From assembly GCA_017440965.1 (NCBI GenBank), contig JAFSGH010000009.1, positions 1 to 64,000 of the forward strand: DNA of 64,000 nt. Direction: 5' to 3'. The notes beneath the pieces are model-generated. The model worked only from the letters and a program-made list of their open reading frames with translations. It was not told the DNA's origin and did not search any database. A program made the position numbers and the translations under genes. The stretch comes from Clostridia bacterium. GTDB taxonomy: Bacteria > Bacillota > Clostridia > Oscillospirales > Acutalibacteraceae. Positions 1 to 64,000 of the stretch are shown here, piece by piece; position 1 is the first letter of the stretch; each line of letters opens with the position of its first letter.

Positions 1-56
1 TGACATAGAAAAAACCTCCCTTAAAATCAGTGGTGAAGACACCTCTAATTTCAAAG

Positions 57-88
57 GCCTTTTTGTTAACGAAAGTTAACAAAAAGGC
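57..88. other. 14-bp perfect hairpin with GAAA loop
   Basis: Arms gcctttttgttaac and gttaacaaaaaggc pair perfectly around a GAAA tetraloop. There is no clear T-tract on either side, so it may be the 3' end structure of a gene left of the window, but this cannot be decided here. Confidence 0.5.
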
Positions 89-133
89 GCACATTTTATT
101 CTGTATGTCAAGTGTTTTTTTGAAAAAAGTTAC

Positions 134-173
134 AAAAAAAACCGAACCTCACAACATTGTGAAACTCGGTTTT
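134..173 (-). terminator. Rho-independent terminator after the lipoprotein gene
   Basis: On the minus strand a 17-bp stem with a few G-T wobbles (aaaaccga...tcggtttt) and a tiny loop is followed by a run of T. It lies about 60 nt past the stop of the gene at 233-868. Confidence 0.7.
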
Positions 174-189
174 CCTTAACTTAATGACA

Positions 190-236
190 TTGAGATTGGG
201 GGTAGGGGGTTGACAAATCGTAAGATTTTTTCTTAT
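190..236 (-). repeat. Dispersed C-rich intergenic repeat, partial copy
   Basis: Read on the minus strand this matches the left part of the repeat at 30711-30818, including the segment taagaaaaaatcttacgatt and the C-run followed by aatct. It overlaps the stop codon of the gene at 233-868. Confidence 0.6.
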
Positions 237-868
237 TTTTGTATGTCTGCTTCATTGCAAAGCTTTTCAATCATATCATCATATTTCTTTGCGATTGCTG
301 CTTTTCGTGCGGCGCTATAATTTTCCTCTTGCGTACCGAAGTTTTCAAGACAAGCATTGATTTCTTCTCCCGTCGGAGCAAGCTCCTTTTCACCGAGAAT
401 GTTTTTAAGCTCCATAACTCCCGTATCAATATAGTAAGTGTAAAAGGTATCCATATCAATAGTTTTTAACCCTATCGCACCGCTTTTATCCTGACTGTTA
501 AAATTCTCTGCCCTTTGGCGTAAACCAATGAATGAAATGTCATCATAAATTCCGTTTTCTCTGCAAAGAACAAGCTGAATCTTAGCTTTTACACATTCAC
601 TAAAGGCTCTGTCTTCAAGATCTTTTTCTGGAGTTATTCCGTTAAATTCCGTCCGCCAGAAATCCTCATCAACCTTGGCATCAAAATCAGAGATATAATA
701 ATTTATAATATCTGCCCTTTTGCGGTCTTTGAAATATTCAAACTCCTCCTGTGTTATCATTTCACCGTTGACAACAGCTACCGTTGTGACTACCTCGTCC
801 CCGACACACGAACACAATAGAAATAAAAAAATTGAAAATAAAATCAAAATGGTGCGGACTGTTTTCAT
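233..868 (-). CDS. SurA/PrsA N-terminal-like lipoprotein (211 aa)
   Basis: Probable exported lipoprotein with foldase-type folding-helper architecture. Residues 1-21 form a hydrophobic leader ending in an LCSC lipobox with Cys21 as the likely lipidated residue. The following VVNGEMITQEEF stretch is the typical start of SurA/PrsA N-terminal chaperone domains. No parvulin PPIase domain follows, so the protein is shorter than PrsA (about 280-300 aa) and would act by chaperoning rather than catalysis, if at all. The start is fixed by a GGAGGTGAG ribosome site just upstream. It is monocistronic with its own terminator. The function is an inference from the family; the substrate is unknown. Confidence 0.7.
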   Translation of the reverse strand: MKTVRTILILFSIFLFLLCSCVGDEVVTTVAVVNGEMITQEEFEYFKDRKRADIINYYISDFDAKVDEDFWRTEFNGITPEKDLEDRAFSECVKAKIQLVLCRENGIYDDISFIGLRQRAENFNSQDKSGAIGLKTIDMDTFYTYYIDTGVMELKNILGEKELAPTGEEINACLENFGTQEENYSAARKAAIAKKYDDMIEKLCNEADIQK

Positions 869-956
869 AGGCTCACCTCCTGCCGAAATTATATATCACA
901 GTTCCGACAATTGTCAACAACGATGATTGAAGCAAAAATCTCATTTTATTAAAATA

Positions 957-1117
957 TACATTGTGAGCATTGGTGCAAATATCAATGAATCAAATTACGG
1001 ACAAAGACCTGCTGATTTTATTTCTAAAATGCATATTGCACTGAAAGAAACTGCTGAAACAGAGAATTGGATAAGGCTTCTTTATATGTCAGAATATTTA
1101 GATGAGAAAATGCATAA
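957..1117 (+). pseudogene. Remnant of a four-helix-bundle (S23/IVP-like) protein gene
   Basis: The reading frame here encodes IVSIGANINESNYGQ, FISKMHIALKETAET and WIRLLYMSEYLDE. These are recognisable pieces of the four-helix-bundle protein family related to 23S rRNA intervening-sequence proteins. The family is about 115-125 aa. The N-terminal third is missing and there is no start codon with a ribosome site, so this is read as a decayed fragment. The rest of 869-1182 shows nothing else I can support. Confidence 0.6.
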
Positions 1118-1182
1118 CTCGTTGATTTTTTTCTTTGTGTACCATTCATGTCATTATAATTAACCGTCCGTGTCTGTTTTGG

Positions 1183-1211
1183 TTGACATTCATTATTTTG
1201 TTTATTATATT
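1183..1211 (+). promoter_or_regulatory. Sigma-A type promoter for the giant surface protein
   Basis: TTGACA at 1183-1188, 17-nt spacer, TATATT at 1206-1211. The start codon at 1253 is preceded by AGGAGGA. Confidence 0.75.
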
Positions 1212-1252
1212 ATAATTTGGTATAATAAACCAAAACTACAGGAGGAATTATT

Positions 1253-4200
1253 ATGAAAAGCTTTCTGAAGAAGTTTACCGCAATCGTTCTGACGGCACTG
1301 ATGTTAGTTTCATCCGTTCCCGTTATGCAGCTTGCGGGTATTCAGACCGATTCAACTGAAAGTCTTGTTCCCAATGCAAATGCTGCATATAACGGACTTT
1401 CAAGCTACAGTGCGACGGCTGCGGTTGAATGGGCAAAGGCGCACTGGAATGAGGTAGACTCCGTTTTATGGGGTACTAACTATTGGGATAACGGCGGAGA
1501 CTGTGCAAACTTCGTTTCCCAGTGTATCTATATGGGCGGTCTTGATCAGACGCCTTCATGGAACCATGCAGGTTATCTTGCTCATTTCTCAGGTAACAGC
1601 AGCGGCTCCTTTATCAGAGCACAGGGACTTCACGATTATGTTGTAAGTCTCGGCGCAACATCAATAAATAACCCTTCTGCTTCACAGATAAGCGTCGGTG
1701 ACCTTATGTTCTACAGTGAAGTAGGCTATTCAAGAATGACACACAGTGCAATCGTTGTTGACATTGTAGACGGTGTTCCGATCATTGCAGCTCACTCGGT
1801 AAGAGAAAACGGTGTGCCTAAAAAGTATGTAACAACAAAAGATACAGACTGGCATCTCGGCTTTCTTCCCTCAAGAACCTATCTTGTAAAGATGTACGGC
1901 GATCTTTGCTCTGCAGAGAATCCCAGAAGCTTTGATGTTTATACTGCAGCAGGCGGAGATCTCAGACTTTATAACGGTACATCCTCCTCAAGCGGTTACA
2001 ACACAAAGTTCCTTTCAGGTGAATATGTACATGTATACAGCACCGTATATGCAAACGGCTATACCTGGGGTTATGCATATCGCTACGGCTATTGGGGCTG
2101 GATAAAGCTTAATTCTCTTAATTACCAGCGTCATGTTGACTCCTATGTGCCCTCACATATCTTCGGTGAATGGCAGCTTGCAAAGGCTGCGACCTGCGTT
2201 TCCTCGGGACTTGAAGAGCGTATCTGCTCCCGTTGCGGTTACACAGAGACCAGAGGAACATCTGGCGAGCATGTCGTGACAAAGCACGCAACCTGTCTTG
2301 AAGGCGGCTTCTGTGATCTTTGTGCTGCTCAGGTCGAGGCTCCTCTCGGTCACAGTGCAGGAAGCTGGGTAACAACAAAGGAGCCCACCTGCCTTGAAGA
2401 AGGTGCACAGCAGAAATCCTGTACAAGATGCGATGCCGTGGTTGAAACAGGCGTTATTTCCGCTCTCGGACATAATTATACCCATGTAAGCACGGCTCCC
2501 TCCTGCACCGAAAACGGAACAGCTATTTACAAGTGCACACGCTGTTCTCATCAGAAGCTTAATTACATAAGCGATTCAAATACATGGACCGACTGGACAA
2601 CAGAGGTCCGCACAGATATTCCTTCCGATAAAGTACAGACAAAAACTCAGTACAGATACAGAGATCAGTCATTTGATTCAGGCTCAGCACCTACCGTTGA
2701 CGGTTGGACTACATATTCCACAACGGAAAATGTAAGCGACTGGACTTCCTGGAGTAATTCACCCGAATCCTCAAGCGTTTTGAATTCATATGCAAAATAT
2801 GATTCAGAAACAAGATATATCGATCCTACATATAAGACAGTATATGTATATTTCCATTACTGTAACAGTGCAGGAACATATTATGCAAACTGTGTTTATG
2901 ACAACTGTGTAAATTACCACGAAACAACCTTTGACAGTCAATTGACTGAAAAAGTGGCAAATACCTACGGATCAGGCTATTATTATAAGTCCTCAACGGC
3001 ATGTCCTCACGGTTGTACAAAGTGGTATATCGGCACGGATTATACAGGAGCTAATTCAACAAGAGTTGTTGAGGCTACTCCCGGATATACACAGTACAGA
3101 TACAGATACTATACATATACATATCATTATTACCGTTGGAGCGATTGGTCTGCATGGTCAGATTCTTATATCTCCGGCTCACAGACAAGAGATGTCGAAA
3201 CAAGAACTCTTTATAAGTACGATCTTGCTGCATACGGTCACGATTTCTCTGTTTCCGATACTGCAACAAAGGTGGCTCCCACCTGTACAGAGCCCGGCTA
3301 TGAAGGAAAGATCTGTTCACGCTGCGGTGTTGCATCTCCCGAAACTACTGTTCTTTCTCCTTTAGGGCATAATATGGGTGAATGGTATTATGTGGGAATG
3401 AATCCCGATGCACCCAATTGGAGAGTTGAAAGACGCGATTGCCAGAGAACAGGCTGCGGCTATTATGAGCTCTGGAGCCATAATATTTTCTATGATTATG
3501 ATACAACTGTTGCACCTACCTGTACAGAAGAGGGTTATGAGCGTTTTGTAAGTACAAGCGGTGATGTTCTGAGATTTTATATCAAAGAGCCTCTCGGTCA
3601 CGAAAGCGACAATGAATGGATCATGACAAAGGCTCCCACCTGTGAGGAAGCAGGTGTGCTTGAGAGCAAGTGCGTAAGACACGATGACGGAGCTACCTGT
3701 GATAAGGTATTTACCGATGATATCGCTCCCCTCGGTCACACAGAGGAAATTATCCCCGCAATTGAAGCAACATGTACCGATATCGGTTATACTGAAGGCG
3801 TAAAATGCTCAGTATGTCAGAAGGTTCTCACTTCTCCCGAAGAAATCGAAGCTCTCGGTCATCTTCGCACGGATAAAAACGGTAACGAGCCCTGGGTGAT
3901 CATCAGTGAGCCCTCCTGCGGTGTAAACGGCGTTAAGCGTCTTTATTGCCAGAGAGAAACCTGCGAAGCTGATGAAAACGGCAATGCAGTTTTGTGTAAT
4001 GCTCTTATAGAGGAGATCATTACTCCCGCCCTTTCTCCCGAGTGGTATGTTTCCGAAAGAATAGAGCCTTCATGTATCGAAACAGGTCTTGTAACATTCA
4101 GCTGTAAGACCTGCGAGAAGGAAGGAAAGGTACATACCTTCTCAGATATTCTTGAGAAAACAGATCATACCTGGCCCGAGTGGACAGATACTGTAGTTGC

Positions 4201-7200
4201 AAGTGAGGATATCTGTGTTATCACTCACCGTGAATGTCAGGTCTGCGGTGAATCGGAAGAATATACAAAGTTCAACAGCCACGACTTCGAGGTCATTACT
4301 CTTGAGGGCGAATGTGTTGACGGAGAAAAGCATATCTGTAAAAACTGCGGATATGAAAAGAATATTTCTGATGCCCTTTCCCACGAAATGGGCGACTGGT
4401 ATGTAGTTACTCCCGCATCCTGTACAGAAGAGGGTACAGAGCAGAGAGACTGTGCTAAGGGAGATTACAGCGAGCAGAGAGTAATTCCCGCTCACGGACA
4501 CGATTGGGAGGAAACAGAAAATACATCTGCTACCTGTACTGAATGGGGACACATAGTATATGTCTGCAAGAATGACAGCACTCATACATATGAGCTTCAG
4601 ACTGATATGCCCACAGGTCATAATTTCTCTGAAAAAATAGCAGATGACAGCCATCTTAAGACTCCTGCAAATTGCACAGAGTCTGCAAGATACTATTATG
4701 ACTGTACTGTCTGCGATGCAATAGGTAACGAATCATATTTCAGCGGTGATCCTCTCGGTCACGATATGGGAAAATTCGAATCAAATGACGATGCAACCCA
4801 TACAAAGGAATGTCAGAGAGATAACGGCTGTACATATTCCGAAACAGAAGACTGTAAGTTCGGTGACTGGTATACGGTAACAGAGCCTACCTGTACAGCA
4901 GAAGGCGAGCAGGAGAGAGCTTGTACCGAATGCGGATATAAGGAAACAGCACCTCTTACAGTTGTAGCACACACAGAGGGTGAAAAGGTTAAGGAAAGCA
5001 TTACCGGGCCCACCTGCACAGAGGACGGAAAATATGACGAGGTCGTTTACTGTACAGAATGCGGTAAAGAGCTTTCAAGAAAAGAAGTTTCAATTCCCGC
5101 AACAGATCACGACTGGGGCGAATGGGAGACAGCAATTCCCGCAAAGTGCGAGGAGGAAGGTCTTGAAAGAAGAGTCTGCAAGAACGATCCTTCCCATATT
5201 GAGGAAAATACACTTCCCGCAACAGATCATGCTTGGAAATTATCCGAATCTGTTGATCCTACCTGTACAGAATGGGGATATGACATCTATGTGTGCGAAA
5301 ATGACAGCTCACATACATACAGTGAAAAGACAAAAGAGCCGATAGCTCACAATTTCAATGAGATGCTTCCTGATGAAGCACATCTTAAGACTCCCGCAAG
5401 CTGTACTGTTCCCGCTGAGTATTATTTTGATTGTACCGATTGCGACGCAATAGGAAATGAATCATATTTCAGCGGTGATCCTCTCGGTCACGATATGGGT
5501 AAATTCGAATCAAATGACGATGCAACCCATACAAAGGTATGTCAGAGAGATAACGGCTGTACATATTCCGAAACAGAAGACTGTAAGTTCGGTGACTGGT
5601 ATACGGTAACAGAGCCTACCTGCACAGCTGAAGGCGAGCAGGAGAGAGCTTGTACCGAATGCGAATATAAGGAAAAAGCACCTCTTACAGTTGTAGCGCA
5701 CACAGAGGGTGAAAAGGTTAAGGAAAACATTACCGAGCCCACCTGTACAGAGGACGGAAAATATGATGAGGTCGTTTACTGCACAGAGTGCGATAAAGAG
5801 CTTTCAAGAAAAGAAGTTTCAATTCCCGCAACAGACCACGATTGGGGCGAATGGACTACAGTTATTCCCGCAGGCTGTGAAGAGGAGGGACTCGAAAGAA
5901 GAGTTTGTAAGAACGACGCTTCTCATACAGAGGAAAATGCACTTCCCGCAACAGACCACAACTGGGGCGAATGGACTACAGTTACTCCCGCAGGCTGTGA
6001 AGAGGAAGGACTCGAAAGAAGAGTTTGTAAGAACGATGCTTCTCATACAGAGGAAAATGTACTTCCCGCAACAGACCATGATTGGGATGAAGGTACCGTA
6101 ACAACTGAGCCCACCTGTAACGAAAAGGGCGAAAAGACCTATATCTGTAATAATAACAGCGAGCATACTTATAAAGAGGAAATCGCTGTAAATAAGGATA
6201 ATCACATCAGTGAGACTTATATAAAGGAAGATAAGGCTCCCACCTGTGAGGAAGCAGGCTACACAGGAAATACCTACTGTGCAGGCTGTGACGAAAAGCT
6301 TTCAGAGGGCACAGAAATTTCTGCTCACGGTCACGATTACAAGCTTATTACCGAAAAGAGTAAGGCACCCGATTACGGTGTAAGCGGTTATGATTATTAT
6401 GAATGCTCTTATGATGCATCTCATAATTACAAAGAGGAGATCGCTGCTCTTGTTAAGAATGAATACACCGCAACATTTATTGTAACAGCTCCCTTCTTTG
6501 CTGAGGATAAGGTTGTCGGCAAGGTAGTATTCCAGCAGGGTGACAGATACATAAACGAGCCTGCTGTAGAAAAGTATGATAACTATATTTTCTCCTGGGA
6601 CGAATATGAGCTTAAGGATGAAGATATTGTAATCTACGGAAGATATACCGAGATCGAGGTTGATGAGGTAAGTCCTATAGTTCCCTCAAAGACTGCAACC
6701 GCAAAGGACGGTATCGTTACGATTACTCTCGGTGCAACTGCCGAAACAAGAAAGGTTCAGATACTTGCCGAGGATACAAGAGATGTTGATGTCATTCTTG
6801 TGCTTGACCAGTCGGGAAGTATGGCAGAAACACTTTCAGGCTCAAAGAGCACAAAGCGTGATGCACTTGTTGATTGCGCTAATGAATTTGTAAATAAGAT
6901 CTACGAAAATGCTGTCAAGACAGGTGCCGATCACAGAGTAGCTGTTGTAGGCTTTGCATATTCGGAATATAACGGCGGTAATTACAAGAATACCGGAATG
7001 CTTGCAAGTGCAAACGGCAGAATCATCAATTATAAGAATCTTAAGACAGCGGACTATCAGACTGCACTTCTTCCCATAGCAGACGGCAATAAGATCAACA
7101 GCAGTATCACAAACGGCATCAATTCCGTTGTTGCTGAGGGTGCAACAGCTGCACATCTCGGTCTTGAAATGGCAAACAATATCTTTGCCGTAACTCCCAA

Positions 7201-9271
7201 GGAGGATGACCGCGACAGAATAGTAATATTCATCACAGACGGTACACCCACATCCTGGGGTGAAACTACTTCTCTTGTTGACGAGGTTGCCGCAAAGGCA
7301 ATAACAGAGGCTGATGAGCTTAAGAATTCTCACGGGGCTACCGTTTACAGTGTAGGTGTGCATTCAGCTTGTGATCCCTCAGCTGAATTCACTTCAGCTT
7401 CAAACGGCATTACCACCGACAGAAACGGCAACTTCAAGTCCTATGACTTCAACAGATTCCTTCATGCAGTATCTTCAAACTATCCCGATGCAAAGGAAAT
7501 GAAGGTATCAGGTCTCGGCGAGGGCTCAAAGCAGAGCGGATACTATTTCGGCGTAACCGATACAGATAAGCTCAGCAATATTTTCTCAAAGATACTTTTA
7601 AGCAAGGTATATGAGATAGTGTCCTTTGACAAGGTCACACTTTTCGATACCCTTACTAAGGAATTCACTCTTACTCTTGAGCAGGAAGCTGAAATGAGAG
7701 ATCATCTCATCAGGGAAAAGGGTGTAAACGATGAGGATATCACCGTTACAAGAAATGCTGACGGAACAACATATATCAGAATCGAAAATGTAAGAACCGA
7801 AAAGGTTTATAATGCAGATTCAACAAGCTATTATAAAGCAAGCGTATCCTTCAATGTATCTGCTGACTGGGATTCCTTGGGACTTGGCGGCAATATCGCC
7901 ACAAATACCGATGACGCAGGAATTGAGATCAACGGCAGTAAGACGGATTCCTTCGAGATTCCCGTTGTTACACTTGAGGAAAACAGAAACCTTGTTGTAT
8001 TCACAATAGACGGAGTCGTTTACAGAATCGACGAAGTAAATATGGGTGAATTAATAGTAGTTCCCGAAAATGCAGATGTTGTATGGTCAGTTCCCGACGG
8101 TGCGGTCGTGGAAAACGAATACACCGTATTTGAGGCAAATGCATCCGATATTACAGAATATACTGTAACATGGAAATCAGAGAATTCCGAGGTCGTTGAG
8201 ACCTACTTCTGCGGAGATATAATAAGCATCCCCGAGGCAGCAGAAAAGGACGGCTACACCTTCTTGAGATGGTCACCCTCTGTTCCTTCCGCAATGCCTG
8301 CTCAGAATATTACATTTACAGCAGTTTATACCTATGATCATACTCACAGCTATACCGTAAGTGCTGTTTACGGTGAATGTCAGGACGGCATCACATCTGT
8401 TTACAGCTGCGCCTGCGGTGATTCATATGAAGAAACTGCAGCTGCCACAGAGCACAGCTACAGAGCGGTTTGTGAAAAAACCGATAATGCAACACGCATC
8501 GACAGTATCGTATGTGCAAATTGCGGTAAGCATAATTCTCAGAGTCTTACTTATAAGGTAAGCTACAAGGAAAACAGAAGATCCTATGTGCTTGATCTGA
8601 CTCTTTATGAGAATGAAGTAACAGTTCAGCCTGACGGAACACTTCAGATAAGATTCTATCTCGGTGAAGATATAGATAAGAACTTTACTGTTTACCGTAT
8701 CAGTGAAGACGGCAGAATGACCACCTACAGTCCCAAAAAGGAAAACGGTTACCTCATTTTTGATGCAGATCATTTCAGTATCTATATTATAGGTGAGATA
8801 GATCCCGCAACTAACGAGCCTTATTTCCTTGTTTCTTATAATGAAGCTCTCTGTGCGCTTAACGGTCACAGCTATGATGCTGCAGTAACTGCTCCTACCT
8901 GCACAGAAAACGGTTACACAGAATATGTCTGCAGCAGATGTAACGATACTTACCGTGCTGACGAGACTGCAATGCTCGGTCACGATTTCGGCGAATATGC
9001 GGTAGTAAGAGAAGCAACCTGCACAAAGACCGGACTTCTTCAGGCAAAATGCTCACGCTGTAGTGCAGTTGACAATAAGGATATTGAGCTTAAGGCTCAT
9101 ACCTATGATGAAGACGGCTTCTGCACAGAATGCGGCAGAGAGATCAACAGATGTCCTCACATCTGCCATAAGGACAATATCTTTGCAAGGATCGTATGGA
9201 CTATAATTATCACTATCTGTGAATTCTTCCATATCGCTGCAACCTGCTCCTGCGGTGAGGCACACTATTGA
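1253..9271 (+). CDS. Giant secreted surface protein: amidase, SH3-like, Cys-repeat stalk, VWA (2672 aa)
   Basis: A signal peptide occupies residues 1-44 (cut near NANA). Residues 45-200 resemble the Amidase_6 putative cell-wall amidase domain, with Cys84 in GGDCANFVSQC and His164 in THSAIVVD as likely catalytic residues. An SH3-like segment follows (about 212-285). From about 297 to 1740 runs a stalk of over thirty repeats of the type APTCTEEGY, CSRCG, LGHDWGEW, interrupted around 440-650 by a Trp/Tyr-rich part with YRYRDQ motifs. A VWA domain (about 1840-2120) carries a complete MIDAS start, DQSGS at 1852-1856, plus ITDGTP near 1995. An InlB-type beta segment (about 2270) and more Cys repeats lead to a C-terminus CHK, hydrophobic helix, CSCGEAHY. 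There is no LPXTG motif. Likely a wall-remodelling or adhesion protein; binding partners are unknown. It has a strong promoter and its own terminator. Confidence 0.85.
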   Translation: MKSFLKKFTAIVLTALMLVSSVPVMQLAGIQTDSTESLVPNANAAYNGLSSYSATAAVEWAKAHWNEVDSVLWGTNYWDNGGDCANFVSQCIYMGGLDQTPSWNHAGYLAHFSGNSSGSFIRAQGLHDYVVSLGATSINNPSASQISVGDLMFYSEVGYSRMTHSAIVVDIVDGVPIIAAHSVRENGVPKKYVTTKDTDWHLGFLPSRTYLVKMYGDLCSAENPRSFDVYTAAGGDLRLYNGTSSSSGYNTKFLSGEYVHVYSTVYANGYTWGYAYRYGYWGWIKLNSLNYQRHVDSYVPSHIFGEWQLAKAATCVSSGLEERICSRCGYTETRGTSGEHVVTKHATCLEGGFCDLCAAQVEAPLGHSAGSWVTTKEPTCLEEGAQQKSCTRCDAVVETGVISALGHNYTHVSTAPSCTENGTAIYKCTRCSHQKLNYISDSNTWTDWTTEVRTDIPSDKVQTKTQYRYRDQSFDSGSAPTVDGWTTYSTTENVSDWTSWSNSPESSSVLNSYAKYDSETRYIDPTYKTVYVYFHYCNSAGTYYANCVYDNCVNYHETTFDSQLTEKVANTYGSGYYYKSSTACPHGCTKWYIGTDYTGANSTRVVEATPGYTQYRYRYYTYTYHYYRWSDWSAWSDSYISGSQTRDVETRTLYKYDLAAYGHDFSVSDTATKVAPTCTEPGYEGKICSRCGVASPETTVLSPLGHNMGEWYYVGMNPDAPNWRVERRDCQRTGCGYYELWSHNIFYDYDTTVAPTCTEEGYERFVSTSGDVLRFYIKEPLGHESDNEWIMTKAPTCEEAGVLESKCVRHDDGATCDKVFTDDIAPLGHTEEIIPAIEATCTDIGYTEGVKCSVCQKVLTSPEEIEALGHLRTDKNGNEPWVIISEPSCGVNGVKRLYCQRETCEADENGNAVLCNALIEEIITPALSPEWYVSERIEPSCIETGLVTFSCKTCEKEGKVHTFSDILEKTDHTWPEWTDTVVASEDICVITHRECQVCGESEEYTKFNSHDFEVITLEGECVDGEKHICKNCGYEKNISDALSHEMGDWYVVTPASCTEEGTEQRDCAKGDYSEQRVIPAHGHDWEETENTSATCTEWGHIVYVCKNDSTHTYELQTDMPTGHNFSEKIADDSHLKTPANCTESARYYYDCTVCDAIGNESYFSGDPLGHDMGKFESNDDATHTKECQRDNGCTYSETEDCKFGDWYTVTEPTCTAEGEQERACTECGYKETAPLTVVAHTEGEKVKESITGPTCTEDGKYDEVVYCTECGKELSRKEVSIPATDHDWGEWETAIPAKCEEEGLERRVCKNDPSHIEENTLPATDHAWKLSESVDPTCTEWGYDIYVCENDSSHTYSEKTKEPIAHNFNEMLPDEAHLKTPASCTVPAEYYFDCTDCDAIGNESYFSGDPLGHDMGKFESNDDATHTKVCQRDNGCTYSETEDCKFGDWYTVTEPTCTAEGEQERACTECEYKEKAPLTVVAHTEGEKVKENITEPTCTEDGKYDEVVYCTECDKELSRKEVSIPATDHDWGEWTTVIPAGCEEEGLERRVCKNDASHTEENALPATDHNWGEWTTVTPAGCEEEGLERRVCKNDASHTEENVLPATDHDWDEGTVTTEPTCNEKGEKTYICNNNSEHTYKEEIAVNKDNHISETYIKEDKAPTCEEAGYTGNTYCAGCDEKLSEGTEISAHGHDYKLITEKSKAPDYGVSGYDYYECSYDASHNYKEEIAALVKNEYTATFIVTAPFFAEDKVVGKVVFQQGDRYINEPAVEKYDNYIFSWDEYELKDEDIVIYGRYTEIEVDEVSPIVPSKTATAKDGIVTITLGATAETRKVQILAEDTRDVDVILVLDQSGSMAETLSGSKSTKRDALVDCANEFVNKIYENAVKTGADHRVAVVGFAYSEYNGGNYKNTGMLASANGRIINYKNLKTADYQTALLPIADGNKINSSITNGINSVVAEGATAAHLGLEMANNIFAVTPKEDDRDRIVIFITDGTPTSWGETTSLVDEVAAKAITEADELKNSHGATVYSVGVHSACDPSAEFTSASNGITTDRNGNFKSYDFNRFLHAVSSNYPDAKEMKVSGLGEGSKQSGYYFGVTDTDKLSNIFSKILLSKVYEIVSFDKVTLFDTLTKEFTLTLEQEAEMRDHLIREKGVNDEDITVTRNADGTTYIRIENVRTEKVYNADSTSYYKASVSFNVSADWDSLGLGGNIATNTDDAGIEINGSKTDSFEIPVVTLEENRNLVVFTIDGVVYRIDEVNMGELIVVPENADVVWSVPDGAVVENEYTVFEANASDITEYTVTWKSENSEVVETYFCGDIISIPEAAEKDGYTFLRWSPSVPSAMPAQNITFTAVYTYDHTHSYTVSAVYGECQDGITSVYSCACGDSYEETAAATEHSYRAVCEKTDNATRIDSIVCANCGKHNSQSLTYKVSYKENRRSYVLDLTLYENEVTVQPDGTLQIRFYLGEDIDKNFTVYRISEDGRMTTYSPKKENGYLIFDADHFSIYIIGEIDPATNEPYFLVSYNEALCALNGHSYDAAVTAPTCTENGYTEYVCSRCNDTYRADETAMLGHDFGEYAVVREATCTKTGLLQAKCSRCSAVDNKDIELKAHTYDEDGFCTECGREINRCPHICHKDNIFARIVWTIIITICEFFHIAATCSCGEAHY
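4728..5115 (+). repeat. Internal duplication in the giant protein, copy A
   Basis: Nearly identical to 5457-5844 at an offset of 729 bp (243 residues), with about ten differences, far less divergence than between neighbouring Cys repeats. It suggests recent in-frame duplication inside the stalk. Confidence 0.8.
5457..5844 (+). repeat. Internal duplication in the giant protein, copy B
   Basis: Second copy of 4728-5115. It is directly followed by two 120-bp tandem units (about 5838-6077) that encode the PAGCEEEGLERRVCKND type repeat almost identically. Confidence 0.8.
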
Positions 9272-9312
9272 TAATACTTTAGCATAAGCTATAGTGGCAT
9301 AATAAAACAAAA

Positions 9313-9351
9313 CAGGGACAGCATCCGAGCGGGTGCTGTCCCTGAGTTTTT
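9313..9351 (+). terminator. Terminator of the giant surface protein gene
   Basis: An 11-bp stem cagggacagca / tgctgtccctg is followed by a T-rich tail, 40 nt after the stop codon. Confidence 0.85.
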
Positions 9352-9394
9352 ATGTGGTCTTCTGATTATTGTTTGCCTGTGATTCTGACTTCTC

Positions 9395-9570
9395 ACATAA
9401 ATCACGGCGAAGCCGTGTGTATCATCCGCAACTTGTTGCGGTATATCATCAACACGAAGTGTTGTATCTCATCAAGCCGCAGTTATGCAGCCTTCGGCTG
9501 ATGATATGCGCCTGCGGCGATGATATACACGCTGACGCGTGATGATATGCCAAGCCTGCGGCTTGGATAA
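9395..9570. repeat. Connector-hairpin array 1
   Basis: A series of short perfect hairpins with 2-3 nt loops (for example cacggc-gaa-gccgtg, cgcaac-tt-gttgcg, aacac-gaa-gtgtt, caagcc-tg-cggcttg). They are joined by a near-constant connector, gtatatcatc in the left half and its reverse complement gatgatatac in the right half. Stem sequences differ while connectors stay constant. The half-to-half inversion lets the whole array fold into one multi-branched structure. No open reading frame is supported here. Confidence 0.75.
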
Positions 9571-9604
9571 AAAAAGAACGAAGTTTTCACGTCGTTCTTT
9601 TTTT
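9570..9604. terminator. Hairpin with T-run at the end of array 1
   Basis: aaagaacga / tcgttcttt stem flanked by A-run and T-run, so it could terminate in either direction. It sits between the two hairpin arrays. Confidence 0.55.
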
Positions 9605-9662
9605 GTCTATGGACTACAAAAAAGATATTTTCGCTGTTTTTGCGTATGAATTTGAACCCTTG

Positions 9663-9843
9663 CATAAATCACGGCGAAGCCGTGTATATCGTCAAGACGT
9701 AGTCTTGCATATCATCAATTCCGCAGGAATTGTATATCATCATTGCGAAAGCACAATACAGCCTACGGCTGATGATATACACCTTCGGTGATGAGATACA
9801 CGCGTGCCGCGTGATGATATACCATTGCTTTCGCAATGGATAA
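9663..9843. repeat. Connector-hairpin array 2
   Basis: Same design as the array at 9395-9570 and the same first hairpin (cataaatcacggcgaagccg), then different stems (aagac-gta-gtctt, aattcc-gca-ggaatt, acgcg-tgc-cgcgt, cattgc-ttt-cgcaatg). Connectors are tatatcatc then gatgatatac. It lies directly 3' of the tRNA-Ser terminator on the minus strand. Confidence 0.75.
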
Positions 9844-9873
9844 AAAATCGACAGGTCGAAACCTGTCGATTTT
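9842..9873 (-). terminator. Terminator of the tRNA-Ser pair
   Basis: A 14-bp perfect stem with a 4-nt loop, followed on the minus strand by six T, starts right after the CCA end of tRNA-Ser(GCT). Confidence 0.85.
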
Positions 9874-9967
9874 TGGCGGAGCAGGAGAGACTCGAACTCT
9901 CGCACCGGGGTTTAGCCAGCCTACGCCCTTAGCAGGGGCGCCTCGTCACCAACTTGAGTACTGCTCC
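9874..9967 (-). tRNA. tRNA-Ser(GCT)
   Basis: The minus strand folds as a type II tRNA: acceptor GGAGCAG / CTGCTCC, anticodon stem-loop CGCCC-CTGCTAA-GGGCG with anticodon GCT (AGC/AGT codons), long variable arm, GTTCGAGTC T-loop and encoded CCA. Confidence 0.95.
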
Positions 9968-10003
9968 AAATTGATAATCGGTTTACGATCTATTCAATTA
10001 AAA

Positions 10004-10094
10004 TGGCGGAGAGAGTGGGATTCGAACCCACGGTACCCGTAAGAGTACGACGGTTTTCAAGACCGTTCCGTTATGACCACTTCGGTATCTCTCC
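10004..10094 (-). tRNA. tRNA-Ser(TGA)
   Basis: Type II tRNA on the minus strand: acceptor GGAGAGA / TCTCTCC, anticodon loop CTTGAAA with anticodon TGA, long variable arm, GTTCGAATC T-loop, encoded CCA. It lies 36 nt upstream of tRNA-Ser(GCT) and probably shares its transcript. Confidence 0.95.
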
Positions 10095-10277
10095 GTTTAG
10101 CATTTGATATAATAGCATAATTACTTCATGTTGTCAAGTGTTTTTTTGCAGGATTGTTTCAGAATGTTCGCTTATTGAACTATTTTGCGATTTTTGTACG
10201 ATTATTCTGATTAACTTGTATTTTTAATTCTTTTATGATATTATAATATTAACAAACTGTAAACAAAGGTGATTTTT

Positions 10278-11672
10278 ATGTTTAAGAAGGCCGACATTCC
10301 GGGTGATAAGCTGTATCCTGTTATTCCCTCTCAGAATGCCATGTATCTTATGTATAAATTCGGTCTGCATAAGCAGCAGGCGCAGATACCGACTTCAATT
10401 ACGGTAAATGAGAAGCTTGATTTCGGTATACTGCAGAGAGCTTTTCTTATTGAAATAGAAAGAAATGACTGTCTCAGATTGCATTTTATAAAAAAAGACG
10501 GTGAGCTGAGACAATACTTTGGCGGTGCTTACAGCAAGACTGTTCCCGTAAAATATTTCTTTTCTGTTGAGGACCAGGAGAGTTTTTTCAGCGCAGATGC
10601 ACCGAAAACGGTGAAATTTATGAAGGATGAGACCTTCAGAATATATTTTTTCAGAACTGCCCACGAGGGAAGCGGTATATATACAAACTTTTCCCATATG
10701 ATAACCGATGCAATGGGAATAATGATATTCTATATCGATCTTCTGAATGTATATAATGCACTTCTTAATGATACTCCACTGCCGCCTCCTCTTCATAAAT
10801 ATGAGGAATATATTATAAAAGAGATTGAAAATGCTGAAAACGAAGCAAAGAATGCAAAGCATGAGGCATTTTACAGAGAGTATTTTTCTGAGGGTGGTGC
10901 GCCATTTTATGCCGGTGTTCACGGCTCCGGTCTTCTTGAGGAATTCAGAAGAAAGAAAAAGGATCCCGATGCCCGTGTGCCTATGGCTTATAATCCTCTT
11001 TTTGATAAATGCGATATGGAGGTTTTATCTGTCAGCAGCGAGGATGTGCGGAAAATATATGATTACTGCGAAAAGGTACAGATAAGTCCTGAGAGCGTTT
11101 TTCAGGCAGGCTACAGAACATACTGCTCCGCGATCAATTTCAGAACAGAGGATGTCTGTATGATGGCTGTCTGCAGTAACAGAAAAACATTCAAGGAAAA
11201 GAGTATGTCCGGCTGTATGGCTCAGCCTCTGATCCTCAGAAGCATAATCTCTGAGGATGCATCCTTTGATGATGCCGTTCATAAGCTTGCAGATATAAGA
11301 ACATCCCTGTATCGCCATTCTACATATCCCTACACAAAAGCAAGAGATATGTTCCTTGATATGTTCAGCTTAGGGCCTATTCAGGGGGCAAATAATATGA
11401 TGTTCTCCTGGATACCGTTGCCTCCCGATGAGTATTTGCCCTTTAAGATAGATTTCAGAACATATAATCTCGAAAGATATTTCACACCTTTATATACTAT
11501 AATCGTCCCTGATTCAAAAACAGACGGAATAAGAATATATTATATGTACAGAACAAAGCTTTCAACAAGAGAGCAGATAGAAAGACTGCACACACAGTCC
11601 CTTAAGATCATTATGCAGGGCATAAAAAATCCCGACAAAAAGATATCCGAGCTGATGGATAATGTTAACTGA
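10278..11672 (+). CDS. Stand-alone condensation-domain (HxxxD acyltransferase) protein (464 aa)
   Basis: A free-standing member of the condensation/acyltransferase superfamily that forms esters or amides from carrier- or CoA-bound acyl groups. The signature His140-x3-Asp144 is in SHMITDAMG. Length and layout match a single C domain of about 450 aa. It is clearly paralogous to the protein at 61572-62957: both have an HKQ..QIP start region and IEIERNDCLRL. No carrier or adenylation gene is adjacent, so it may work with the A-ACP pair at 60-63 kb or on another acceptor. Start ATG 10278 is preferred over GTG 10269 because AAAGGTG lies about 7 nt before it. Donor and acceptor substrates cannot be read from the sequence. 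Confidence 0.75.
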   Translation: MFKKADIPGDKLYPVIPSQNAMYLMYKFGLHKQQAQIPTSITVNEKLDFGILQRAFLIEIERNDCLRLHFIKKDGELRQYFGGAYSKTVPVKYFFSVEDQESFFSADAPKTVKFMKDETFRIYFFRTAHEGSGIYTNFSHMITDAMGIMIFYIDLLNVYNALLNDTPLPPPLHKYEEYIIKEIENAENEAKNAKHEAFYREYFSEGGAPFYAGVHGSGLLEEFRRKKKDPDARVPMAYNPLFDKCDMEVLSVSSEDVRKIYDYCEKVQISPESVFQAGYRTYCSAINFRTEDVCMMAVCSNRKTFKEKSMSGCMAQPLILRSIISEDASFDDAVHKLADIRTSLYRHSTYPYTKARDMFLDMFSLGPIQGANNMMFSWIPLPPDEYLPFKIDFRTYNLERYFTPLYTIIVPDSKTDGIRIYYMYRTKLSTREQIERLHTQSLKIIMQGIKNPDKKISELMDNVN

Positions 11673-11677
11673 AAAAC

Positions 11678-11706
11678 TTGATTTTTTTTCTGAGAATTTG
11701 TATAAT
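11678..11706 (+). promoter_or_regulatory. Promoter of the GH16 gene
   Basis: TTGATT at 11678-11683, 17-nt spacer, TATAAT at 11701-11706, shortly before the GGGAGG ribosome site and the ATG at 11739. Confidence 0.75.
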
Positions 11707-11738
11707 GTCTGAGGTAAAATAACCGGGAGGTTTGTATT

Positions 11739-12611
11739 ATGGATTTTATTCAGAGTATTGTTTCTTTCTTTATGGCAATCGTTGCCTTTTTTGCTTCGCT
11801 TTTCGGAATCGAGACTGATATCGGCAAGGAAAAGGAAATGGTCGATATGTCAAAATTCGAGCTTGTCTGGGAGGATGAGTTTGAGGGTACAGAGCTTGAT
11901 GCTGAAAAATGGAGCACAACAACTGACAGAACACAGGTAAGAAGAGGCGGCTACTGGAACGGCGATATGCATGAGCTCAGAGACGGCAATCTTGTTATTT
12001 TTTCAAAGTATTTTGAAAACGGCTATGAAGAGGGTGATCCTGCAGGCTGGTACACAACTGCAGTAACTACACGCGGTAAATTCGATCAGACCTTCGGCTA
12101 TTTTGAGACAAGATGTATTCTTCCTGCAGGCTACGGTCAGTGGTCAGCCTTCTGGATGAATAGCACAGTGGCTCCCCCTGACGGTGCAGACGGCTCTTTC
12201 GGAGGCGAGCTGGATATATTTGAAGGCCCCTACTACGCATATGATGATCCCGACCGCGTATTCGGTGCAATTCATTGGGGCGGCTACGGCGAAGGACATC
12301 AGTCCATTCATGTTACATATCAGGTAGATCCCGTAGATCCGTATCATTCATATAATACCTACGGCTTCGAATGGAATGAGAATGAGTACATTTATTATGT
12401 AAACGGTGTAAAGACTGCTGTTGTTACAAAGGACAGAGCAATTCCTTCTCTTGTTGATTGTTACCTTATTCTTTCAACTGAATTTTCAGGTGCTGACGGA
12501 GAGGCCTTTAATACTCACGCTATAGGTGATATGGATGACAACGGTAAGGATTACAGAGGCGAATTCATCGTTGACTATGTAAAGGTATATCAGTATAAGG
12601 ACGCTCAGTAA
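11739..12611 (+). CDS. GH16 family beta-glucanase-like enzyme (290 aa)
   Basis: Endo-acting glycoside hydrolase of the laminarinase/lichenase group, cleaving beta-1,3 or mixed beta-1,3-1,4 glucans in the known family members. The catalytic signature ELDIFE gives Glu157 as nucleophile, Asp159, and Glu162 as acid/base. Other GH16 marks are WEDEFEG near the start, GYFETRC, AFWMN and FEWNE. Residues 1-24 form a Phe-rich hydrophobic helix (FFMAIVAFFASLFG) with no clear cleavage site, so the enzyme is probably membrane-held or secreted by an uncleaved signal. It is monocistronic with its own promoter and terminator. The exact glucan is not decided. Confidence 0.88.
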   Translation: MDFIQSIVSFFMAIVAFFASLFGIETDIGKEKEMVDMSKFELVWEDEFEGTELDAEKWSTTTDRTQVRRGGYWNGDMHELRDGNLVIFSKYFENGYEEGDPAGWYTTAVTTRGKFDQTFGYFETRCILPAGYGQWSAFWMNSTVAPPDGADGSFGGELDIFEGPYYAYDDPDRVFGAIHWGGYGEGHQSIHVTYQVDPVDPYHSYNTYGFEWNENEYIYYVNGVKTAVVTKDRAIPSLVDCYLILSTEFSGADGEAFNTHAIGDMDDNGKDYRGEFIVDYVKVYQYKDAQ

Positions 12612-12620
12612 TACATAAGT

Positions 12621-12657
12621 AAAAAACGCTTGCGGATACCCGTAAGCGTTTTTTTTG
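12621..12657. terminator. Bidirectional terminator between GH16 and flavoenzyme genes
   Basis: Stem aaaaaacgcttgcgg / cgtaagcgttttttt with T-runs on both strands. It serves the converging genes ending at 12611 and 12662. Confidence 0.85.
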
Positions 12658-12661
12658 TGAG

Positions 12662-14734
12662 TTAAATATTTCTGACTTCTTCAAAGGCAGCCTTGGTTGC
12701 ATCAGCGATCTTTCCGACCTTAAGGGAATCTCCGATGTTTATAAAGCTTATTCCTTCGGCTGACAATGCTTTTGCAAGACCGTTTTCAGGCTTGGAGCCT
12801 AAAGCAAGCACTACTTTGTCGCAGGGGAGGGATGTGCGTTTTTTTGTCTTTACATTCTCTGTTACAATGTGATCCTTGTTGATCTCAAGTAATTTTTCTC
12901 CTGTATATATCACGGCGCCTGCTTTTTTCAGGTGCGGAAGAACATCGTCCTTGTGTTGCATCCAGGTGCCCGGAGCTATTTCGTCTGCCATTTCTATTAT
13001 TGTTACCTGGCAGCCCTTTTCTGTAAGATAATGCGCTGTTTCAAGTCCCGTAAGACCTGAGCCGATTACTACGACCTTCTTTCCTGAAATGCTTTCCTTA
13101 TTCTGAAGTATATCCTTAAAGGTGAGGATGTTCTTTTTGTCTCCGTTTCCGGGGAAACGGGGTGTTACGGGAACACTTCCCGTTGCAATTATTACCTTGT
13201 AAGGAGACAATGCCTTAAGCTGAGCTATGCTTACCTGAGTGCCGAGCTTTATCTCCACCCCTTTTTCTTTGCAGGCTGCAACCGCATCCTCAATAAACCA
13301 ATGAGTTTTATCCTTTAAGGGCGGAGCTGCTGCAAGATTGATCTGACCGCCTGCCTTATCCTCTTTTTCAAAAAGCATTACTCTGAAGCCTCTGTCTGCG
13401 GCTGTTTCAGCCGCGGTAAGTCCCGCAGGACCTGCTCCGACAACTACAACAAGCCTGCCGTTTCCGTCCTTAGATAAGACCTCTTTTTCGTGTCCCACAT
13501 AAGGGTTTACGGCACATGTACCGTGAGAGCCGGAATAAGCGTTGGTCTGCATTGATTCTATACAGTTAAGACAGCATATACATCTTTTTACCGTGCCTTC
13601 GCCCGATAAAACCTTATTTGTCCAGTGAGGATCGGCAATATGCGGTCTTCCGAGAGACACCATATCCTGAATGCCCTCCTGAAGCTGCTGTTCAGCCTGC
13701 GCGGGGCTTCTTATGAGATTTGCGGCAATAACAGGCACGGAAACATTTTCCTTTATTGCCTTTGCCATATATTTTCTCCATCCGGGAGTAAATGATACGG
13801 GCTCAAGCCAGTAATTGAAGGTATCGTAGCCTGCAGATGATACATCAATAGCATCTGCACCGTTTTCTTCAAGCATTTTTGCCGCTCTTATTCCGTCCTC
13901 AAGCTTATATCCCTTTTCCTCCTCGCCTATCATAGAATAGCATTCGTCTGCCGTAAGTCTTACTATTACGGGGAAATCCTTGCCGCAGGCTTCCTTTATG
14001 CCTCTTAAGATATTAAGGATAAATCTCATTCTGTTTTCAAAGCTTCCGCCGTATTCGTCAGTTCTCTGATTTGTGACGGGGCTTAAGAACTGCTGGAAGA
14101 GGTATCCGTGAGCCGCGTGAAGCTCGACGCCGTCACAGCCTGATTTCTTTACTCTTACAGCCGCATCGATAAACTGCTGTTCAAGCTCTTTGATTTCCTT
14201 GTACTTCAATGCTCTTACCTTACCGCCTGCAAAATAAGCAGGCTCACAGGCTGAAGGGGCAACTGACGAGGGGGAAATGTTATTTTTAATAAGTGTAGGC
14301 CCTATTGCAGGTGTCAGCTTATATAAGAGCTTTCCGTATGCACCCTTTGTCAGCTTCTCAAGCTTTATGCTTAAGGGAACTGTTCCCACAAGAAGACCGA
14401 TATTCTGTCTTCCGGGGTGATGAAGCTGGATGAATATCTTTGCGCCGTGCTTATGGATTCTTGAAGCAAGCTCACTTAAGGGCTTTATGTGATAATCGTG
14501 GCTTGCGGCAAGCTGAGCAAAGGCGGCTGAGCCTGTCTTGTCGTTTACTCTTGTAATTTCCGTAATAATGAGTCCCGTTCCGCCCTTTGCTCTTTCCTCA
14601 TAGTAGTCCATAAGCTTTTCGGTGGGCGTTCCGTCAAACTGACCGAAGCCCATAAGCATAGGAGCGAGAACAACTCTGTTTTTCAGTTCACAGCTTCCGA
14701 TCTTTATCGGACTTCCGAGCATTTCGTACTTCAT
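12662..14734 (-). CDS. NADH:flavin oxidoreductase, dienoyl-CoA/enoate reductase type (690 aa)
   Basis: Three-part flavoenzyme. An N-terminal FMN-binding Old-Yellow-Enzyme barrel (about 1-370) has AAHGYLFQQFLSPVTN and DEYGGSFENR. A Cys cluster RCICCLNC plus a later CAVNP Cys is suited to one 4Fe-4S cluster. The C-terminal FAD/NAD module has VVVVGAGPAGL and VVVIGSGLTGLE. The family (2,4-dienoyl-CoA reductase, 2-enoate reductase, BaiCD/BaiH) reduces activated C=C bonds with NAD(P)H. It is translationally coupled to the SDR upstream (4-nt overlap), suggesting consecutive reduction of an enone or enoyl substrate. The substrate, whether steroid, bile acid, enoate or another, is not determinable here. 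Confidence 0.85.
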   Translation of the reverse strand: MKYEMLGSPIKIGSCELKNRVVLAPMLMGFGQFDGTPTEKLMDYYEERAKGGTGLIITEITRVNDKTGSAAFAQLAASHDYHIKPLSELASRIHKHGAKIFIQLHHPGRQNIGLLVGTVPLSIKLEKLTKGAYGKLLYKLTPAIGPTLIKNNISPSSVAPSACEPAYFAGGKVRALKYKEIKELEQQFIDAAVRVKKSGCDGVELHAAHGYLFQQFLSPVTNQRTDEYGGSFENRMRFILNILRGIKEACGKDFPVIVRLTADECYSMIGEEEKGYKLEDGIRAAKMLEENGADAIDVSSAGYDTFNYWLEPVSFTPGWRKYMAKAIKENVSVPVIAANLIRSPAQAEQQLQEGIQDMVSLGRPHIADPHWTNKVLSGEGTVKRCICCLNCIESMQTNAYSGSHGTCAVNPYVGHEKEVLSKDGNGRLVVVVGAGPAGLTAAETAADRGFRVMLFEKEDKAGGQINLAAAPPLKDKTHWFIEDAVAACKEKGVEIKLGTQVSIAQLKALSPYKVIIATGSVPVTPRFPGNGDKKNILTFKDILQNKESISGKKVVVIGSGLTGLETAHYLTEKGCQVTIIEMADEIAPGTWMQHKDDVLPHLKKAGAVIYTGEKLLEINKDHIVTENVKTKKRTSLPCDKVVLALGSKPENGLAKALSAEGISFINIGDSLKVGKIADATKAAFEEVRNI

Positions 14735-15516
14735 TTATTCATCTCCTTTACCTTTTTCCTGAAATCGTTGAATTTTCTCTTTTCAAGATAAAGATAAGCA
14801 GTTTTTACGGGCGGAATGAACTTCATAAGCTGCTTTGAAATTCCGAAAAGCACGCAGGGGCTGACATTCTTTTTGTTCTTTTCTATTCCCGCAAGCATTT
14901 TTCTTGCAACAACATCCGGCTCCTGAACAGGGAAGGGACGCTTGTATTCTATCGGATTTGAACGCTTGAAGAAGCCTGTGTTGGTTGCTACGGGATAAAG
15001 GCAGGTCAGCTGGACATTATCGGGTTTTTCCATTCTGATGCCCTCCTGAAAGCCGTGCAGACCGAATTTTGATGCACTGTAAAGGGTATATCCCGGCATA
15101 GCCATAGTGCCTATAGCCGAGACGGTCATTGCAAAGATACCTTTTCTGCCGTTAAGATACTCTACATATTTCTGATATGAATATATTGGAGAAAATACAT
15201 TTGTTTCAAATATTCTCTGCACTCTGTCCCAATCGGTATAATTCATTTCCTCATAATATGAATAGCCTGCATTTGCATAGAAGATATCTATGCTTCCCAG
15301 TGTCTCAACAGCCTTCTCAAAGATCTCATCCACTGCTTCCTTTGATGAAACATCCCTGTTGAAAACAAAGGTATTCTCATCTGCCATACCCTGCAATATG
15401 TCTGTTTCAAAATCAACGCAGAGCACTCTGTTTTTGCCTTCCTTGAGAAGCTTCAATACCTCAAGTCCTATTCCGCAGTTGCAGCCTGTAAGAACTATAT
15501 TCTTTCCTGTGATCAT
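14731..15516 (-). CDS. Short-chain dehydrogenase/reductase (261 aa)
   Basis: NAD(P)-dependent classical SDR. TGCNCGIG is the Rossmann cofactor motif (residues about 10-17), YANAG follows, and the catalytic Tyr-x3-Lys is in YSASKFG with an upstream Ser in TVSAIG. The C-terminus is basic. An AAAGGAG ribosome site supports the start. It is the first gene of a two-gene operon whose last 4 nt overlap the flavin oxidoreductase start. The family interconverts alcohols and ketones. Pairing with an enone reductase fits sequential ketone and C=C chemistry, an inference. Confidence 0.88.
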   Translation of the reverse strand: MITGKNIVLTGCNCGIGLEVLKLLKEGKNRVLCVDFETDILQGMADENTFVFNRDVSSKEAVDEIFEKAVETLGSIDIFYANAGYSYYEEMNYTDWDRVQRIFETNVFSPIYSYQKYVEYLNGRKGIFAMTVSAIGTMAMPGYTLYSASKFGLHGFQEGIRMEKPDNVQLTCLYPVATNTGFFKRSNPIEYKRPFPVQEPDVVARKMLAGIEKNKKNVSPCVLFGISKQLMKFIPPVKTAYLYLEKRKFNDFRKKVKEMNK

Positions 15517-15712
15517 AAATATCTCCTTTGTTAATTGTTTATTAATTAAATTATATCATATTAAAAAAACGCATTCAATGAATATAATCACAGAAAAATA
15601 AAGAATAATTTGTCAAATGATACAACAAAGGCCGCAGGTCGGATTTTTCCTTTTAGGAAAATGCAGCCTTTAGCTGTTGCACGGCTATGAAGAAACAGAT
15701 ATCGTTACTTTG

Positions 15713-15734
15713 TATTGATAAAAATTTATCAATA
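15713..15734 (+). promoter_or_regulatory. 22-bp perfect palindrome, probable operator
   Basis: TATTGATAAA-AA-TTTATCAATA, with 10-bp arms, ends 13 nt before the -35 of the downstream promoter. The position and symmetry suit a dimeric regulator such as a TetR or MarR protein. No such regulator gene is adjacent. Confidence 0.5.
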
Positions 15735-15747
15735 CCTATTAATTCTC

Positions 15748-15776
15748 TTGACAGTTTTCGTTCTTTTTTATATACT
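15748..15776 (+). promoter_or_regulatory. Promoter of the second flavoenzyme gene
   Basis: Consensus TTGACA at 15748, 17-nt spacer, TATACT at 15771. The remaining part of 15517-15712 holds a nested hairpin around 15631-15675 but no gene. Confidence 0.75.
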
Positions 15777-15823
15777 GAATATAATGGAAAATATGTGTTT
15801 TCTGAAGAAAGGAAGGCTTATTT

Positions 15824-17884
15824 ATGGATAGCAAATACGAAGCACTGTTTACCCCTTGGAAAATAGGTAACTGCGAGATCAAAAACAGAATTGTTATGTG
15901 TCCTATGGGCGGCACATCTCTTTTCGGTTGGTTTGAGCTTGGCGGCTGTCATTTTGACAAGGAGGCTGCAAAGCTTTTTATCGAAAGAGCAAATAATAAT
16001 GTAGGTCTTATTATTCCCGGTATCGCACCTCTTCGTGATACCTTCTGGGGAAAATGGCTCTGGCAGAATCCCAAGATGTTTGAAGAGCTTAAGGAGTTTA
16101 TGGATGAGATCCATAAGACCGGTGCAAAGCTGTTTGTTCAGCTTACTGCAGGTATGGGCCGTTCCTGGGCTATTACAGAGCTTGTAGCTCCTCTTCATAA
16201 GAATAAATTTACCCGTGCGCTTATCAAGCCTATTCTTGATACATCACACGAGCTTGCTTCTCCCAGCCCCCAGCCCTCACGTTGGGCTCACGATATCATC
16301 TGCCCCGAAATGACGGTTGAACAGATCCACGAGATCATAGAGGCATTTGCAAAGACTGCAAAGCTCTGCCGTGACGCAGGTGTTGACGGTGTTGAGGTTC
16401 ACGCTGTTCACGAGGGATATCTTCTTGACCAGTTTGCTATAGAATTCTTCAATAAGCGTACAGACGAATACGGCGGAAGCTTTGAAAACAGATACCGCTT
16501 TGCTACAGAGGTAGTAAAGGCTATCAAGAAGGCTTGCGGCGATGATTATCCCGTTTCTCTTCGTTATTCCGTAGAATCCAAGATGAAGGGCTTCTGCGAG
16601 GGTGCAATGCCCGGAGAGGATTATAAGGAAGTAGGCCGTGATATGGCTGAATCCGAAAAGGCTGCAAAGTATCTTCAGGATGCAGGCTATGATATGCTTA
16701 ATGCCGATAACGGTACATATGACTCCTGGTATTGGGCTCATCCTCCGATGTATATGCCTGAAAACTGCAATCTTGATGATGTTGCACATATCAAGGAATT
16801 TGTTGACATTCCCGTTGTCTGCGCAGGCAGAATGGATGCAGGCGTTGCAGCTGAGGCTGTAGCTCAGGGTAAGATCGACGGTGTCGGTGTTGCCCGTCAG
16901 TTCCTTGTTGATCCCGAATGGATAACAAAGCTTATTGAGGACAGACTTGAGGATATTAAGCCTTGTATCTGCTGTCACAGCGGCTGCTTCAATTTCTCAA
17001 GCTCCAAGGGACACGCAAATACTCAGGATCTTTTCGATACAATGGGACTTGCCCGTTGTGCTCTTAATCCTCAGACTATGCAGTCCAAGAAGTATAAGAT
17101 CACAAGAGCAAAGAAGCAGAAGAATATTGCTGTTATCGGCGGCGGTATCGGCGGTATGGAGGCAGCTCTTGTTCTCAAGAAGAGAGGCCATAAGGTTACT
17201 ATCTACGAAAAGACCGATACGCTCGGCGGTGTATTTATTGCCGCTGCTGCTCCCTCTTTCAAGGAAAAGGACCGTGATCTTATTGCATGGTACAGAAGAG
17301 AGATCGCAAAGAACAATATCCCCGTAAAGTTCAACACAGAGGTCAATAATGTTGAAGCTCTCGGTGCAGACGAGGTTATCGTTGCAACAGGCTCAAAGGC
17401 AAATGTGCTCAGAATTCCCGGTGCTGAAAGAGGAATTCAGGCAGTAGATTATCTTCTCGGCGAAAAGGAAGTCGGCGAAAATGTTGTTATTATCGGCGGC
17501 GGACTTACAGGCTGTGAAATTGCATATGATCTTTATCTCAAGGGCAAGAAGCCTGTTATCATTGAGATGCAGGATGACCTTATCACAACTCCCGGTGTTG
17601 CTCTTGCAAATACAAGCTTCCTCCGTGATTTCTTCAAGACGAATAAGGTTCCCGTATACCTTGAGACAAAAACAAGCGAGATCAAAGAGGCATCCGTTAT
17701 CGTTACCGATAAGGACGGCAAGAACACCGAAATTCCTTGTGACAGCGTAGTTATGTCTGTAGGCTACAAGCCCGCTCCCGTAGCTGCCAAGAGCAAGAAT
17801 GTTCACATCGTAGGCGATGCAAGTGCGGTAGGTAATCTTCGTACCGTTATCTGGCAGGCATGGGATGTTGCAATGAAGCTCTGA
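15824..17884 (+). CDS. NADH:flavin oxidoreductase, BaiH/2-enoate reductase-like (686 aa)
   Basis: Second three-module flavoenzyme of the window, only distantly like the one at 12662-14734. The FMN barrel has VHEGYLLDQF and KRTDEYGGSFENR; the extra residue in VHEGYLL marks it as belonging to the BaiH-like branch rather than classical DCR. A Cys set CICCHSGC plus CALNP probably binds 4Fe-4S. The FAD/NAD half has AVIGGGIGGMEAA and VIIGGGLTGCEIA. It would transfer electrons from NAD(P)H through FAD, Fe-S and FMN to a C=C bond. Its own strong promoter and operator-like palindrome suggest induced expression. The thioesterase gene follows on the same strand. Confidence 0.85.
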   Translation: MDSKYEALFTPWKIGNCEIKNRIVMCPMGGTSLFGWFELGGCHFDKEAAKLFIERANNNVGLIIPGIAPLRDTFWGKWLWQNPKMFEELKEFMDEIHKTGAKLFVQLTAGMGRSWAITELVAPLHKNKFTRALIKPILDTSHELASPSPQPSRWAHDIICPEMTVEQIHEIIEAFAKTAKLCRDAGVDGVEVHAVHEGYLLDQFAIEFFNKRTDEYGGSFENRYRFATEVVKAIKKACGDDYPVSLRYSVESKMKGFCEGAMPGEDYKEVGRDMAESEKAAKYLQDAGYDMLNADNGTYDSWYWAHPPMYMPENCNLDDVAHIKEFVDIPVVCAGRMDAGVAAEAVAQGKIDGVGVARQFLVDPEWITKLIEDRLEDIKPCICCHSGCFNFSSSKGHANTQDLFDTMGLARCALNPQTMQSKKYKITRAKKQKNIAVIGGGIGGMEAALVLKKRGHKVTIYEKTDTLGGVFIAAAAPSFKEKDRDLIAWYRREIAKNNIPVKFNTEVNNVEALGADEVIVATGSKANVLRIPGAERGIQAVDYLLGEKEVGENVVIIGGGLTGCEIAYDLYLKGKKPVIIEMQDDLITTPGVALANTSFLRDFFKTNKVPVYLETKTSEIKEASVIVTDKDGKNTEIPCDSVVMSVGYKPAPVAAKSKNVHIVGDASAVGNLRTVIWQAWDVAMKL

Positions 17885-17915
17885 TAATGTAATTTTCAGA
17901 TTTTGATTTTATTCA

Positions 17916-17946
17916 GGTCCCGAATCCGTAAAAAAGATTCGGGACC
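17916..17946 (+). other. Intergenic hairpin between flavoenzyme and thioesterase
   Basis: Perfect 11-bp stem ggtcccgaatc / gattcgggacc without a downstream T-tract. It may be a weak terminator or an mRNA stabiliser limiting thioesterase expression. Confidence 0.5.
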
Positions 17947-17964
17947 GTGCTTTAGGGTAATACT

Positions 17965-18357
17965 ATGAATGATATAAATGAAGTAAAGGCTTTTTTTGAA
18001 AAGGACCGTTTTGCAACAAAAAACGGAATGTATATTGTTGAAATAGGAGATAAATACGCAAAATGTGCATTGAAGATCACCGATGACCATAAAAATGCTC
18101 TCGGTGCTCTTATGGGCGGAGTTTCATATACACTTGCAGATTTTGCCTTTGCAGTAGCATCCAATTGGAAGGAGCAGGGAACGGTATCTCTTAATACAAA
18201 TATGGCGTATCTTTCTCCCGTAAAGGGTGAAATGCTTTTTGCTGAGGCAAGAATGCAAAAGGACGGCAGGACCACGTGCTATTATAATATTGATATATAT
18301 GATGAACTGGGTACGAAGGTGGCAAATGCCGTTACTACAGGATTTCACTGTAAGTAA
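17965..18357 (+). CDS. PaaI-like hotdog thioesterase (130 aa)
   Basis: Single hotdog domain of the PaaI/4HBT group, which hydrolyses acyl-CoA thioesters as tetramers. The central helix region reads LGALMGGVSYTLADFAFA. The family usually has HGG where this has MGG, while the Asp of LAD is kept. NTNMAYLSPVKG is the usual second strand motif. It lies 80 nt after the BaiH-like oxidoreductase and 19 nt before the next gene, so it may release a CoA ester made by that pathway. The ribosome site (AGGG) is weak. Substrate unknown. Confidence 0.8.
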   Translation: MNDINEVKAFFEKDRFATKNGMYIVEIGDKYAKCALKITDDHKNALGALMGGVSYTLADFAFAVASNWKEQGTVSLNTNMAYLSPVKGEMLFAEARMQKDGRTTCYYNIDIYDELGTKVANAVTTGFHCK

Positions 18358-18376
18358 AATAACAGGGGAGTAGTCC

Positions 18377-20596
18377 ATGAAGCGTTTTGTTCTTTTGTTC
18401 GCTGTGACCGTATGCACCGCATTGCTTTTTGTTTTTTCTGCTGATGCGGCTGGTGCGGCATTGATAGAAGTGAATAATGCAGAGGTCTCAGCGGGCGAAA
18501 CGGTTGTTGTGCCCGTTGAAATAAGCAATAATCCGGGGATCTTATCCTTGTATCTTGATGTAAGATATGACAGTGCTTTAAGCCTTCTGGAGGTCAGGGA
18601 TACAGGGCTTTTCAGCGGCGGCCTGTTCTCAGAAAATATAGCCTCCTATCCCTTGAAGCTTTCCTGGGACAGCTCTGAAAAGAAAAGTGAGAATACTGCT
18701 GACGGCATTATTACAGAATTGGTTTTTAAGGCAAAAAAGGATATCCCTGAAGGAGAATACCCTGTAACTGTCAGCTTTGATGAGGAGCAGGTATATGATA
18801 ATGCTCTTGAAAAAATACCGCTCAAAATAAATAACGGTAAGGTCAGTGTGGTTGAGGAAAAGACTGTGATCGATTCGGAAAAGGTAAAACTCAGTGGAAA
18901 ATATCTCTTTCTCGCTCCTGATGCAACGGTAAATGAGGTTAAAGGCAGCTTTTCAAGGGAAATAGAAATAAAAGCAGCTGACGGCACTGATTTTGCCGAT
19001 GAGTTTATGAAAAGCGGTCTTGTGATATCAGATAAGAACGGTATGTCATATCTTTGCGTTCTTATCGGTGATACCGACGGGGACGGGGATATAGCATCCT
19101 CTGACGCAAGAATTACTCTCAGAAATGCCGTCGGACTTGAAAAATTCAGTTCCTGGCAGAATGCTGCAGGAGATACCGATTTTTCGGGGAATATTGATTC
19201 CTCAGATGCAAGAAATATCTTAAGAGCAAGTGTCGGACTTGAGGAGCCTCAGGTGTGGTTCAATAATGCAGGTTATGAAAGACTTGTATATGAGGATCAT
19301 AACAGCTTTGCCCCGACTGCTTATAATGATGATTATGCTGCTGCAGGCGAATATATTGTAAGCCGTCTCAGAAGCTTTGAAACAGAGGTCGATCTCACGG
19401 ACTTTAATATCACAAAGGGGAATGAAACCGCTCTTTTAAGAGAATATGTGTTCGAGGTGCCCTCTTTGTTTTATGTGGAGCATACGGTATATGTAAAGCA
19501 TCTTGATGAAAAGACAATAGGTCTTCGTTTTGTGCTTACGGAAAATGCCAAGGAAAAATATGAGGAATACAGAGAGCTAATATCTGCACAGGTTCAGCTT
19601 GCAGATGAAAGCCTCTCAGATCTTGAAAAGATACTTTTTTATCACGATCATATCTGTAAGAGCTTCAGCTATGACACTTCACAGAAAATATATGATGTAT
19701 ATACCTTCCTTAAAGAAAAGACGGGGGTATGCCAGGCGTATTCTCTTTTGTATATGGAGCTTTTACACTTTCACGGAATTGAAGCAAGATATATGACAAG
19801 CGAAAATATGGTGCACGGCTGGGTAACTGTGAAGCTTAACGGTAAATGGTATCATGTGGATGTGACCTGGGATGATGAATTAAGCTCCGACCACTACGGA
19901 CTTGTCAATCACGGGTATTTTCTCTTAAGTGATGATGCCATAAACCGTAAATCCCATTACGGCTGGAGCAATTACGGAGAAAAAATAGTCTGCAGTGATA
20001 ACAGCTTTGACGGATTTTTCTGGAGTGAGGTCATATCTCCCTTTGTAAAAAAAGACGGCAAATGGTATTATATCGGTGAACATTCTCATAATGTATACGG
20101 TATTTATGAGACAGATCTTACTTCGGCAGGAGTCCTCAGAAAGCAGCTTTCCCATAAGTGGTATTCCAACGGTCTTTCATATTATGTAGGCTTCTTTTCG
20201 GGACTCGGAGTATATAATAACCGTCTTATTTATAATACCTCGGATTCTGTTATATCTCTCGATATGAAAACGGGTGAAGAGGAGGTTTTATTTAAGGAAA
20301 ATGAGTCTTCACAGATCTTTGGTATCTTTGTTGATGAGAAAATAAAAGCAGTAATGTCAAAGAGATTTCCCTCGGAGCACAGAGCTCTTAAGGAGCTTTC
20401 GGTTATAAGAGCTGGCGATATGAACGCTGACGGAAGGATATCTGCAATTGATAATACTCTTCTTGTAAGATATATTTCTTCAAAAACGGAAGATGAAAAG
20501 AAAAAAATTGCCGATTATAACGGTGACGGAATAATGAACGGTGATGATATAAAGGCTCTTAGATATTATATTGTCAACCGTAAGGAATTAAACTGA
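18377..20596 (+). CDS. Secreted cohesin-like / dockerin / transglutaminase-like / dockerin protein (739 aa)
   Basis: A signal peptide occupies about residues 1-27. Residues 28-160 look like a cohesin-type beta domain (AGETVVVPVEIS, LDVRYD, ADGIITELVFKA). Two dockerin-type calcium repeats follow at 232-292 (DTDGDGDIASSDAR, DTDFSGNIDSSDAR). A transglutaminase-like fold has the triad Cys452 (GVCQAY), His480 (VHGW) and Asp495 (HVDVTWDD). The C-terminus (681-739) is a second dockerin-like pair (DMNADGRISAIDN, DYNGDGIMNGDD). Such transglutaminase-like domains in bacteria act as peptidases or cross-linkers. Carrying both cohesin- and dockerin-type modules would let it bridge partners at the cell surface. 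GGGGAG precedes the start. Confidence 0.8.
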   Translation: MKRFVLLFAVTVCTALLFVFSADAAGAALIEVNNAEVSAGETVVVPVEISNNPGILSLYLDVRYDSALSLLEVRDTGLFSGGLFSENIASYPLKLSWDSSEKKSENTADGIITELVFKAKKDIPEGEYPVTVSFDEEQVYDNALEKIPLKINNGKVSVVEEKTVIDSEKVKLSGKYLFLAPDATVNEVKGSFSREIEIKAADGTDFADEFMKSGLVISDKNGMSYLCVLIGDTDGDGDIASSDARITLRNAVGLEKFSSWQNAAGDTDFSGNIDSSDARNILRASVGLEEPQVWFNNAGYERLVYEDHNSFAPTAYNDDYAAAGEYIVSRLRSFETEVDLTDFNITKGNETALLREYVFEVPSLFYVEHTVYVKHLDEKTIGLRFVLTENAKEKYEEYRELISAQVQLADESLSDLEKILFYHDHICKSFSYDTSQKIYDVYTFLKEKTGVCQAYSLLYMELLHFHGIEARYMTSENMVHGWVTVKLNGKWYHVDVTWDDELSSDHYGLVNHGYFLLSDDAINRKSHYGWSNYGEKIVCSDNSFDGFFWSEVISPFVKKDGKWYYIGEHSHNVYGIYETDLTSAGVLRKQLSHKWYSNGLSYYVGFFSGLGVYNNRLIYNTSDSVISLDMKTGEEEVLFKENESSQIFGIFVDEKIKAVMSKRFPSEHRALKELSVIRAGDMNADGRISAIDNTLLVRYISSKTEDEKKKIADYNGDGIMNGDDIKALRYYIVNRKELN

Positions 20597-20633
20597 AAAA
20601 CGCTGACCTTTTTTCTGAGGTCAGCGTTTTTTT
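20597..20633 (+). terminator. Terminator after the transglutaminase-like gene
   Basis: Stem aaaaacgctgacct / aggtcagcgttttt and T-run. The hairpin-rich mobile element begins 4 nt later. Confidence 0.85.
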
Positions 20634-20636
20634 CCC

Positions 20637-20904
20637 TCTTCACGGAAAGTTGGGGAATGATGTCGGCACGGGAGTGCCGGGGAAAAGTTTTGCTTGAGCT
20701 TTTTCAAAAGCTCACGGTGTCAAGAGGCAGAGCCTCTTGTCGCACTCCGCAGAGTGCGACATCTCTTATGCTTCCAATAGCGCAGGAGGGGAGAAAAACA
20801 GTCCGGTGGACTGTTTTTCGTTGGGAACCCTCGCCGGGGGTTCCCAAGTGCGAAGCACAAAATGATTAAAGTGAGTAATATGATTCCCAAACTTTCCGTG
20901 AAGA
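20637..20904 (+). mobile_element. 268-bp MITE-like element with terminal inverted repeats and internal hairpins, copy 1
   Basis: The ends are inverted repeats of about 22 bp (tcttcacggaaagttgggg and its complement). Inside are at least six short perfect palindromes, for example ggcacgggagtgcc, gagctttttcaaaagctc, aagaggcagagcctctt, cgcactccgcagagtgcg, aacagtccggtggactgtt and ggaaccctcgccgggggttcc. No protein is supported. A second copy lies in the opposite orientation at 51220-51485. No target duplication is obvious. Both copies start a few nt after the T-run of a terminator. Confidence 0.75.
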
Positions 20905-20922
20905 ACCTTTTTTTATGCTTAT

Positions 20923-23343
20923 TTAATCGCGAAGCTTCTGAAGAGCGATTATCATTCTGAGTATATCTGATGCATTCTTCTGAAGCTCGCCCGTTGTGAT
21001 TCCGCCCTCTTTGCCGAGAGAGCTGAGAAGAGTACCGTCAGGCTTTCTTGTGCCTGCTCTGTTGCCGCCGGGCATAAGAACATTTACACCTGCTCTTACA
21101 CGGTAAGCCTGATCGCGCATAACGGGAAATTCAGGGGACTTAGAGGACTGCATCCACCAGTCTGTCATAACATTGCCCTCATATTTCCATTCGCCTCTGA
21201 GAATAGTTGTGACAAGCTCATAGTTATAATGTCCCCATACTCCGTTTATTTTATTGTACGAGGTCATAATATTTAGAGGAGAGGCCTTCTTTACACATAT
21301 TTCAAAGCCCTTGAGATATATTTCTCTTAAGGCTCTTTCCGAAAGAACGGAGTTGTTCTTAGTTCTTCTTACCTCCTGATTATTGCAGGCGAAGTGCTTG
21401 GGGCAGGCGCTGATGCCTGAGGACTGAAGCCCCTCGACCACCGAAGCGGCAATAGTACCTGCAACAAAGGGATCCTCCGAGAAATATTCAAAGTTTCTTC
21501 CGCAGAGGGGATTTCTGTGAATATTCATACCGGGAGCGAGAAGAACATCTGAGCCTCTTTCACGCATTTCTTTACCTAAAAGCCTGTAAAGCTCCTCTAC
21601 AAGCTCCCTGTTCCAGGTGCAGGCAAGTGCCGTACCGCAGGGAAGAAGAGCACTGTAAAATGCAAGTCTTATTCCCGAGGGGCCGTCTGAGGTGGTGATC
21701 GGGGGAACTCCCTTTTCTCTCAGCGATTCGAGAACACCGCCGAATACACCTGCATTGCCCTTGGCACCGAGAGGAGAATTCATTACATAATCTCCTCTTG
21801 AAATTGCTTCAAGCTCTGTATATGTAAGTGTTGATACGAAATTCTCCATGGTGATCTTTTCGTCCTTGACATCGCAAAGCTTGTAATCAAGACCAACATT
21901 CATATTGATCGTTTCGGGGAGATCTTCTGAAATTCTGCTTTTAAGAGAGACTGATCTTACGGGAGTTGCTTCATAAACCGGCTTGGTTTTTCCGTCTCTT
22001 ATAAGAGGACGCAGTCTCATAAAGGCGTTTTCTTTTTCAGTGGCAGATGCCTCTGTCAGCTGCTCTGTGACAACAGTTTCGTCTCTTGTCATCGTTCCCG
22101 CCTTTACGGTATTTCTGATATCAGTGCCGACTAAGAAATTATACTCACCCTTGCTTAGCACATAAGCACTCTTATATCCGCTTATGCCGCTGTCATCGTA
22201 TGATGAAAGATCATAGAAGGATGCTGAGAAATTAAGAGTCTGCTCACTTCCCGGCTGAAGGAGATCTGTTTTATTGAAATCCTTAAGCACTATAGCGGGT
22301 ACGGGAATTACTGAGTCATTTTGCTGAACATAAAGCTGAATGCATTTTTTGCCCGGGAGCTTTCCGGTGTTCTTTATAGTAGCACTTATATTTACCGTAT
22401 CATTTCCCACGGAAAAATCAGTTGAGACTATCTCAAAATCGGTGTATGAGAGGCCGTGACCGAAGGGGAACAGTACCTTATCCTTGCAGAAGGTCTCAAA
22501 ATATCTGTAGCCGACAAAAATATCCTCAGTATATGCGTTTTTATCCTTACCGCCGAAGCTTTCTGAGGAGGGGATATCCTTATATTCTTTTGCGATGGTG
22601 TCGGTAAGTGCGCCTGAAGGGGAGACCTTTCCCGTAACAACATCTGCAAGGGCATTTCCTGCCTCCATGCCGCCCTGCCAGGCTATAAGAACGGCAGGAA
22701 CGGAATATTTTTCAACCCAGGAAAAATCTATTATATTACCTATATTAAGAACCACTGCCCACTTTTTGAAGCAATAGCTTACAAGCTTCAGCATATGCTC
22801 TTCGGTATCGGTAAGATAGAAGCTTCCCTTAGTGAGAGTATTTTCTCTGTCCTCACCTGCGGCTCTTCCGATAAAAACAAGTGCGGTATCGCTGTTTTTT
22901 GCGGCATCGCTTACTATATTATAGTCAAGCGGCATCTCATCGTAGCACATAGGCCAGTTGCCCCAGAAGCCGTCATCGGGTACATTCTTTTTTCTCCAGC
23001 TGTCATATGTTTTAAGAAGCTCCCGGTTGAGCTTTACATCAGCATTCTGAAGTCCCTTTGTGAAGCTTATCTTATAGTGAGCGTTTACATCACCGCCTGA
23101 GCCGTAGCCGACATAAAATGTATCGCTTTGCACTCTTCCGAAAAGAGACACTGTCTCTTCCTCGTTCAGCGGTAAAACGCCGTCGTTTTTAAGAAGCACG
23201 GCGCTTTCTGCCGCAGCTTGCCTTGAAAGAGCATCGATACCCTCCTGCATAGCAAAGCTTTTGTCAACATCCTTACCTGATGTCTGAGAAACGGAATTTG
23301 CCACAAGAGTTACTATTTTGTTTACAGGCTTTGGTAATTTCAT
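20923..23343 (-). CDS. GH3 family beta-glycosidase with permuted domain order (806 aa)
   Basis: The usual GH3 C-terminal domain comes first (LLKNDGVLPLNEEE near residue 50, then GHGLSY and a fibronectin-like part at about 310-430). The TIM-barrel domain follows: TSDGPSGIR, PGMNIHRNPLCGRNFEYFSED, KHFACNNQE, SYNKING and the nucleophile Asp728 in MTDWW. This reversed order is known from Ruminococcus albus and Butyrivibrio beta-glucosidases. There is no signal peptide, so it acts on imported oligosaccharides, releasing terminal sugars. It is the last gene of a five-gene operon, 12 nt after GH106, with a strong AAGGAGG site. The sugar specificity is unknown. Confidence 0.9.
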   Translation of the reverse strand: MKLPKPVNKIVTLVANSVSQTSGKDVDKSFAMQEGIDALSRQAAAESAVLLKNDGVLPLNEEETVSLFGRVQSDTFYVGYGSGGDVNAHYKISFTKGLQNADVKLNRELLKTYDSWRKKNVPDDGFWGNWPMCYDEMPLDYNIVSDAAKNSDTALVFIGRAAGEDRENTLTKGSFYLTDTEEHMLKLVSYCFKKWAVVLNIGNIIDFSWVEKYSVPAVLIAWQGGMEAGNALADVVTGKVSPSGALTDTIAKEYKDIPSSESFGGKDKNAYTEDIFVGYRYFETFCKDKVLFPFGHGLSYTDFEIVSTDFSVGNDTVNISATIKNTGKLPGKKCIQLYVQQNDSVIPVPAIVLKDFNKTDLLQPGSEQTLNFSASFYDLSSYDDSGISGYKSAYVLSKGEYNFLVGTDIRNTVKAGTMTRDETVVTEQLTEASATEKENAFMRLRPLIRDGKTKPVYEATPVRSVSLKSRISEDLPETINMNVGLDYKLCDVKDEKITMENFVSTLTYTELEAISRGDYVMNSPLGAKGNAGVFGGVLESLREKGVPPITTSDGPSGIRLAFYSALLPCGTALACTWNRELVEELYRLLGKEMRERGSDVLLAPGMNIHRNPLCGRNFEYFSEDPFVAGTIAASVVEGLQSSGISACPKHFACNNQEVRRTKNNSVLSERALREIYLKGFEICVKKASPLNIMTSYNKINGVWGHYNYELVTTILRGEWKYEGNVMTDWWMQSSKSPEFPVMRDQAYRVRAGVNVLMPGGNRAGTRKPDGTLLSSLGKEGGITTGELQKNASDILRMIIALQKLRD

Positions 23344-23355
23344 GATCTGACCTCC

Positions 23356-26300
23356 TTAGTAAATAACCTCCGAAATGCGAATGTTGACGGGACCGATAAG
23401 TCCCGAACGGCTGTCACGGGGGAAGTTTGAATATTTTGAGGGGATTATTGCATAGTGGTTGCAAAGAGTATTTGAAACGGTTATTTTAATCTTGTTTTTG
23501 CCGTGAACAACAAAGGGTGTTATATCGGTCATAAACGGACCGTAGGTAAGAACTGCGGCTGTTTTTCCGTTTATTTCCACCTTGACCGTTGCCGAGGCTT
23601 CCCCTATCTCAAGAGTAAATCTTTCATCGGGATATAGCTTTTGCAGTTCAATTTCCTTTTCATAAATTGCCTTTCCCGAATATGTGAGAAGCGCTCCCGT
23701 TTTGGTAAAATCACAGCATGGCATAAGACCTTTTTCGGAAGAAAGCCATAAGGGCTCAGGAATTACAGACGCGTATTCATATCCCGCATCTGCCTTCACG
23801 AAGAATACTACATCGGAAACATAAGGAGAAATATCCCTGATCTTTACCGTATAACAGGAAGCACCGAAGACAGAGTTTCCTGTGAATGTGATATCCGTCA
23901 GGGCATTATTGTTATATGCTCTGAGCAATTCACCGAATACACTTATTTTTATTTCTGAAAGGCCTGGTATGGACTTGAAATGATAGCAGAAGGTGTCTGC
24001 AGACCTTTTATTTTCAGAGAATCTGTAGTAACCCTTATTTCCGAAGGATGAAATGCTCATAGGATGGCGGTCATTGGTTGCCGTCGGCATTGTGATATAA
24101 ATATGTGTACGCTTGAGCTCTCCGTGATTTCTGTAATTCGGTATCTCATCACAAGAATGCTTATAGGAGGCAATCAGGATATTTTTTCCTTTTCTGAGCT
24201 TAACTTCTCCCGTCGTCACTTCATTGTCATTCAGTATAATAAACTCAGGCTTTATATCGCCTGTATTCAGAATTGCCGTTGTGTCTTCGGGAGAGGAGAC
24301 AAAGGTAAAAAATATGCAGTCCTCTGAAAAAATAATATTGTCATCGTAATTTCTGCCCTTAAGTCCGTGATGGCCCTGCTCATAAAGAGACGGGGTATAT
24401 TCCTCACTGTGATAGCCGTAGCGGTCATCAAGAACAAGGGGAGTGATATAGTATTCCTTTTTGTCAAAAACGAAGCTGTCTATATCGTAAATATTATTTT
24501 GCGATATGAATTCTGCTAAGGCGCGTCTGTTTTCTTTGCAGGGAATCATTTTTATTGCAGAGCTTGTACAGTATTTCTGATTAATTTTCTCAAAGGTCTC
24601 GGGGATCATTACTTCACTGCTTACGGCTGCCATATCAAAAAATACCGCTTTTGCACCGATAGTACCGCCTGCGGGAATATAAAAATCTCCGTAGGTATTA
24701 TCAAGGGTAGGCTCAAGAGTGAAATCCCAGTCGCCGTCAAGGGGAATAACGGCCTTTGTTTCCTCCTCTGAAAAGCCTGAGGTATTTATTTCTCTGTCAA
24801 AATCGATATCATCATAAGTAAACAGGATAAGAGTATCCTTCTCACCGTCAAGGGGCATTTTTACAAAAGAGAAGCCTTCTGTTGCCACGGTTCCCGAGAG
24901 TCTTATTATTTCCCCTGAATCCGTATCAAGAAGATAGGGAATACCCTCTGCTTCAAAGCGGCAGACGCTGTCCTTCGGTGCGTAACGGACGAAAAACAGC
25001 TTCGACTCTCCGTGAGCTCTCATATGAACATATATTTTTTCATCACTGAACATATTTTCAGGCAGAAAGCTTCTTGTTATATGAGAATTTATAAAAGTAA
25101 GCGTGTCCTTTTCGGATGCCGCAAGCACGCAGCTCGGATGAGCAAGCATCTCATTCAGAAGCGCGTTTAATTCGGGATCGTTGAGCCCGTTTTTGTCGGA
25201 TGCATAAGGTGTAATTCCGCAGAAAATTACCGTTCCGCCGCATTTAAGAAGATCTCTTGCTTTTGTCAGAGCGGAAAATCTTATTGCATCCACACCTGCA
25301 AATATCAATGCCTTGAAGCTCTCCTGCGGTGTCTCAATCCTTCCGTCACGGCAGACGGAGCTTTCTATTGACTGAAAATCTATAAAATCGAAGTCAACAC
25401 CCTTTGAAAAAAGATATTTTGCGCAGTCAAAGGTAGTCTTTATACATTCCTCACTGTTTTCACCGTAATCGCAGGAGGAAACGGGATAATATATTGCAAT
25501 ATCGGCTCTGTGCTTTCCCGTTGTAAGGATGGCGGCAAGTCTCTTATATTTGGTGAGCCAAGCCTTTTCGTCATCCCAATAGGGCATCCTGAAATGAAAA
25601 TCAGGAGGTGCCCACTCAAAAAAGCCGCCATTTGTAGAGTAATATAAGCCGTGAAGATTCAAAAGATTTGCACCGAAAATGAAGTTATCGCTTGTGGGTG
25701 CTGTTATGCTTTCAAGGGTAGTGCCCCAGCCGGAGCTGTGATAACCCTCAAGCCATACTCTCGGCCGGTCATATAAATGAGCTATCGAGCTGTTGACCTT
25801 GACTTTTATGAGATCTGCGGCTCTTCCGGGAGTATCGTTGCCGGGGGAAGTAAACCAACGGACTGTTCTGAAATAATCGGAGAATTCTCCCGGATCTGTT
25901 CCTCTGCCCGACTGGTCGCAGCCGTATATAAGTCCCTTTGAATTGTGATAATCAAATATAGGTCTGAAATAGCATTTTTCAATAAGCTCTGTTTTTACAT
26001 CGGCAATATCAAGACGGATCTTGGGCGTTATATTGCCGAGATTGAAAAACAGATGAGGCAGAAAGCCCAATACGTCGTAGGAGTATTTTCTTCTGATCTC
26101 TTCTCTTAATTCTTCGCTCCATATTGTTTTTGTATCCGTGCCGAACATAAGCTCGTCCTGAAAGAAATAATTGAGAGTTCCTTCCTTAAGGTCGGGAACG
26201 CGTCTTTCAAATTCCTTGAAATAGTATTCCACCAGAAGCCTTCCGCAATCGGGATGAAGGGGATCGATAGATTTTTCGGTAATGCTCTCCGTTATTATGT

Positions 26301-26865
26301 AAGCTTCAGCAATGCCTTTTACGGGATTTATGATTCCTTTGCCCCGTTCATATATTATTTCGGGAATACTGCAGGCGGTGTCCTTATATGTGATTATTGC
26401 AAGTGTATCGGAAGATACATTTTCCTCGTCTCCCGAAAAAAGTCTCTTTTTTTCACAGGAGAGATTCTTTGCATTCATAGCAGGATCATTTGCTATCTTA
26501 TCCGTAAAATAGCCGTTTCCTATCCACGCAATTGTGTAATCTCCCATGCCGATGCTCATTCCCAGTCTTTCGCATTCCTTTGCGGCATAGGAAAAGAATT
26601 CCCACCATTCCTCCGAAAACTGTTCGGGAGTGCCGGGAATGCTCTTGCCGTGTCCGCCGTAGGGAAGAGAGTCCTCTCCGCCCTTGTTGAGATGGGCATA
26701 ATTTATCTGAACTCCCGCGATGCCTTTATCGCTGAGCTCCTCTAACTGTGAGGTAAGCCTCTTTTTATCAAGAGGATCACCGTTCCACCAATAAAAAGGC
26801 ACCTCGCCGAATCGGCGGTCGGGCGAGGTGAGAGAATTAATAAAATCAGCAGTGTGATCTGTCAT
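23356..26865 (-). CDS. GH106-like glycoside hydrolase, probable alpha-L-rhamnosidase (1169 aa)
   Basis: A very large cytoplasmic enzyme without signal peptide. The N-terminus FGEVPFYWWNGDPL followed by GIAGVQINYAHLN is typical of the GH106 (alpha-L-rhamnosidase) barrel. The C-terminal third is made of beta-sandwich domains, with LWLSSEKGL and the galactose-binding-like EINGKTAAVLTYGPF. Length fits the family (about 1000-1150 aa). The ribosome site AAAGGA overlaps the stop codon region of the preceding SCP2-like gene, so the two are translationally linked. With the GH3 next to it the pair could trim rhamnosylated glycans or plant glycosides. The family call is by motif recognition and the substrate is inferred. 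Confidence 0.75.
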   Translation of the reverse strand: MTDHTADFINSLTSPDRRFGEVPFYWWNGDPLDKKRLTSQLEELSDKGIAGVQINYAHLNKGGEDSLPYGGHGKSIPGTPEQFSEEWWEFFSYAAKECERLGMSIGMGDYTIAWIGNGYFTDKIANDPAMNAKNLSCEKKRLFSGDEENVSSDTLAIITYKDTACSIPEIIYERGKGIINPVKGIAEAYIITESITEKSIDPLHPDCGRLLVEYYFKEFERRVPDLKEGTLNYFFQDELMFGTDTKTIWSEELREEIRRKYSYDVLGFLPHLFFNLGNITPKIRLDIADVKTELIEKCYFRPIFDYHNSKGLIYGCDQSGRGTDPGEFSDYFRTVRWFTSPGNDTPGRAADLIKVKVNSSIAHLYDRPRVWLEGYHSSGWGTTLESITAPTSDNFIFGANLLNLHGLYYSTNGGFFEWAPPDFHFRMPYWDDEKAWLTKYKRLAAILTTGKHRADIAIYYPVSSCDYGENSEECIKTTFDCAKYLFSKGVDFDFIDFQSIESSVCRDGRIETPQESFKALIFAGVDAIRFSALTKARDLLKCGGTVIFCGITPYASDKNGLNDPELNALLNEMLAHPSCVLAASEKDTLTFINSHITRSFLPENMFSDEKIYVHMRAHGESKLFFVRYAPKDSVCRFEAEGIPYLLDTDSGEIIRLSGTVATEGFSFVKMPLDGEKDTLILFTYDDIDFDREINTSGFSEEETKAVIPLDGDWDFTLEPTLDNTYGDFYIPAGGTIGAKAVFFDMAAVSSEVMIPETFEKINQKYCTSSAIKMIPCKENRRALAEFISQNNIYDIDSFVFDKKEYYITPLVLDDRYGYHSEEYTPSLYEQGHHGLKGRNYDDNIIFSEDCIFFTFVSSPEDTTAILNTGDIKPEFIILNDNEVTTGEVKLRKGKNILIASYKHSCDEIPNYRNHGELKRTHIYITMPTATNDRHPMSISSFGNKGYYRFSENKRSADTFCYHFKSIPGLSEIKISVFGELLRAYNNNALTDITFTGNSVFGASCYTVKIRDISPYVSDVVFFVKADAGYEYASVIPEPLWLSSEKGLMPCCDFTKTGALLTYSGKAIYEKEIELQKLYPDERFTLEIGEASATVKVEINGKTAAVLTYGPFMTDITPFVVHGKNKIKITVSNTLCNHYAIIPSKYSNFPRDSRSGLIGPVNIRISEVIY

Positions 26866-26870
26866 TATTC

Positions 26871-27365
26871 TTATTCCTTTACGGTCTTTTTCTTTGCAGT
26901 TGCCTTCTTTTTTGTATCTTTTGCATCTTCGGTCTTTTCGGTTTTTTCTGCCTTCTTCTTTGCAGTCTTTTTTACGGCTTCCTTCTTTTCTTCAGTCTTT
27001 TCTTCAGCCTTTTTCTTTGCGGGAGCCTTCTTTTTGCCCTTAAGTGCGTCAATAAGCTGAAGTGCGTGATCAAGATTTCCCCATGCCTGAAGAGAGCCCT
27101 CAAGATATGCCTTTACGGGATCTGCCTTGCCCTTGATCGCATCCTCAAGAAGGGCAGAGGAGATAATAAGTCCTACTGTGTTGTCGTGATAATCATAGGG
27201 CTCAAAATGAAGCTTTCCGTCTATGAAGGCTACATAAAATGTGCCGCCGCAGTCCTCATCGGACAAAGTTATCTGTGCTGCAATAAAGGGATCCTTAAGC
27301 TTTGAAATATCTGCCTTTGCGGCATATTTCTTCTTGAGTGCATCAAATTTTTCAATAAAAGTCAT
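26871..27365 (-). CDS. SCP2-like sterol/lipid-carrier domain with Lys/Ala-rich histone-like tail (164 aa)
   Basis: Residues 1-110 match an SCP2-like lipid-carrier fold: IDGKLHFEPYDYHDN, the SALLEDAIKGKADPVKAYLEG stretch, then WGNLDHALQL. Residues 111-164 are a low-complexity tail, close to half Lys with Ala, Glu and Thr in KKKA and KKTAKKKAEK units, resembling histone H1-like and HU-tail sequences. The domain could bind a hydrophobic ligand while the tail binds nucleic acid or acidic surfaces; this is inference. It is third in the operon, between UPF0210 (17 nt) and GH106 (5 nt). Confidence 0.75.
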   Translation of the reverse strand: MTFIEKFDALKKKYAAKADISKLKDPFIAAQITLSDEDCGGTFYVAFIDGKLHFEPYDYHDNTVGLIISSALLEDAIKGKADPVKAYLEGSLQAWGNLDHALQLIDALKGKKKAPAKKKAEEKTEEKKEAVKKTAKKKAEKTEKTEDAKDTKKKATAKKKTVKE

Positions 27366-27382
27366 AATGATAATATCCTTTC

Positions 27383-28753
27383 TCAGTTTTTAAGTGAATG
27401 TATGGGAGCGGGAATTCGTCCGCCTCTTGATATGAATTTTTCGGGTGAATTGGGGTTAAGCTTAATTACGGGGGCATAGCCTAAAAGTCCGCCGAAGCTG
27501 ACATTGTCGCCCTCTTTTTTGCCGTAAGCGGGAATAACTCTTACTGCAGTGGTCTTTGTATTTGCAACGCCTATTGATATTTCGTCTGCAATGATACCTG
27601 ATATAACTGCCTCTGAGGTATCTCCGGGAATTGCTATCATATCAAGTCCTACGGAGCATACTGCGGTCATTGCCTCCAGCTTTTCAATGGAAAGAGAGCC
27701 GTTTGCAACAGCTGCAATCATTCCCTCGTCCTCTGAAACGGGAATAAATGCACCTGAAAGACCTCCGACATGGGAGGATGCCATAACACCGCCTTTTTTT
27801 ACCGCGTCGTTGAGCATGGCAAGGGCGGCTGTTGTGCCGTGAGCACCGCAACACTCAAGTCCCATATTTTCAAGAATTCTTGCAACAGAGTCTCCGATTG
27901 CAGGTGTGGGCGCCAAGGAAAGATCGACGATGCCAAAGGGCACACCGAGTCTTTCTGCGGCTTCAGAAGCTACCAGCTGACCGACTCTTGTTATCTTGAA
28001 TGCAGTCTTTTTTATGATATCGGCAAGAGTGGACAGATCACAGTCACCTGCTCTTGCAATTGCAGATGAAACAACTCCGGGGCCTGAAACGCCGACATTT
28101 ATTACACATTCAGGCTCACCGATGCCGTGGAATGCACCTGCCATAAAGGGGTTATCCTGAGGAACATTCGCAAACACAACAAGCTTTGCACATCCTATAG
28201 AATAATTATCTCTTGTAAGATAAGCAGTCTCCTTTATAGTTTTTCCCATAAGTCTGATAGCATCCATATTTATGCCGGCTTTTGTTGTGGCAACATTTAC
28301 CGATGAGCATACCTTTCCCGTTGTGCTGAGTGCCTCCGGAATAGCCGCTATAAGAGACTCACTGCTTTTTGTAAAGCCCTTGTCAACAAGTGCGGAAAAG
28401 CCTCCGATAAAGTTTATGCCTAAGGTGTCAGCCGCTTTATCAAGTGTTTTTGCAATTTTTACATATGTATCCGGGCCGTGAGCACCGCCTATTAGAGAGA
28501 CAGGCGTGACGGAAACACGCTTGTTTACGATCGGAATACCGTACTTTTTCTCTATCTCTTCTCCGGTCTTTACAAGATGCTCCGCTGATCTTGTTATCTT
28601 ATCGTAAATATTTGTGATAAGTCTGTTCTCATCTTCGCTTACGCAGTCAAAAAGTGATATACCCATAGTAATGGTTCTTATATCAAGATTTTCCTGCCGT
28701 ATCATATTTATAGTTTCAAGAATATCTGCAGTATTAATCATAATCTCAGCCAC
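27383..28753 (-). CDS. UPF0210 / DUF711 (PFL-like) family protein (456 aa)
   Basis: Full-length member of the UPF0210/DUF711 family, about 450 aa, structurally related to glycyl-radical-type alpha/beta barrels but without a known reaction. Recognisable parts are [12 protein letters not shown] near residue 25-36, [24 protein letters not shown] and the end [17 protein letters not shown]. It is almost always encoded next to an ACT protein of the UPF0237 type, as here with a 6-nt gap. That conserved pair suggests ligand sensing by the ACT partner, an inference. Confidence 0.9.
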
Positions 28754-28759
28754 TCTCCG

Positions 28760-29029
28760 TTAAATGTGATGCATAGTGTTGAAAATATCCTCGTGCATTG
28801 TCTGTATCTGTAAAGCACGGCTTTTTCCGTAATCCGAAAGAAGATCAACAAACTCCGAAAACGGAATGTTAAGAGCATCAATATCTGCAAGCATTATCAT
28901 TGCAAAATACTCGTCTAAAACGCTCTGAGTTATATCAAGAATGTTAGCTCCCTTTTCTGCACATATGGAGCTGACTCCTGCTATGATTCCTACATTATCC
29001 TTACCTGTTACACTGATTATTGCCTTCAT
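28760..29029 (-). CDS. ACT domain protein, UPF0237 family (89 aa)
   Basis: Small cytoplasmic ACT domain: KAIISVTGKDNVGIIAGVS at the start and ANILDITQSVL after it are the usual UPF0237 motifs. ACT domains bind amino acids or similar ligands. The start at 29029 is set by AGGAGG 8 nt upstream; the longer in-frame extension to 29134 is Ile/Tyr-rich leader sequence with no ribosome site. First gene of the operon that continues through UPF0210, SCP2-like, GH106 and GH3. Confidence 0.9.
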   Translation of the reverse strand: MKAIISVTGKDNVGIIAGVSSICAEKGANILDITQSVLDEYFAMIMLADIDALNIPFSEFVDLLSDYGKSRALQIQTMHEDIFNTMHHI

Positions 29030-29059
29030 AGTTACAATCCTCCTATTATATATAATAAT

Positions 29060-29088
29060 ATAATACAATATTATTATACTTTTTTCAA
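29060..29088 (-). promoter_or_regulatory. Promoter of the ACT-UPF0210-SCP2-GH106-GH3 operon
   Basis: Minus strand TTGAAA, 17-nt spacer, TATTAT, about 30 nt before the ACT start codon. Confidence 0.65.
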
Positions 29089-29106
29089 TTGTAAAGATTA
29101 TTATTG

Positions 29107-29134
29107 TTGACTTTTTTAATAAAAAAAGTATCAT
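29107..29134 (+). promoter_or_regulatory. Probable folP promoter
   Basis: TTGACT, 16-nt spacer, TATCAT, leaving only about ten leader nucleotides before ATG 29152. It is divergent from the operon promoter at 29060-29088. Confidence 0.5.
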
Positions 29135-29151
29135 TAGAATCGGTGATAAAA

Positions 29152-29985
29152 ATGAGTATATTCAATGCAGGCAGATTTTCTCTTGCAGAAGATCAAAAAA
29201 CATATATTATGGGAATCCTTAATGTGACTCCCGATTCTTTTTCTGACGGCGGAAAATTCTTTTCTGTTAAGAATGCTTTAATGCAGACAGAAAAAATGAT
29301 AAATGACGGTGCTGATATAATTGATGTCGGTGCTGTTTCAACGAGACCCTTTTCCGATGCTGTTTCTCCTCAGGAGGAGTGGGGAAGACTTGAAAAGGTG
29401 CTTTTTGAGATCAGAAGAAATTTTTCCGTTCCCGTATCTGTGGATACATTCAGTCCTTATACGGCTATAAGGTGTCTTGATGCGGGCGTCGATATTATAA
29501 ATGATGTAAGCGGTGTTTTTTCGTCGGAAATGGCAGAAATAATAAAAAAATACGATTGCGGCTGGATAATGATGCACGGCGGTGTGGGACTCAGAAGAGC
29601 CGAGGAAGAGACCGTATATGAAAAGGGAATAATCAAAGATGTAAATGACTTTTTTTCAGATATGAAGGAAAAGGCCGTCTCCTTCGGCATATCCTCTGAG
29701 CGTCTGTGTTTTGATCCGGGCTTCGGTTTTTCCAAGAATACGGCTCAGAATACAGAGCTTCTTAAGAATTTTGATAAGCTTCAGACTGACGGCTGTGCAT
29801 TGCTGTGCGGTCTTTCAAGGAAAAGATTTATCGGTGAAATTACAGAAACTGCCGATGCATCAGACAGGGATGCGGGGACTCTTGCCGCGGATATTATTGC
29901 AAGCATAAAAGGAGCAGATATCGTAAGAGTTCATAATGTTGCTATACATAAAAAGGCTTTCAGTATATTTGATGAAGCCTTTTGA
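29152..29985 (+). CDS. folP: Dihydropteroate synthase
   Basis: Folate pathway enzyme joining dihydropterin pyrophosphate and p-aminobenzoate. MGILNVTPDSFSDGG (about residues 21-35) is the pterin/diphosphate-binding signature. SVDTFSPYTA, INDVSG, MMHGG, FDPGFGFSK and GLSRKRFIGE follow in the expected order, ending with VRVHNV. Length 277 aa is normal. ATG 29152 is preferred to an upstream in-frame start because the homologous protein begins here; the ribosome site (CGGTG) is weak. No other folate genes are adjacent. Confidence 0.95.
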   Translation: MSIFNAGRFSLAEDQKTYIMGILNVTPDSFSDGGKFFSVKNALMQTEKMINDGADIIDVGAVSTRPFSDAVSPQEEWGRLEKVLFEIRRNFSVPVSVDTFSPYTAIRCLDAGVDIINDVSGVFSSEMAEIIKKYDCGWIMMHGGVGLRRAEEETVYEKGIIKDVNDFFSDMKEKAVSFGISSERLCFDPGFGFSKNTAQNTELLKNFDKLQTDGCALLCGLSRKRFIGEITETADASDRDAGTLAADIIASIKGADIVRVHNVAIHKKAFSIFDEAF

Positions 29986-30167
29986 TCTGCTCCCGATTGC
30001 GGGATCAAGGTTGTAATAATCGGATTTTTTGTATGAAGCATTGTTGCTGTTTGCAAAGGGTGTCTCCGGAAGGCTTTATTATTTGATATTTTTTTGATAA
30101 AACTTAAATAATTACATTAGTATAATTTTATATAAAATAATTAGTACATAATAAATGCATAATAATG

Positions 30168-30205
30168 CTGTCTCTATCTTTTTTTGATATGGACAGTATT
30201 TTTTT
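30168..30205 (+). terminator. Probable folP terminator
   Basis: An 11-bp imperfect stem (ctgtctctatc / gatatggacag) is followed by tattttttt, 180 nt after the folP stop. Confidence 0.5.
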
Positions 30206-30208
30206 GTA

Positions 30209-30275
30209 TTATAGGAAATTTCTTCCAAAATGATCAAAGATTATATGTCCCTCCAAACGGAAAGTAAGCCTTCCT
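30209..30275 (+). repeat. Dispersed repeat with TATAGGAAATT head and ATATGTCCC core, copy 1
   Basis: The order tataggaaatttcttcc, a spacer, gattatatgtccc, then ccaaacggaaagtaa is shared with the minus strand of 58402-58469. It is a non-coding intergenic repeat. Confidence 0.6.
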
Positions 30276-30410
30276 CAGAGATAAGTTTTCCTGAAAAGGT
30301 CTTTGAAGGCGGACGGTAAAGCCGTTCTTTGTCGGACTTCTTTGCAGTGTCGGTTAGTGCTGTTATTATAATATTAAATATTATTATATATCATTATATA
30401 TGTTCACTGT

Positions 30411-30439
30411 ATTATATGTCTCTTCAAGCGGGAAGTTAG
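30411..30439 (+). repeat. Dispersed ATATGTC repeat, short diverged copy
   Basis: attatatgtctcttcaagcg followed by ggaagttag matches the core of the copy at 30239-30269 with several changes. Confidence 0.45.
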
Positions 30440-30593
30440 ATTTTTTTTGCGAGGGACTTTTTGAAAACGGTCGCTATATGAAATTTTATGACCTTTCGGG
30501 TAAGCTCGGTAAGGCTTTGTGTCAGCATACGGTGCTGATATAATCTCATCGCTTTTTTTGTGAAGCCACTTTTTTATCTGCCGTTTTGGTTGC

Positions 30594-30710
30594 TATATAA
30601 AAAAGCATTCTGCTTCAACCCCCCCCCGTCCCCCCAATCTTGGGGGGCGAAAAGGTGTTTTTTGTTATAAGCAAAATTGCTCACAACGCGAGCAATTTCC
30701 TATATAATAA
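30594..30710 (-). repeat. C-rich intergenic repeat, full copy 1
   Basis: Order: aaaaaagcattctgcttcaa, long C-run, ccccaatcttgggg palindrome, cgaaaaggtgttttttgtta, a second hairpin attgctc / gagcaat, tttcctatataataa. Nearly the same sequence is at 34407-34515. Confidence 0.8.
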
Positions 30711-30818
30711 GAAAAAATCTTACGATTTGTCAACCCACTACCCCCAATCTTGGGGGCTGTAGGTGTTTCTTGTTATAAGCAAAATTGCTCACATTGCGAG
30801 CAATTTCCTATATAATAA
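30711..30818 (-). repeat. C-rich intergenic repeat, tandem variant copy
   Basis: Shares the cccccaatcttggggg palindrome, the gcaaaattgctcac / gcgagcaat hairpin and the atataataa end with the copy just before it. Its first part (gaaaaaatcttacgatttgt) instead matches 190-236. Confidence 0.75.
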
Positions 30819-30876
30819 AAGTCATAAGCCTCTGCGTTAAAAACGCAGAGGCTTTAAGAGAGGTTTTATTTATGCA

Positions 30877-33800
30877 TTATTTGCCGGAGAAGAAGTTTGC
30901 GATCTGACGGAAGAAGTAAACGATTGAGCAGTAGATACCCTTATACTTAAAGATACCGCTGTTGTATCTGTGAACCATTCCGCAACGCTCGCATTCGGGA
31001 AGCTCAAGACCTACATCCTCAGGATCAGCTGTGATGTGGTTACCGCAATCGGAGCAATCACCGTTTGCTTCTGTACCTTCAACTACCCAATTTTCCACAT
31101 TGTGTCCCTTTGCGGGGATCTCTTCTGTGTAAGAATCATCACAGTTGATGCACTTGAATGTCTTTTCACCAACTGTATCGCAGCCTGCTTCTACTGTAAC
31201 TGTTCCGTTATCATAGATGTGTGCTGCCTTTGCTGTTTCATCATCCTGATATGAGTCGCCGCAATCTACACAAGTATATTCTGTGTAACCCTTAACAGTA
31301 CATGTTGCGGGAATTACAACTGCTTCGTAGTTGTGCTCTGTTGTCTTGCCGTAAGCTTCGCCGCAGGTTTCGCAGATAGCCTGTGCATTACATGTTGCTG
31401 TGCCGCCTGTATGACCTGTTGCTGCTTCGCCCTTTACAACATAGTTGTGAGCATCATCATAAATACAGATATACTCTGTGTAGCCGTCTTCTGTGCAGGT
31501 AGCTGCAACTTCATTTACCTGCCAGCCGCCGTGATTGAGAGCGGGGATAACCACGCTGTCCTTAACCTCGTGACAGTATCTGCACTTTGCACCTGCTGTG
31601 AAGCCGTCCTTTGTACAGGTTGCTGCCTGAGCTGTGAAATCTGCCCAGTCGTGTCCGAGAGCAGGAATTACTTCCTGAGGAATCTCGTAATCGCAGTTGA
31701 CACACTTTGAACCCTTTGTAAGACCTGTCTCTTCACAAGTGGGAGCTACAGCCTTAAGAGTCTCAAGCACGTGACCGTTTGCAAGGATGGTGCTCTGTGC
31801 AACAATAACTGCACCGCACTGCTCGCATTCTTCACCGTCTGTGCGTCCGTTTGTAAGGCAGTCTTCGGGTTCCCAGCCTTTAACGGTTATTATTTTATGC
31901 TCACCTGTGGGAGCTGTTTCATTTCTTGTTTCCTTGTGGTTTTCGTTGTTCTGGCAAACCCAGATCTCATAACCGCCCTTGTTACATGTTGCTGTAACCG
32001 CTTCTGTAAGAACATAATCATGTCCGAGTGCATCAATTGTTTCTCTTTCCTGAAGAACATCAAGACAAACAAAGCAAGTTATATAGTCTGTAGATCCGTC
32101 TGTTGTACATGTAGCAGGTGTACCGGGATCAACAACCTTTTTATGCTCGGGAGCGGGAACTGATACAGTTTTGCTGTAGCCGCAATCACAAGCCCATAAT
32201 TCTTCACCGTCTGCGCCTTCACCCTTACAGGTAGCTTCCTTGGTGGTAGTTACGGTATATTCGTGAGCGATGGTATTAAATGTAGCTGTAACTGTAAGAT
32301 CTGTCTTTACAACTGAGAAGTCAGTGTCCCAGCCTGCGAATTCATAGTGGGAATCCTCATCGTAATCCTTAGCGGGAGTACCTGCGGGTGCGGTTGCGGG
32401 ATCACCGTAGGGAACCTTATCCTGTACTTCAATTACATCACCGTTTCCGTCTACGAATGTAACAGAAAGGTAAGGCATTCTGTGTGCAGCATAAATGGTC
32501 TTATCCTCTGTAATTGTGATCTTGTCGCCTGCAGCATACTTTATTTCAGCACCGTCTTCTGCTGTATCTGCCCAACCGAGGAATTGACCGCCCTCACGAA
32601 CGGGAGTTTCACTTGTAACTGTAAATTCGTGAGCTGTCTTTGTAAGCTCTGTATTAGCATTGATATACTGAGTCTGAGTTTCTGCGGGGATCTCGGGCTG
32701 TCCCTTATTTGCATCCTGTGTGAATGTGATGGGAGTAGAGTAAACAGCGTATACATTTATATTGGGATTTGTTTCGTAAATTGTATAAACGCCTGTCTTA
32801 TTGATAGTATTTTCTGCAGCCTGAGTGTCCTCTCTCCAACCGAGGAATGTATAGGTCTTACCGTTGATCGTTACATTCTTTGCACCGGGAAGAGGAGTAG
32901 CAGCTGCTGTTGCAGCGTTCATAGCGTAGACATTCTTTGTGTCAACCTTGATAGTGCCGTCGGCAATAAGATAATGGAAGTTAGCAGTAAGCTGCTTTCC
33001 GAACAGTGCGTAGTAGGTTTCATTGAAGCCTACTGTAACTGAGCCTTCAACACCCTTTGTTGCAAGAGAGCTCTTTGCCCAGCCTGCGAAGTTTGCGCCT
33101 GTCTTAGTAGCTGTGTACTTGGAAAGATCAACAGTTGCAGTCTTGTTTCTGCCGACTAAAACTTCAATTGTCTGATCGGGAGAACCGCCGTTTGCTGAAG
33201 CGTTAAGATAGAGATTTGTCTTAAGATTGTTTGCTGCGTTGTTTATTGAATTAACAGCACTGTTGATAGTTGCCTGAGAATATGAAGCATAGCCGTTGTT
33301 GCTGTCAAATGCATCCATAATTGCTTTAGCCTGGTTTCTTGCGGAAGAAAGTGCAGCAGCTGAAGCGGGTGTATAACCTGAAGCTCCGTCAAAGGCTGCA
33401 GTATTGTTGTAAGCCTGACGAAGTGACTGGGTGTTTACGGTTGTAACGTTTGAATCTCTCTTATAAAGAAGGTAAAGATAGTCAGAATCGCTAACACCCT
33501 TGTTAAGGTCCAAGATATTACCGTTGTCCTGGAATGTTACTGTGGATACCCATCCGGAGACAGAATTTGCTCCGTTTGAAATCATAGCATCTGTAACGGG
33601 AGGACCGAAAGCAGGATCCTTGGTGATATAGATCTTGATGTCGTCACCGCCGGCACCTCTGTTCGTATCAACAATACCGTCACTGTGAAGCTGAGGAACC
33701 CATGCATGATAACCTGAATTTATAGGATACCAATATACGCCGCTCTGATACCAGTTTGCAGGAACGGAGCCATTATGGTCGAGTCTAAAACCTCTTACAG

Positions 33801-34119
33801 CTTCATTGGGATTTGTTGTCCATGTCCAACCCATATAAACATAATAATCGCCACCGGTACCTTTTGTAAGGTCATAATCAAGTAACTTACCGTTTGATGT
33901 ACCGCCTACAGCATTGATGACATTTGCTTTACATTCTGACTGCGATTTGTAATAGCAAATAACAACATCCTTGATGTACTTCTGGCCTGCGGGATAATAG
34001 TACTCCGTTGTAGCCGCATCAGCGTTAAGCGTCATCGGAGCAAGGGGAATAATCGTCAGCATCATCAACAGTGATAAAACTACTGACAAAACTTTTGATG
34101 GAAGTCTTTTTTTCTGCAT
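30877..34119 (-). CDS. Secreted surface protein with InlB-type and Cys-x2-Cys repeats (1080 aa)
   Basis: A signal peptide spans about residues 1-36 (KVLSVVLSLLMMLTIIPLAP). The N-terminal 240 residues are unlike any family I recognise. A FIVAR-like helical stretch (ARNQAKAIMDAF) follows, then four InlB/Listeria-Bacteroides type repeats (FAGWAKSS, FLGWREDT, FLGWADTA, FAGWDTDF), then about eight Cys-x2-Cys repeats (TCTKDGFTAGAKCRYC type) like those of the giant protein at 1253-9271. The C-terminus is CERCGMVHR followed by the aromatic helix IVYFFRQIANFFSGK. No LPXTG. Start 34119 is chosen because GAGAGG lies 9 nt upstream; a further ATG at 34128 has no room for a ribosome site. Likely adhesin or stalk protein. 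Confidence 0.8.
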   Translation of the reverse strand: MQKKRLPSKVLSVVLSLLMMLTIIPLAPMTLNADAATTEYYYPAGQKYIKDVVICYYKSQSECKANVINAVGGTSNGKLLDYDLTKGTGGDYYVYMGWTWTTNPNEAVRGFRLDHNGSVPANWYQSGVYWYPINSGYHAWVPQLHSDGIVDTNRGAGGDDIKIYITKDPAFGPPVTDAMISNGANSVSGWVSTVTFQDNGNILDLNKGVSDSDYLYLLYKRDSNVTTVNTQSLRQAYNNTAAFDGASGYTPASAAALSSARNQAKAIMDAFDSNNGYASYSQATINSAVNSINNAANNLKTNLYLNASANGGSPDQTIEVLVGRNKTATVDLSKYTATKTGANFAGWAKSSLATKGVEGSVTVGFNETYYALFGKQLTANFHYLIADGTIKVDTKNVYAMNAATAAATPLPGAKNVTINGKTYTFLGWREDTQAAENTINKTGVYTIYETNPNINVYAVYSTPITFTQDANKGQPEIPAETQTQYINANTELTKTAHEFTVTSETPVREGGQFLGWADTAEDGAEIKYAAGDKITITEDKTIYAAHRMPYLSVTFVDGNGDVIEVQDKVPYGDPATAPAGTPAKDYDEDSHYEFAGWDTDFSVVKTDLTVTATFNTIAHEYTVTTTKEATCKGEGADGEELWACDCGYSKTVSVPAPEHKKVVDPGTPATCTTDGSTDYITCFVCLDVLQERETIDALGHDYVLTEAVTATCNKGGYEIWVCQNNENHKETRNETAPTGEHKIITVKGWEPEDCLTNGRTDGEECEQCGAVIVAQSTILANGHVLETLKAVAPTCEETGLTKGSKCVNCDYEIPQEVIPALGHDWADFTAQAATCTKDGFTAGAKCRYCHEVKDSVVIPALNHGGWQVNEVAATCTEDGYTEYICIYDDAHNYVVKGEAATGHTGGTATCNAQAICETCGEAYGKTTEHNYEAVVIPATCTVKGYTEYTCVDCGDSYQDDETAKAAHIYDNGTVTVEAGCDTVGEKTFKCINCDDSYTEEIPAKGHNVENWVVEGTEANGDCSDCGNHITADPEDVGLELPECERCGMVHRYNSGIFKYKGIYCSIVYFFRQIANFFSGK

Positions 34120-34162
34120 AGTATTCATCCTCTCGAAAAATTGGTTAAATAAACCTGAAATT

Positions 34163-34191
34163 ATTATAATAAAAAATAATAAATAGTTCAA
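34163..34191 (-). promoter_or_regulatory. Promoter of the 1080-aa surface protein gene
   Basis: Minus strand TTGAAC, 17-nt spacer, TATAAT, about 45 nt before the start codon. Confidence 0.7.
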
Positions 34192-34406
34192 TTATGATTT
34201 CACACAAGTTAACGAAGGTCTATTTGGCTAAAACATACAAAATGTTACTAATATGTGAACTGAGTGTTGAGTTTGTTTGTTGGTTGATATAAAAGTTTTT
34301 GTTGAGAATAAAAATCTATTTCGGATAGTACATCACTGAAAAAAAATATTGTTTTCCATAAGTTGGATAAATAAAATTTCTTTTGCTGCTGAAAGTATGT
34401 TTCATA

Positions 34407-34515
34407 AATAAAAAAGCATTCTGCTTCAACCCCCCGTCCCCCAATCTTGGGGGCGAAAAGGTGTTTTTTGTTATAAGCAAAATTGCTCACATTGCGAGCA
34501 ATTTCCTATATAATA
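34407..34515 (-). repeat. C-rich intergenic repeat, full copy 2
   Basis: About 95 percent like 30594-30710 but with a shorter C-run. It lies between the B12 operon terminator and the surface protein promoter; nothing else is supported in 34192-34511. Confidence 0.8.
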
Positions 34516-34550
34516 AAAAATAACGGTCTCCTGCGAAAAACAGAAGACCG
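34512..34550 (-). terminator. Terminator of the B12/ECF operon
   Basis: Minus-strand stem cggtcttctg / caggagaccg followed by a T-rich tract, 18 nt after the stop of the last operon gene. Confidence 0.8.
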
Positions 34551-34567
34551 CCACGGTATGTCTTAGA

Positions 34568-35368
34568 TCATGTAAAAAGTGTTTTAAAGAAATTTACGAT
34601 CATATTGAAGAAATCGGTTATTGCATCAATGATCTTTTCAAAAATACTTCTCTCGTCGGGAATCTCAATGCAATAGTCGGGAGCAAGTCTTAATACAGCG
34701 GGAAGACCGTTTGACGCAGTCTTTTCGATCTGAACGCTGTGCTCTCCGTAAGTGAGATGCTCCTGAGGAATAACAGCAACACCGTTTTCATCGCCCTTTA
34801 CATAGATGATTGCGCCGTCACTGAGTCCCCATGAGAGAGTGTAGTCTGCTACGGGACATTCCTTTGTCACGGAATTCCAGTTTTCATCATAGACCGTATC
34901 TAAGCTTGAAACCGTGATTGTGCCTGTTTCAGCATCAAAGCTTATGATGGGGTACTGCATGCCGGTATTATAGGGATCGCCGTAATAGATAACAATGCTT
35001 TCACCGTTCTTTACAGTATATGCATCAACACCTACTGTGGGAGATACACCGTCTGCCATAAAGAGCCATCCGTCCCATTTAAGTGCCGTATAGCTGCCTG
35101 CGGTAATACCGTTGATGGCAGTAATATATGCTCCGTACTGTCCCATTGAGGAGGTGACGCAAAGAGAGTCATCCGTTTCGTCTGCCTTGAGCAGAACATC
35201 GTAAACGGTCTCCCCCTCGTTAACGCTTACATCGCCGTAAAAGAGACATTCCTCAATGCCTTCAATACGAAGAGAAACGGTAACATCCTCTGATGCATAT
35301 GCTGTAAGCATAAGCATACTGAGTGTAAGCACTGCAACAATTGCCGTGCTCAGAATTTTTCTGATCAT
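34568..35368 (-). CDS. Secreted DUF4430 (transcobalamin C-terminal-like) protein (266 aa)
   Basis: A signal peptide (residues 1-20, ending YAS) precedes a DUF4430 domain at about 22-120. Its typical features are VNEGETVYDVLLKA, a Tyr/Gly pair before the INGI turn, KWDGWLFMADGV and NGESIVIYYGDP. DUF4430 is the same fold as the C-terminal domain of eukaryotic transcobalamin/intrinsic factor. A second beta domain follows and the protein ends in an aromatic amphipathic helix (IIDAITDFFNMIVNFFKTLF) that could hold it to the membrane or wall. Start 35368 has AAAGGA 9 nt upstream; the earlier ATG at 35386 lacks one. Last gene of the cobalamin-riboswitch operon. Corrinoid binding is an inference from fold and context. 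Confidence 0.8.
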   Translation of the reverse strand: MIRKILSTAIVAVLTLSMLMLTAYASEDVTVSLRIEGIEECLFYGDVSVNEGETVYDVLLKADETDDSLCVTSSMGQYGAYITAINGITAGSYTALKWDGWLFMADGVSPTVGVDAYTVKNGESIVIYYGDPYNTGMQYPIISFDAETGTITVSSLDTVYDENWNSVTKECPVADYTLSWGLSDGAIIYVKGDENGVAVIPQEHLTYGEHSVQIEKTASNGLPAVLRLAPDYCIEIPDERSIFEKIIDAITDFFNMIVNFFKTLFT

Positions 35369-35440
35369 AGTTTTTTGTCCTTTCATAGTTTTTTATGTAA
35401 TACAAAAAATTACCGTGCACTGTAATTTTCTGCAATTACC

Positions 35441-36433
35441 TCAGAATGAATTTCCGATATCTTCTCCCATGTCACAGGTGAAAAGCACGGCAATGCTGTC
35501 GTTTTCGGACACCTTATATGAGCTTATACCTTTATTGGGAAAAACACCGTTCACGGAATACATCCAGCCTGATAAGGCTCCCGCGTCCTTTTCATAGAGC
35601 TGATGTATTCCTTCTATATAATAATTTCCGAAGGCGGGGGTATAGGTGTATTCAAACTGAATTGCGCCTGCGGTACAGTATTTACAGCAGTCTGAACAGA
35701 CATTTTCTTTGCAGGCGCGTTTTATAATATCGAATACTGTGTCATTTTCCTCAATGATAACCTTTGTATTTTTGAGTATCACACCGTTTGCAGGTACAAA
35801 GCCTTTTTTTGCATCGGTAAGGCTGTCAGTGTTATTAAGAAGCGTCCGACAGGATATTGTGAGTGTGCAGAAGCTTTTTTTTGCTGCATCCTGCTCTTTT
35901 GTTGCAGAAGCTTCCTCCTTCGATGACTCATCCGCAGCGTCTGTTGTGCGGATCTCTGTTGTTTCTTCCTGTTGAAGGAAGGCTGCTGTTGATTCTTCAC
36001 ACTGAGCAGAGGTCAATTCCTCTTTGTGAGCAGAGGTTGATTTTTCGATGAAGGTGTTGTCTGCTTCGGTTGAAGGACCTGTTTCGGTAAAATCGGTATT
36101 GTCGGGCAAGCCTTCTTCTTCGGTAGGGCTCGGAGCGGTCGAGCCGGTTATAACAGGTTTTTCCGAGGAGATCTTTTCCTCAGACGGAAATTCTGTACCT
36201 TCATTTGCCGTCTTTTCTGCTTCAGTGCTTTTGGATTCCTGTGCTGTCGTTTCCTCTGCGGCTTCGCTTACCTGCGTTTCTTCTGCGGCTACCGTAAGCG
36301 CCGGTTCATCCGAAATGCACTCTTCAACGCTGCTTTTTTCTTCCTTAGCAGGCTCATTTACGGTATTTTGGGTACAACTGATAAGACCGAGCAGGATAAT
36401 AATGCTCAGAAAAGCTGAAAGATATTTTTTCAT
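35441..36433 (-). CDS. DUF4430 lipoprotein with Ser/Thr/Glu-rich linker (330 aa)
   Basis: The leader ends in lipobox LISC, lipid Cys at about residue 20. Residues 25-190 are a low-complexity Glu/Ser/Thr/Ala linker that would extend from the membrane through the wall. Residues about 195-325 form a DUF4430 domain (ENDTVFDIIKRAC, NYYIEGIHQLYEKDAGAL, GWMYSVNGVFPNKG). A Cys cluster CKENVCSDCCKYC sits in its middle, not a usual part of the domain. The gene starts 6 nt after the ECF S-component stop. Probably captures the ligand outside the cell and passes it to the transporter, like a binding lipoprotein; inferred. Confidence 0.82.
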   Translation of the reverse strand: MKKYLSAFLSIIILLGLISCTQNTVNEPAKEEKSSVEECISDEPALTVAAEETQVSEAAEETTAQESKSTEAEKTANEGTEFPSEEKISSEKPVITGSTAPSPTEEEGLPDNTDFTETGPSTEADNTFIEKSTSAHKEELTSAQCEESTAAFLQQEETTEIRTTDAADESSKEEASATKEQDAAKKSFCTLTISCRTLLNNTDSLTDAKKGFVPANGVILKNTKVIIEENDTVFDIIKRACKENVCSDCCKYCTAGAIQFEYTYTPAFGNYYIEGIHQLYEKDAGALSGWMYSVNGVFPNKGISSYKVSENDSIAVLFTCDMGEDIGNSF

Positions 36434-36439
36434 AGTGAT

Positions 36440-37153
36440 TTACTCCGTTGCAAAGATTCCGTATTTTATACGGAGTCTTGAAAACTTTTCCGCCATAGGC
36501 TTATTTATCACAAAAAGAAGCAGTGCGGTAGTAACGCCGTGAATTATATTGAAACTTATGCCTGAAAGATATACAGCGGCGGCAGAGGATAGAGTGATAT
36601 TATTTAGAAGCATTATCACCGAGCAGCTGTCCGCAATAAAGCCGTATACGGCAAATGTAAGTATTCCTCCCGTGATACTGACAGGCAACCGTTTGTTAAA
36701 ATAAGGCTTGCCTGAGAAGATCAGTCCTGAAAAAAAGCCTACAAGTCCCATTCCCAGCATCTGAAAGGGAGTGAACATTCCCTGGCCGAATATGAAGTTT
36801 GACATAAGCATGGAAAGAGCTCCCGTAAGAAAGCCTACATTCGGACCGAAGGCTATTGCCGTTACAATGACAAGAGCCGCAGTGGGCTTTACCTGAGGAA
36901 CAAAGATCATTACGCTTCGCGATGCGACGGCAAGTGCCGTCATCATTGCTACAAGCACTATTTCCCCTGTTTTTATCCTGCGTTTTTCAAAAAAAACAAA
37001 AAAGGGGATAAGAGCGCAGATTATTACTATCAATGAGGCGGCATAATAGCTTTTGCTTTCAATGAATTTCATACAAAGAAGGATTCCGGGCGGTGCACAG
37101 AGAAGAAGCGTGATTACTGAGACGGCGATCAGCCTTGAAGGCTTTTTATGCAT
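36440..37153 (-). CDS. ECF transporter S component, probably corrinoid-specific (237 aa)
   Basis: Integral membrane protein with about seven hydrophobic segments. The region MIFVPQVKPTAALVIVTAIA followed by FGPNVGFLTGALSMLMSN is the ECF substrate-specific component pattern and resembles CbrT-like S components known to carry cobalamin. It overlaps the end of the ECF ATPase gene by 25 nt and AGGTGA precedes its ATG, so translation is coupled. Substrate assignment rests on the upstream cobalamin riboswitch and on the DUF4430 neighbours, not on direct residue evidence. Confidence 0.82.
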   Translation of the reverse strand: MHKKPSRLIAVSVITLLLCAPPGILLCMKFIESKSYYAASLIVIICALIPFFVFFEKRRIKTGEIVLVAMMTALAVASRSVMIFVPQVKPTAALVIVTAIAFGPNVGFLTGALSMLMSNFIFGQGMFTPFQMLGMGLVGFFSGLIFSGKPYFNKRLPVSITGGILTFAVYGFIADSCSVIMLLNNITLSSAAAVYLSGISFNIIHGVTTALLLFVINKPMAEKFSRLRIKYGIFATE

Positions 37154-38799
37154 AGGCTGATCACCTCGCTTTCCGTTACAGCCTCGGGGAAGTGATCTCT
37201 TGCTATCTTATTTGCATTTGTAGTATAGAAGAAATTACTTGCAAAGAACTCATCCTTCGGTGCAATGTATGCACACGTTCCGTCAAAGACCATTGCACAC
37301 ATATCTGCGTATTCGGCGGTAAACTCCGTATCGTGGGATACCTGAATAACGGTGACACCGGAAGAGCACAGCTCTTTTATTATTTTTGCAAACTGCCTCT
37401 TAAAAACTGAGTCCATTCCCTTTGTGGGCTCGTCCATAAATATAATTTCAGGCTCCTTGAGAAGAACGATACAAAGAGCTGCTCTTTGCAGTTCGCCGCC
37501 GCTGAGATCGTACGGGTGGCGGCCGCAGAGGTGAGATATCTCAGTCAGCTGAGTTATCTCCTCAAGCCTTTTCCTTTTATCCTCTTTTGAAAGCTTCAGG
37601 CAGCTTGCGGCTGCCTCAAGGTCCTCAAGAAGTGTGTTCCCGGAAAACAGACTTTCGGGATTCTGCGGCAGTACGGCAACCGTGCCGTTATAAAGCTCTG
37701 AGGCCTTATATTTTCTTATATCCTTGCCGTTGATAATTACCTTTCCGCTTTTGCAGGGAAGAAGTCCGCTGATAACTCCGATGGCTGTTGACTTTCCCGC
37801 GGCATTTGCACCGAGAAGCGTAAAAAACGAGCCGACGGGTACCTTTAGTGAGAAATTGTTGAGTACAAACTGCTGTCTGTCATAGGAAAAATAAAGATTT
37901 TTTGCTTCTATTGCATATTTTTCCGAATTTCCGGAGGGGGATTTTTTTTCGCCGCGGTATATGACTTTGTTTTTAAGAATGTCATTAAGCCTTTTTCTTG
38001 CTTCTCCTACAGTAAGCGGCAGCTCCCCGTCTGCGTGAAGAGCAGAAAATATCCTCATAGGGGCGGGCATTGACAGATTTATAAATTCATTTTCGGAGAA
38101 AAGCCTTGTGTCAAGCTTCCGGGGGCTTGTGTCTGCAATTATACCGCCATCCTCAAGCACAATAAGTCTGTCTGCCATAGGAATTACATTCTGAAGACGG
38201 TGCTCGGTCATAATGACCGTGATCCCGTTTTCTCTGCACATTTTGTGTGCGGCACTGAGTAAGCTTTCTGCCGATACGGGATCAAGCTGTGAGGCAGGCT
38301 CATCAAATATAACGGTCTTAGGATGCATAGCGAGTATGCTTGCAAGGCAGACCATCTGCTTTTTTCCGCCCGAAAGCTCACTTATTTTTTTGTCGAGTAT
38401 GCTTTCAAGGGAAAAATATGCAGCTATCTCTGCTATGCGAAGTCTTATTGTCTTGCTGTCAAGGCCGAGATTTTCAAGACCGAAGGCAAGCTCTGTGCGA
38501 ACAGAGTGCGTTACGGTCTGGTATTGGGTATTCTGAAGAAGATATCCGATCTTCTCTGCGGAAGCTCTCCGTGAGAAATCCTTTTCGCTTTGTCCGAAAA
38601 AAACGATTTCTCCTTCCTTTTTTCCGCGGGGAGAAAGCTCGGGTTTCAGCATTCTCAGAAGCGTGCTTTTTCCGCTGCCCGATCTTCCGCAGATAACGGT
38701 AAATTCACCGTTATTTATCTTCAGATCAATATTTTTCAGTGCAGGCTTTTCTTCATTGGGATAATAAAAGCTGAGGCCTCTTATTTCAAAATCGACCAT
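37129..38799 (-). CDS. ECF transporter ATPase, two fused ABC domains (556 aa)
   Basis: Energy-coupling ATPase with EcfA1 and EcfA2 halves in one chain. First domain: Walker A GRSGSGKST at 38-46, signature LSGGKKQM, Walker B TVIFDEP. Second domain: Walker A GANAAGKST at 330-338, signature LSGGELQRAAL, Walker B IIFMDEP. Separate A1 and A2 genes are more usual; fusions occur in Clostridia. It overlaps the T gene by 19 nt and has a GGAGG site. Powers uptake together with the adjacent T and S components. Confidence 0.92.
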   Translation of the reverse strand: MVDFEIRGLSFYYPNEEKPALKNIDLKINNGEFTVICGRSGSGKSTLLRMLKPELSPRGKKEGEIVFFGQSEKDFSRRASAEKIGYLLQNTQYQTVTHSVRTELAFGLENLGLDSKTIRLRIAEIAAYFSLESILDKKISELSGGKKQMVCLASILAMHPKTVIFDEPASQLDPVSAESLLSAAHKMCRENGITVIMTEHRLQNVIPMADRLIVLEDGGIIADTSPRKLDTRLFSENEFINLSMPAPMRIFSALHADGELPLTVGEARKRLNDILKNKVIYRGEKKSPSGNSEKYAIEAKNLYFSYDRQQFVLNNFSLKVPVGSFFTLLGANAAGKSTAIGVISGLLPCKSGKVIINGKDIRKYKASELYNGTVAVLPQNPESLFSGNTLLEDLEAAASCLKLSKEDKRKRLEEITQLTEISHLCGRHPYDLSGGELQRAALCIVLLKEPEIIFMDEPTKGMDSVFKRQFAKIIKELCSSGVTVIQVSHDTEFTAEYADMCAMVFDGTCAYIAPKDEFFASNFFYTTNANKIARDHFPEAVTESEVISLCIKSLQG

Positions 38800-39656
38800 T
38801 TTCTTTCCTCCAGGATGTCATAGATAAACGGAAACAGCATTATTGCCGTAAAAAACAAGGATGAGACAATACCCGTTACAGAGGGAAGGGGTATTGATAT
38901 TACGGGATCATAGCTTGCCGTAAGCTCATTCTTTGTAAGAACAAATACGATTGCCCCTGAAATTACAAGGCAGCTGAGCATTATGTCCCTTACGGTGAAA
39001 GCATATGAATTAAAGGAGGTTCTGCCCTTTAGCCCGTAGCCTCTTGCACGCATTGAATCTGCTGTATCAATGCCTCTTTCAAGAGTCCAGGAAACGAGTA
39101 TCGACAGTCTTTTCGCAGAGCTTTTCAGCCGTGACATAATACTGTCGGAGGCGCTCAGTGCACCGATGCCCTTCTGAGCATCCGATATTTTTTCAGCCTG
39201 CTCGCTTATAAGAGGGATAAAGCGGAGAGACATAGATATGACAAGGGCGGTTTTCGGAGAAAAACGGCCGAAAAGGAAAAGTATACGGTCATTTGTCAGC
39301 ACTTCATTAAGGCTCATCAGCCATATTACAGAGGACGCGGCTCTCAGAGAAAAAACGAGTCCGTAAATTACCGCCTCAAGGGTAAAATTATTTCCGTCGG
39401 GCAGTGTGAAAAGCACCGTTACTCCGAAATGGCTGAAAAGCCCGTTTATAAGGGCAGAGGCAATTATCAGAGGCAGCACGAATTTCAAGGAAAAGGATAC
39501 TGCTTTCTTGCCGCGAAGCCTTATGTCATAAAGAAATGCACATACAAGTCCCGTAATAAGACTTACGGGATGAGAAGAAGTCAGTGTGAAGGAAAGCACA
39601 AAAACATAAAATATAAGTTCACTTACGGGGTGAAGTCCCCTGAAGCCTAATTTCAT
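38781..39656 (-). CDS. ECF transporter T component (EcfT/CbiQ family, 291 aa)
   Basis: Transmembrane coupling protein with five to six hydrophobic segments. The conserved C-terminal coupling helices are visible as SMSLRFIPLISEQAEKISDA and SMRARGYGLKGRTSF, the latter containing the ARG motif that contacts the ATPases. It overlaps the propeller gene by 4 nt and the ATPase by 19 nt. Being dedicated to one S component in the same operon indicates a group I type ECF transporter. Confidence 0.92.
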   Translation of the reverse strand: MKLGFRGLHPVSELIFYVFVLSFTLTSSHPVSLITGLVCAFLYDIRLRGKKAVSFSLKFVLPLIIASALINGLFSHFGVTVLFTLPDGNNFTLEAVIYGLVFSLRAASSVIWLMSLNEVLTNDRILFLFGRFSPKTALVISMSLRFIPLISEQAEKISDAQKGIGALSASDSIMSRLKSSAKRLSILVSWTLERGIDTADSMRARGYGLKGRTSFNSYAFTVRDIMLSCLVISGAIVFVLTKNELTASYDPVISIPLPSVTGIVSSLFFTAIMLFPFIYDILEERKWSILK

Positions 39657-40999
39657 AGAAGGTCTCCTGATAAAAGCAATTCAAAAATTTTCGTTAACAG
39701 TTTTATGATGATATCCGCAATTCTCTGAAATCTGTAATCAAGGCTAAGAGTCGGGATATGCTCCTCAAGCGCAAAAATATATCCCGAATCGTTTTTGAAA
39801 TAAAGCGTTCCCGCGCTGTCCGCAGTGACGGGACTTATACAGTATTGGGCATATTCGTTTTCGGGTCTGAAGATCTCCTTTATTACGGGAGACTCGGAAT
39901 CTTTGCTGTCTTGAACGAGCATAAGAGAGCCCGAGGAGGAATTTACCGTGAAATAGATATAAATATTTCCGTTGAATTTTTCATATGCATTGCTTATTAG
40001 CATATCAGCCTGAGGATAGGCGGGTAATTGCGCCGAATAAAGCTCCTTAAGGCTGTTTTTATCAAAGATATAAAATCTTCCCTTGCCGTTGTCGGAGGAA
40101 ACGGCGTAAAGCTTATTATTGTATGAGACGGGTGTTGATGTCATCTCTCCGGCGGTTCTGACAGACTGAAGAGAATGAAGCCTTCCCAAACTGTCCGCGC
40201 GAAATTTATAGATATATCCTGCCTTTGAAGCTGTGTAAAAGCAGCCTTCCTCTGTATCTGAGGAAATTGAACAGCGTATGTCGCCCGTAACCTGAAGAGA
40301 GGAGATAAGAGCTCCGTTTTTCTTTGATAATGATAATATATGTGACGCTGCAGCTGAGCCGTCCTTGCCGTCATCCGTGCCTATAATAACGGAGCTTTCT
40401 GTAAATGCACAGCTGCTTTTGTAAAATCCGCCTACACAGGAATATGTCCATAGAGCGTCTTTTCTTTCATCCGTTCTGTTTTTGTCCGTATCCGCGGTAT
40501 CAATACAGACAAACTCGGCGGCTTCGGTCTCGCCGTTCCAGAAGCCTGTGTATATTCTTTTATCCTCATAGACAATGGGGCTTAATGCCTGACCTGCAAG
40601 AGGAGCTTCAAAATACCATAATGGGGTAAGGCTTTCTTCATCAAAAGCATAAACCTTTCCGCCGTCAAGCTGAATAAATACAGTGTTTTCAGCAATAAGA
40701 GGTGAGGAAACGGAATAGAAATTTCGTCCCTGAAGCGGCACACTTGAGATTATTTCTCCGCTGCTTTTACTGAGCTTATAAAGCGAGGCTCCTGATACCG
40801 TATATATATGGTCATTATAAACTACGGGAGGGGTGGGCGCACTGCGGTAGCCGCTGCCCATTTTTGTTGCATATTTCAGTGTAACATCATCCGTCGGCGT
40901 GGGATATGAGATGACAAGGCTACTGAATTGAGCAAAGGCAGTTGCGGAGAAGGATATTAATATCAAAGCAGCAAAAACTGCGGTAAAAAGCTTTTTCAT
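39653..40999 (-). CDS. Secreted PQQ-like beta-propeller protein, first gene of the B12 operon (448 aa)
   Basis: A signal peptide (1-23, ending AFA) precedes repeated blades of the PQQ/BamB-like type: LYKLSKSSGEII, VYAFDEESLTPLWYFEAPL, LYAVSSDNGKGRFYIFDKNS. There is no PQQ-enzyme catalytic motif that I can see, so a binding role is likely. The last 25 residues are an amphipathic aromatic/aliphatic helix (IIIKLLTKIFELLL). It is the first gene behind the cobalamin riboswitch and overlaps ecfT by 4 nt. Start ATG 40999 has GGGAG 5 nt upstream; the in-frame GTG at 41005 overlaps that site and is rejected. Possibly holds corrinoid or the DUF4430 partners; function unknown. Confidence 0.78.
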   Translation of the reverse strand: MKKLFTAVFAALILISFSATAFAQFSSLVISYPTPTDDVTLKYATKMGSGYRSAPTPPVVYNDHIYTVSGASLYKLSKSSGEIISSVPLQGRNFYSVSSPLIAENTVFIQLDGGKVYAFDEESLTPLWYFEAPLAGQALSPIVYEDKRIYTGFWNGETEAAEFVCIDTADTDKNRTDERKDALWTYSCVGGFYKSSCAFTESSVIIGTDDGKDGSAAASHILSLSKKNGALISSLQVTGDIRCSISSDTEEGCFYTASKAGYIYKFRADSLGRLHSLQSVRTAGEMTSTPVSYNNKLYAVSSDNGKGRFYIFDKNSLKELYSAQLPAYPQADMLISNAYEKFNGNIYIYFTVNSSSGSLMLVQDSKDSESPVIKEIFRPENEYAQYCISPVTADSAGTLYFKNDSGYIFALEEHIPTLSLDYRFQRIADIIIKLLTKIFELLLSGDLL

Positions 41000-41160
41000 A
41001 GGCACTCCCGTGTTGTTTTTTCGGATTTTTTCGGCAGACGGTGTGCGAAAATATCAGTTTTTGTGACGCTAAAACAGAGCATTGATCTGATATTTTTTTC
41101 AGCCGGAAGGCTTTTCACTGCTTTGAGATACTAGTATTTTCCGTGCTGAAGGCTTATCGA

Positions 41161-41197
41161 TACAAAAGAAAATGCCTTCTTCCGAACGGAAAAAGGC
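41161..41197 (-). terminator. Expression-platform terminator of the cobalamin riboswitch
   Basis: Minus-strand stem GCCTTTTTCC / GGAAGAAGGC with GTTC loop followed by ATTTTCTTTT, between aptamer and first gene. It fits transcription attenuation when B12 is bound. Confidence 0.8.
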
Positions 41198-41221
41198 AAA
41201 TTGTAAAGCAAAATAATACTC

Positions 41222-41374
41222 CCTTGGAGTAAAACCTGACTGTCACACACTCTTCCGCTTGCCCAAAAGTGATATAGGGACTTTATCGGGCAGGCATTCC
41301 GACTGACAGCTCCGGGCTGATAACGGCAATGGCGGTTGCTCAGGATTTTCACCTGTATTTCCCTGACTCCGATA
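41222..41374 (-). promoter_or_regulatory. Cobalamin (B12) riboswitch aptamer
   Basis: On the minus strand the core is in order: P1 arm GGAGT, GGGAA, CAGGTGAAAATCCTG, GAGCAACCGCCA, a GCCCGGAGCTGT segment, the B12 box AGTCGGAATGCCTGCC, and a closing ACTCC arm. This matches the conserved cobalamin element (short variant with reduced peripheral helices). It lies 220 nt upstream of the ECF/DUF4430 operon and is followed by an attenuator hairpin, so the operon should be shut off when corrinoid is plentiful. Confidence 0.9.
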
Positions 41375-41394
41375 AAATATATTCATTTTTTCTG

Positions 41395-41423
41395 ATTATA
41401 ACAGATAAAAATGCATTTGTCTA
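41395..41423 (-). promoter_or_regulatory. Promoter of the riboswitch-controlled operon
   Basis: Minus strand TAGACA, 17-nt spacer, TATAAT, about 20 nt before the aptamer. Confidence 0.7.
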
Positions 41424-41433
41424 CAGTTTTTTT

Positions 41434-42393
41434 TCAGTAAGAAAAATATTTGTAAAAGACCGGATATGAATTGAGGAACTGCTGAAGATCCTTTCTTAAG
41501 GAGCTTCCCGGATCATTTATTGTAAAGGCAGAGGGTGTAAGCTTATCCCCCGTAAAGCCCGTGATAACTATCCAGTGCTGTGAGCCGTATCTGTTTTTTG
41601 CACCGAAAAGAACGGGCTTACCGCTGCTTAAAATATCGTAAATACTTTTCAGATAGTCTGCCGAAGAGGTATGTACCTTGTAATCTGTCGGCCAGTAAAC
41701 ATTGCCTGAGGAGGAATAAGAAAGCTTTTTTGACATAGCATCGGGATATATGCTGATGCCCCTTCTGTAGGATTCGAGCATTGCAATTGAAGTAGTGGCA
41801 CAGCCTATTTTGGCAATTGTTTTTCCCGAATTTCCGATATAGACATTTGCCCATCGTGTATCGGTCTGCTTATATGAGGGAACGGCGAGACTGATGCTGT
41901 TTAACTGTGGCTCACGGAATTTTAGATATGCAGAGCTGACATATCCCGTTTTGTTGCCGTGGTAAAGTATTTTTGCCCAACCGTTTTGTTGTGAGAGCAC
42001 TGCGACAGCTTCACCCTTACTGAGACTGCCTATTATCTTATAGGCGGTCGAGTCTCCTGCTCTGACATTAAGAGCAGTGCTTTGGGTATTTACCGTTGCA
42101 CTTTTTTCAGAAACGGTTTTTATGTAGCTTTTGTGACAGTAGCCGTAGGAATAACGGGAATAACGGACGTAAAAGAAGCTTCCGTTTTCGGATACTACCG
42201 TAACAAGGCTTCCTTTGGGAAGTGATGTCTTGACAGAGGATGTGGTTGTTGCAGAGCTTCTGACATTGAGATTTCCTGAAGCGGTATTTACTATGCCTGC
42301 CCGTGGGCTCTCTGCGGCATAAGCCTTTACAGGGGCTGCAAAAAAGCCTGCAAGCAGTAAAAGAGTTAATAGAACTGAGATTATTTTTTTCAT
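41434..42393 (-). CDS. Secreted C39-like cysteine peptidase with two SH3b domains (319 aa)
   Basis: A signal peptide (1-26) is followed by two bacterial SH3 domains (about 35-95 and 100-160, each with LNVRSSA or LNVRAGD and a Gly-Tyr end) that usually bind peptidoglycan. A papain-like C39_2 domain (about 170-319) has Cys in IGCATTSIAML, His in GSQHWIVITGF and Asp in INDPG. Probably a wall-associated endopeptidase or hydrolase. Its stop lies just before the B12 operon promoter; it is monocistronic. Confidence 0.85.
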   Translation of the reverse strand: MKKIISVLLTLLLLAGFFAAPVKAYAAESPRAGIVNTASGNLNVRSSATTTSSVKTSLPKGSLVTVVSENGSFFYVRYSRYSYGYCHKSYIKTVSEKSATVNTQSTALNVRAGDSTAYKIIGSLSKGEAVAVLSQQNGWAKILYHGNKTGYVSSAYLKFREPQLNSISLAVPSYKQTDTRWANVYIGNSGKTIAKIGCATTSIAMLESYRRGISIYPDAMSKKLSYSSSGNVYWPTDYKVHTSSADYLKSIYDILSSGKPVLFGAKNRYGSQHWIVITGFTGDKLTPSAFTINDPGSSLRKDLQQFLNSYPVFYKYFSY

Positions 42394-42476
42394 CTGATCA
42401 CCTTTTTTTTAGTTTTGTGCTTAAGCATACTGAAAGTGTATCATACATTGGTGCATATGAGAATACTCCAAATACT

Positions 42477-42525
42477 GTAAAAAAGCATTCTGCTTCAAAC
42501 CACAGCCACCCGATTCGGGTGCAAA
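42477..42525 (-). repeat. C-rich intergenic repeat, degenerate copy
   Basis: Keeps the aaaaaagcattctgcttcaa head, but the C-run palindrome is replaced by cacccgattcgggtg, a different perfect stem. Confidence 0.55.
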
Positions 42526-42556
42526 AAAAACAGACACCCTCCGTAAAGAGGATGCC
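42522..42556 (-). terminator. Terminator of the EEP-family gene
   Basis: Minus-strand stem GGCATCCTC / GGAGGGTGTC with G-T wobbles, followed by TGTTTTTTTT. Confidence 0.75.
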
Positions 42557-42579
42557 TTGCTCCGGTAATTTTTATATTG

Positions 42580-43446
42580 TCAGAAGGACATATCGGCATA
42601 GATCGGATAATGGTCTGAGGAATATTTGCCGCCGTATTTTGTTCTGACTATTTTGTATTTGAAAACAGTATTTATTCTATCATTTACAAATATAAAGTCG
42701 ATAGGATCGCCCTCTTTTCCCCCGTTGTAGGCGTGGAAGGTCTTTCCGTATTCGCTTATTTCTGCCATATCCTGAGTGTCTCTCAGCCCCGTTGCGATTA
42801 TTCCGTTATAAAGATCGGTGTTCTTTTTAAGATTGAAGTCACCCGTAAGCACCGTAGGCATTGAGAAGGAAAGAGCAAATTCGCTGACCATTTTTGATCC
42901 GTTTACCCGTGCAAGCTCTCCCTCGTGGTCAAGATGGGTGTTTACATGTGCGTATCTTTCACCTGTATTTTTGTTTTCAAGAATCACCCAGGTGCATATT
43001 CTTCTGCAGACAGCATCCCAGCCGAAGGACACCTCATCGGGAGTTTCCGATACCCAGAAGGTGCCGCTGTCTATGAGCTTATATTTATCCTTTCTGTAAA
43101 GCACGGCAGACATTTCTCCGCAGTCCTTACTCTTGTCTCCCGTGTCTCTGCCGACACCGATAAATTCATATTCGGGCAGAAAAGCTTTAATTGTAAGATA
43201 CCACTGATAGGTGCATTCCTGAATACCGACAGAATCAGGCATATTATCTCCGATAAGCTGAGGCACTATTCTGAAACGGTCTTCATATTCGCCGTATCTT
43301 ACATTGTATGACATAATTCTTACGGTTTCTTCGTCGGTGATATCATATCTTGAGGCTCTTTCAGGGGTGTTGCCGAAGGCAATAACATTGATAAATGTCA
43401 TCGCGATGATAAAATAATTCAGTATCATCTGAAAAAAGCTCATCAT
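42580..43446 (-). CDS. Endonuclease/exonuclease/phosphatase family hydrolase, membrane-anchored (288 aa)
   Basis: An N-terminal hydrophobic helix (about 3-25) precedes an EEP (DNase I-like) fold: MSYNVRYGE, IGIQEC-type VGIQECTYQ with metal-binding Glu, HVNTHLDHEG, LTGDFNLKKN, DPIDFIFVN and the final SSDHYPIYADM with catalytic His. The family cleaves phosphodiester or phosphomonoester bonds (nucleases, sphingomyelinase- or inositol-phosphatase-like). It is probably extracytoplasmic and attached by the N-terminal helix. AAGGAG precedes the start. The substrate is unknown. Confidence 0.85.
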   Translation of the reverse strand: MMSFFQMILNYFIIAMTFINVIAFGNTPERASRYDITDEETVRIMSYNVRYGEYEDRFRIVPQLIGDNMPDSVGIQECTYQWYLTIKAFLPEYEFIGVGRDTGDKSKDCGEMSAVLYRKDKYKLIDSGTFWVSETPDEVSFGWDAVCRRICTWVILENKNTGERYAHVNTHLDHEGELARVNGSKMVSEFALSFSMPTVLTGDFNLKKNTDLYNGIIATGLRDTQDMAEISEYGKTFHAYNGGKEGDPIDFIFVNDRINTVFKYKIVRTKYGGKYSSDHYPIYADMSF

Positions 43447-43610
43447 AATGTGACACTCCTTAAATCATTTTCTGATTATAATATAAGTTCAACAAGATAT
43501 AAAAATCAACAAAAACAAGGAAATTTTACACATAAAGGCAAAATTTTGTCTACTTTGTGATTTCTGAGGTGTGATTTTTGTGTGAAATGATGATTGAGTT
43601 AATTTCTTGT

Positions 43611-45887
43611 TTACGCAAAAAACTCGTAAATGCCGCCTTTTTCCGTTTCTGTTTCGTGTATCTCTCCGTTGATTTTAAGTCTGAGCCTTTCTCCTGCAAC
43701 GGAAATAACAGTGATCTTTTCGAGCTTTTTGTTGCTCCATACGGCACTTACGGAAAAACCGCCTCTTGCGCTAAGACCGCTGAAGGAGCCGGATCTCCAG
43801 GCGTCCGGAACAGCGGGGAGTACCTCAATATATCCCTCGTGGCTTTGCAACAGCATTTCAGCCACACCTGCGGTGAAGCCGAAATTGCCGTCGATCTGGA
43901 AGGGCGGATGAAGATCCCAGAGATTGGTTGCCATACATTTTGATACAGCCATCTTTACAAGGTCATATGCACGCTCTCCGTTCTTTGTTCTTGCCCATAA
44001 ATTAAGCTTATGGGCGGTGGACCAGCCTGTGGAGCGGTCACCTCTTTTGTTAAGCGTTACCTCTGCCGCCTTTATCCAGTCTTCGTTTTCGCTTGTTATT
44101 ATATCACCGGGATATAAGCCTACAAGATGAGAGATATGACGGTGCTTCTTTTCACCTATATCACCGTAGTATTTTTCTTCTCTGAATTCCTTTATCTGTC
44201 CCGAAAGTCCTGTTTCTACGGGAGAAAGACGGCCGATATTCTCTCTGATGTAAGAAGTGAATTCATTTTCGATCCCGAGTACCTCGGCTGCCTTTAGCGT
44301 GTCCTTCCAGCATTGAGCTATCATCTGCTGATCAAAGGCACAGCCCTTTGTATGATAATATTTATCATTATGGCATTGCTCGGGGGATGCGGAGTATTTT
44401 GAAAGAAGTGTTCCGTCCTTTTGCTCCTCAAGGATCTTTGACAGAAGAACGGACATCTCATAAAGAGCATCAAAGCCCGTATCTTTCAGGAATTTTTTGT
44501 CTCTCGTAAACTCATAATAATCATCAAAGAGCTTGACCGTAAACGCTCCCGTGCCTGCTCCCGAATGCCCTGTCTGAGGATCGGGAAGCCTTTCCATATC
44601 GTAAAGCCAGCCGCCTGTTGCGATGGCAATGCCGTTATCCTCAGAATACTTTTCGGGGAAATAGCTTCTGATATATTCGTCCGCATGCTCCTTGGCAAGT
44701 GCCTTATATGAATTGAAATAATCTATATAAGGGATAAAGCATTCGTGCAGATTTGTGTTGAAGGCAGGCCAGTAATTCATCTGAACGTTTATATTATGCC
44801 AATACCCCGAGGACCAGGGGGAGGAGTCGTATCTGTTCCATATGCCCTGAAGATTTGCAGGTCTTCCTCCGGGACGGGAGGAGCATATAAGAAGATACCT
44901 TCCGTACTGGAAGATAAGCTCCTCAAGATAACGGGAGGCTTTGTCTCTTCTGTATTTTTTCAGACTCCTGTCAGTGGTCATATCGGGGACTTCGTCCGTC
45001 TCGCCGAGAGAAATATCCGTGCGTGAAAAAAGAGCAGAGTAGTCTGCAAGATGTCTTGAATAAAGCTCCTCATATGAAAGTATTTTTGCATTTTTGAGTG
45101 CTTCGCAAACCCTTTTATGAGGTGACTCAAAGCCGTCAAGCTTCTTTTTAGGATCCTTTTCAAGAAATACCTTGCTTTCGCTTTTATAATTTGTTCCGCA
45201 GGTAAATAATAAGAGGGCAGATGTGCAGTTTTTTACTTCCAATGCGCCGTTTTTTGCCGTTACGGTGCCGTCTTCGGCAATAATATTCATCCTGCCTTCA
45301 AATAAGATATTATAGTAATCCATTTTACCTCTGATAACGATGGTGTTATCCTCGGTGAAAATCTCCGCACTTTTACCCATATTGTCGCCCTCCTTGAACA
45401 GATAGGGGCGGTTGAGAGTGACAACAGCCTTTACCGAGAAGGAGAGTGCTTCCTTTTTGTCTGCCGTGATTTTTGTCACAAAGCAATTATCGGGATAAGA
45501 TGCAAAATGCTCTCTTGTGTAGCGAATCCCCTTATGTGTATATTCCGTTTTGCATAAGGCATTGTTGATGTCAAGCGATCTGCTGTAATCCTTTACTCTT
45601 TTGTGAGCGAAGGAGAGATAAAAATTGCAGAAATTGCTGAGTCCTGCCGCTCCGCCGGGGTAATCGTCACAGTAATCGCAGGGATTTGAAAGGCTGTTTT
45701 CTGTAATAAGCAGTCTTTCTACATCCGTTCTTCCGAAGATGTTTATGCCCATATAGCCGTTACCTATGGGTAAGGACCATCTTTCCCAGCCGTCATCGGG
45801 GACATTGCATTTTTTTACCTCACGCAGTGACATCTCATCATTTCTGAAGGGCGTCTGCTTTGTGTATCTTAAAATATAGCTTTTCAT
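43611..45887 (-). CDS. GH95 family alpha-L-fucosidase/galactosidase (758 aa)
   Basis: Cytoplasmic inverting glycosidase with the GH95 layout. An N-terminal beta domain (WSLPIGNGYMGINIFG, ERLLITENSLSNP) leads through a linker to an alpha/alpha barrel (SRPGGRPANLQGIWNR, NINVQMNYWPAF, HRHISHLVGLYPGD, STGWSTAHKLNLWAR, QIDGNFGF) and a C-terminal beta domain. Known members remove alpha-1,2-fucose or alpha-L-galactose. The gene follows the AraC regulator by 12 nt. Together with the divergent GH2 and symporter it forms a compact glycan locus. Confidence 0.92.
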   Translation of the reverse strand: MKSYILRYTKQTPFRNDEMSLREVKKCNVPDDGWERWSLPIGNGYMGINIFGRTDVERLLITENSLSNPCDYCDDYPGGAAGLSNFCNFYLSFAHKRVKDYSRSLDINNALCKTEYTHKGIRYTREHFASYPDNCFVTKITADKKEALSFSVKAVVTLNRPYLFKEGDNMGKSAEIFTEDNTIVIRGKMDYYNILFEGRMNIIAEDGTVTAKNGALEVKNCTSALLLFTCGTNYKSESKVFLEKDPKKKLDGFESPHKRVCEALKNAKILSYEELYSRHLADYSALFSRTDISLGETDEVPDMTTDRSLKKYRRDKASRYLEELIFQYGRYLLICSSRPGGRPANLQGIWNRYDSSPWSSGYWHNINVQMNYWPAFNTNLHECFIPYIDYFNSYKALAKEHADEYIRSYFPEKYSEDNGIAIATGGWLYDMERLPDPQTGHSGAGTGAFTVKLFDDYYEFTRDKKFLKDTGFDALYEMSVLLSKILEEQKDGTLLSKYSASPEQCHNDKYYHTKGCAFDQQMIAQCWKDTLKAAEVLGIENEFTSYIRENIGRLSPVETGLSGQIKEFREEKYYGDIGEKKHRHISHLVGLYPGDIITSENEDWIKAAEVTLNKRGDRSTGWSTAHKLNLWARTKNGERAYDLVKMAVSKCMATNLWDLHPPFQIDGNFGFTAGVAEMLLQSHEGYIEVLPAVPDAWRSGSFSGLSARGGFSVSAVWSNKKLEKITVISVAGERLRLKINGEIHETETEKGGIYEFFA

Positions 45888-45899
45888 AATTTTTACCTC

Positions 45900-47120
45900 T
45901 TAATCAAATGTTACGCTGTTTCTGTATTGGGTGGGAGTCTTTCCCGTGGAATTTTTGAATACTCTGCAGAAATAATGAAAATCAAGGATGCCGCAGTGCT
46001 GTGCCACCGTCTGCACCTGAAGGGTTGTTGTTCTCAGCAGATGCTTTGCGCGGTTTATCCGCTTTTCATTGACATAATCCGTGAGAGTTTTACCCGTCTC
46101 CTTCTTAAAAAGAGCTGAAAAGTAACCGGGACTTATATTGCTGAGTTTTGCCATCTCATTGAGTGTGAGGTTTCCCGCGATATCGCTTTCAATTGTAAGA
46201 ATAGCCTTCTGCACGATAGGGGAGTAGTTTTTTACCGAATGCTTTTTTACTAAAAGACAGTATTTTCTGAGCATATTCAGCATAAACTCAGGTATGTTGG
46301 TCAGTGAATTTACAGATTCTATCTGTCTTGCAAATTCCGAGGATACGCTGTCAAGATAAATGGGATGCACGCCTCCGTTTTCCGCCGCTTTTCTGAGAAG
46401 CGTATTCATTATTATACAGTAATTCTTGAGATTGCGTAATTTATCCGCAACTCTGTTTTCAAAGGAAAGAGTCGAAAATCTTGCCATCATAAGCTCTGCC
46501 TTGTGGCTGTTGCCCTGAGAAACTGCCTCTATCAGATCATTTTCAAATCTGTACCGCTCTTCCATAAGCTGAAAATTAAGTATTCCGCTGTCATTTTCGT
46601 GCTTTTCCTCAAAGTGCTTCGGAATAAACGCCACCGAGTTTTCAATGTTGATATCCGAAATCTCATAATTTCCGTCAAAAATCAGCTCAGAAAAGGAATT
46701 TATCATTCCGAAGAGCATATGTTCATCCTTTATCTGCGGAATCGAGGAATAAAAGATCTGCAATTGCTTTATGCTGCCCGGAGAAAGGGCCATTTTTTCC
46801 CCTTGCTCAAATATCTCCGTATGAGATACCTCCGCGTTTAGGTAGGGTCCTATTATAAATATCAGCTCCTTTTCACAGCGGGGAAGCTGAAAAAATATAT
46901 AGTTCATCAGAAATACATCGGAAAGGTGATATACTGTTTTTGGTGAAATGTCGGGAAAAAAGTCAGTGAAGCTCTTTTTTGAATCCTCACCTCCGATAAG
47001 TGACCGAAGCCCTTTGTCAAGGCTTTCCTTGATCGGCTCATCAGGAAAAATGAGATTATTCTGGATATTGCATTCACTGAGAACTCTTTGCAAAAAGGCC
47101 AGCTCTTTATCGTAAAACAC
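45900..47120 (-). CDS. AraC family transcriptional regulator (406 aa)
   Basis: The C-terminal double helix-turn-helix of about 100 residues is clear (ILTIESDIAGNLTLNEMA, then PGYFSALFKKETGKTLTDYV, later FHYFCRVFKNSTGKTPTQYR). The N-terminal 300 residues form a long sensory part without signal or membrane segments, with no domain I recognise. The GTG at 47120 is chosen because AGAGGGAG lies 7 nt upstream; an in-frame ATG at 47141 would add seven residues but has no ribosome site. It probably senses the sugar released by GH95/GH2 and controls this operon and the divergent symporter-GH2 genes. Confidence 0.88.
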   Translation of the reverse strand: MFYDKELAFLQRVLSECNIQNNLIFPDEPIKESLDKGLRSLIGGEDSKKSFTDFFPDISPKTVYHLSDVFLMNYIFFQLPRCEKELIFIIGPYLNAEVSHTEIFEQGEKMALSPGSIKQLQIFYSSIPQIKDEHMLFGMINSFSELIFDGNYEISDINIENSVAFIPKHFEEKHENDSGILNFQLMEERYRFENDLIEAVSQGNSHKAELMMARFSTLSFENRVADKLRNLKNYCIIMNTLLRKAAENGGVHPIYLDSVSSEFARQIESVNSLTNIPEFMLNMLRKYCLLVKKHSVKNYSPIVQKAILTIESDIAGNLTLNEMAKLSNISPGYFSALFKKETGKTLTDYVNEKRINRAKHLLRTTTLQVQTVAQHCGILDFHYFCRVFKNSTGKTPTQYRNSVTFD

Positions 47121-47179
47121 TTGCTTGCTCCCTCTTTTCATATAGGAAAAAAATACAAATTTTTTGTTCTTTTTTTTGG

Positions 47180-47208
47180 ATTATAGTATATAACAACCTA
47201 AAAATCAA
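47180..47208 (-). promoter_or_regulatory. Promoter of the AraC-GH95 operon
   Basis: Minus strand TTGATT, 17-nt spacer, TATAAT, 60 nt before the GTG start. The rest of 47209-47344 is the divergent control region; a TATAAT at 47285 may serve the symporter gene. Confidence 0.7.
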
Positions 47209-47344
47209 TACAATTTGCATTGTTTGAATGAAAATAGTGCAAAAACATATTAAAATTATGCTAACGATATTTCTGTTGAGCATATATAATGAAATTGTAC
47301 CCCGTGAGGGACAGATAATTACTTTAATAAAGTGAGGATTTTTT

Positions 47345-48880
47345 ATGGCAAAATCAGCAAAAGAAACCAAGCTTGATGCCAACGGTTTCCGCAAATTCGG
47401 TATGCTTGATAAGATAGCATACGCAGCCGGTGACTTTGGCTGTAACATGAGCTTTGCTCTTAAAGGCACGGTTCAGACCTTCTGGTTGGTTTACATGACA
47501 ATGGAAACAGGTCTTTTATCTGCATTGCTTTTACTTGTGCAGATATGGGATGCTGTCAATGATCCCCTTATCGGCAGTATGATCGATAATGACAGAAGAA
47601 AGTATAAGATGGGAAAATTCAAGACCTATATTTTTATAGGTGCCTGCGGTCTTCTTGTTGCGGGTGCGGCTGTTTTCCTTCCCTTCCCCAATGCTAATGT
47701 TGTTGTTAAGTCAATCCTTTTTGTTCTCGGATATATCATCTGGGATGCCTGCTACACCGTAGCTAATGTTCCTTACGGCTCAATGCTTTCTCTTATCACT
47801 GAGGACAGCGGCGAAAGAGCACAGCTTTCCACATGGAGAAGCATCGGCTCAATGTTCGGTAACATCGTTCCCATGATCATTCTCCCCATGCTTATCTGGC
47901 AGAAGGTAACATATGACGGAACAGGCGATTATCACACAAATCCTCTTACGGGCGAGGCTTATAAGATAGGCGATGCAGTGCTTGATCCTCTTACGGGTGA
48001 GCAGTTCGAGAACCTTCTCGGTGAGCGCGTATTCTGGGCAGCTCTTATAATGGGTGTGTTCGGCTTCGTTGCATTCCTGTTTATGGTCAAGAAGATTACC
48101 ATCCGTGTTGACGAAAACTCCGTAAAGACAAATGAGGGCGGTGTAAAGTTCAATATTTTCAGTGCCTTCGGTAAGTTCCTTAAGAACCGTCCCGCTGTCG
48201 GCGCAACCGTTGCCGCTATGGGAATGTTCCTCGGTATGCAGTCTGCAACCACAGCAAATACCATTATGTTTGCAACCTATTTCAATAAGGCATCAATGTC
48301 CGGTATCGTACAGATGATAGGCTTCCTTCCCATGGTTCTTTTCCTGCCCTTCATCAAAAAGCTTGTCAATAAGTTCGGCAAGAAGGAGGCTTCCGTTGTA
48401 GGTACTATCGTATCTGTTGTAGGCGGTGTTATAATGCTTGTGTTCCCCACAGTTGAAAACCGTGACACGGCTCTCATCGTTTATCTTCTCGGACTTGTTG
48501 CCTTCGGTATCGGTATGGGCGTTTATACCTGCGTATCATGGGCTATGATGGCTGATGCTATCGACTACAACGAATGGAAATTCGGTACCCGTGAGGAGGG
48601 TATGGTTTATTCCTTACATTCATTCTTCCGTAAGCTTGCACAGGGTGTAGGCCCCTCTGTTGTGCTTGTTATAATGGGTGCACTCGGCTATGTTTCAGAG
48701 CTCGGTACTATCGGTCAGAGTGCTGAAACAGCACAAAATATGTGTTGGCTCGTTTCAGGACTTTATCTGTTCAGTGCGGTTGTTCAGTTTATAGGTGTTG
48801 CTCTTATCTATAACCTTGATAAGAAGACTCTTGAAAAAATGAACGCAGAGCTTGCAGTAAAGCATTCAGCAGAATTCTGA
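47345..48880 (+). CDS. GPH-family sugar:cation symporter (511 aa)
   Basis: About twelve membrane helices of the major-facilitator type. The marks of the glycoside-pentoside-hexuronide family are DKIAYAAGDFGCN near residue 22, WDAVNDPLIGSMIDNDRRKYKMGK in loop 2-3 (split here as WDAVNDPLIGSMIDN plus KMGKFK), YGSMLSLITED, and AMMADAIDYNEWKFGTREEG late in the protein. A loop of about 45 residues near 195-240 holds LTGE/LTGEQF pairs. It imports a glycoside for the adjacent GH2 and GH95 enzymes. GTGAGG ribosome site. Confidence 0.92.
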   Translation: MAKSAKETKLDANGFRKFGMLDKIAYAAGDFGCNMSFALKGTVQTFWLVYMTMETGLLSALLLLVQIWDAVNDPLIGSMIDNDRRKYKMGKFKTYIFIGACGLLVAGAAVFLPFPNANVVVKSILFVLGYIIWDACYTVANVPYGSMLSLITEDSGERAQLSTWRSIGSMFGNIVPMIILPMLIWQKVTYDGTGDYHTNPLTGEAYKIGDAVLDPLTGEQFENLLGERVFWAALIMGVFGFVAFLFMVKKITIRVDENSVKTNEGGVKFNIFSAFGKFLKNRPAVGATVAAMGMFLGMQSATTANTIMFATYFNKASMSGIVQMIGFLPMVLFLPFIKKLVNKFGKKEASVVGTIVSVVGGVIMLVFPTVENRDTALIVYLLGLVAFGIGMGVYTCVSWAMMADAIDYNEWKFGTREEGMVYSLHSFFRKLAQGVGPSVVLVIMGALGYVSELGTIGQSAETAQNMCWLVSGLYLFSAVVQFIGVALIYNLDKKTLEKMNAELAVKHSAEF

Positions 48881-48885
48881 TAATG

Positions 48886-48914
48886 ACAGCCGGTAAATAT
48901 GCCGGCTGTTTTCT
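48886..48914 (+). terminator. Weak terminator between symporter and GH2
   Basis: 10-bp stem acagccggta / tgccggctgt-type hairpin followed by tttctt. Partial readthrough into GH2 is likely. Confidence 0.55.
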
Positions 48915-48934
48915 TAAAAAGGAGAGAAAATACT

Positions 48935-51181
48935 ATGAGAAGTGTAGTTAATTTCAATGCAAAGTGGTCATTCACAAAAAATGCGGACGGCATTCCGTCT
49001 GAGATCAATAAAAAATGGGATTTTGTAAATCTGCCCCATTCATGGAATGCAATAGACGGACAGGACGGCGACAATGATTTCTACAGGGGCACCGCATATT
49101 ACGCAAAGTCCTTTTCCAAGGCAGAGCTTCCCGAGGCAGAAAGATACTATCTTGAAATAAGAGGTGCCAATTCCTCGGCAGATGTATATCTTAACGGAAA
49201 GAGTCTTGCTCACCACGACGGCGGTTATTCTACCTGGAGAGTTGATCTTACAGACAGCCTTGAGGCTGTAAACCTTCTTGTCATAGCAGTGGATAATACG
49301 GCAAATGACTATGTATATCCTCAGATGGCAGACTTTACCTTCTACGGCGGCCTTTACAGAGATGTCAATATCATCTGCGTAAATGAATCTCATTTTGATC
49401 TTGATTATTACGGAGCTCCCGGAATCAGAGTAACTCCCGAGGTAAAGGGAACAGGCGCTGATATTGAGATCGAGGTATACCTTACAAATAAAAAGGAAGC
49501 TCAGGATATCCGTATCATTATTGAGGATAAGGAAGGTAATACCGTAGCAGATACAGTTACCAAGGAAAACAGGTGTGTTATTTCTATTGGAAATGTGCAT
49601 CTCTGGCACGGAAGAAGGGATCCTTATCTTTATACCGCAAGAGCAGAGCTTATTGAAAACGGTGAGGTCATCGACAATATTTCAGCACGCTTCGGCTGCC
49701 GTACATTCAGAATAGATCCCGATAACGGCTTTATTCTTAACGGCGAGGAATATCCCTTAAGAGGTGTATCCCGACATCAGGACCGTTGGGGTAAGGGCAA
49801 TGCACTTTCAAGAGAGGATCATGAGGAGGATATCGCTCTTATTATGGAGGTCGGTGCTACCACCATCCGTCTTGCACATTATCAGCACGATCAGTATTTC
49901 TATGATCTCTGCGATGAAAAAGGTCTTGTTATCTGGGCTGAAATTCCCTATATTTCAAAGCATATGCCTAAGGGCAGAGAGAATACCGTTTCTCAGATGA
50001 AGGAGCTTATTTCCCAAAATTATAACCATCCCTCAATAGTTGTATGGGGACTTTCAAATGAAATAGGCATCGGCGGAAGCGATGATGACCTTCTTGAAAA
50101 CCACAGACTTCTCAATGACCTTTGCCACGAGATGGATAAGACCCGTCTTACTACGATTGCCGCAGTTTCAATGTGTGATATCAATGATCCTTATCTTCAG
50201 ATCCCTGATGTTGTTTCTTACAATCATTATTTCGGCTGGTACGGCGGAGAGACCGATATGAACGGTCCTTGGTTTGACAATTTCCATAAGACTCATCCTA
50301 CGATTCCCATCGGCTGCTCTGAATACGGCTGTGAGGCTCTCAACTGGCATACCTCAACTCCCACTCAGGGCGATTACACAGAGGAATATCAGGCATATTA
50401 TCACGAGGAGCTTATAAAGCAGTTCTTCTCAAGAAAATATATGTGGGCGACTCATGTATGGAATATGTTTGACTTCGGCGCAGATGCAAGAAACGAGGGC
50501 GGTGAAAACGGACAGAATCATAAGGGCCTTGTAACCTTTGACAGAAAATATAAGAAGGATTCCTTCTATGCTTATAAGGCATGGCTTTCAGACGAGAAAT
50601 TCGTTCACATCTGCGGCAAGCGTTATGTTGACAGAGTAGAGGATGTTACAAAGGTAACCGTATATTCCAATCTTCCCGTTGTTGAGCTTTTTGCAAACGG
50701 CGTTTCTCTCGGAAAGAAGGAGAGTGCAGAGCATTTCTTCTATTTCGATGTTCCCAATAAGGATGTAACCGTTCTTAAGGCTGTTGCAGGTGAGTTTACG
50801 GATGAAAGCCTTATCCGAAAGGTAGATACCTTCAATGAGGAATACCGTCTCAGAGAAAAGGGCGCAATTCTCAACTGGTTTGATATTGATGCTCCCGAGG
50901 GCTTCCTTTCTCTTAATGATAAAATGAGCGATGTCATAGCAACTGCTCAGGGTAAAATGATATTTATGAGTCTTGTCGGCAAGCTTATGGGCGGCGGAGA
51001 AGACGGAAAAATGAAGGCAGCAGGCTTTGAGGTAGGTCCTGAGATGATGGCAATGATGGGCGGCTTTACTGTTCTCAGACTCTTCACTCTTATGGGCGGA
51101 ATGATGGATATTAAGTTTACAAAGGAAGAGCTGCTTGCTCTCAATGCTCAGCTTAATACCATTCCTAAGCCTCAGAAATAA
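48935..51181 (+). CDS. GH2 family beta-galactosidase-like enzyme (748 aa)
   Basis: Cytoplasmic retaining glycosidase. An N-terminal jelly-roll (ADVYLNGKSL), an Ig-like domain and the barrel (GVSRHQDRWGKGNA) contain acid/base Glu376 in GLSNEIGIGG and nucleophile Glu463 in GCSEYGCEAL. The last 110 residues are unusual: a Met/Gly-rich stretch with MMAMMGGFTVLRLFTLMGG and EELLALNAQLNT, which looks like an extra helical pair rather than a known carbohydrate module. Start ATG 48935 has GGAG about 9 nt upstream. Family members act on beta-galactosides, and some on beta-glucuronides or mannosides. Confidence 0.92.
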   Translation: MRSVVNFNAKWSFTKNADGIPSEINKKWDFVNLPHSWNAIDGQDGDNDFYRGTAYYAKSFSKAELPEAERYYLEIRGANSSADVYLNGKSLAHHDGGYSTWRVDLTDSLEAVNLLVIAVDNTANDYVYPQMADFTFYGGLYRDVNIICVNESHFDLDYYGAPGIRVTPEVKGTGADIEIEVYLTNKKEAQDIRIIIEDKEGNTVADTVTKENRCVISIGNVHLWHGRRDPYLYTARAELIENGEVIDNISARFGCRTFRIDPDNGFILNGEEYPLRGVSRHQDRWGKGNALSREDHEEDIALIMEVGATTIRLAHYQHDQYFYDLCDEKGLVIWAEIPYISKHMPKGRENTVSQMKELISQNYNHPSIVVWGLSNEIGIGGSDDDLLENHRLLNDLCHEMDKTRLTTIAAVSMCDINDPYLQIPDVVSYNHYFGWYGGETDMNGPWFDNFHKTHPTIPIGCSEYGCEALNWHTSTPTQGDYTEEYQAYYHEELIKQFFSRKYMWATHVWNMFDFGADARNEGGENGQNHKGLVTFDRKYKKDSFYAYKAWLSDEKFVHICGKRYVDRVEDVTKVTVYSNLPVVELFANGVSLGKKESAEHFFYFDVPNKDVTVLKAVAGEFTDESLIRKVDTFNEEYRLREKGAILNWFDIDAPEGFLSLNDKMSDVIATAQGKMIFMSLVGKLMGGGEDGKMKAAGFEVGPEMMAMMGGFTVLRLFTLMGGMMDIKFTKEELLALNAQLNTIPKPQK

Positions 51182-51186
51182 TTTTT

Positions 51187-51217
51187 ACGGGACGGCAGAG
51201 CGCTGTCCCGTTTTTTC
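51187..51217 (+). terminator. Terminator after GH2
   Basis: Stem cgggacggc / gctgtcccg followed by tttttt. The inverted-repeat element starts three nt later. Confidence 0.85.
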
Positions 51218-51219
51218 CC

Positions 51220-51485
51220 TCTTCACGGAAAGTTGAGGAATCATATTACTCACTTTAATCATTTTGTGTTTCGCACTTGGTCTGCCCGGCGAGGGTTCCC
51301 AACGAAAAACAGTTCACCGGACTGTTTTTCTCCCCTTCTCGCAATTGCAAGCTTGAGAGATTTCGCACTCTGCTAAGTGCCACAAGAGGCTCTGCCTCTT
51401 GACACCGTGAGTTTTTGAAAAAGCTCACGCAAAACTTTTCCCCGGCACTCCCGTGCCGACATCATTCCCCAACTTTCCGTGAAGA
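51220..51485 (-). mobile_element. 266-bp MITE-like hairpin element, copy 2 (inverted relative to copy 1)
   Basis: The reverse complement aligns end to end with 20637-20904 at roughly 88-90 percent. The terminal inverted repeats and most internal stems are kept. Two stems are damaged, the gcact/agtgc one and the ggaaccc one. It contains no gene and fills the gap between GH2 and the next gene's terminator. Confidence 0.75.
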
Positions 51486-51487
51486 AC

Positions 51488-51525
51488 TAAAAAAACGGCC
51501 ACTTTCCGAAGTGACCGTTTTTTTC
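51488..51525 (-). terminator. Terminator of the octapeptide-repeat protein gene
   Basis: Minus-strand stem aaaaacggtcactt / aagtggccgttttt-type hairpin with T-run. A-run and T-run on both sides make it possibly bidirectional. Confidence 0.8.
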
Positions 51526-51557
51526 TGCAGTTTATTTAAGCTTTGTGATTGTCTGTC

Positions 51558-52604
51558 TTATCTTTTTTGTGCACCGCAGGAGCAGCAGAAATTACCTGTA
51601 TTCTGAGCATTACAGTTAGGGCATATCCATGCTGATGCAGCGGGGGACTGAGGTTGAGAGAAGGGATTTGCCTGAGGCTGAGAGTAAGGATTTGCCTGAG
51701 GTTGACCGTAGGGATTTGCCTGAGGCTGAGCATAGGGATTTGCCTGAGGCTGAGCATAGGGATTTACCTGAGGCTGAGAGTAAGGATTTACCTGAGGTTG
51801 AGCATAGGGATTTACCTGAGGCTGAGCATAGGGATTTGCCTGCGGCTGAGCATAGGGATTTGCCTGCGGCTGAGAGTAGGGATTTCCCTGGGGCTGACCG
51901 TAGGGGTTCATCTGAGGCTGAGAGTAGGGATTTCCTTGGGGTTGTCCGTAGAAATTACCCTGAGGCTGATTATATGCATTATATCCCATATTTATATTGG
52001 GTGCTGTGAATTTGCCGGGGGCAACGGTGTTAAGGATATTCATTGCAAGCTGATAATACTTTGCAAATTCCTCGCTTGCCTCAAGTATCTCGCTGTCATT
52101 GAGTGTAACTGTGAATTCATCAAAAAACTGATGATTTACGGTAAATTCAAGAACGAAATCATATGTTACGGTAAATCTCGGAGGATTATAGCTTACGCTT
52201 TCTCCCTCGGAATTTTCATAATATTCCTCTTCTCTGTTTTCTTCAAGCTTGAAATTACAGCCTGCTACTGCAGATAAAGGAATTATGTCGGGATTTCTTC
52301 TGTCCCAGTCATTGCGGCTGTATCTTGAAACAATAAAGCAGCCTCTTGCTGAGTCAATATAAAACTTTGTATCTTCTCCGAAAACACGGTCTGCATTAAA
52401 GGAATTAAGGTTCTGTCTGTTCTGCTCTCTGTAAGCAAGCTGCTGCTTTATTTCATCGACGGTTGAGCTTCTTCTGTCACTGAAGAAAGGAGAGAGCAGG
52501 CCTGCACAGTCCTTGCACATATTGCCGTCCTCAAGCTTTCTGTTACCCAGTAAGCCGATCTTGTTGCCGCAGATGTCGCAGAATTTTTTGTCAAAAAGTC
52601 CCAT
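51558..52604 (-). CDS. DUF4428 zinc-ribbon protein with NPYxQPQx repeats (348 aa)
   Basis: Residues about 8-35 form a DUF4428-type zinc ribbon (FCDICGNKIG ... MCKDC). A middle domain (about 70-195) has GCFIVSRYSRNDWDRR and a hydrophobic beta pattern typical of this family's second domain. Thirteen tandem octapeptides NPYAQPQA/NPYSQPQV follow (about 215-320). The C-terminus is a second ribbon CPNCNAQNTGNFCCSCG. It is cytoplasmic, with no signal. Function unknown; the Pro/Gln/Tyr tract suggests a flexible interaction or self-assembly segment. Confidence 0.85.
   Translation of the reverse strand: MGLFDKKFCDICGNKIGLLGNRKLEDGNMCKDCAGLLSPFFSDRRSSTVDEIKQQLAYREQNRQNLNSFNADRVFGEDTKFYIDSARGCFIVSRYSRNDWDRRNPDIIPLSAVAGCNFKLEENREEEYYENSEGESVSYNPPRFTVTYDFVLEFTVNHQFFDEFTVTLNDSEILEASEEFAKYYQLAMNILNTVAPGKFTAPNINMGYNAYNQPQGNFYGQPQGNPYSQPQMNPYGQPQGNPYSQPQANPYAQPQANPYAQPQVNPYAQPQVNPYSQPQVNPYAQPQANPYAQPQANPYGQPQANPYSQPQANPFSQPQSPAASAWICPNCNAQNTGNFCCSCGAQKR
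51651..51964 (-). repeat. 24-bp coding tandem repeat (13 units)
   Basis: Encodes the NPYxQPQx octapeptides. Unit variants gcatagg, gagtagg and ccgtagg alternate at the same place, and several units are identical, so copy number is likely to vary by slippage. Confidence 0.85.
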
Positions 52605-52621
52605 AAAAATGCCTCCTTTTA

Positions 52622-55075
52622 TTAATCGCTGAGACCGACGGAATGTCTGAGAATACTTCTTGCATCGCTTGAATCAACAACAGCATCATTGTTTATGTCG
52701 GCTGCAAGCAGGAAGGCTTTGCCGAGGCTTTCAAGTCCGACAGCCTGTCTCAGAGCCAGTCTTGCATCCGCAGAGGATGTCTCACCGTTTCCGTCAGCAT
52801 CATATTTTACAACTATCACATATTCGCTGATAAGCTTTGATGCCTTATTGGTTATCTGTATTTTTGAATCAGAGCCGATATACTTATCTGAATCGGGAGC
52901 AACGCCCTTGAAATTCAAAAGGGTAAAGTATTTATTTTCAATGCTTGCCTTAACATCTGCAGGAGATGTGTTTTCGGGTACATAAACGATCTTTGCAGTA
53001 TGATCGACGGTATATGTGCAGCCCTTCTTTAATATAAGCTCTGCGGGAAGGGGCATAGGATAAGCACAGGTATCGCATTTTTCATCGAAGTCTGCATCCT
53101 TATGAGCAGATTTTTCATTTGTTACCGCCTTACAGGAAGCATCGGTACATTCCTTCCAATGTCCGTTTGCATCACTTTTCCAGGCTGAGGGAGTATGTGT
53201 GTGAGAGGCGGGAATAGTATAATTGAAGCCGATAATTGCCGTGCCGTATTCCTGATCTGCAGGAGGGGCGTATACTATAGCAGTATTGCCGTTTATTGTT
53301 GCTGAGACATCCTGATATCCGTCATCATCAACATAGAAAATGTAGTCATTGACAGCATAAAGAGTGATGTTGACATCATATTTATGTCCTGCAGCGAATT
53401 TGTCTGTTGCAGAAAGCTTTGTATAAGGGCTTGAGGTGGTATCGTACCATTCGACAGAATGGATCTCATAACCTGCCTTTGTGCTTACTGCAGTCATATC
53501 GGGAGTATTTCCTGCTACGGGAGCATCAATGCCTGTAACGGTTATAACCTCAACAGGAGTTTTATACTTGAAGGAGATTATTGCTTCATCTTCGTTTCCC
53601 ATGCTGTATACTTTTGCGTATTTTCCGTTGATTGAAGCGGAAATATCGGGAATAGGATAATCAGGATCAAGGTTGAATTTGTAAATACCGGTTGTTTCGA
53701 GGTATATGTCAACCGTATATTCTCTGCCTTCCGAGAAGCTTGTGATGTTGCTTATATAATTGCCGTAACCGTCTGTTGAATCAAACCATTCAATATTTGC
53801 AATTCTATAGCCTGTTCCGGTAACTGTTCCGAGCATATCTGCCGTTCCGCCGGCAAAGGGTACTGCAATGTCTGTGACCGAAACTGATGTGATGTCCTGA
53901 GGAATTGTGTAGTAGTAAAGTATCTCACAGTAGAGATTGCTGGAGGCATCCTTATTTACCTGAGCTGTATCTCCGTTGATTTTTGCCGTAGCGACAACAT
54001 CACCGTTGCTCGTTTTGAAGGTAAATCCGTCTTTTGCTCTGATGCATATCAGAAGACGGTAGGTTTTTCCTGCTTCGAAGGTATCGCTTTCCTGAAGATC
54101 ATTGTAGCTTCCGAACTGTCCTTCCCAGCTGATGTCTGCAATCTCATATGCGTCGCTGTCAATGGTGCAGGAGAAATCCGGTGCTTTGCCGGCTTCAGGA
54201 ATTTCAATTGAGCTTACATTGATATTCGTTATTACGGGACTTACGGTATAAGATATCTTTAAGCCTGCGGCTTTACCGCCGTTTGTCACGGCATATATCG
54301 GCTCTGCTGCCGTGCCGTTGATTTTTGCCGCGAAAGCAGGACAGTCATCACCGTCTGTTTTAAGCTTTGTGCCGGGATTTGCCTGTACAAAAACTTCTAC
54401 GGTATACTTATGGTTAGCTATAAACTTGTCGGTTGCTGTCATAGGCTTGTTTGCCGTATCGTCATGCCAGCCGACCATTGAGACTGTATATGTGTCTGAA
54501 TGGGGTAAGGCCTCAAAATCGGGAGTATCGTCCATCTGAGGAATATTTAAGCCGGTTATAAAGACATTCGGGATCTCTTTGTATTCGCAGGCATCGAATG
54601 TATAAGATACAACAAGTATTTCGCTGATATTATAGCCTGTGATTCCTGAAACCTTTGCTTTATTTCCGTTTATTGTAACATTGACATCGGGGGATATTCC
54701 ATCAGTCTTGAATTTATATCCCTCTGCTGCCTTTATTACTATTGCAACGGTGTATGTGGAGCCTTCAAAAAATAATGAATTGCGCTTATTTAAATAGACG
54801 CTTTGGTTGGCGTTGACCTTGCGACTCCAGCTTACGCCGTTTTTTGAGAATTCCGACTGTGCATCGAACTGCGTTGTGGATGTACAGCCCGTGCCGTAGG
54901 TTGCATTATAATCGGGAGCAACTCCGGGACGCGGGGTGTCAATATCTACGATTGTAATTCCTTCTCTTATCGTTACTGCCTCTGATACAGGATTTATTGC
55001 AGGGAAAATGCCTGCAACCATGACAATCGAGAGCATGATCGAAAGGATCGCTGAAAAGAGTCTGTTTTTGTTCAT
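52622..55075 (-). CDS. Secreted repeat protein with C-terminal dockerin (817 aa)
   Basis: A signal peptide covers about residues 1-33. Six or so diverged repeats of about 100 residues follow, each beginning with a VTDIAVPFAG / VTGIDAPVAGNTPD type strand and containing WFD or WYD and REYTVDIYLE / HKYDVNITLY motifs. I do not recognise the domain, though it resembles beta-sandwich repeats of surface proteins. A His/Cys-rich part (HTHTPSAWKSDANGHWKEC) precedes the dockerin: DADGNGETSSADARLALRQA and DINNDAVVDSSDARSILRHS. It would attach to cohesin partners outside the cell. AAGGAG precedes the start. It is divergent from the LuxR regulator gene. Confidence 0.82.
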   Translation of the reverse strand: MNKNRLFSAILSIMLSIVMVAGIFPAINPVSEAVTIREGITIVDIDTPRPGVAPDYNATYGTGCTSTTQFDAQSEFSKNGVSWSRKVNANQSVYLNKRNSLFFEGSTYTVAIVIKAAEGYKFKTDGISPDVNVTINGNKAKVSGITGYNISEILVVSYTFDACEYKEIPNVFITGLNIPQMDDTPDFEALPHSDTYTVSMVGWHDDTANKPMTATDKFIANHKYTVEVFVQANPGTKLKTDGDDCPAFAAKINGTAAEPIYAVTNGGKAAGLKISYTVSPVITNINVSSIEIPEAGKAPDFSCTIDSDAYEIADISWEGQFGSYNDLQESDTFEAGKTYRLLICIRAKDGFTFKTSNGDVVATAKINGDTAQVNKDASSNLYCEILYYYTIPQDITSVSVTDIAVPFAGGTADMLGTVTGTGYRIANIEWFDSTDGYGNYISNITSFSEGREYTVDIYLETTGIYKFNLDPDYPIPDISASINGKYAKVYSMGNEDEAIISFKYKTPVEVITVTGIDAPVAGNTPDMTAVSTKAGYEIHSVEWYDTTSSPYTKLSATDKFAAGHKYDVNITLYAVNDYIFYVDDDGYQDVSATINGNTAIVYAPPADQEYGTAIIGFNYTIPASHTHTPSAWKSDANGHWKECTDASCKAVTNEKSAHKDADFDEKCDTCAYPMPLPAELILKKGCTYTVDHTAKIVYVPENTSPADVKASIENKYFTLLNFKGVAPDSDKYIGSDSKIQITNKASKLISEYVIVVKYDADGNGETSSADARLALRQAVGLESLGKAFLLAADINNDAVVDSSDARSILRHSVGLSD

Positions 55076-55218
55076 TTGAATCCGCTCCTTTTGTTTTCGT
55101 CAGTTAAGGTCTTGACCTGACAAAAATATTTTGATAATATTGATAATAACAGAAAAAATAAAATTAATTTCAACTGCTATAATCTGATTACAGTTTAACT
55201 TATTACTATGTTCCGTGT

Positions 55219-55290
55219 CCCCACACCGTGTAATTAAAAAAGTGTAGTTTTTGAGTTTTGCCGTTAAATAGTGTGGGAAAAAGTGTGGGA
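55219..55290. promoter_or_regulatory. GTGTGGGA direct repeats and an inverted CCCACAC site
   Basis: GTGTGGGA at 55271-55278 and 55283-55290 (12-nt period), and the inverted ccccacac at 55219-55226, lie between the divergent dockerin and LuxR genes. They are candidate operators, possibly for autoregulation by the LuxR protein. Confidence 0.45.
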
Positions 55291-55322
55291 TGCGGATAAA
55301 TTTTTTTATTGCGGAGATTATT

Positions 55323-56495
55323 ATGAAAAACAAGGTGTTTTTGATTCCCTTGGTATTATCAGCGATGCTCTCCCTTTGCGGCTTTAAGTCTACGGGAGAA
55401 AAGAATATGAGCCTCGCTGTTATCTATGGTGTTGCGGCTGTTACTTCCGTTATCGTTTTTCTTGTTTATATTTTCGGTATCAGGAAAAAGAGTCCCTGGT
55501 TCGTTCTGTTGTTTTCCTCTGTGTTTGTCGTGAATGTGGGGTATTTTTCCCTTTCAGTTTCAAAATCTCTTGAGGAGGCTCTTCTTGCAAACAGAATATC
55601 ATATCTCGGCTCAGTATTTCTTCCCATGTCGATCCTTATGATAATTCTTGATATAACAAAGACAAAATACGGAAAGCTTTTTACAGGAACGCTTATCGGT
55701 GCGGGTATTTTGATCTTTTTACTGGCGGCAAGCCCCGGCTACCTTGATGTTTATTACAAGGAAGTAAGCTTTGTGATCATTGACGGTGTTTCTCAGCTTG
55801 ATAAGGTCTACGGACCTCTTCATATAATCTATCTTTTTTATCTGCTGATATATTTTTCTGCAATGATCACTTTGATTATTATAAAAACCGTAAAGAAGAG
55901 AATAGACAGTATAGGTGAGGCACTTATTTTGTTGGCTTCTGTATTTGTAAATATCGCAGTCTGGCTATTTGAACAGTTTATCAGATTGGATTTTGAAATT
56001 CTTTCCGTTTCGTATACAATAACTGTACTTTTTCTGCTTTGCTTGTGTTTTCTTATTCAGGAAAATGAAAAGAAAAGCCTTGCCGCAAGGGTAGGCTGTG
56101 AAGAAGATGCTGTATTGCCGAAAAAAACAGAGCTTACCGAAGAAAGCGGCGAAACTAAAGAGGCTATCCCTGCAGAAAGCTTTGAAGCAGACAAAAACAG
56201 CTTTAATCAGGATTCAACCCGTGCAGATGAAAATAACTTTATTGCAGACACGGATGAGGACTTCTTTGAAACCGAGGAGTATCGCAGTTTTATGTACGGT
56301 CTCGGACAGCTCACTCATACGGAGAATATAATTTACGGTTATTATATTGAAGGAAAATCAACAAAGGAGATCCTTGCTTTACTTGATATAACGGAGAATA
56401 CGCTTAAATATCATAATAAAAATATTTACGGAAAACTCGGAGTTTCGTCAAGAAAGCAGCTTAAGGAAATCGCTTATAAGATCAATAATGCATAA
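55323..56495 (+). CDS. Membrane-embedded LuxR-type regulator (390 aa)
   Basis: Eight hydrophobic segments fill residues 1-250, resembling the N-terminal 7TM/16TM sensor regions of some histidine kinases. An acidic linker follows (about 255-320), then a C-terminal LuxR/GerE helix-turn-helix (about 330-388: IIYGYYIEGKSTKEILALL, ITENTLKYHNKNIYGKLGV). There is no kinase or receiver domain, so the sensor would act on DNA directly from the membrane. Start 55323 has GGAG 6 nt upstream; an upstream ATG at 55290 lacks a ribosome site. Likely target: the divergent dockerin gene or its own promoter. Confidence 0.85.
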   Translation: MKNKVFLIPLVLSAMLSLCGFKSTGEKNMSLAVIYGVAAVTSVIVFLVYIFGIRKKSPWFVLLFSSVFVVNVGYFSLSVSKSLEEALLANRISYLGSVFLPMSILMIILDITKTKYGKLFTGTLIGAGILIFLLAASPGYLDVYYKEVSFVIIDGVSQLDKVYGPLHIIYLFYLLIYFSAMITLIIIKTVKKRIDSIGEALILLASVFVNIAVWLFEQFIRLDFEILSVSYTITVLFLLCLCFLIQENEKKSLAARVGCEEDAVLPKKTELTEESGETKEAIPAESFEADKNSFNQDSTRADENNFIADTDEDFFETEEYRSFMYGLGQLTHTENIIYGYYIEGKSTKEILALLDITENTLKYHNKNIYGKLGVSSRKQLKEIAYKINNA

Positions 56496-56531
56496 AATCA
56501 GCGCTCCCCGAAAAAAGGGAGCGCTGATTTA
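56495..56531 (+). terminator. Terminator after the LuxR gene
   Basis: 14-bp stem aaatcagcgctccc / gggagcgctgattt, with only a short T-run. Confidence 0.7.
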
Positions 56532-56648
56532 ATAATCTGACTCGTATTCGTGAGAGCCGGCATTTAATATTACTCGTAGCTGTGAGATTCTGTCTGAATC
56601 GGGATCATCTTGATAAAAGCCTTCTCGGCAGAGGATAACAGAAAGCTC

Positions 56649-58193
56649 TTACTCGTTTTTCCAAAGCTCGGGATCATAATAATATAAGGGCTTCCACGGT
56701 CTTTGATAATCCGTTCCGACTCTTTTATATCCGAATGCGGCTTCGTTATTTCCGAGAAGCACGGCATTGTCTATCCTTGCCCAGCCCTCTGTTGCATTGC
56801 CTCTTTCGATTCCTATATGGTAGTTTGTACTTTCGGGGACCGTAAAATCCATCTGAACATCCTGCCATTCGGTGTTTGAAAAATCCTTTGATGCAATAAG
56901 CTCACCCGTATCAAGCCTTCTTACAAACATACGGCAGGTGCAGCCTGAGGTCTGAAGCCTTGCCCAGAAGCAGCAGGGTTCAGCGGAGGAAATATAAAGT
57001 CCCTGATATATAGCGGCATCACCCTCATCAAGATGGGCAATATAGCCGTATGCCTTATCTTCCTGACCTGCTTCGTCTAAGCCGACACCTACAGAATCGG
57101 GATTTTTGTTTTTTCTGTCGCTCCAGAAAACAAAGCCGCCGTTTTCAAAGCCGCCGTTAAGGAAGCTTTTTGAAGAGTGAAAGAAATTCATATCGGTTAT
57201 CTGTGTTTCAAAGAAGTTCGGCTCAATTGCATCTATTGTGTTTCTCTCAAAGCGGAGCTTTGTTACGGGCGGATAACCGTTTCTTGTTGTGTAAGGATTG
57301 TAATTCCAGTTGCCCACCGTCTGAAAATAATTATCGTGAACATAAACATTTCTTACTTCTATCCTGCTCTGGTCGGGACAGTCGATTCCCCAGAGTATCA
57401 TTCCGAAGGCCTTACAGTGATCAGAACGAAGCTCGTTGTGATCTATTTCAATATTAAGTGACGGCTGCGGCTCATCAGAAGACCACCATTCGCTTTTTCT
57501 CGGATCCTTATAAGAAGAGAAGATATATACGGAATCATCTCCTGTGTTCATTTTACAGCCCGTGATCCTTACATTCTGACAGTTCATAAGGCAGATGCCG
57601 TCGCCGTTGCCGTGGCTCCAGTTATCTATTTTAACATTTTTTATAAGCCCGTTTCTGCTTGTAAAGGGCATCAAAGCATATGAATGATAGTTTGTGATAT
57701 GTATATCGGATATTGTAAAGCCGTCAACCCTGTAAAAGCCGATGGGACATATCTTTATAATAAGCTCAGGCACATCATCGGGCATCATCCTTACAGTACC
57801 GTTGCCCGTGATCCTGATATTTTTTGTGCCCTCGGGTGCGAATATAAGCGGATAATTATAGTACCATAAATGGCTCCACTTTATGTCGGCTGATATATTA
57901 TGACCGTATTGCGGTTTGTACGGTATATATCCGCCGTCTACAGGCTTTACATAATCATCCTGCGAGCTGCTCTGAAAAAGCTCTGCACCGTCCTCAAAAT
58001 GAAGCTCAACATTATCCCTTAATATGATACCGCCGCTGAGAAAGACCTTGCCCCTTGTCAGTATAACGGTGCCGCCGCCGCTGTTATAAGCATCGTCAAT
58101 GGCTCGCTGTATAGCCTCACGGTCATTGGTTTTTCCGTCTCCCTTTGCATTATAGGGCGCATCCGTTACATAAGCTCTGAAGGAACTGTTCAT
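56649..58193 (-). CDS. GH28-like right-handed beta-helix glycosidase (514 aa)
   Basis: Starts YVTDAPYNAKGDGKTNDREA, the pectate-lyase superfamily start that also opens GH28 polygalacturonases. The beta-helix has GNGDGICLMNC, MNTGDDSVYI (the paired Asp of GH28) and DHCKAFGMILWG. Residues about 350-490 form a separate jelly-roll-like domain (FENGGFVFWSDR, YIAHLDEGDAAIYQGLY). There is no signal peptide, so it would act on imported oligogalacturonides or related glycosides. The family's GHG motif is not obvious, so the exact activity is open. Confidence 0.78.
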   Translation of the reverse strand: MNSSFRAYVTDAPYNAKGDGKTNDREAIQRAIDDAYNSGGGTVILTRGKVFLSGGIILRDNVELHFEDGAELFQSSSQDDYVKPVDGGYIPYKPQYGHNISADIKWSHLWYYNYPLIFAPEGTKNIRITGNGTVRMMPDDVPELIIKICPIGFYRVDGFTISDIHITNYHSYALMPFTSRNGLIKNVKIDNWSHGNGDGICLMNCQNVRITGCKMNTGDDSVYIFSSYKDPRKSEWWSSDEPQPSLNIEIDHNELRSDHCKAFGMILWGIDCPDQSRIEVRNVYVHDNYFQTVGNWNYNPYTTRNGYPPVTKLRFERNTIDAIEPNFFETQITDMNFFHSSKSFLNGGFENGGFVFWSDRKNKNPDSVGVGLDEAGQEDKAYGYIAHLDEGDAAIYQGLYISSAEPCCFWARLQTSGCTCRMFVRRLDTGELIASKDFSNTEWQDVQMDFTVPESTNYHIGIERGNATEGWARIDNAVLLGNNEAAFGYKRVGTDYQRPWKPLYYYDPELWKNE

Positions 58194-58319
58194 ATCAAAA
58201 ACCTCACAAAATCGATGTTAATTATATTCTATCACACGGGCTTTTCTTTCTCAAGGATATATTTCAGTTATTTTTATCTGATGAAAGCCATTTTCAGGAG
58301 GCTATAGAAGCTTTTTGCG

Positions 58320-58469
58320 CATAAAAATATTTGCCCGCAAGAAAACGGCTTCGCCGTACGCCTGCGGCGAAACGCTTTCGTATAGTCCATCGCCGAGGGA
58401 AGTTTACTTCCCGTTCGGCGGGACATATAATCTTTTTACTTTATAGGAAGGAATTTCCTATAAAGTAAA
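58320..58469 (-). repeat. Hairpin-rich intergenic repeat, copy of the ATATGTCCC family
   Basis: On the minus strand: tttactttataggaaattcc with its own palindromic partner, gattatatgtcccgccgaac, gggaagtaaacttccc, then small stems cggc-gaa-gccg and cgccgcaggcg. The part 58402-58469 matches 30209-30275. Nothing else is supported in 58194-58465. Confidence 0.6.
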
Positions 58470-58500
58470 AAAAGAGCATCCGCTTAAGCGAATGCCCCCT
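58464..58500 (-). terminator. Terminator of the M28 peptidase gene
   Basis: Minus-strand stem GGGGCATTCGC / GCGGATGCTC followed by seven T. Confidence 0.8.
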
Positions 58501-58507
58501 TAGAAAG

Positions 58508-59749
58508 TTATTGCTTTGCTCCGTTGTCGAACATTTCAAGAGTCTTTACTGTTGCGGCGAAGCAGTTTTCAATACCCTTCTTGTTCATATTTGTGTATGT
58601 ATCAAGGCGGGTGTGATAGTATCTTTCAAGCTTGTGATTAAGTCCCGTGATACCGGCTGCTCTGAATCCACCCTGAGTAAATGCGGCAGCATCAACAGCA
58701 CCGCCGAGGGGAGGTATCCAGCCCTTTTGGCAGGAAACTCCGACCTCCTGAGCTGCTTCATAGAAGAGATCTGCAAGCTCGGCATCGGATTTTACCGTAC
58801 CGTTGAGATCACGGTAGTTTGCCATAAGATACTTTGGATCGTTAATAGTATCAAATGAATAAATGAAGGTGGGAACATCCTTATATGCATCGGGATGGGC
58901 ATCTACCCATGCCTTTGCACCGCGAAGACCTATCTCCTCTGAACCTGTAAGAATGACACCGATCTCTGTGTTTTCAAGCTCGATTCCCGCATCCTTGAGA
59001 GCCTTGAGAACTGCGATACCCATATAACAGCCTGTAAGGTTGTCGTTTGCACCGTCAACAACTCTGTTGTAGTTTTCCATAAAGTAAAGACCGATAACAA
59101 AGGGTACGAAGATAAGACCGATGAGACCTGCCTTTGTGAGAGGATCGGACATATCGGGCATACCGAAGCCGATTCCGTTCTTTGCGACACTTATTATTGA
59201 GATAATAAGATAGTAAAGAGCTCCGAGAGCAACAGATATTGCGTGTCCCTCAAAGCCTACTCCGCCCAGAGCATAGTTTACGGGCCATTCCCAGGTGGCA
59301 TCAGGATGACCGTTGAAGATTATTCTTCTTTTTGTTTCGCCTGTGCATTTCTTGACGGCGGTCACATTGTGGCTGGTCTTTTCCTTGAAAAGACGGTCAA
59401 GAGTTTTTTTATAGAGACCGAATTCAAGAATGGTAAATGCAAAGCCTGCAATAATAAGAGGAATTGCAAAAACCGGTGCAAAGAAGAAAAGAACAACAGA
59501 CATAAGCACGAAGGTGCAGGTGAAATATATCCAGCCGTAAAATGCCTTAGGGTTTACCTTGAAGGACTCAACCTTTACATCCTCACAGCCGCATTCGTTT
59601 TTGAGAACCTGTGCCATATATTCGCAGGATTTTTTCTCTCCCTCTGAGCCGGGATCTCTTTTGCCGAAGGTTTTTATGATGTGAGTTATCTCATCTATCA
59701 TATACTGAGCGGCATTTTCCTTTGTGTCAATGATTTTTTTCAGATCCAT
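58508..59749 (-). CDS. M28-type zinc peptidase with inserted membrane helices (413 aa)
   Basis: Di-zinc aminopeptidase fold: His148 in NGHPD, Asp236 in GANDN, Glu271-Glu272 in GSEEIG, Asp in YSFDT and the C-terminal His in YYHTRLDT keep the full ligand set. Four membrane segments are present: about 72-90 and 93-113 before the catalytic part, and about 168-190 and 205-225 between the first and second zinc ligands. There is no cleavable signal. It is probably a membrane peptidase acting on peptides at one membrane face. Monocistronic, with promoter and terminator. Confidence 0.85.
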   Translation of the reverse strand: MDLKKIIDTKENAAQYMIDEITHIIKTFGKRDPGSEGEKKSCEYMAQVLKNECGCEDVKVESFKVNPKAFYGWIYFTCTFVLMSVVLFFFAPVFAIPLIIAGFAFTILEFGLYKKTLDRLFKEKTSHNVTAVKKCTGETKRRIIFNGHPDATWEWPVNYALGGVGFEGHAISVALGALYYLIISIISVAKNGIGFGMPDMSDPLTKAGLIGLIFVPFVIGLYFMENYNRVVDGANDNLTGCYMGIAVLKALKDAGIELENTEIGVILTGSEEIGLRGAKAWVDAHPDAYKDVPTFIYSFDTINDPKYLMANYRDLNGTVKSDAELADLFYEAAQEVGVSCQKGWIPPLGGAVDAAAFTQGGFRAAGITGLNHKLERYYHTRLDTYTNMNKKGIENCFAATVKTLEMFDNGAKQ

Positions 59750-59780
59750 AATAACGCTCCTTTAACAATAAATTAACACA

Positions 59781-59810
59781 ATATTATCATTACATTTACA
59801 ATTTTGTCAA
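59781..59810 (-). promoter_or_regulatory. Promoter of the M28 peptidase gene
   Basis: Minus strand TTGACA, 18-nt spacer, TAATAT. Confidence 0.65.
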
Positions 59811-59932
59811 CTAAAATATCGGATTTGTAGGAATAATTAATATATTTTCATTTGCGTGTCAATGTGCCATATTTTATAGATAAACAAACAATGTCTCAAG
59901 TATTAAAAAATTGTAAATAATTCGTCAAAATA

Positions 59933-59961
59933 TTGAAAAGACTTATTTTTATGCTTATAAT
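59933..59961 (+). promoter_or_regulatory. Promoter of the A-C-ACP operon
   Basis: TTGAAA at 59933, 17-nt spacer, TATAAT at 59956, 55 nt before the adenylation gene. Confidence 0.75.
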
Positions 59962-60015
59962 TATACAGATTATATGATTTTTGTCTCAGTATCGAGACCA
60001 TAAAGGGTGAAGAGA

Positions 60016-61554
60016 ATGAAACTTGAAAACATCCCCACTATAAGAGATCTTCTGGATATTGCTCCCGAAAAGCATAACGACAGAGCTTTTATTAAATACT
60101 TAAGAGACGGTGCTGTTGTAGAGAGATCCTTCAGTGAGGTAAGAAGCGACAGCCTTGCCTTCTGCAGAAAGCTTCGCAATGAGCTGCCCGAAAGAACACA
60201 TATAGTAATAATCAGTAAGACTACATACGAATATATGATCGCGATGACGGGTATTCTTATCAGCAATAATGTAGCGATTCCCGTTGATCCCGATTCCTCA
60301 GCAGAAGAGCTTTCAAAAATTATGAAGGATGCTGATGCGACAGCTATAATTTATGAGCACAGTATGGAGGACAGAATAAATGAGCTTAAAACTCTTTATC
60401 CTGCTCTCAGCTTCACCTTTGATATCGGCACTCCCGAGGAATTTGCCGGTATCTATGAAAAGTATTCCGATGCATCCGAATATGCTTCTCTTTCCGATAT
60501 AAGAATGGAACCCGAAGCTTGCTCGCTTATAATTTATACATCAGGTACAACAGGGGATAAGAAGGGCGTTATGCTCTCAAGCAATGCACTTGTTGCCAAT
60601 CTTATGTTTACTCCCTATAGTGATATAGTTGTCCGTGCGGATGTTATTCTTTCTATTCTCCCCATGCACCATATCTTCTGCTTTGTTGCAGGATATTTAG
60701 GACCGCTTAAGATAGGCAGCTGTATCTGTCTTAACGGTGAAATGCGTGACCTTTTCAAGAATATGCTTATTTTTAAACCCCATCAGATACGCGTTGTTCC
60801 GATGATCGCTCAGGCACTTCTGGGCCGTATTCGTGCAATTCAGGCTAAAAATCCCGAGCTTTCCCCCAAGGAGGCTGCTGCTCTTGTTACCGGAGGAAAT
60901 CTTGATGTGTTGCTTTCGGGCGGTGCTTATCTTGATCCTGCTCTTTGCCGTGCATTTGATGAGTACGGAATTTTCCTTCGCCAGGGCTACGGTATGAGTG
61001 AGGCAGGCTGTAAGATCACTGTTCCCGATTTTGATTGCTCATATGAAAGTGTCGGAAGACTTATGGATATCGTTGATGTGCGTATCGTCGGCGGTGAGAT
61101 CCAGGTCGATACCCCCTGCAGAATGTTAGGCTATTATAACCGTCCCGAGGAAACAGCGGAAGCAATCACTGAGGACGGATGGCTTCGCACGGGTGATATA
61201 GGAAAGGTCGGCGAGGACAGACAGCTGTATATCACCGGCAGACTTAAAAATCTCATAATTCTTTCCAACGGAGAAAATGTTTCTCCCGAAGGGATTGAAA
61301 ACAGATATATGACCAATAAGCTCGTAAAAGAGGTTATTGTATATGCAGATAAGGACGTTATCGTTGCGGAGATATATCCTGATGAGGAATATGCTCAGCA
61401 GGCAGGAATAACGGATATGACGGCTTCTCTTGAAGAGTTTACCGAGAAACTCAATGAGAACGCTTTGCCCTCACACATTGTTGCAAGGCTTATTGTACGC
61501 AATACGCCTCTTGAAAAGACCGCTCTCGGTAAGATCAAGCGCGGCGTTAACTGA
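60016..61554 (+). CDS. Stand-alone adenylation enzyme (acyl/aminoacyl-ACP or CoA ligase, 512 aa)
   Basis: AMP-forming ligase of the ANL superfamily. Core motifs in order: IIYTSGTTGDKKGVML (A3), a central VLSILPMHHIF, RQGYGMSEAG (A5), WLRTGDIG (A7), GRLKNLIILSNGEN (A8) and the C-terminal catalytic Lys in KTALGKIKRG (A10). It is shorter than long-chain acyl-CoA synthetases. It starts an operon with a condensation protein (17 nt) and a carrier protein, so it probably loads that carrier. ATG 60016 is preferred to GTG 60007; AAAGGG lies upstream. Substrate class (fatty, aryl or amino acid) cannot be read reliably. Confidence 0.85.
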   Translation: MKLENIPTIRDLLDIAPEKHNDRAFIKYLRDGAVVERSFSEVRSDSLAFCRKLRNELPERTHIVIISKTTYEYMIAMTGILISNNVAIPVDPDSSAEELSKIMKDADATAIIYEHSMEDRINELKTLYPALSFTFDIGTPEEFAGIYEKYSDASEYASLSDIRMEPEACSLIIYTSGTTGDKKGVMLSSNALVANLMFTPYSDIVVRADVILSILPMHHIFCFVAGYLGPLKIGSCICLNGEMRDLFKNMLIFKPHQIRVVPMIAQALLGRIRAIQAKNPELSPKEAAALVTGGNLDVLLSGGAYLDPALCRAFDEYGIFLRQGYGMSEAGCKITVPDFDCSYESVGRLMDIVDVRIVGGEIQVDTPCRMLGYYNRPEETAEAITEDGWLRTGDIGKVGEDRQLYITGRLKNLIILSNGENVSPEGIENRYMTNKLVKEVIVYADKDVIVAEIYPDEEYAQQAGITDMTASLEEFTEKLNENALPSHIVARLIVRNTPLEKTALGKIKRGVN

Positions 61555-61571
61555 AACGGAGGAGAGGACCT

Positions 61572-62957
61572 ATGAAGCCTCAGAACGGAGAACAGATATA
61601 TAATTTGATCCATTCTCAGGAAATGGTACAGTATATGTGGAAGTATTCCGTACATAAGCAGTCAACTCAGATTCCTCTTGCTATAGCTTTTGAAGAGGAA
61701 CTGGATCTCAGTATTCTTGCCCGTGCCGTGAATGTGGAGATCGAAAGAAATGACTGCCTTCGTCTTCGCATATTCCGCGACGGATTAAAGGTAAAGCAGT
61801 ATTTTCTTGATGAATATAAGCTTGATAAGATCCTTTATAAGGAGTTTTCCTCAAAGGAAGAACAGGTAAGCTATTTTGACGGTGTTGCTTCCTCCAAGCT
61901 TGACGTGTTCGGCGGAGAGACATTCCGTATAATATTCTTCCGTACATTTGAGAATAAATACGGTATTTTCATTACTGTGTCACATATGATGATGGACTTC
62001 GTGGCAGTATTTATGTTCTTTAAGGATCTTATTGCCGTTTATGACAGTCTTAAAAACGGCACTCCTATGCCGAAGCCCCTTGCAAAATACGAGGATATAA
62101 TAAAAAAAGAGCAGGATGATCCTGCACTTGAAGAGCGCATAGCCAGAGATGCAAAAGAGCTTGACGAATGGATGGCAAAGGACAGAATACCTTTTTACAA
62201 TGCTGTCAACGGCACAAGGGTGCTTGATCTTCAGAGAAAGCTCTTACATAATAAGGATATGACAATGCCTCATATCTATCTTCCCGTGCTTGATTCGACA
62301 CATTTTATAAAGTGCCATCTCAGTGATGAGGACAGTAAAAAGATATCAGATTTTATAAAAGAGAATAATCTCAGCGCCGAATGGGTGATTCAGCTGGGCT
62401 TCCGTATATATTTTTCGAAGCTGAACCGTCATACAAATGATACCCTTTTCTGGGTGCTTTGTCCCAGAAGAAGGACCGTAAAGGAAAAACGATGCGGCGG
62501 CACACTGGCTTCTCCCATGCCCTGGAGAGAGATTATTGACGATAACAGCTCATTTATTGATACTGTCCGTCAGCTGAGTGAATCACAGATATTCTTATTC
62601 CGTCACTCGGATGTTCCCTTTTCCGAGGTCAGACAGATGGAGAGAGACCGCTACGGACTTTCTCTTATGCAGACAGCGAACAGTATGATGTTTTCCTATC
62701 TTCCCGCAGGTGAAAATGCCTTCGGAGACAGAAAATATGACTTTTCCGCATATAATTTCGGACATTATGTTATGCCCTTATACACACTTGCAATGCAGGA
62801 GGCTTCAAGCGGCAGATATGTTTTTTCTTACATACACCGCACCTTCCTTACAAAGGATGAGGAGGTCCTCTCGTTCCACGACGGTGTTGTTCGGGCTATT
62901 CTTGCAGGTGTGTCCGAGCCCGATAAAACAATAGGTGAAATTCTGGAGGAAATATAA
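61572..62957 (+). CDS. Stand-alone condensation-domain protein of the A-C-ACP operon (461 aa)
   Basis: HxxxD acyltransferase superfamily with His138-x3-Asp142 in VSHMMMDFVAV. Similar over its full length to the protein at 10278-11672: VNVEIERNDCLRLRI, the central FRIYFSKLNRHT region and the TANSMMFSYLPAG part have counterparts there. Free-standing C proteins join a carrier-bound acyl group to an amine or alcohol. GGAGGAGAGG ribosome site. The gene touches the carrier gene (stop and start adjoin), so the three proteins should be made together. The product is unknown. Confidence 0.85.
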   Translation: MKPQNGEQIYNLIHSQEMVQYMWKYSVHKQSTQIPLAIAFEEELDLSILARAVNVEIERNDCLRLRIFRDGLKVKQYFLDEYKLDKILYKEFSSKEEQVSYFDGVASSKLDVFGGETFRIIFFRTFENKYGIFITVSHMMMDFVAVFMFFKDLIAVYDSLKNGTPMPKPLAKYEDIIKKEQDDPALEERIARDAKELDEWMAKDRIPFYNAVNGTRVLDLQRKLLHNKDMTMPHIYLPVLDSTHFIKCHLSDEDSKKISDFIKENNLSAEWVIQLGFRIYFSKLNRHTNDTLFWVLCPRRRTVKEKRCGGTLASPMPWREIIDDNSSFIDTVRQLSESQIFLFRHSDVPFSEVRQMERDRYGLSLMQTANSMMFSYLPAGENAFGDRKYDFSAYNFGHYVMPLYTLAMQEASSGRYVFSYIHRTFLTKDEEVLSFHDGVVRAILAGVSEPDKTIGEILEEI

Positions 62958-63191
62958 ATGACAGAGATACTTGAAATACTTAAGGAAATTATTTGTGATT
63001 ATGTTGAGATCGATGCCGATGATATTACCGCGGATGCTTCTCTTCGCTATGATCTGGGTGCATCCTCTTTCGATCTTATGAATATTGCTGTTGCGATAGA
63101 GGAAAGATTTAATGTAAAAATGTCAAATGCTTCTCTTCCCAAGATCAAAACAGTCGGCGATATCGCAGAGCTTCTTAAGGATAAAATATAA
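62958..63191 (+). CDS. Acyl/peptidyl carrier protein (77 aa)
   Basis: Small acidic four-helix carrier. DLGASSFDLMN holds the phosphopantetheine attachment Ser37 in the place of the usual DSL serine (here SSF). The flanks fit ACP (EIDADDITADASLRYDLG, IEERFNVKM, VGDIAELL). It follows the condensation gene without spacing and is distinct from a fatty-acid ACP gene, since no fab genes are near. It probably carries the acyl group made by the adenylation enzyme. No phosphopantetheinyl transferase lies in the window. Confidence 0.9.
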   Translation: MTEILEILKEIICDYVEIDADDITADASLRYDLGASSFDLMNIAVAIEERFNVKMSNASLPKIKTVGDIAELLKDKI

Positions 63192-63192
63192 A

Positions 63193-63232
63193 TGAAAAAA
63201 AGACAGAATCTCCTGTGAGGTTCTGTCTTTAA
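63193..63232 (+). terminator. Terminator of the A-C-ACP operon
   Basis: Stem aaagacagaatctc / gaggttctgtcttt-type hairpin with T-rich tail, right after the carrier stop codon. Confidence 0.75.
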
Positions 63233-63271
63233 TTATGTATAAATAATTATATTTAATATAAAGCCGCTCTT

Positions 63272-63350
63272 TCATACGCGAGGCGTATATCATCTGCGAA
63301 GCAGATATCAAAGCTTAAGTTATATCATCCGGGACCATATGGAACGGATA
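63272..63350. repeat. Short connector-hairpin array 3
   Basis: Stems atacg-cgaggcgtat and tgc-gaa-gca with the tatatcatc connector, as in the arrays at 9.4-9.8 kb. It again lies just 3' (minus strand) of a tRNA terminator. Confidence 0.6.
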
Positions 63351-63354
63351 TGAT

Positions 63355-63397
63355 TGAAAAAAGTCACCTTTGTCGGAAGACAAAAGTGACTTTTTTC
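63355..63397 (-). terminator. Terminator of the tRNA-Leu/tRNA-Val operon
   Basis: 18-bp stem aaaaaagtcac / gtgactttttt with one mismatch, GGAA-like loop and T-run on the minus strand, starting one or two nt after the tRNA-Val CCA. Confidence 0.85.
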
Positions 63398-63398
63398 G

Positions 63399-63474
63399 TG
63401 GTGGGAACAACAGGGCTCGAACCTGTGACCCCCTGCTTGTAAGGCAGGTGCTCTCCCAGCTGAGCTATACTCCC
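63399..63474 (-). tRNA. tRNA-Val(TAC)
   Basis: 76 nt on the minus strand: GGGAGTA acceptor, GCTCAGCTGGGAGAGC D-arm, anticodon loop CTTACAA (TAC), GGTTCGAGCC T-loop, encoded CCA. Confidence 0.95.
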
Positions 63475-63561
63475 TGGTGCCGGTGACCGGACTTGAACCG
63501 GTACGTTGTCGCCAACGAGGGATTTTAAGTCCCTTGCGTCTGCCTATTCCGCCACACCGGC
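63475..63561 (-). tRNA. tRNA-Leu(TAA)
   Basis: 87-nt type II tRNA on the minus strand: GCCGGTG acceptor, anticodon loop CTTAAAA (TAA), long variable arm, GGTTCAAGTCC T-loop and encoded CCA. It abuts tRNA-Val with no spacer. Confidence 0.95.
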
Positions 63562-63684
63562 TTGCCTATGTCTTTTATATTATATCCATCCGAAGTGAGT
63601 TTGTCAAGTTTTTTTTGCGGTAATTGCAGAATAATTTTTTTGTGTATTTTTATTCATTTTTTTGTGTTTTTTTGCTGATTTTAT

Positions 63685-63715
63685 AATTGCATATCAGTGC
63701 AATTAATGATAAAAT
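63685..63715 (+). promoter_or_regulatory. Promoter with overlapping palindromic operator
   Basis: TTGCAT, 17-nt spacer, TAAAAT; the palindrome AATTGCA-N6-TGCAATT covers the -35. It precedes the transporter gene at 63749. Confidence 0.5.
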
Positions 63716-63748
63716 TAAATTAATAACAGATGAGAAGGGGTAGTTATT

Positions 63749-64000
63749 ATGTCCGGAGAAAAGAAGACCAAGTATATGAAAAGATCCGAAATCATAACCT
63801 TCGGTATCGGACTTTTCGGAATTGCGTTGCTGACCGGCTGGATGCCTGATTACACGGCAACATTTTTTGCGGATTTTGCTTTCAAGGGAAAGGGCTTTGA
63901 TCCTGATTTTATGTCAAATATGATATCAATGGTGTTTCTTGCAGCGGGTATCATAGGAGCGGTCTGCGAGCTTGTTATAGGATATCTTGTTGATAATACG
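63749..64000 (+). CDS. GPH/MFS-type transporter, 5' part cut by the window end
   Basis: The first 84 codons are visible. A charged N-terminus MSGEKKTKYMKRSEI leads into membrane helix 1 (ITFGIGLFGIALLTGW) and helix 2 (FLAAGIIGAVCELVIGYL), followed by VDNT. The VIGYLVDNT end resembles the LIGSMIDND loop of the GPH symporter at 47345-48880. AGAAGGGG precedes the ATG. The remaining helices lie beyond the window, so family and substrate are provisional. Confidence 0.7.
   Translation, partial: MSGEKKTKYMKRSEIITFGIGLFGIALLTGWMPDYTATFFADFAFKGKGFDPDFMSNMISMVFLAAGIIGAVCELVIGYLVDNT

What the first reader, a model, noticed from the sequence alone, without database searches (positions are those of the whole stretch)
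34568..41423. Cobalamin-riboswitch operon coupling an ECF transporter to transcobalamin-like capture proteins
Seen: promoter, B12 box aptamer with GGTGAAAATCC core, attenuator, then propeller, ECF T, fused A1A2, S component, DUF4430 lipoprotein and secreted DUF4430 protein with overlaps or short gaps. Known: DUF4430 shares its fold with the C-terminal domain of transcobalamin/intrinsic factor, and CbrT-like S components carry B12. Inference: a Gram-positive multi-step corrinoid capture chain (secreted binder, tethered lipoprotein, ECF). It would be a bacterial counterpart of transcobalamin-based uptake, without a BtuF/ABC or TonB system.
Basis: partly seen in the sequence, partly recalled or inferred. 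Interest (0 to 1): 0.82.

Follow-up and report, generated by a model that had tools for sequence, protein, structure and literature searches.

The report
Bacterial transcobalamin with a propeller half
This gene cluster of a bacterium starts with an RNA that matches vitamin-B12 sensors and encodes an importer related to a known B12 transporter plus exported proteins, one of them with a predicted shape that matches part of the human B12 carriers, so it likely catches and imports B12-like molecules, and a propeller-shaped protein would here replace the carriers' other half.

The parts
41395..41423 (-). promoter-like site TAGACA-17-TATAAT (TG before the second hexamer)
   Evidence: 11 of 12 matches, but 1 found against 1.2 expected by shuffles, so weak
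41279..41380 (-). cobalamin riboswitch aptamer, class-II-like (AdoCbl-II, RF01689)
   Evidence: 90.1 bits, E 4.1e-24 with a model that excludes the window; RF01689 34.3 bits (cut-off 36.5); RF00174 26.6 bits (cut-off 31.5)
41248..41271 (-). hairpin with GGGCAA in its loop, perhaps the partner arm of the aptamer's loop-loop contact (inferred)
   Evidence: GGGCAA at this place in 13 of the 18 leaders printed; pairing with the aptamer not tested
41163..41198 (-). intrinsic terminator (expression platform) with T-rich tail
   Evidence: 11 base pairs, tail TTTTCTTTTG
39653..40999 (-). exported PQQ-type beta-propeller, 448 aa, C-terminal amphipathic segment (by eye)
   Evidence: PQQ_2 E 1.8e-11; profile matches BamB chains; no toroid domain found in the window
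38781..39656 (-). EcfT, CbiQ family
   Evidence: PF02361 E 1.1e-10
37129..38799 (-). EcfA1-EcfA2 fused ATPases, 556 aa
   Evidence: two ABC_tran stretches; TIGR04520 332 bits over its cut-off of 315
36440..37153 (-). S component related to CbrT
   Evidence: 6fnp_A E 4.1e-6 as best PDB chain; profile E 5.9e-19, next RibU 6.6e-5
35441..36433 (-). lipoprotein (LISC lipobox, by eye), acidic linker, C-terminal DUF4430 domain
   Evidence: DUF4430 E 1.2e-14; BLASTP E 1e-19 to the DUF4430 part of the toroid fusion P0015
34568..35386 (-). exported protein: DUF4430 domain (residues 32-139), Ig/FnIII-like domain (142-243), C-terminal helix (248-271)

Best explanation
This operon, headed by a leader RNA of the cobalamin-riboswitch type, encodes an ECF transporter whose S component is, among solved structures, most like the B12 subunit CbrT, two exported DUF4430 proteins and an exported beta-propeller, and it is predicted to capture corrinoids outside the cell and hand them to the ECF transporter. 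Shown here: the leader's family, the gene order, the CbrT kinship, the transcobalamin beta-domain fold of one DUF4430 protein (in a predicted model) and the kinship of the other DUF4430 domain to those fused to alpha/alpha toroids in related proteins. Inferred: corrinoid in excess folds the leader so that the terminator forms and shuts the operon off; when corrinoid is scarce the propeller and the DUF4430 proteins are made and sit on the outside of the membrane by lipid anchor or C-terminal helix; the corrinoid is held between the propeller and a DUF4430 domain, in the way transcobalamin holds it between toroid and beta-domain, and passed to the S component, which the ATPases drive. The propeller would thus replace the toroid half. 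The confidence given is for corrinoid capture and import; for the propeller's part in holding the ligand it is about 0.5.
For: Leader. Of 81 cobalamin-riboswitch matches (80 in relatives; one in the own genome) 46 have a DUF4430 gene on the same strand within 8 kb downstream and 22 an S-component match within 12 kb. A DUF4430 pair like the window's has its own leader on a contig without the ECF genes (L101, 90.7 bits; L101 is in the model's training set but passes RF01689 itself, 41.7 bits), and in L057 a leader precedes a propeller gene that faces away from the ECF genes (contig ends behind it). S component; 6FNP confirmed as ECF-CbrT, reported to transport cobalamin and cobinamide, in PMC5997447 (passages). 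DUF4430 fold. Toroid-DUF4430 fusions in riboswitch operons; model of fusion P0015: the 15 best Foldseek matches are intrinsic factor, transcobalamin or haptocorrin. In 76 named loci, none used to build either RNA model, 64 have DUF4430, 55 a toroid or propeller, 45 a same-strand leader upstream. Exchange: 17 propeller-only, 60 toroid-only, 1 both, 54 neither of 132 operons (expected both 8.3); 6 changes on a quick EcfA tree; a single propeller clade rejected, p-AU 0.003. Own genome: corrinoid protein, two URO-D family proteins and a RACo activator side by side, and 0 matches for FecCD, CbiC, CobS, CobA/BtuR and Cob_adeno_trans families (these ring in 13, 7, 10, 7 and 9 of 14 control genomes). 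A propeller can be a B12 catcher: BtuG (PMC6143338, PMC10404256, passages).
Against: The leader is below both Rfam gathering scores. The S component reaches no NCBIfam cut-off (folate-type 29.2 of 60, riboflavin-type 26.5 of 99 bits) and Pfam files it under the riboflavin S family. The DUF4430-haptocorrin sequence match is modest (E 8e-4; profile E 9e-4). The propeller's profile matches BamB and PQQ proteins; BtuG is not among the 37 PDB sequences at E <= 0.01, and the propeller was not modelled. Three near relatives (L032, L033, L034) have leader-EcfT-A1A2-S only. 54 of 132 operons show neither toroid nor propeller (many contigs end early; 32 of 99 with at least 6 kb upstream), 60 of 132 show no leader in the stretch, and L201 has toroid and propeller both. 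Burroughs et al. read fused extracellular domains, propellers among them, as possible wall tethers. In the fusion model the two domains are not placed as in intrinsic factor (rmsd 10.6 A over 340 residues, pTM 0.65). No binding data.
Confidence: 0.82

Rival explanations
1. The operon imports corrinoids, but the propeller is only a scaffold or cell-wall tether, and the DUF4430 proteins alone (or the S component alone) bind the ligand. This shares the import part with the best explanation and differs on the propeller.
For: PMC1796856 (passages) suggests that domains fused to transcobalamin-like domains, a propeller among them, tether them to the cell surface; the profile matches BamB-type propellers; near relatives do without it.
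Against: The propeller gene comes first behind the leader, where other operons have the toroid, hardly ever with it (1 of 132), and the two changed places several times on the EcfA tree; the window's lipoprotein already has a lipid anchor and the other proteins C-terminal amphipathic ends (sequence, by eye).
Confidence: 0.4
2. The system takes up another tetrapyrrole or cobalt (for example haem), and the riboswitch only ties it to B12 status.
For: CbiQ/CbiO-like parts resemble cobalt transporters; an ECF transporter for haem is reported (PMC7299338, search listing only).
Against: S component nearest to CbrT by 46 bits over the next solved S component; no CbiM/CbiN-type family among the operon's Pfam matches; CbiC, a corrin-synthesis family, not found in the genome, so imported cobalt would have no known corrin pathway; DUF4430 model has the fold of B12 carriers.
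Confidence: 0.08
3. The leader is a decayed aptamer without regulatory function.
For: Scores under both Rfam cut-offs.
Against: 90.1 bits with the relatives' model, matched end to end (positions 1-101), terminator behind it; 9 of 20 model pairs have compensatory changes among relatives.
Confidence: 0.04

Closest known systems
Transcobalamin / intrinsic factor / haptocorrin
   Same: [quoted passage not shown] some related operons encode alpha/alpha toroid plus DUF4430 in one chain.
   Different: Bacterial, coded with an ECF transporter; in the window no toroid was found and a beta-propeller stands in its place; DUF4430 comes as two separate proteins.
Transcobalamin-like SLBB proteins of Gram-positive bacteria (Burroughs et al. 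2007, PMC1796856)
   Same: Secreted transcobalamin-like beta-grasp proteins, some with toroid or propeller, in operons with CbiO/CbiQ genes, predicted B12 scavengers.
   Different: That paper's text held here has 0 hits for riboswitch and ECF and suggests a tether role for fused propellers; here leader, CbrT kinship, structure models and repeated toroid-propeller exchange are added.
ECF-CbrT of Lactobacillus delbrueckii (PMC5997447)
   Same: S component related by sequence (profile E 6e-19), same ECF parts.
   Different: In L. [quoted passage not shown] here T, fused A1A2 and S are one operon with exported proteins.
BtuG of Bacteroides (PMC6143338, PMC10404256)
   Same: Surface beta-propeller coded beside a B12 transporter; shows that a propeller can catch B12.
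   Different: No sequence kinship found, Gram-negative, partner is the TonB-dependent BtuB.
Cobalamin riboswitches RF00174 and RF01689
   Same: Core sequence and fold, terminator behind the aptamer.
   Different: Own subfamily of these Clostridia, under both gathering scores in the window.

Membership tests
Cobalamin riboswitch (RF01689/RF00174) | score over the curated gathering cut-off | tested here: not met
   34.3 of 36.5 bits and 26.6 of 31.5 bits
Cobalamin riboswitch (RF01689/RF00174) | significant match to the family and to close kin that do pass the cut-off | tested here: met
   E 3e-6; model of relatives 90.1 bits, whose members L101 and L076 pass RF01689 (41.7 and 38.7 bits)
Cobalamin riboswitch (RF01689/RF00174) | binds a cobalamin and changes termination or translation | not testable with these tools
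   terminator-like hairpin present; no ligand data
Transcobalamin-like clade of the SLBB superfamily | beta-grasp fold with a beta-hairpin inserted after the helix | tested here: met
   [not shown]
Transcobalamin-like clade of the SLBB superfamily | exported, in an operon with CbiO/CbiQ-type genes | tested here: met
   signal sequences read by eye
Transcobalamin proper (two-domain B12 carrier) | alpha/alpha toroid domain paired with the beta-domain | tested here: not met
   toroid model finds nothing in the window; found in related operons and a related fusion
Transcobalamin proper (two-domain B12 carrier) | high-affinity B12 binding | not testable with these tools
   no assay
ECF transporter with CbrT-type S component | EcfT, two ATPases and an S component | tested here: met
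ECF transporter with CbrT-type S component | S component closest to CbrT among solved S components | tested here: met
   6fnp_A E 5.9e-19, next 3p5n 6.6e-5
ECF transporter with CbrT-type S component | cobalamin transport | not testable with these tools
   no assay
BtuG | sequence kinship to BtuG | tested here: not met
   BtuG not among the 37 PDB sequences at E <= 0.01
BtuG | exported beta-propeller coded with a B12 transporter | tested here: inconclusive
   propeller family by sequence and operon with a CbrT-type S component; fold not modelled, transport not tested

The most novel reading that the evidence does not exclude
A chimaeric bacterial B12 carrier: the toroid half of the transcobalamin clamp has been exchanged, several times independently, for a beta-propeller, so that the corrinoid is gripped between a BtuG-like propeller face and a transcobalamin beta-domain and fed to a CbrT-type ECF transporter. 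Because no adenosyltransferase of two families was found in this genome and its clearest corrinoid enzyme set is a methyltransferase system, the class-II-like leader would read methyl- or hydroxocobalamin and not adenosylcobalamin.
Probability: 0.45. Interest if true: 0.8.

Novelty: new variant of a known kind. Interest (0 to 1): 0.62.

Why it matters
The 2007 prediction that animal B12 carriers descend from Gram-positive proteins had no riboswitch or ECF evidence in the text held here. Riboswitch-led operons with a CbrT-type ECF transporter, and models of the bacterial proteins, strengthen it and point to cultured hosts to test it in (Paenibacillus, Clostridium, Blautia, Papillibacter, Lutispora loci). 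If the propeller really replaces the toroid, two unrelated folds do the same job beside one conserved partner domain, which makes the pocket's logic testable by domain exchange. [quoted passage not shown]

Full report
What is there. The minus strand of 34568-41423 holds, in transcription order, a leader RNA, a 448-aa exported beta-propeller, EcfT, a fused pair of ECF ATPases, an S component, a DUF4430 lipoprotein and a second exported DUF4430 protein. Neighbouring genes overlap by 4, 19 and 25 bases or are 6 and 54 bases apart, so one transcript is likely. The genome (2.28 Mb, 86 contigs, 86% complete) is unnamed; the nearest named relatives are Oscillospiraceae and other Clostridia.

Leader. 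Nothing in the window reaches an Rfam gathering score for a riboswitch. Below the cut-off, RF01689 (AdoCbl-II) gives 34.3 bits of 36.5, E 3e-6, and RF00174 gives 26.6 of 31.5, E 6.8e-5, its only match in the genome. I therefore built a covariance model from 20 leaders of relatives, window left out: 9 of its 20 pairs show changes on both sides. It finds the window element at 90.1 bits, E 4.1e-24, matched from end to end (E-values of this shortened calibration are rough). Two members of that model pass RF01689 themselves (L101 41.7 bits, L076 38.7 bits). Downstream come a hairpin with GGGCAA in the loop (13 of 18 leaders printed) and a terminator-like hairpin with a T-rich tail. That it is an off switch is inferred.

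Link between leader and genes. In 117 genomes (own, same genus, family, order) RF00174 matches at E <= 0.01 occur in 64, DUF4430 in 97, the S component in 70. Of 81 leader matches, 46 have DUF4430 within 8 kb downstream on the same strand and 22 have an S-component match within 12 kb. The gene maps show a recurrent plan: leader, toroid or propeller protein, DUF4430, EcfT, EcfA1A2, S; in the window and its nearest propeller kin the DUF4430 genes come last. A DUF4430 pair like the window's has its own leader on a contig apart from the ECF genes (L101), and a leader precedes a propeller gene that faces away from its ECF genes (L057). Hosts include Paenibacillus, Bacillus, Enterococcus, Lacticaseibacillus, Clostridium, Blautia, Papillibacter, Sporobacter and Lutispora.

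S component. Its best PDB chain is 6fnp_A (E 4.1e-6); a 10-sequence profile gives 6fnp_A E 5.9e-19 against 6.6e-5 for RibU. 6FNP is ECF-CbrT, reported to carry cobalamin and cobinamide (PMC5997447, passages). It reaches no NCBIfam cut-off, and Pfam names it a riboflavin-type S component.

Physiology. The own genome has a corrinoid protein, two URO-D family proteins and a RACo-type activator side by side, the make-up of a corrinoid methyltransferase system (from general knowledge), and six further B12-binding-domain matches, one of them under the cut-off. No match was found for FecCD (BtuC family), CbiC, CobS, CobA/BtuR or Cob_adeno_trans (13, 7, 10, 7 and 9 of 14 control genomes ring). In an 86% complete genome absence is not proof, but the picture is that of a corrinoid user that must import. 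PMC11477304 (passage) states that class IIa cobalamin switches prefer methyl- and hydroxocobalamin and class IIb ones adenosylcobalamin; which of the two the window resembles was not tested. The missing adenosyltransferases make the first more likely in my view.

Against. Three near relatives have leader-EcfT-A1A2-S only (L032-L034), so the exported proteins are not obligatory in the operon; those genomes carry short DUF4430 genes behind a leader elsewhere (L113, L120, L124). 60 of 132 operons have no leader and 40 of 132 no DUF4430 in the stretch held. Ligand binding and transport are untested.

Prior knowledge. Burroughs et al. 2007 (PMC1796856; abstract, reviewer 1 report and passages) predicted that transcobalamin-like proteins of Gram-positive bacteria, with toroids or propellers and in CbiO/CbiQ operons, scavenge B12, and that animals got theirs from such bacteria. 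The text held has no hit for riboswitch or ECF. The searches listed under Tried and rejected showed no later test in their listings. The finding is thus a new variant of a predicted kind, with further evidence.

Noticed in passing
own genome, contig C32:233-709 (locus L132): Third DUF4430 gene, a 158-aa lipoprotein at a contig end behind an oxidoreductase-like gene, no leader found; in relatives short DUF4430 genes, several followed by a small S component of about 180 aa, lie behind a cobalamin riboswitch (L092-L098, L112, L115, L117, L118).
   Followed up: partly
window ends of 39653-40999, 34568-35386 and 30877-34191: All three exported proteins end in a similar amphipathic, Phe/Ile/Leu-rich stretch (by eye); perhaps a shared membrane-contact tail.
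   Followed up: no
30877-34191 minus: 1104-aa exported protein with Flg_new repeats and many Cys pairs; proteins of like length and start follow the S gene in L032 and L034, where no DUF4430 gene was found.
   Followed up: no
41434-42393 minus: SH3_3 domains plus a C39-type peptidase-like domain, just upstream of the operon; a 319-aa protein with a similar start sits upstream of the leader in L033.
   Followed up: no
own genome C9:64000-78000 (L131): Corrinoid protein, two URO-D family proteins and a RACo-like activator next to glycoside-hydrolase-like genes.
   Followed up: partly
L105, L111, L123, L127: Same-genus genomes with separate capture-type gene runs (two DUF4430 and one to three toroid genes) behind a cobalamin leader, apart from the ECF genes.
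   Followed up: partly
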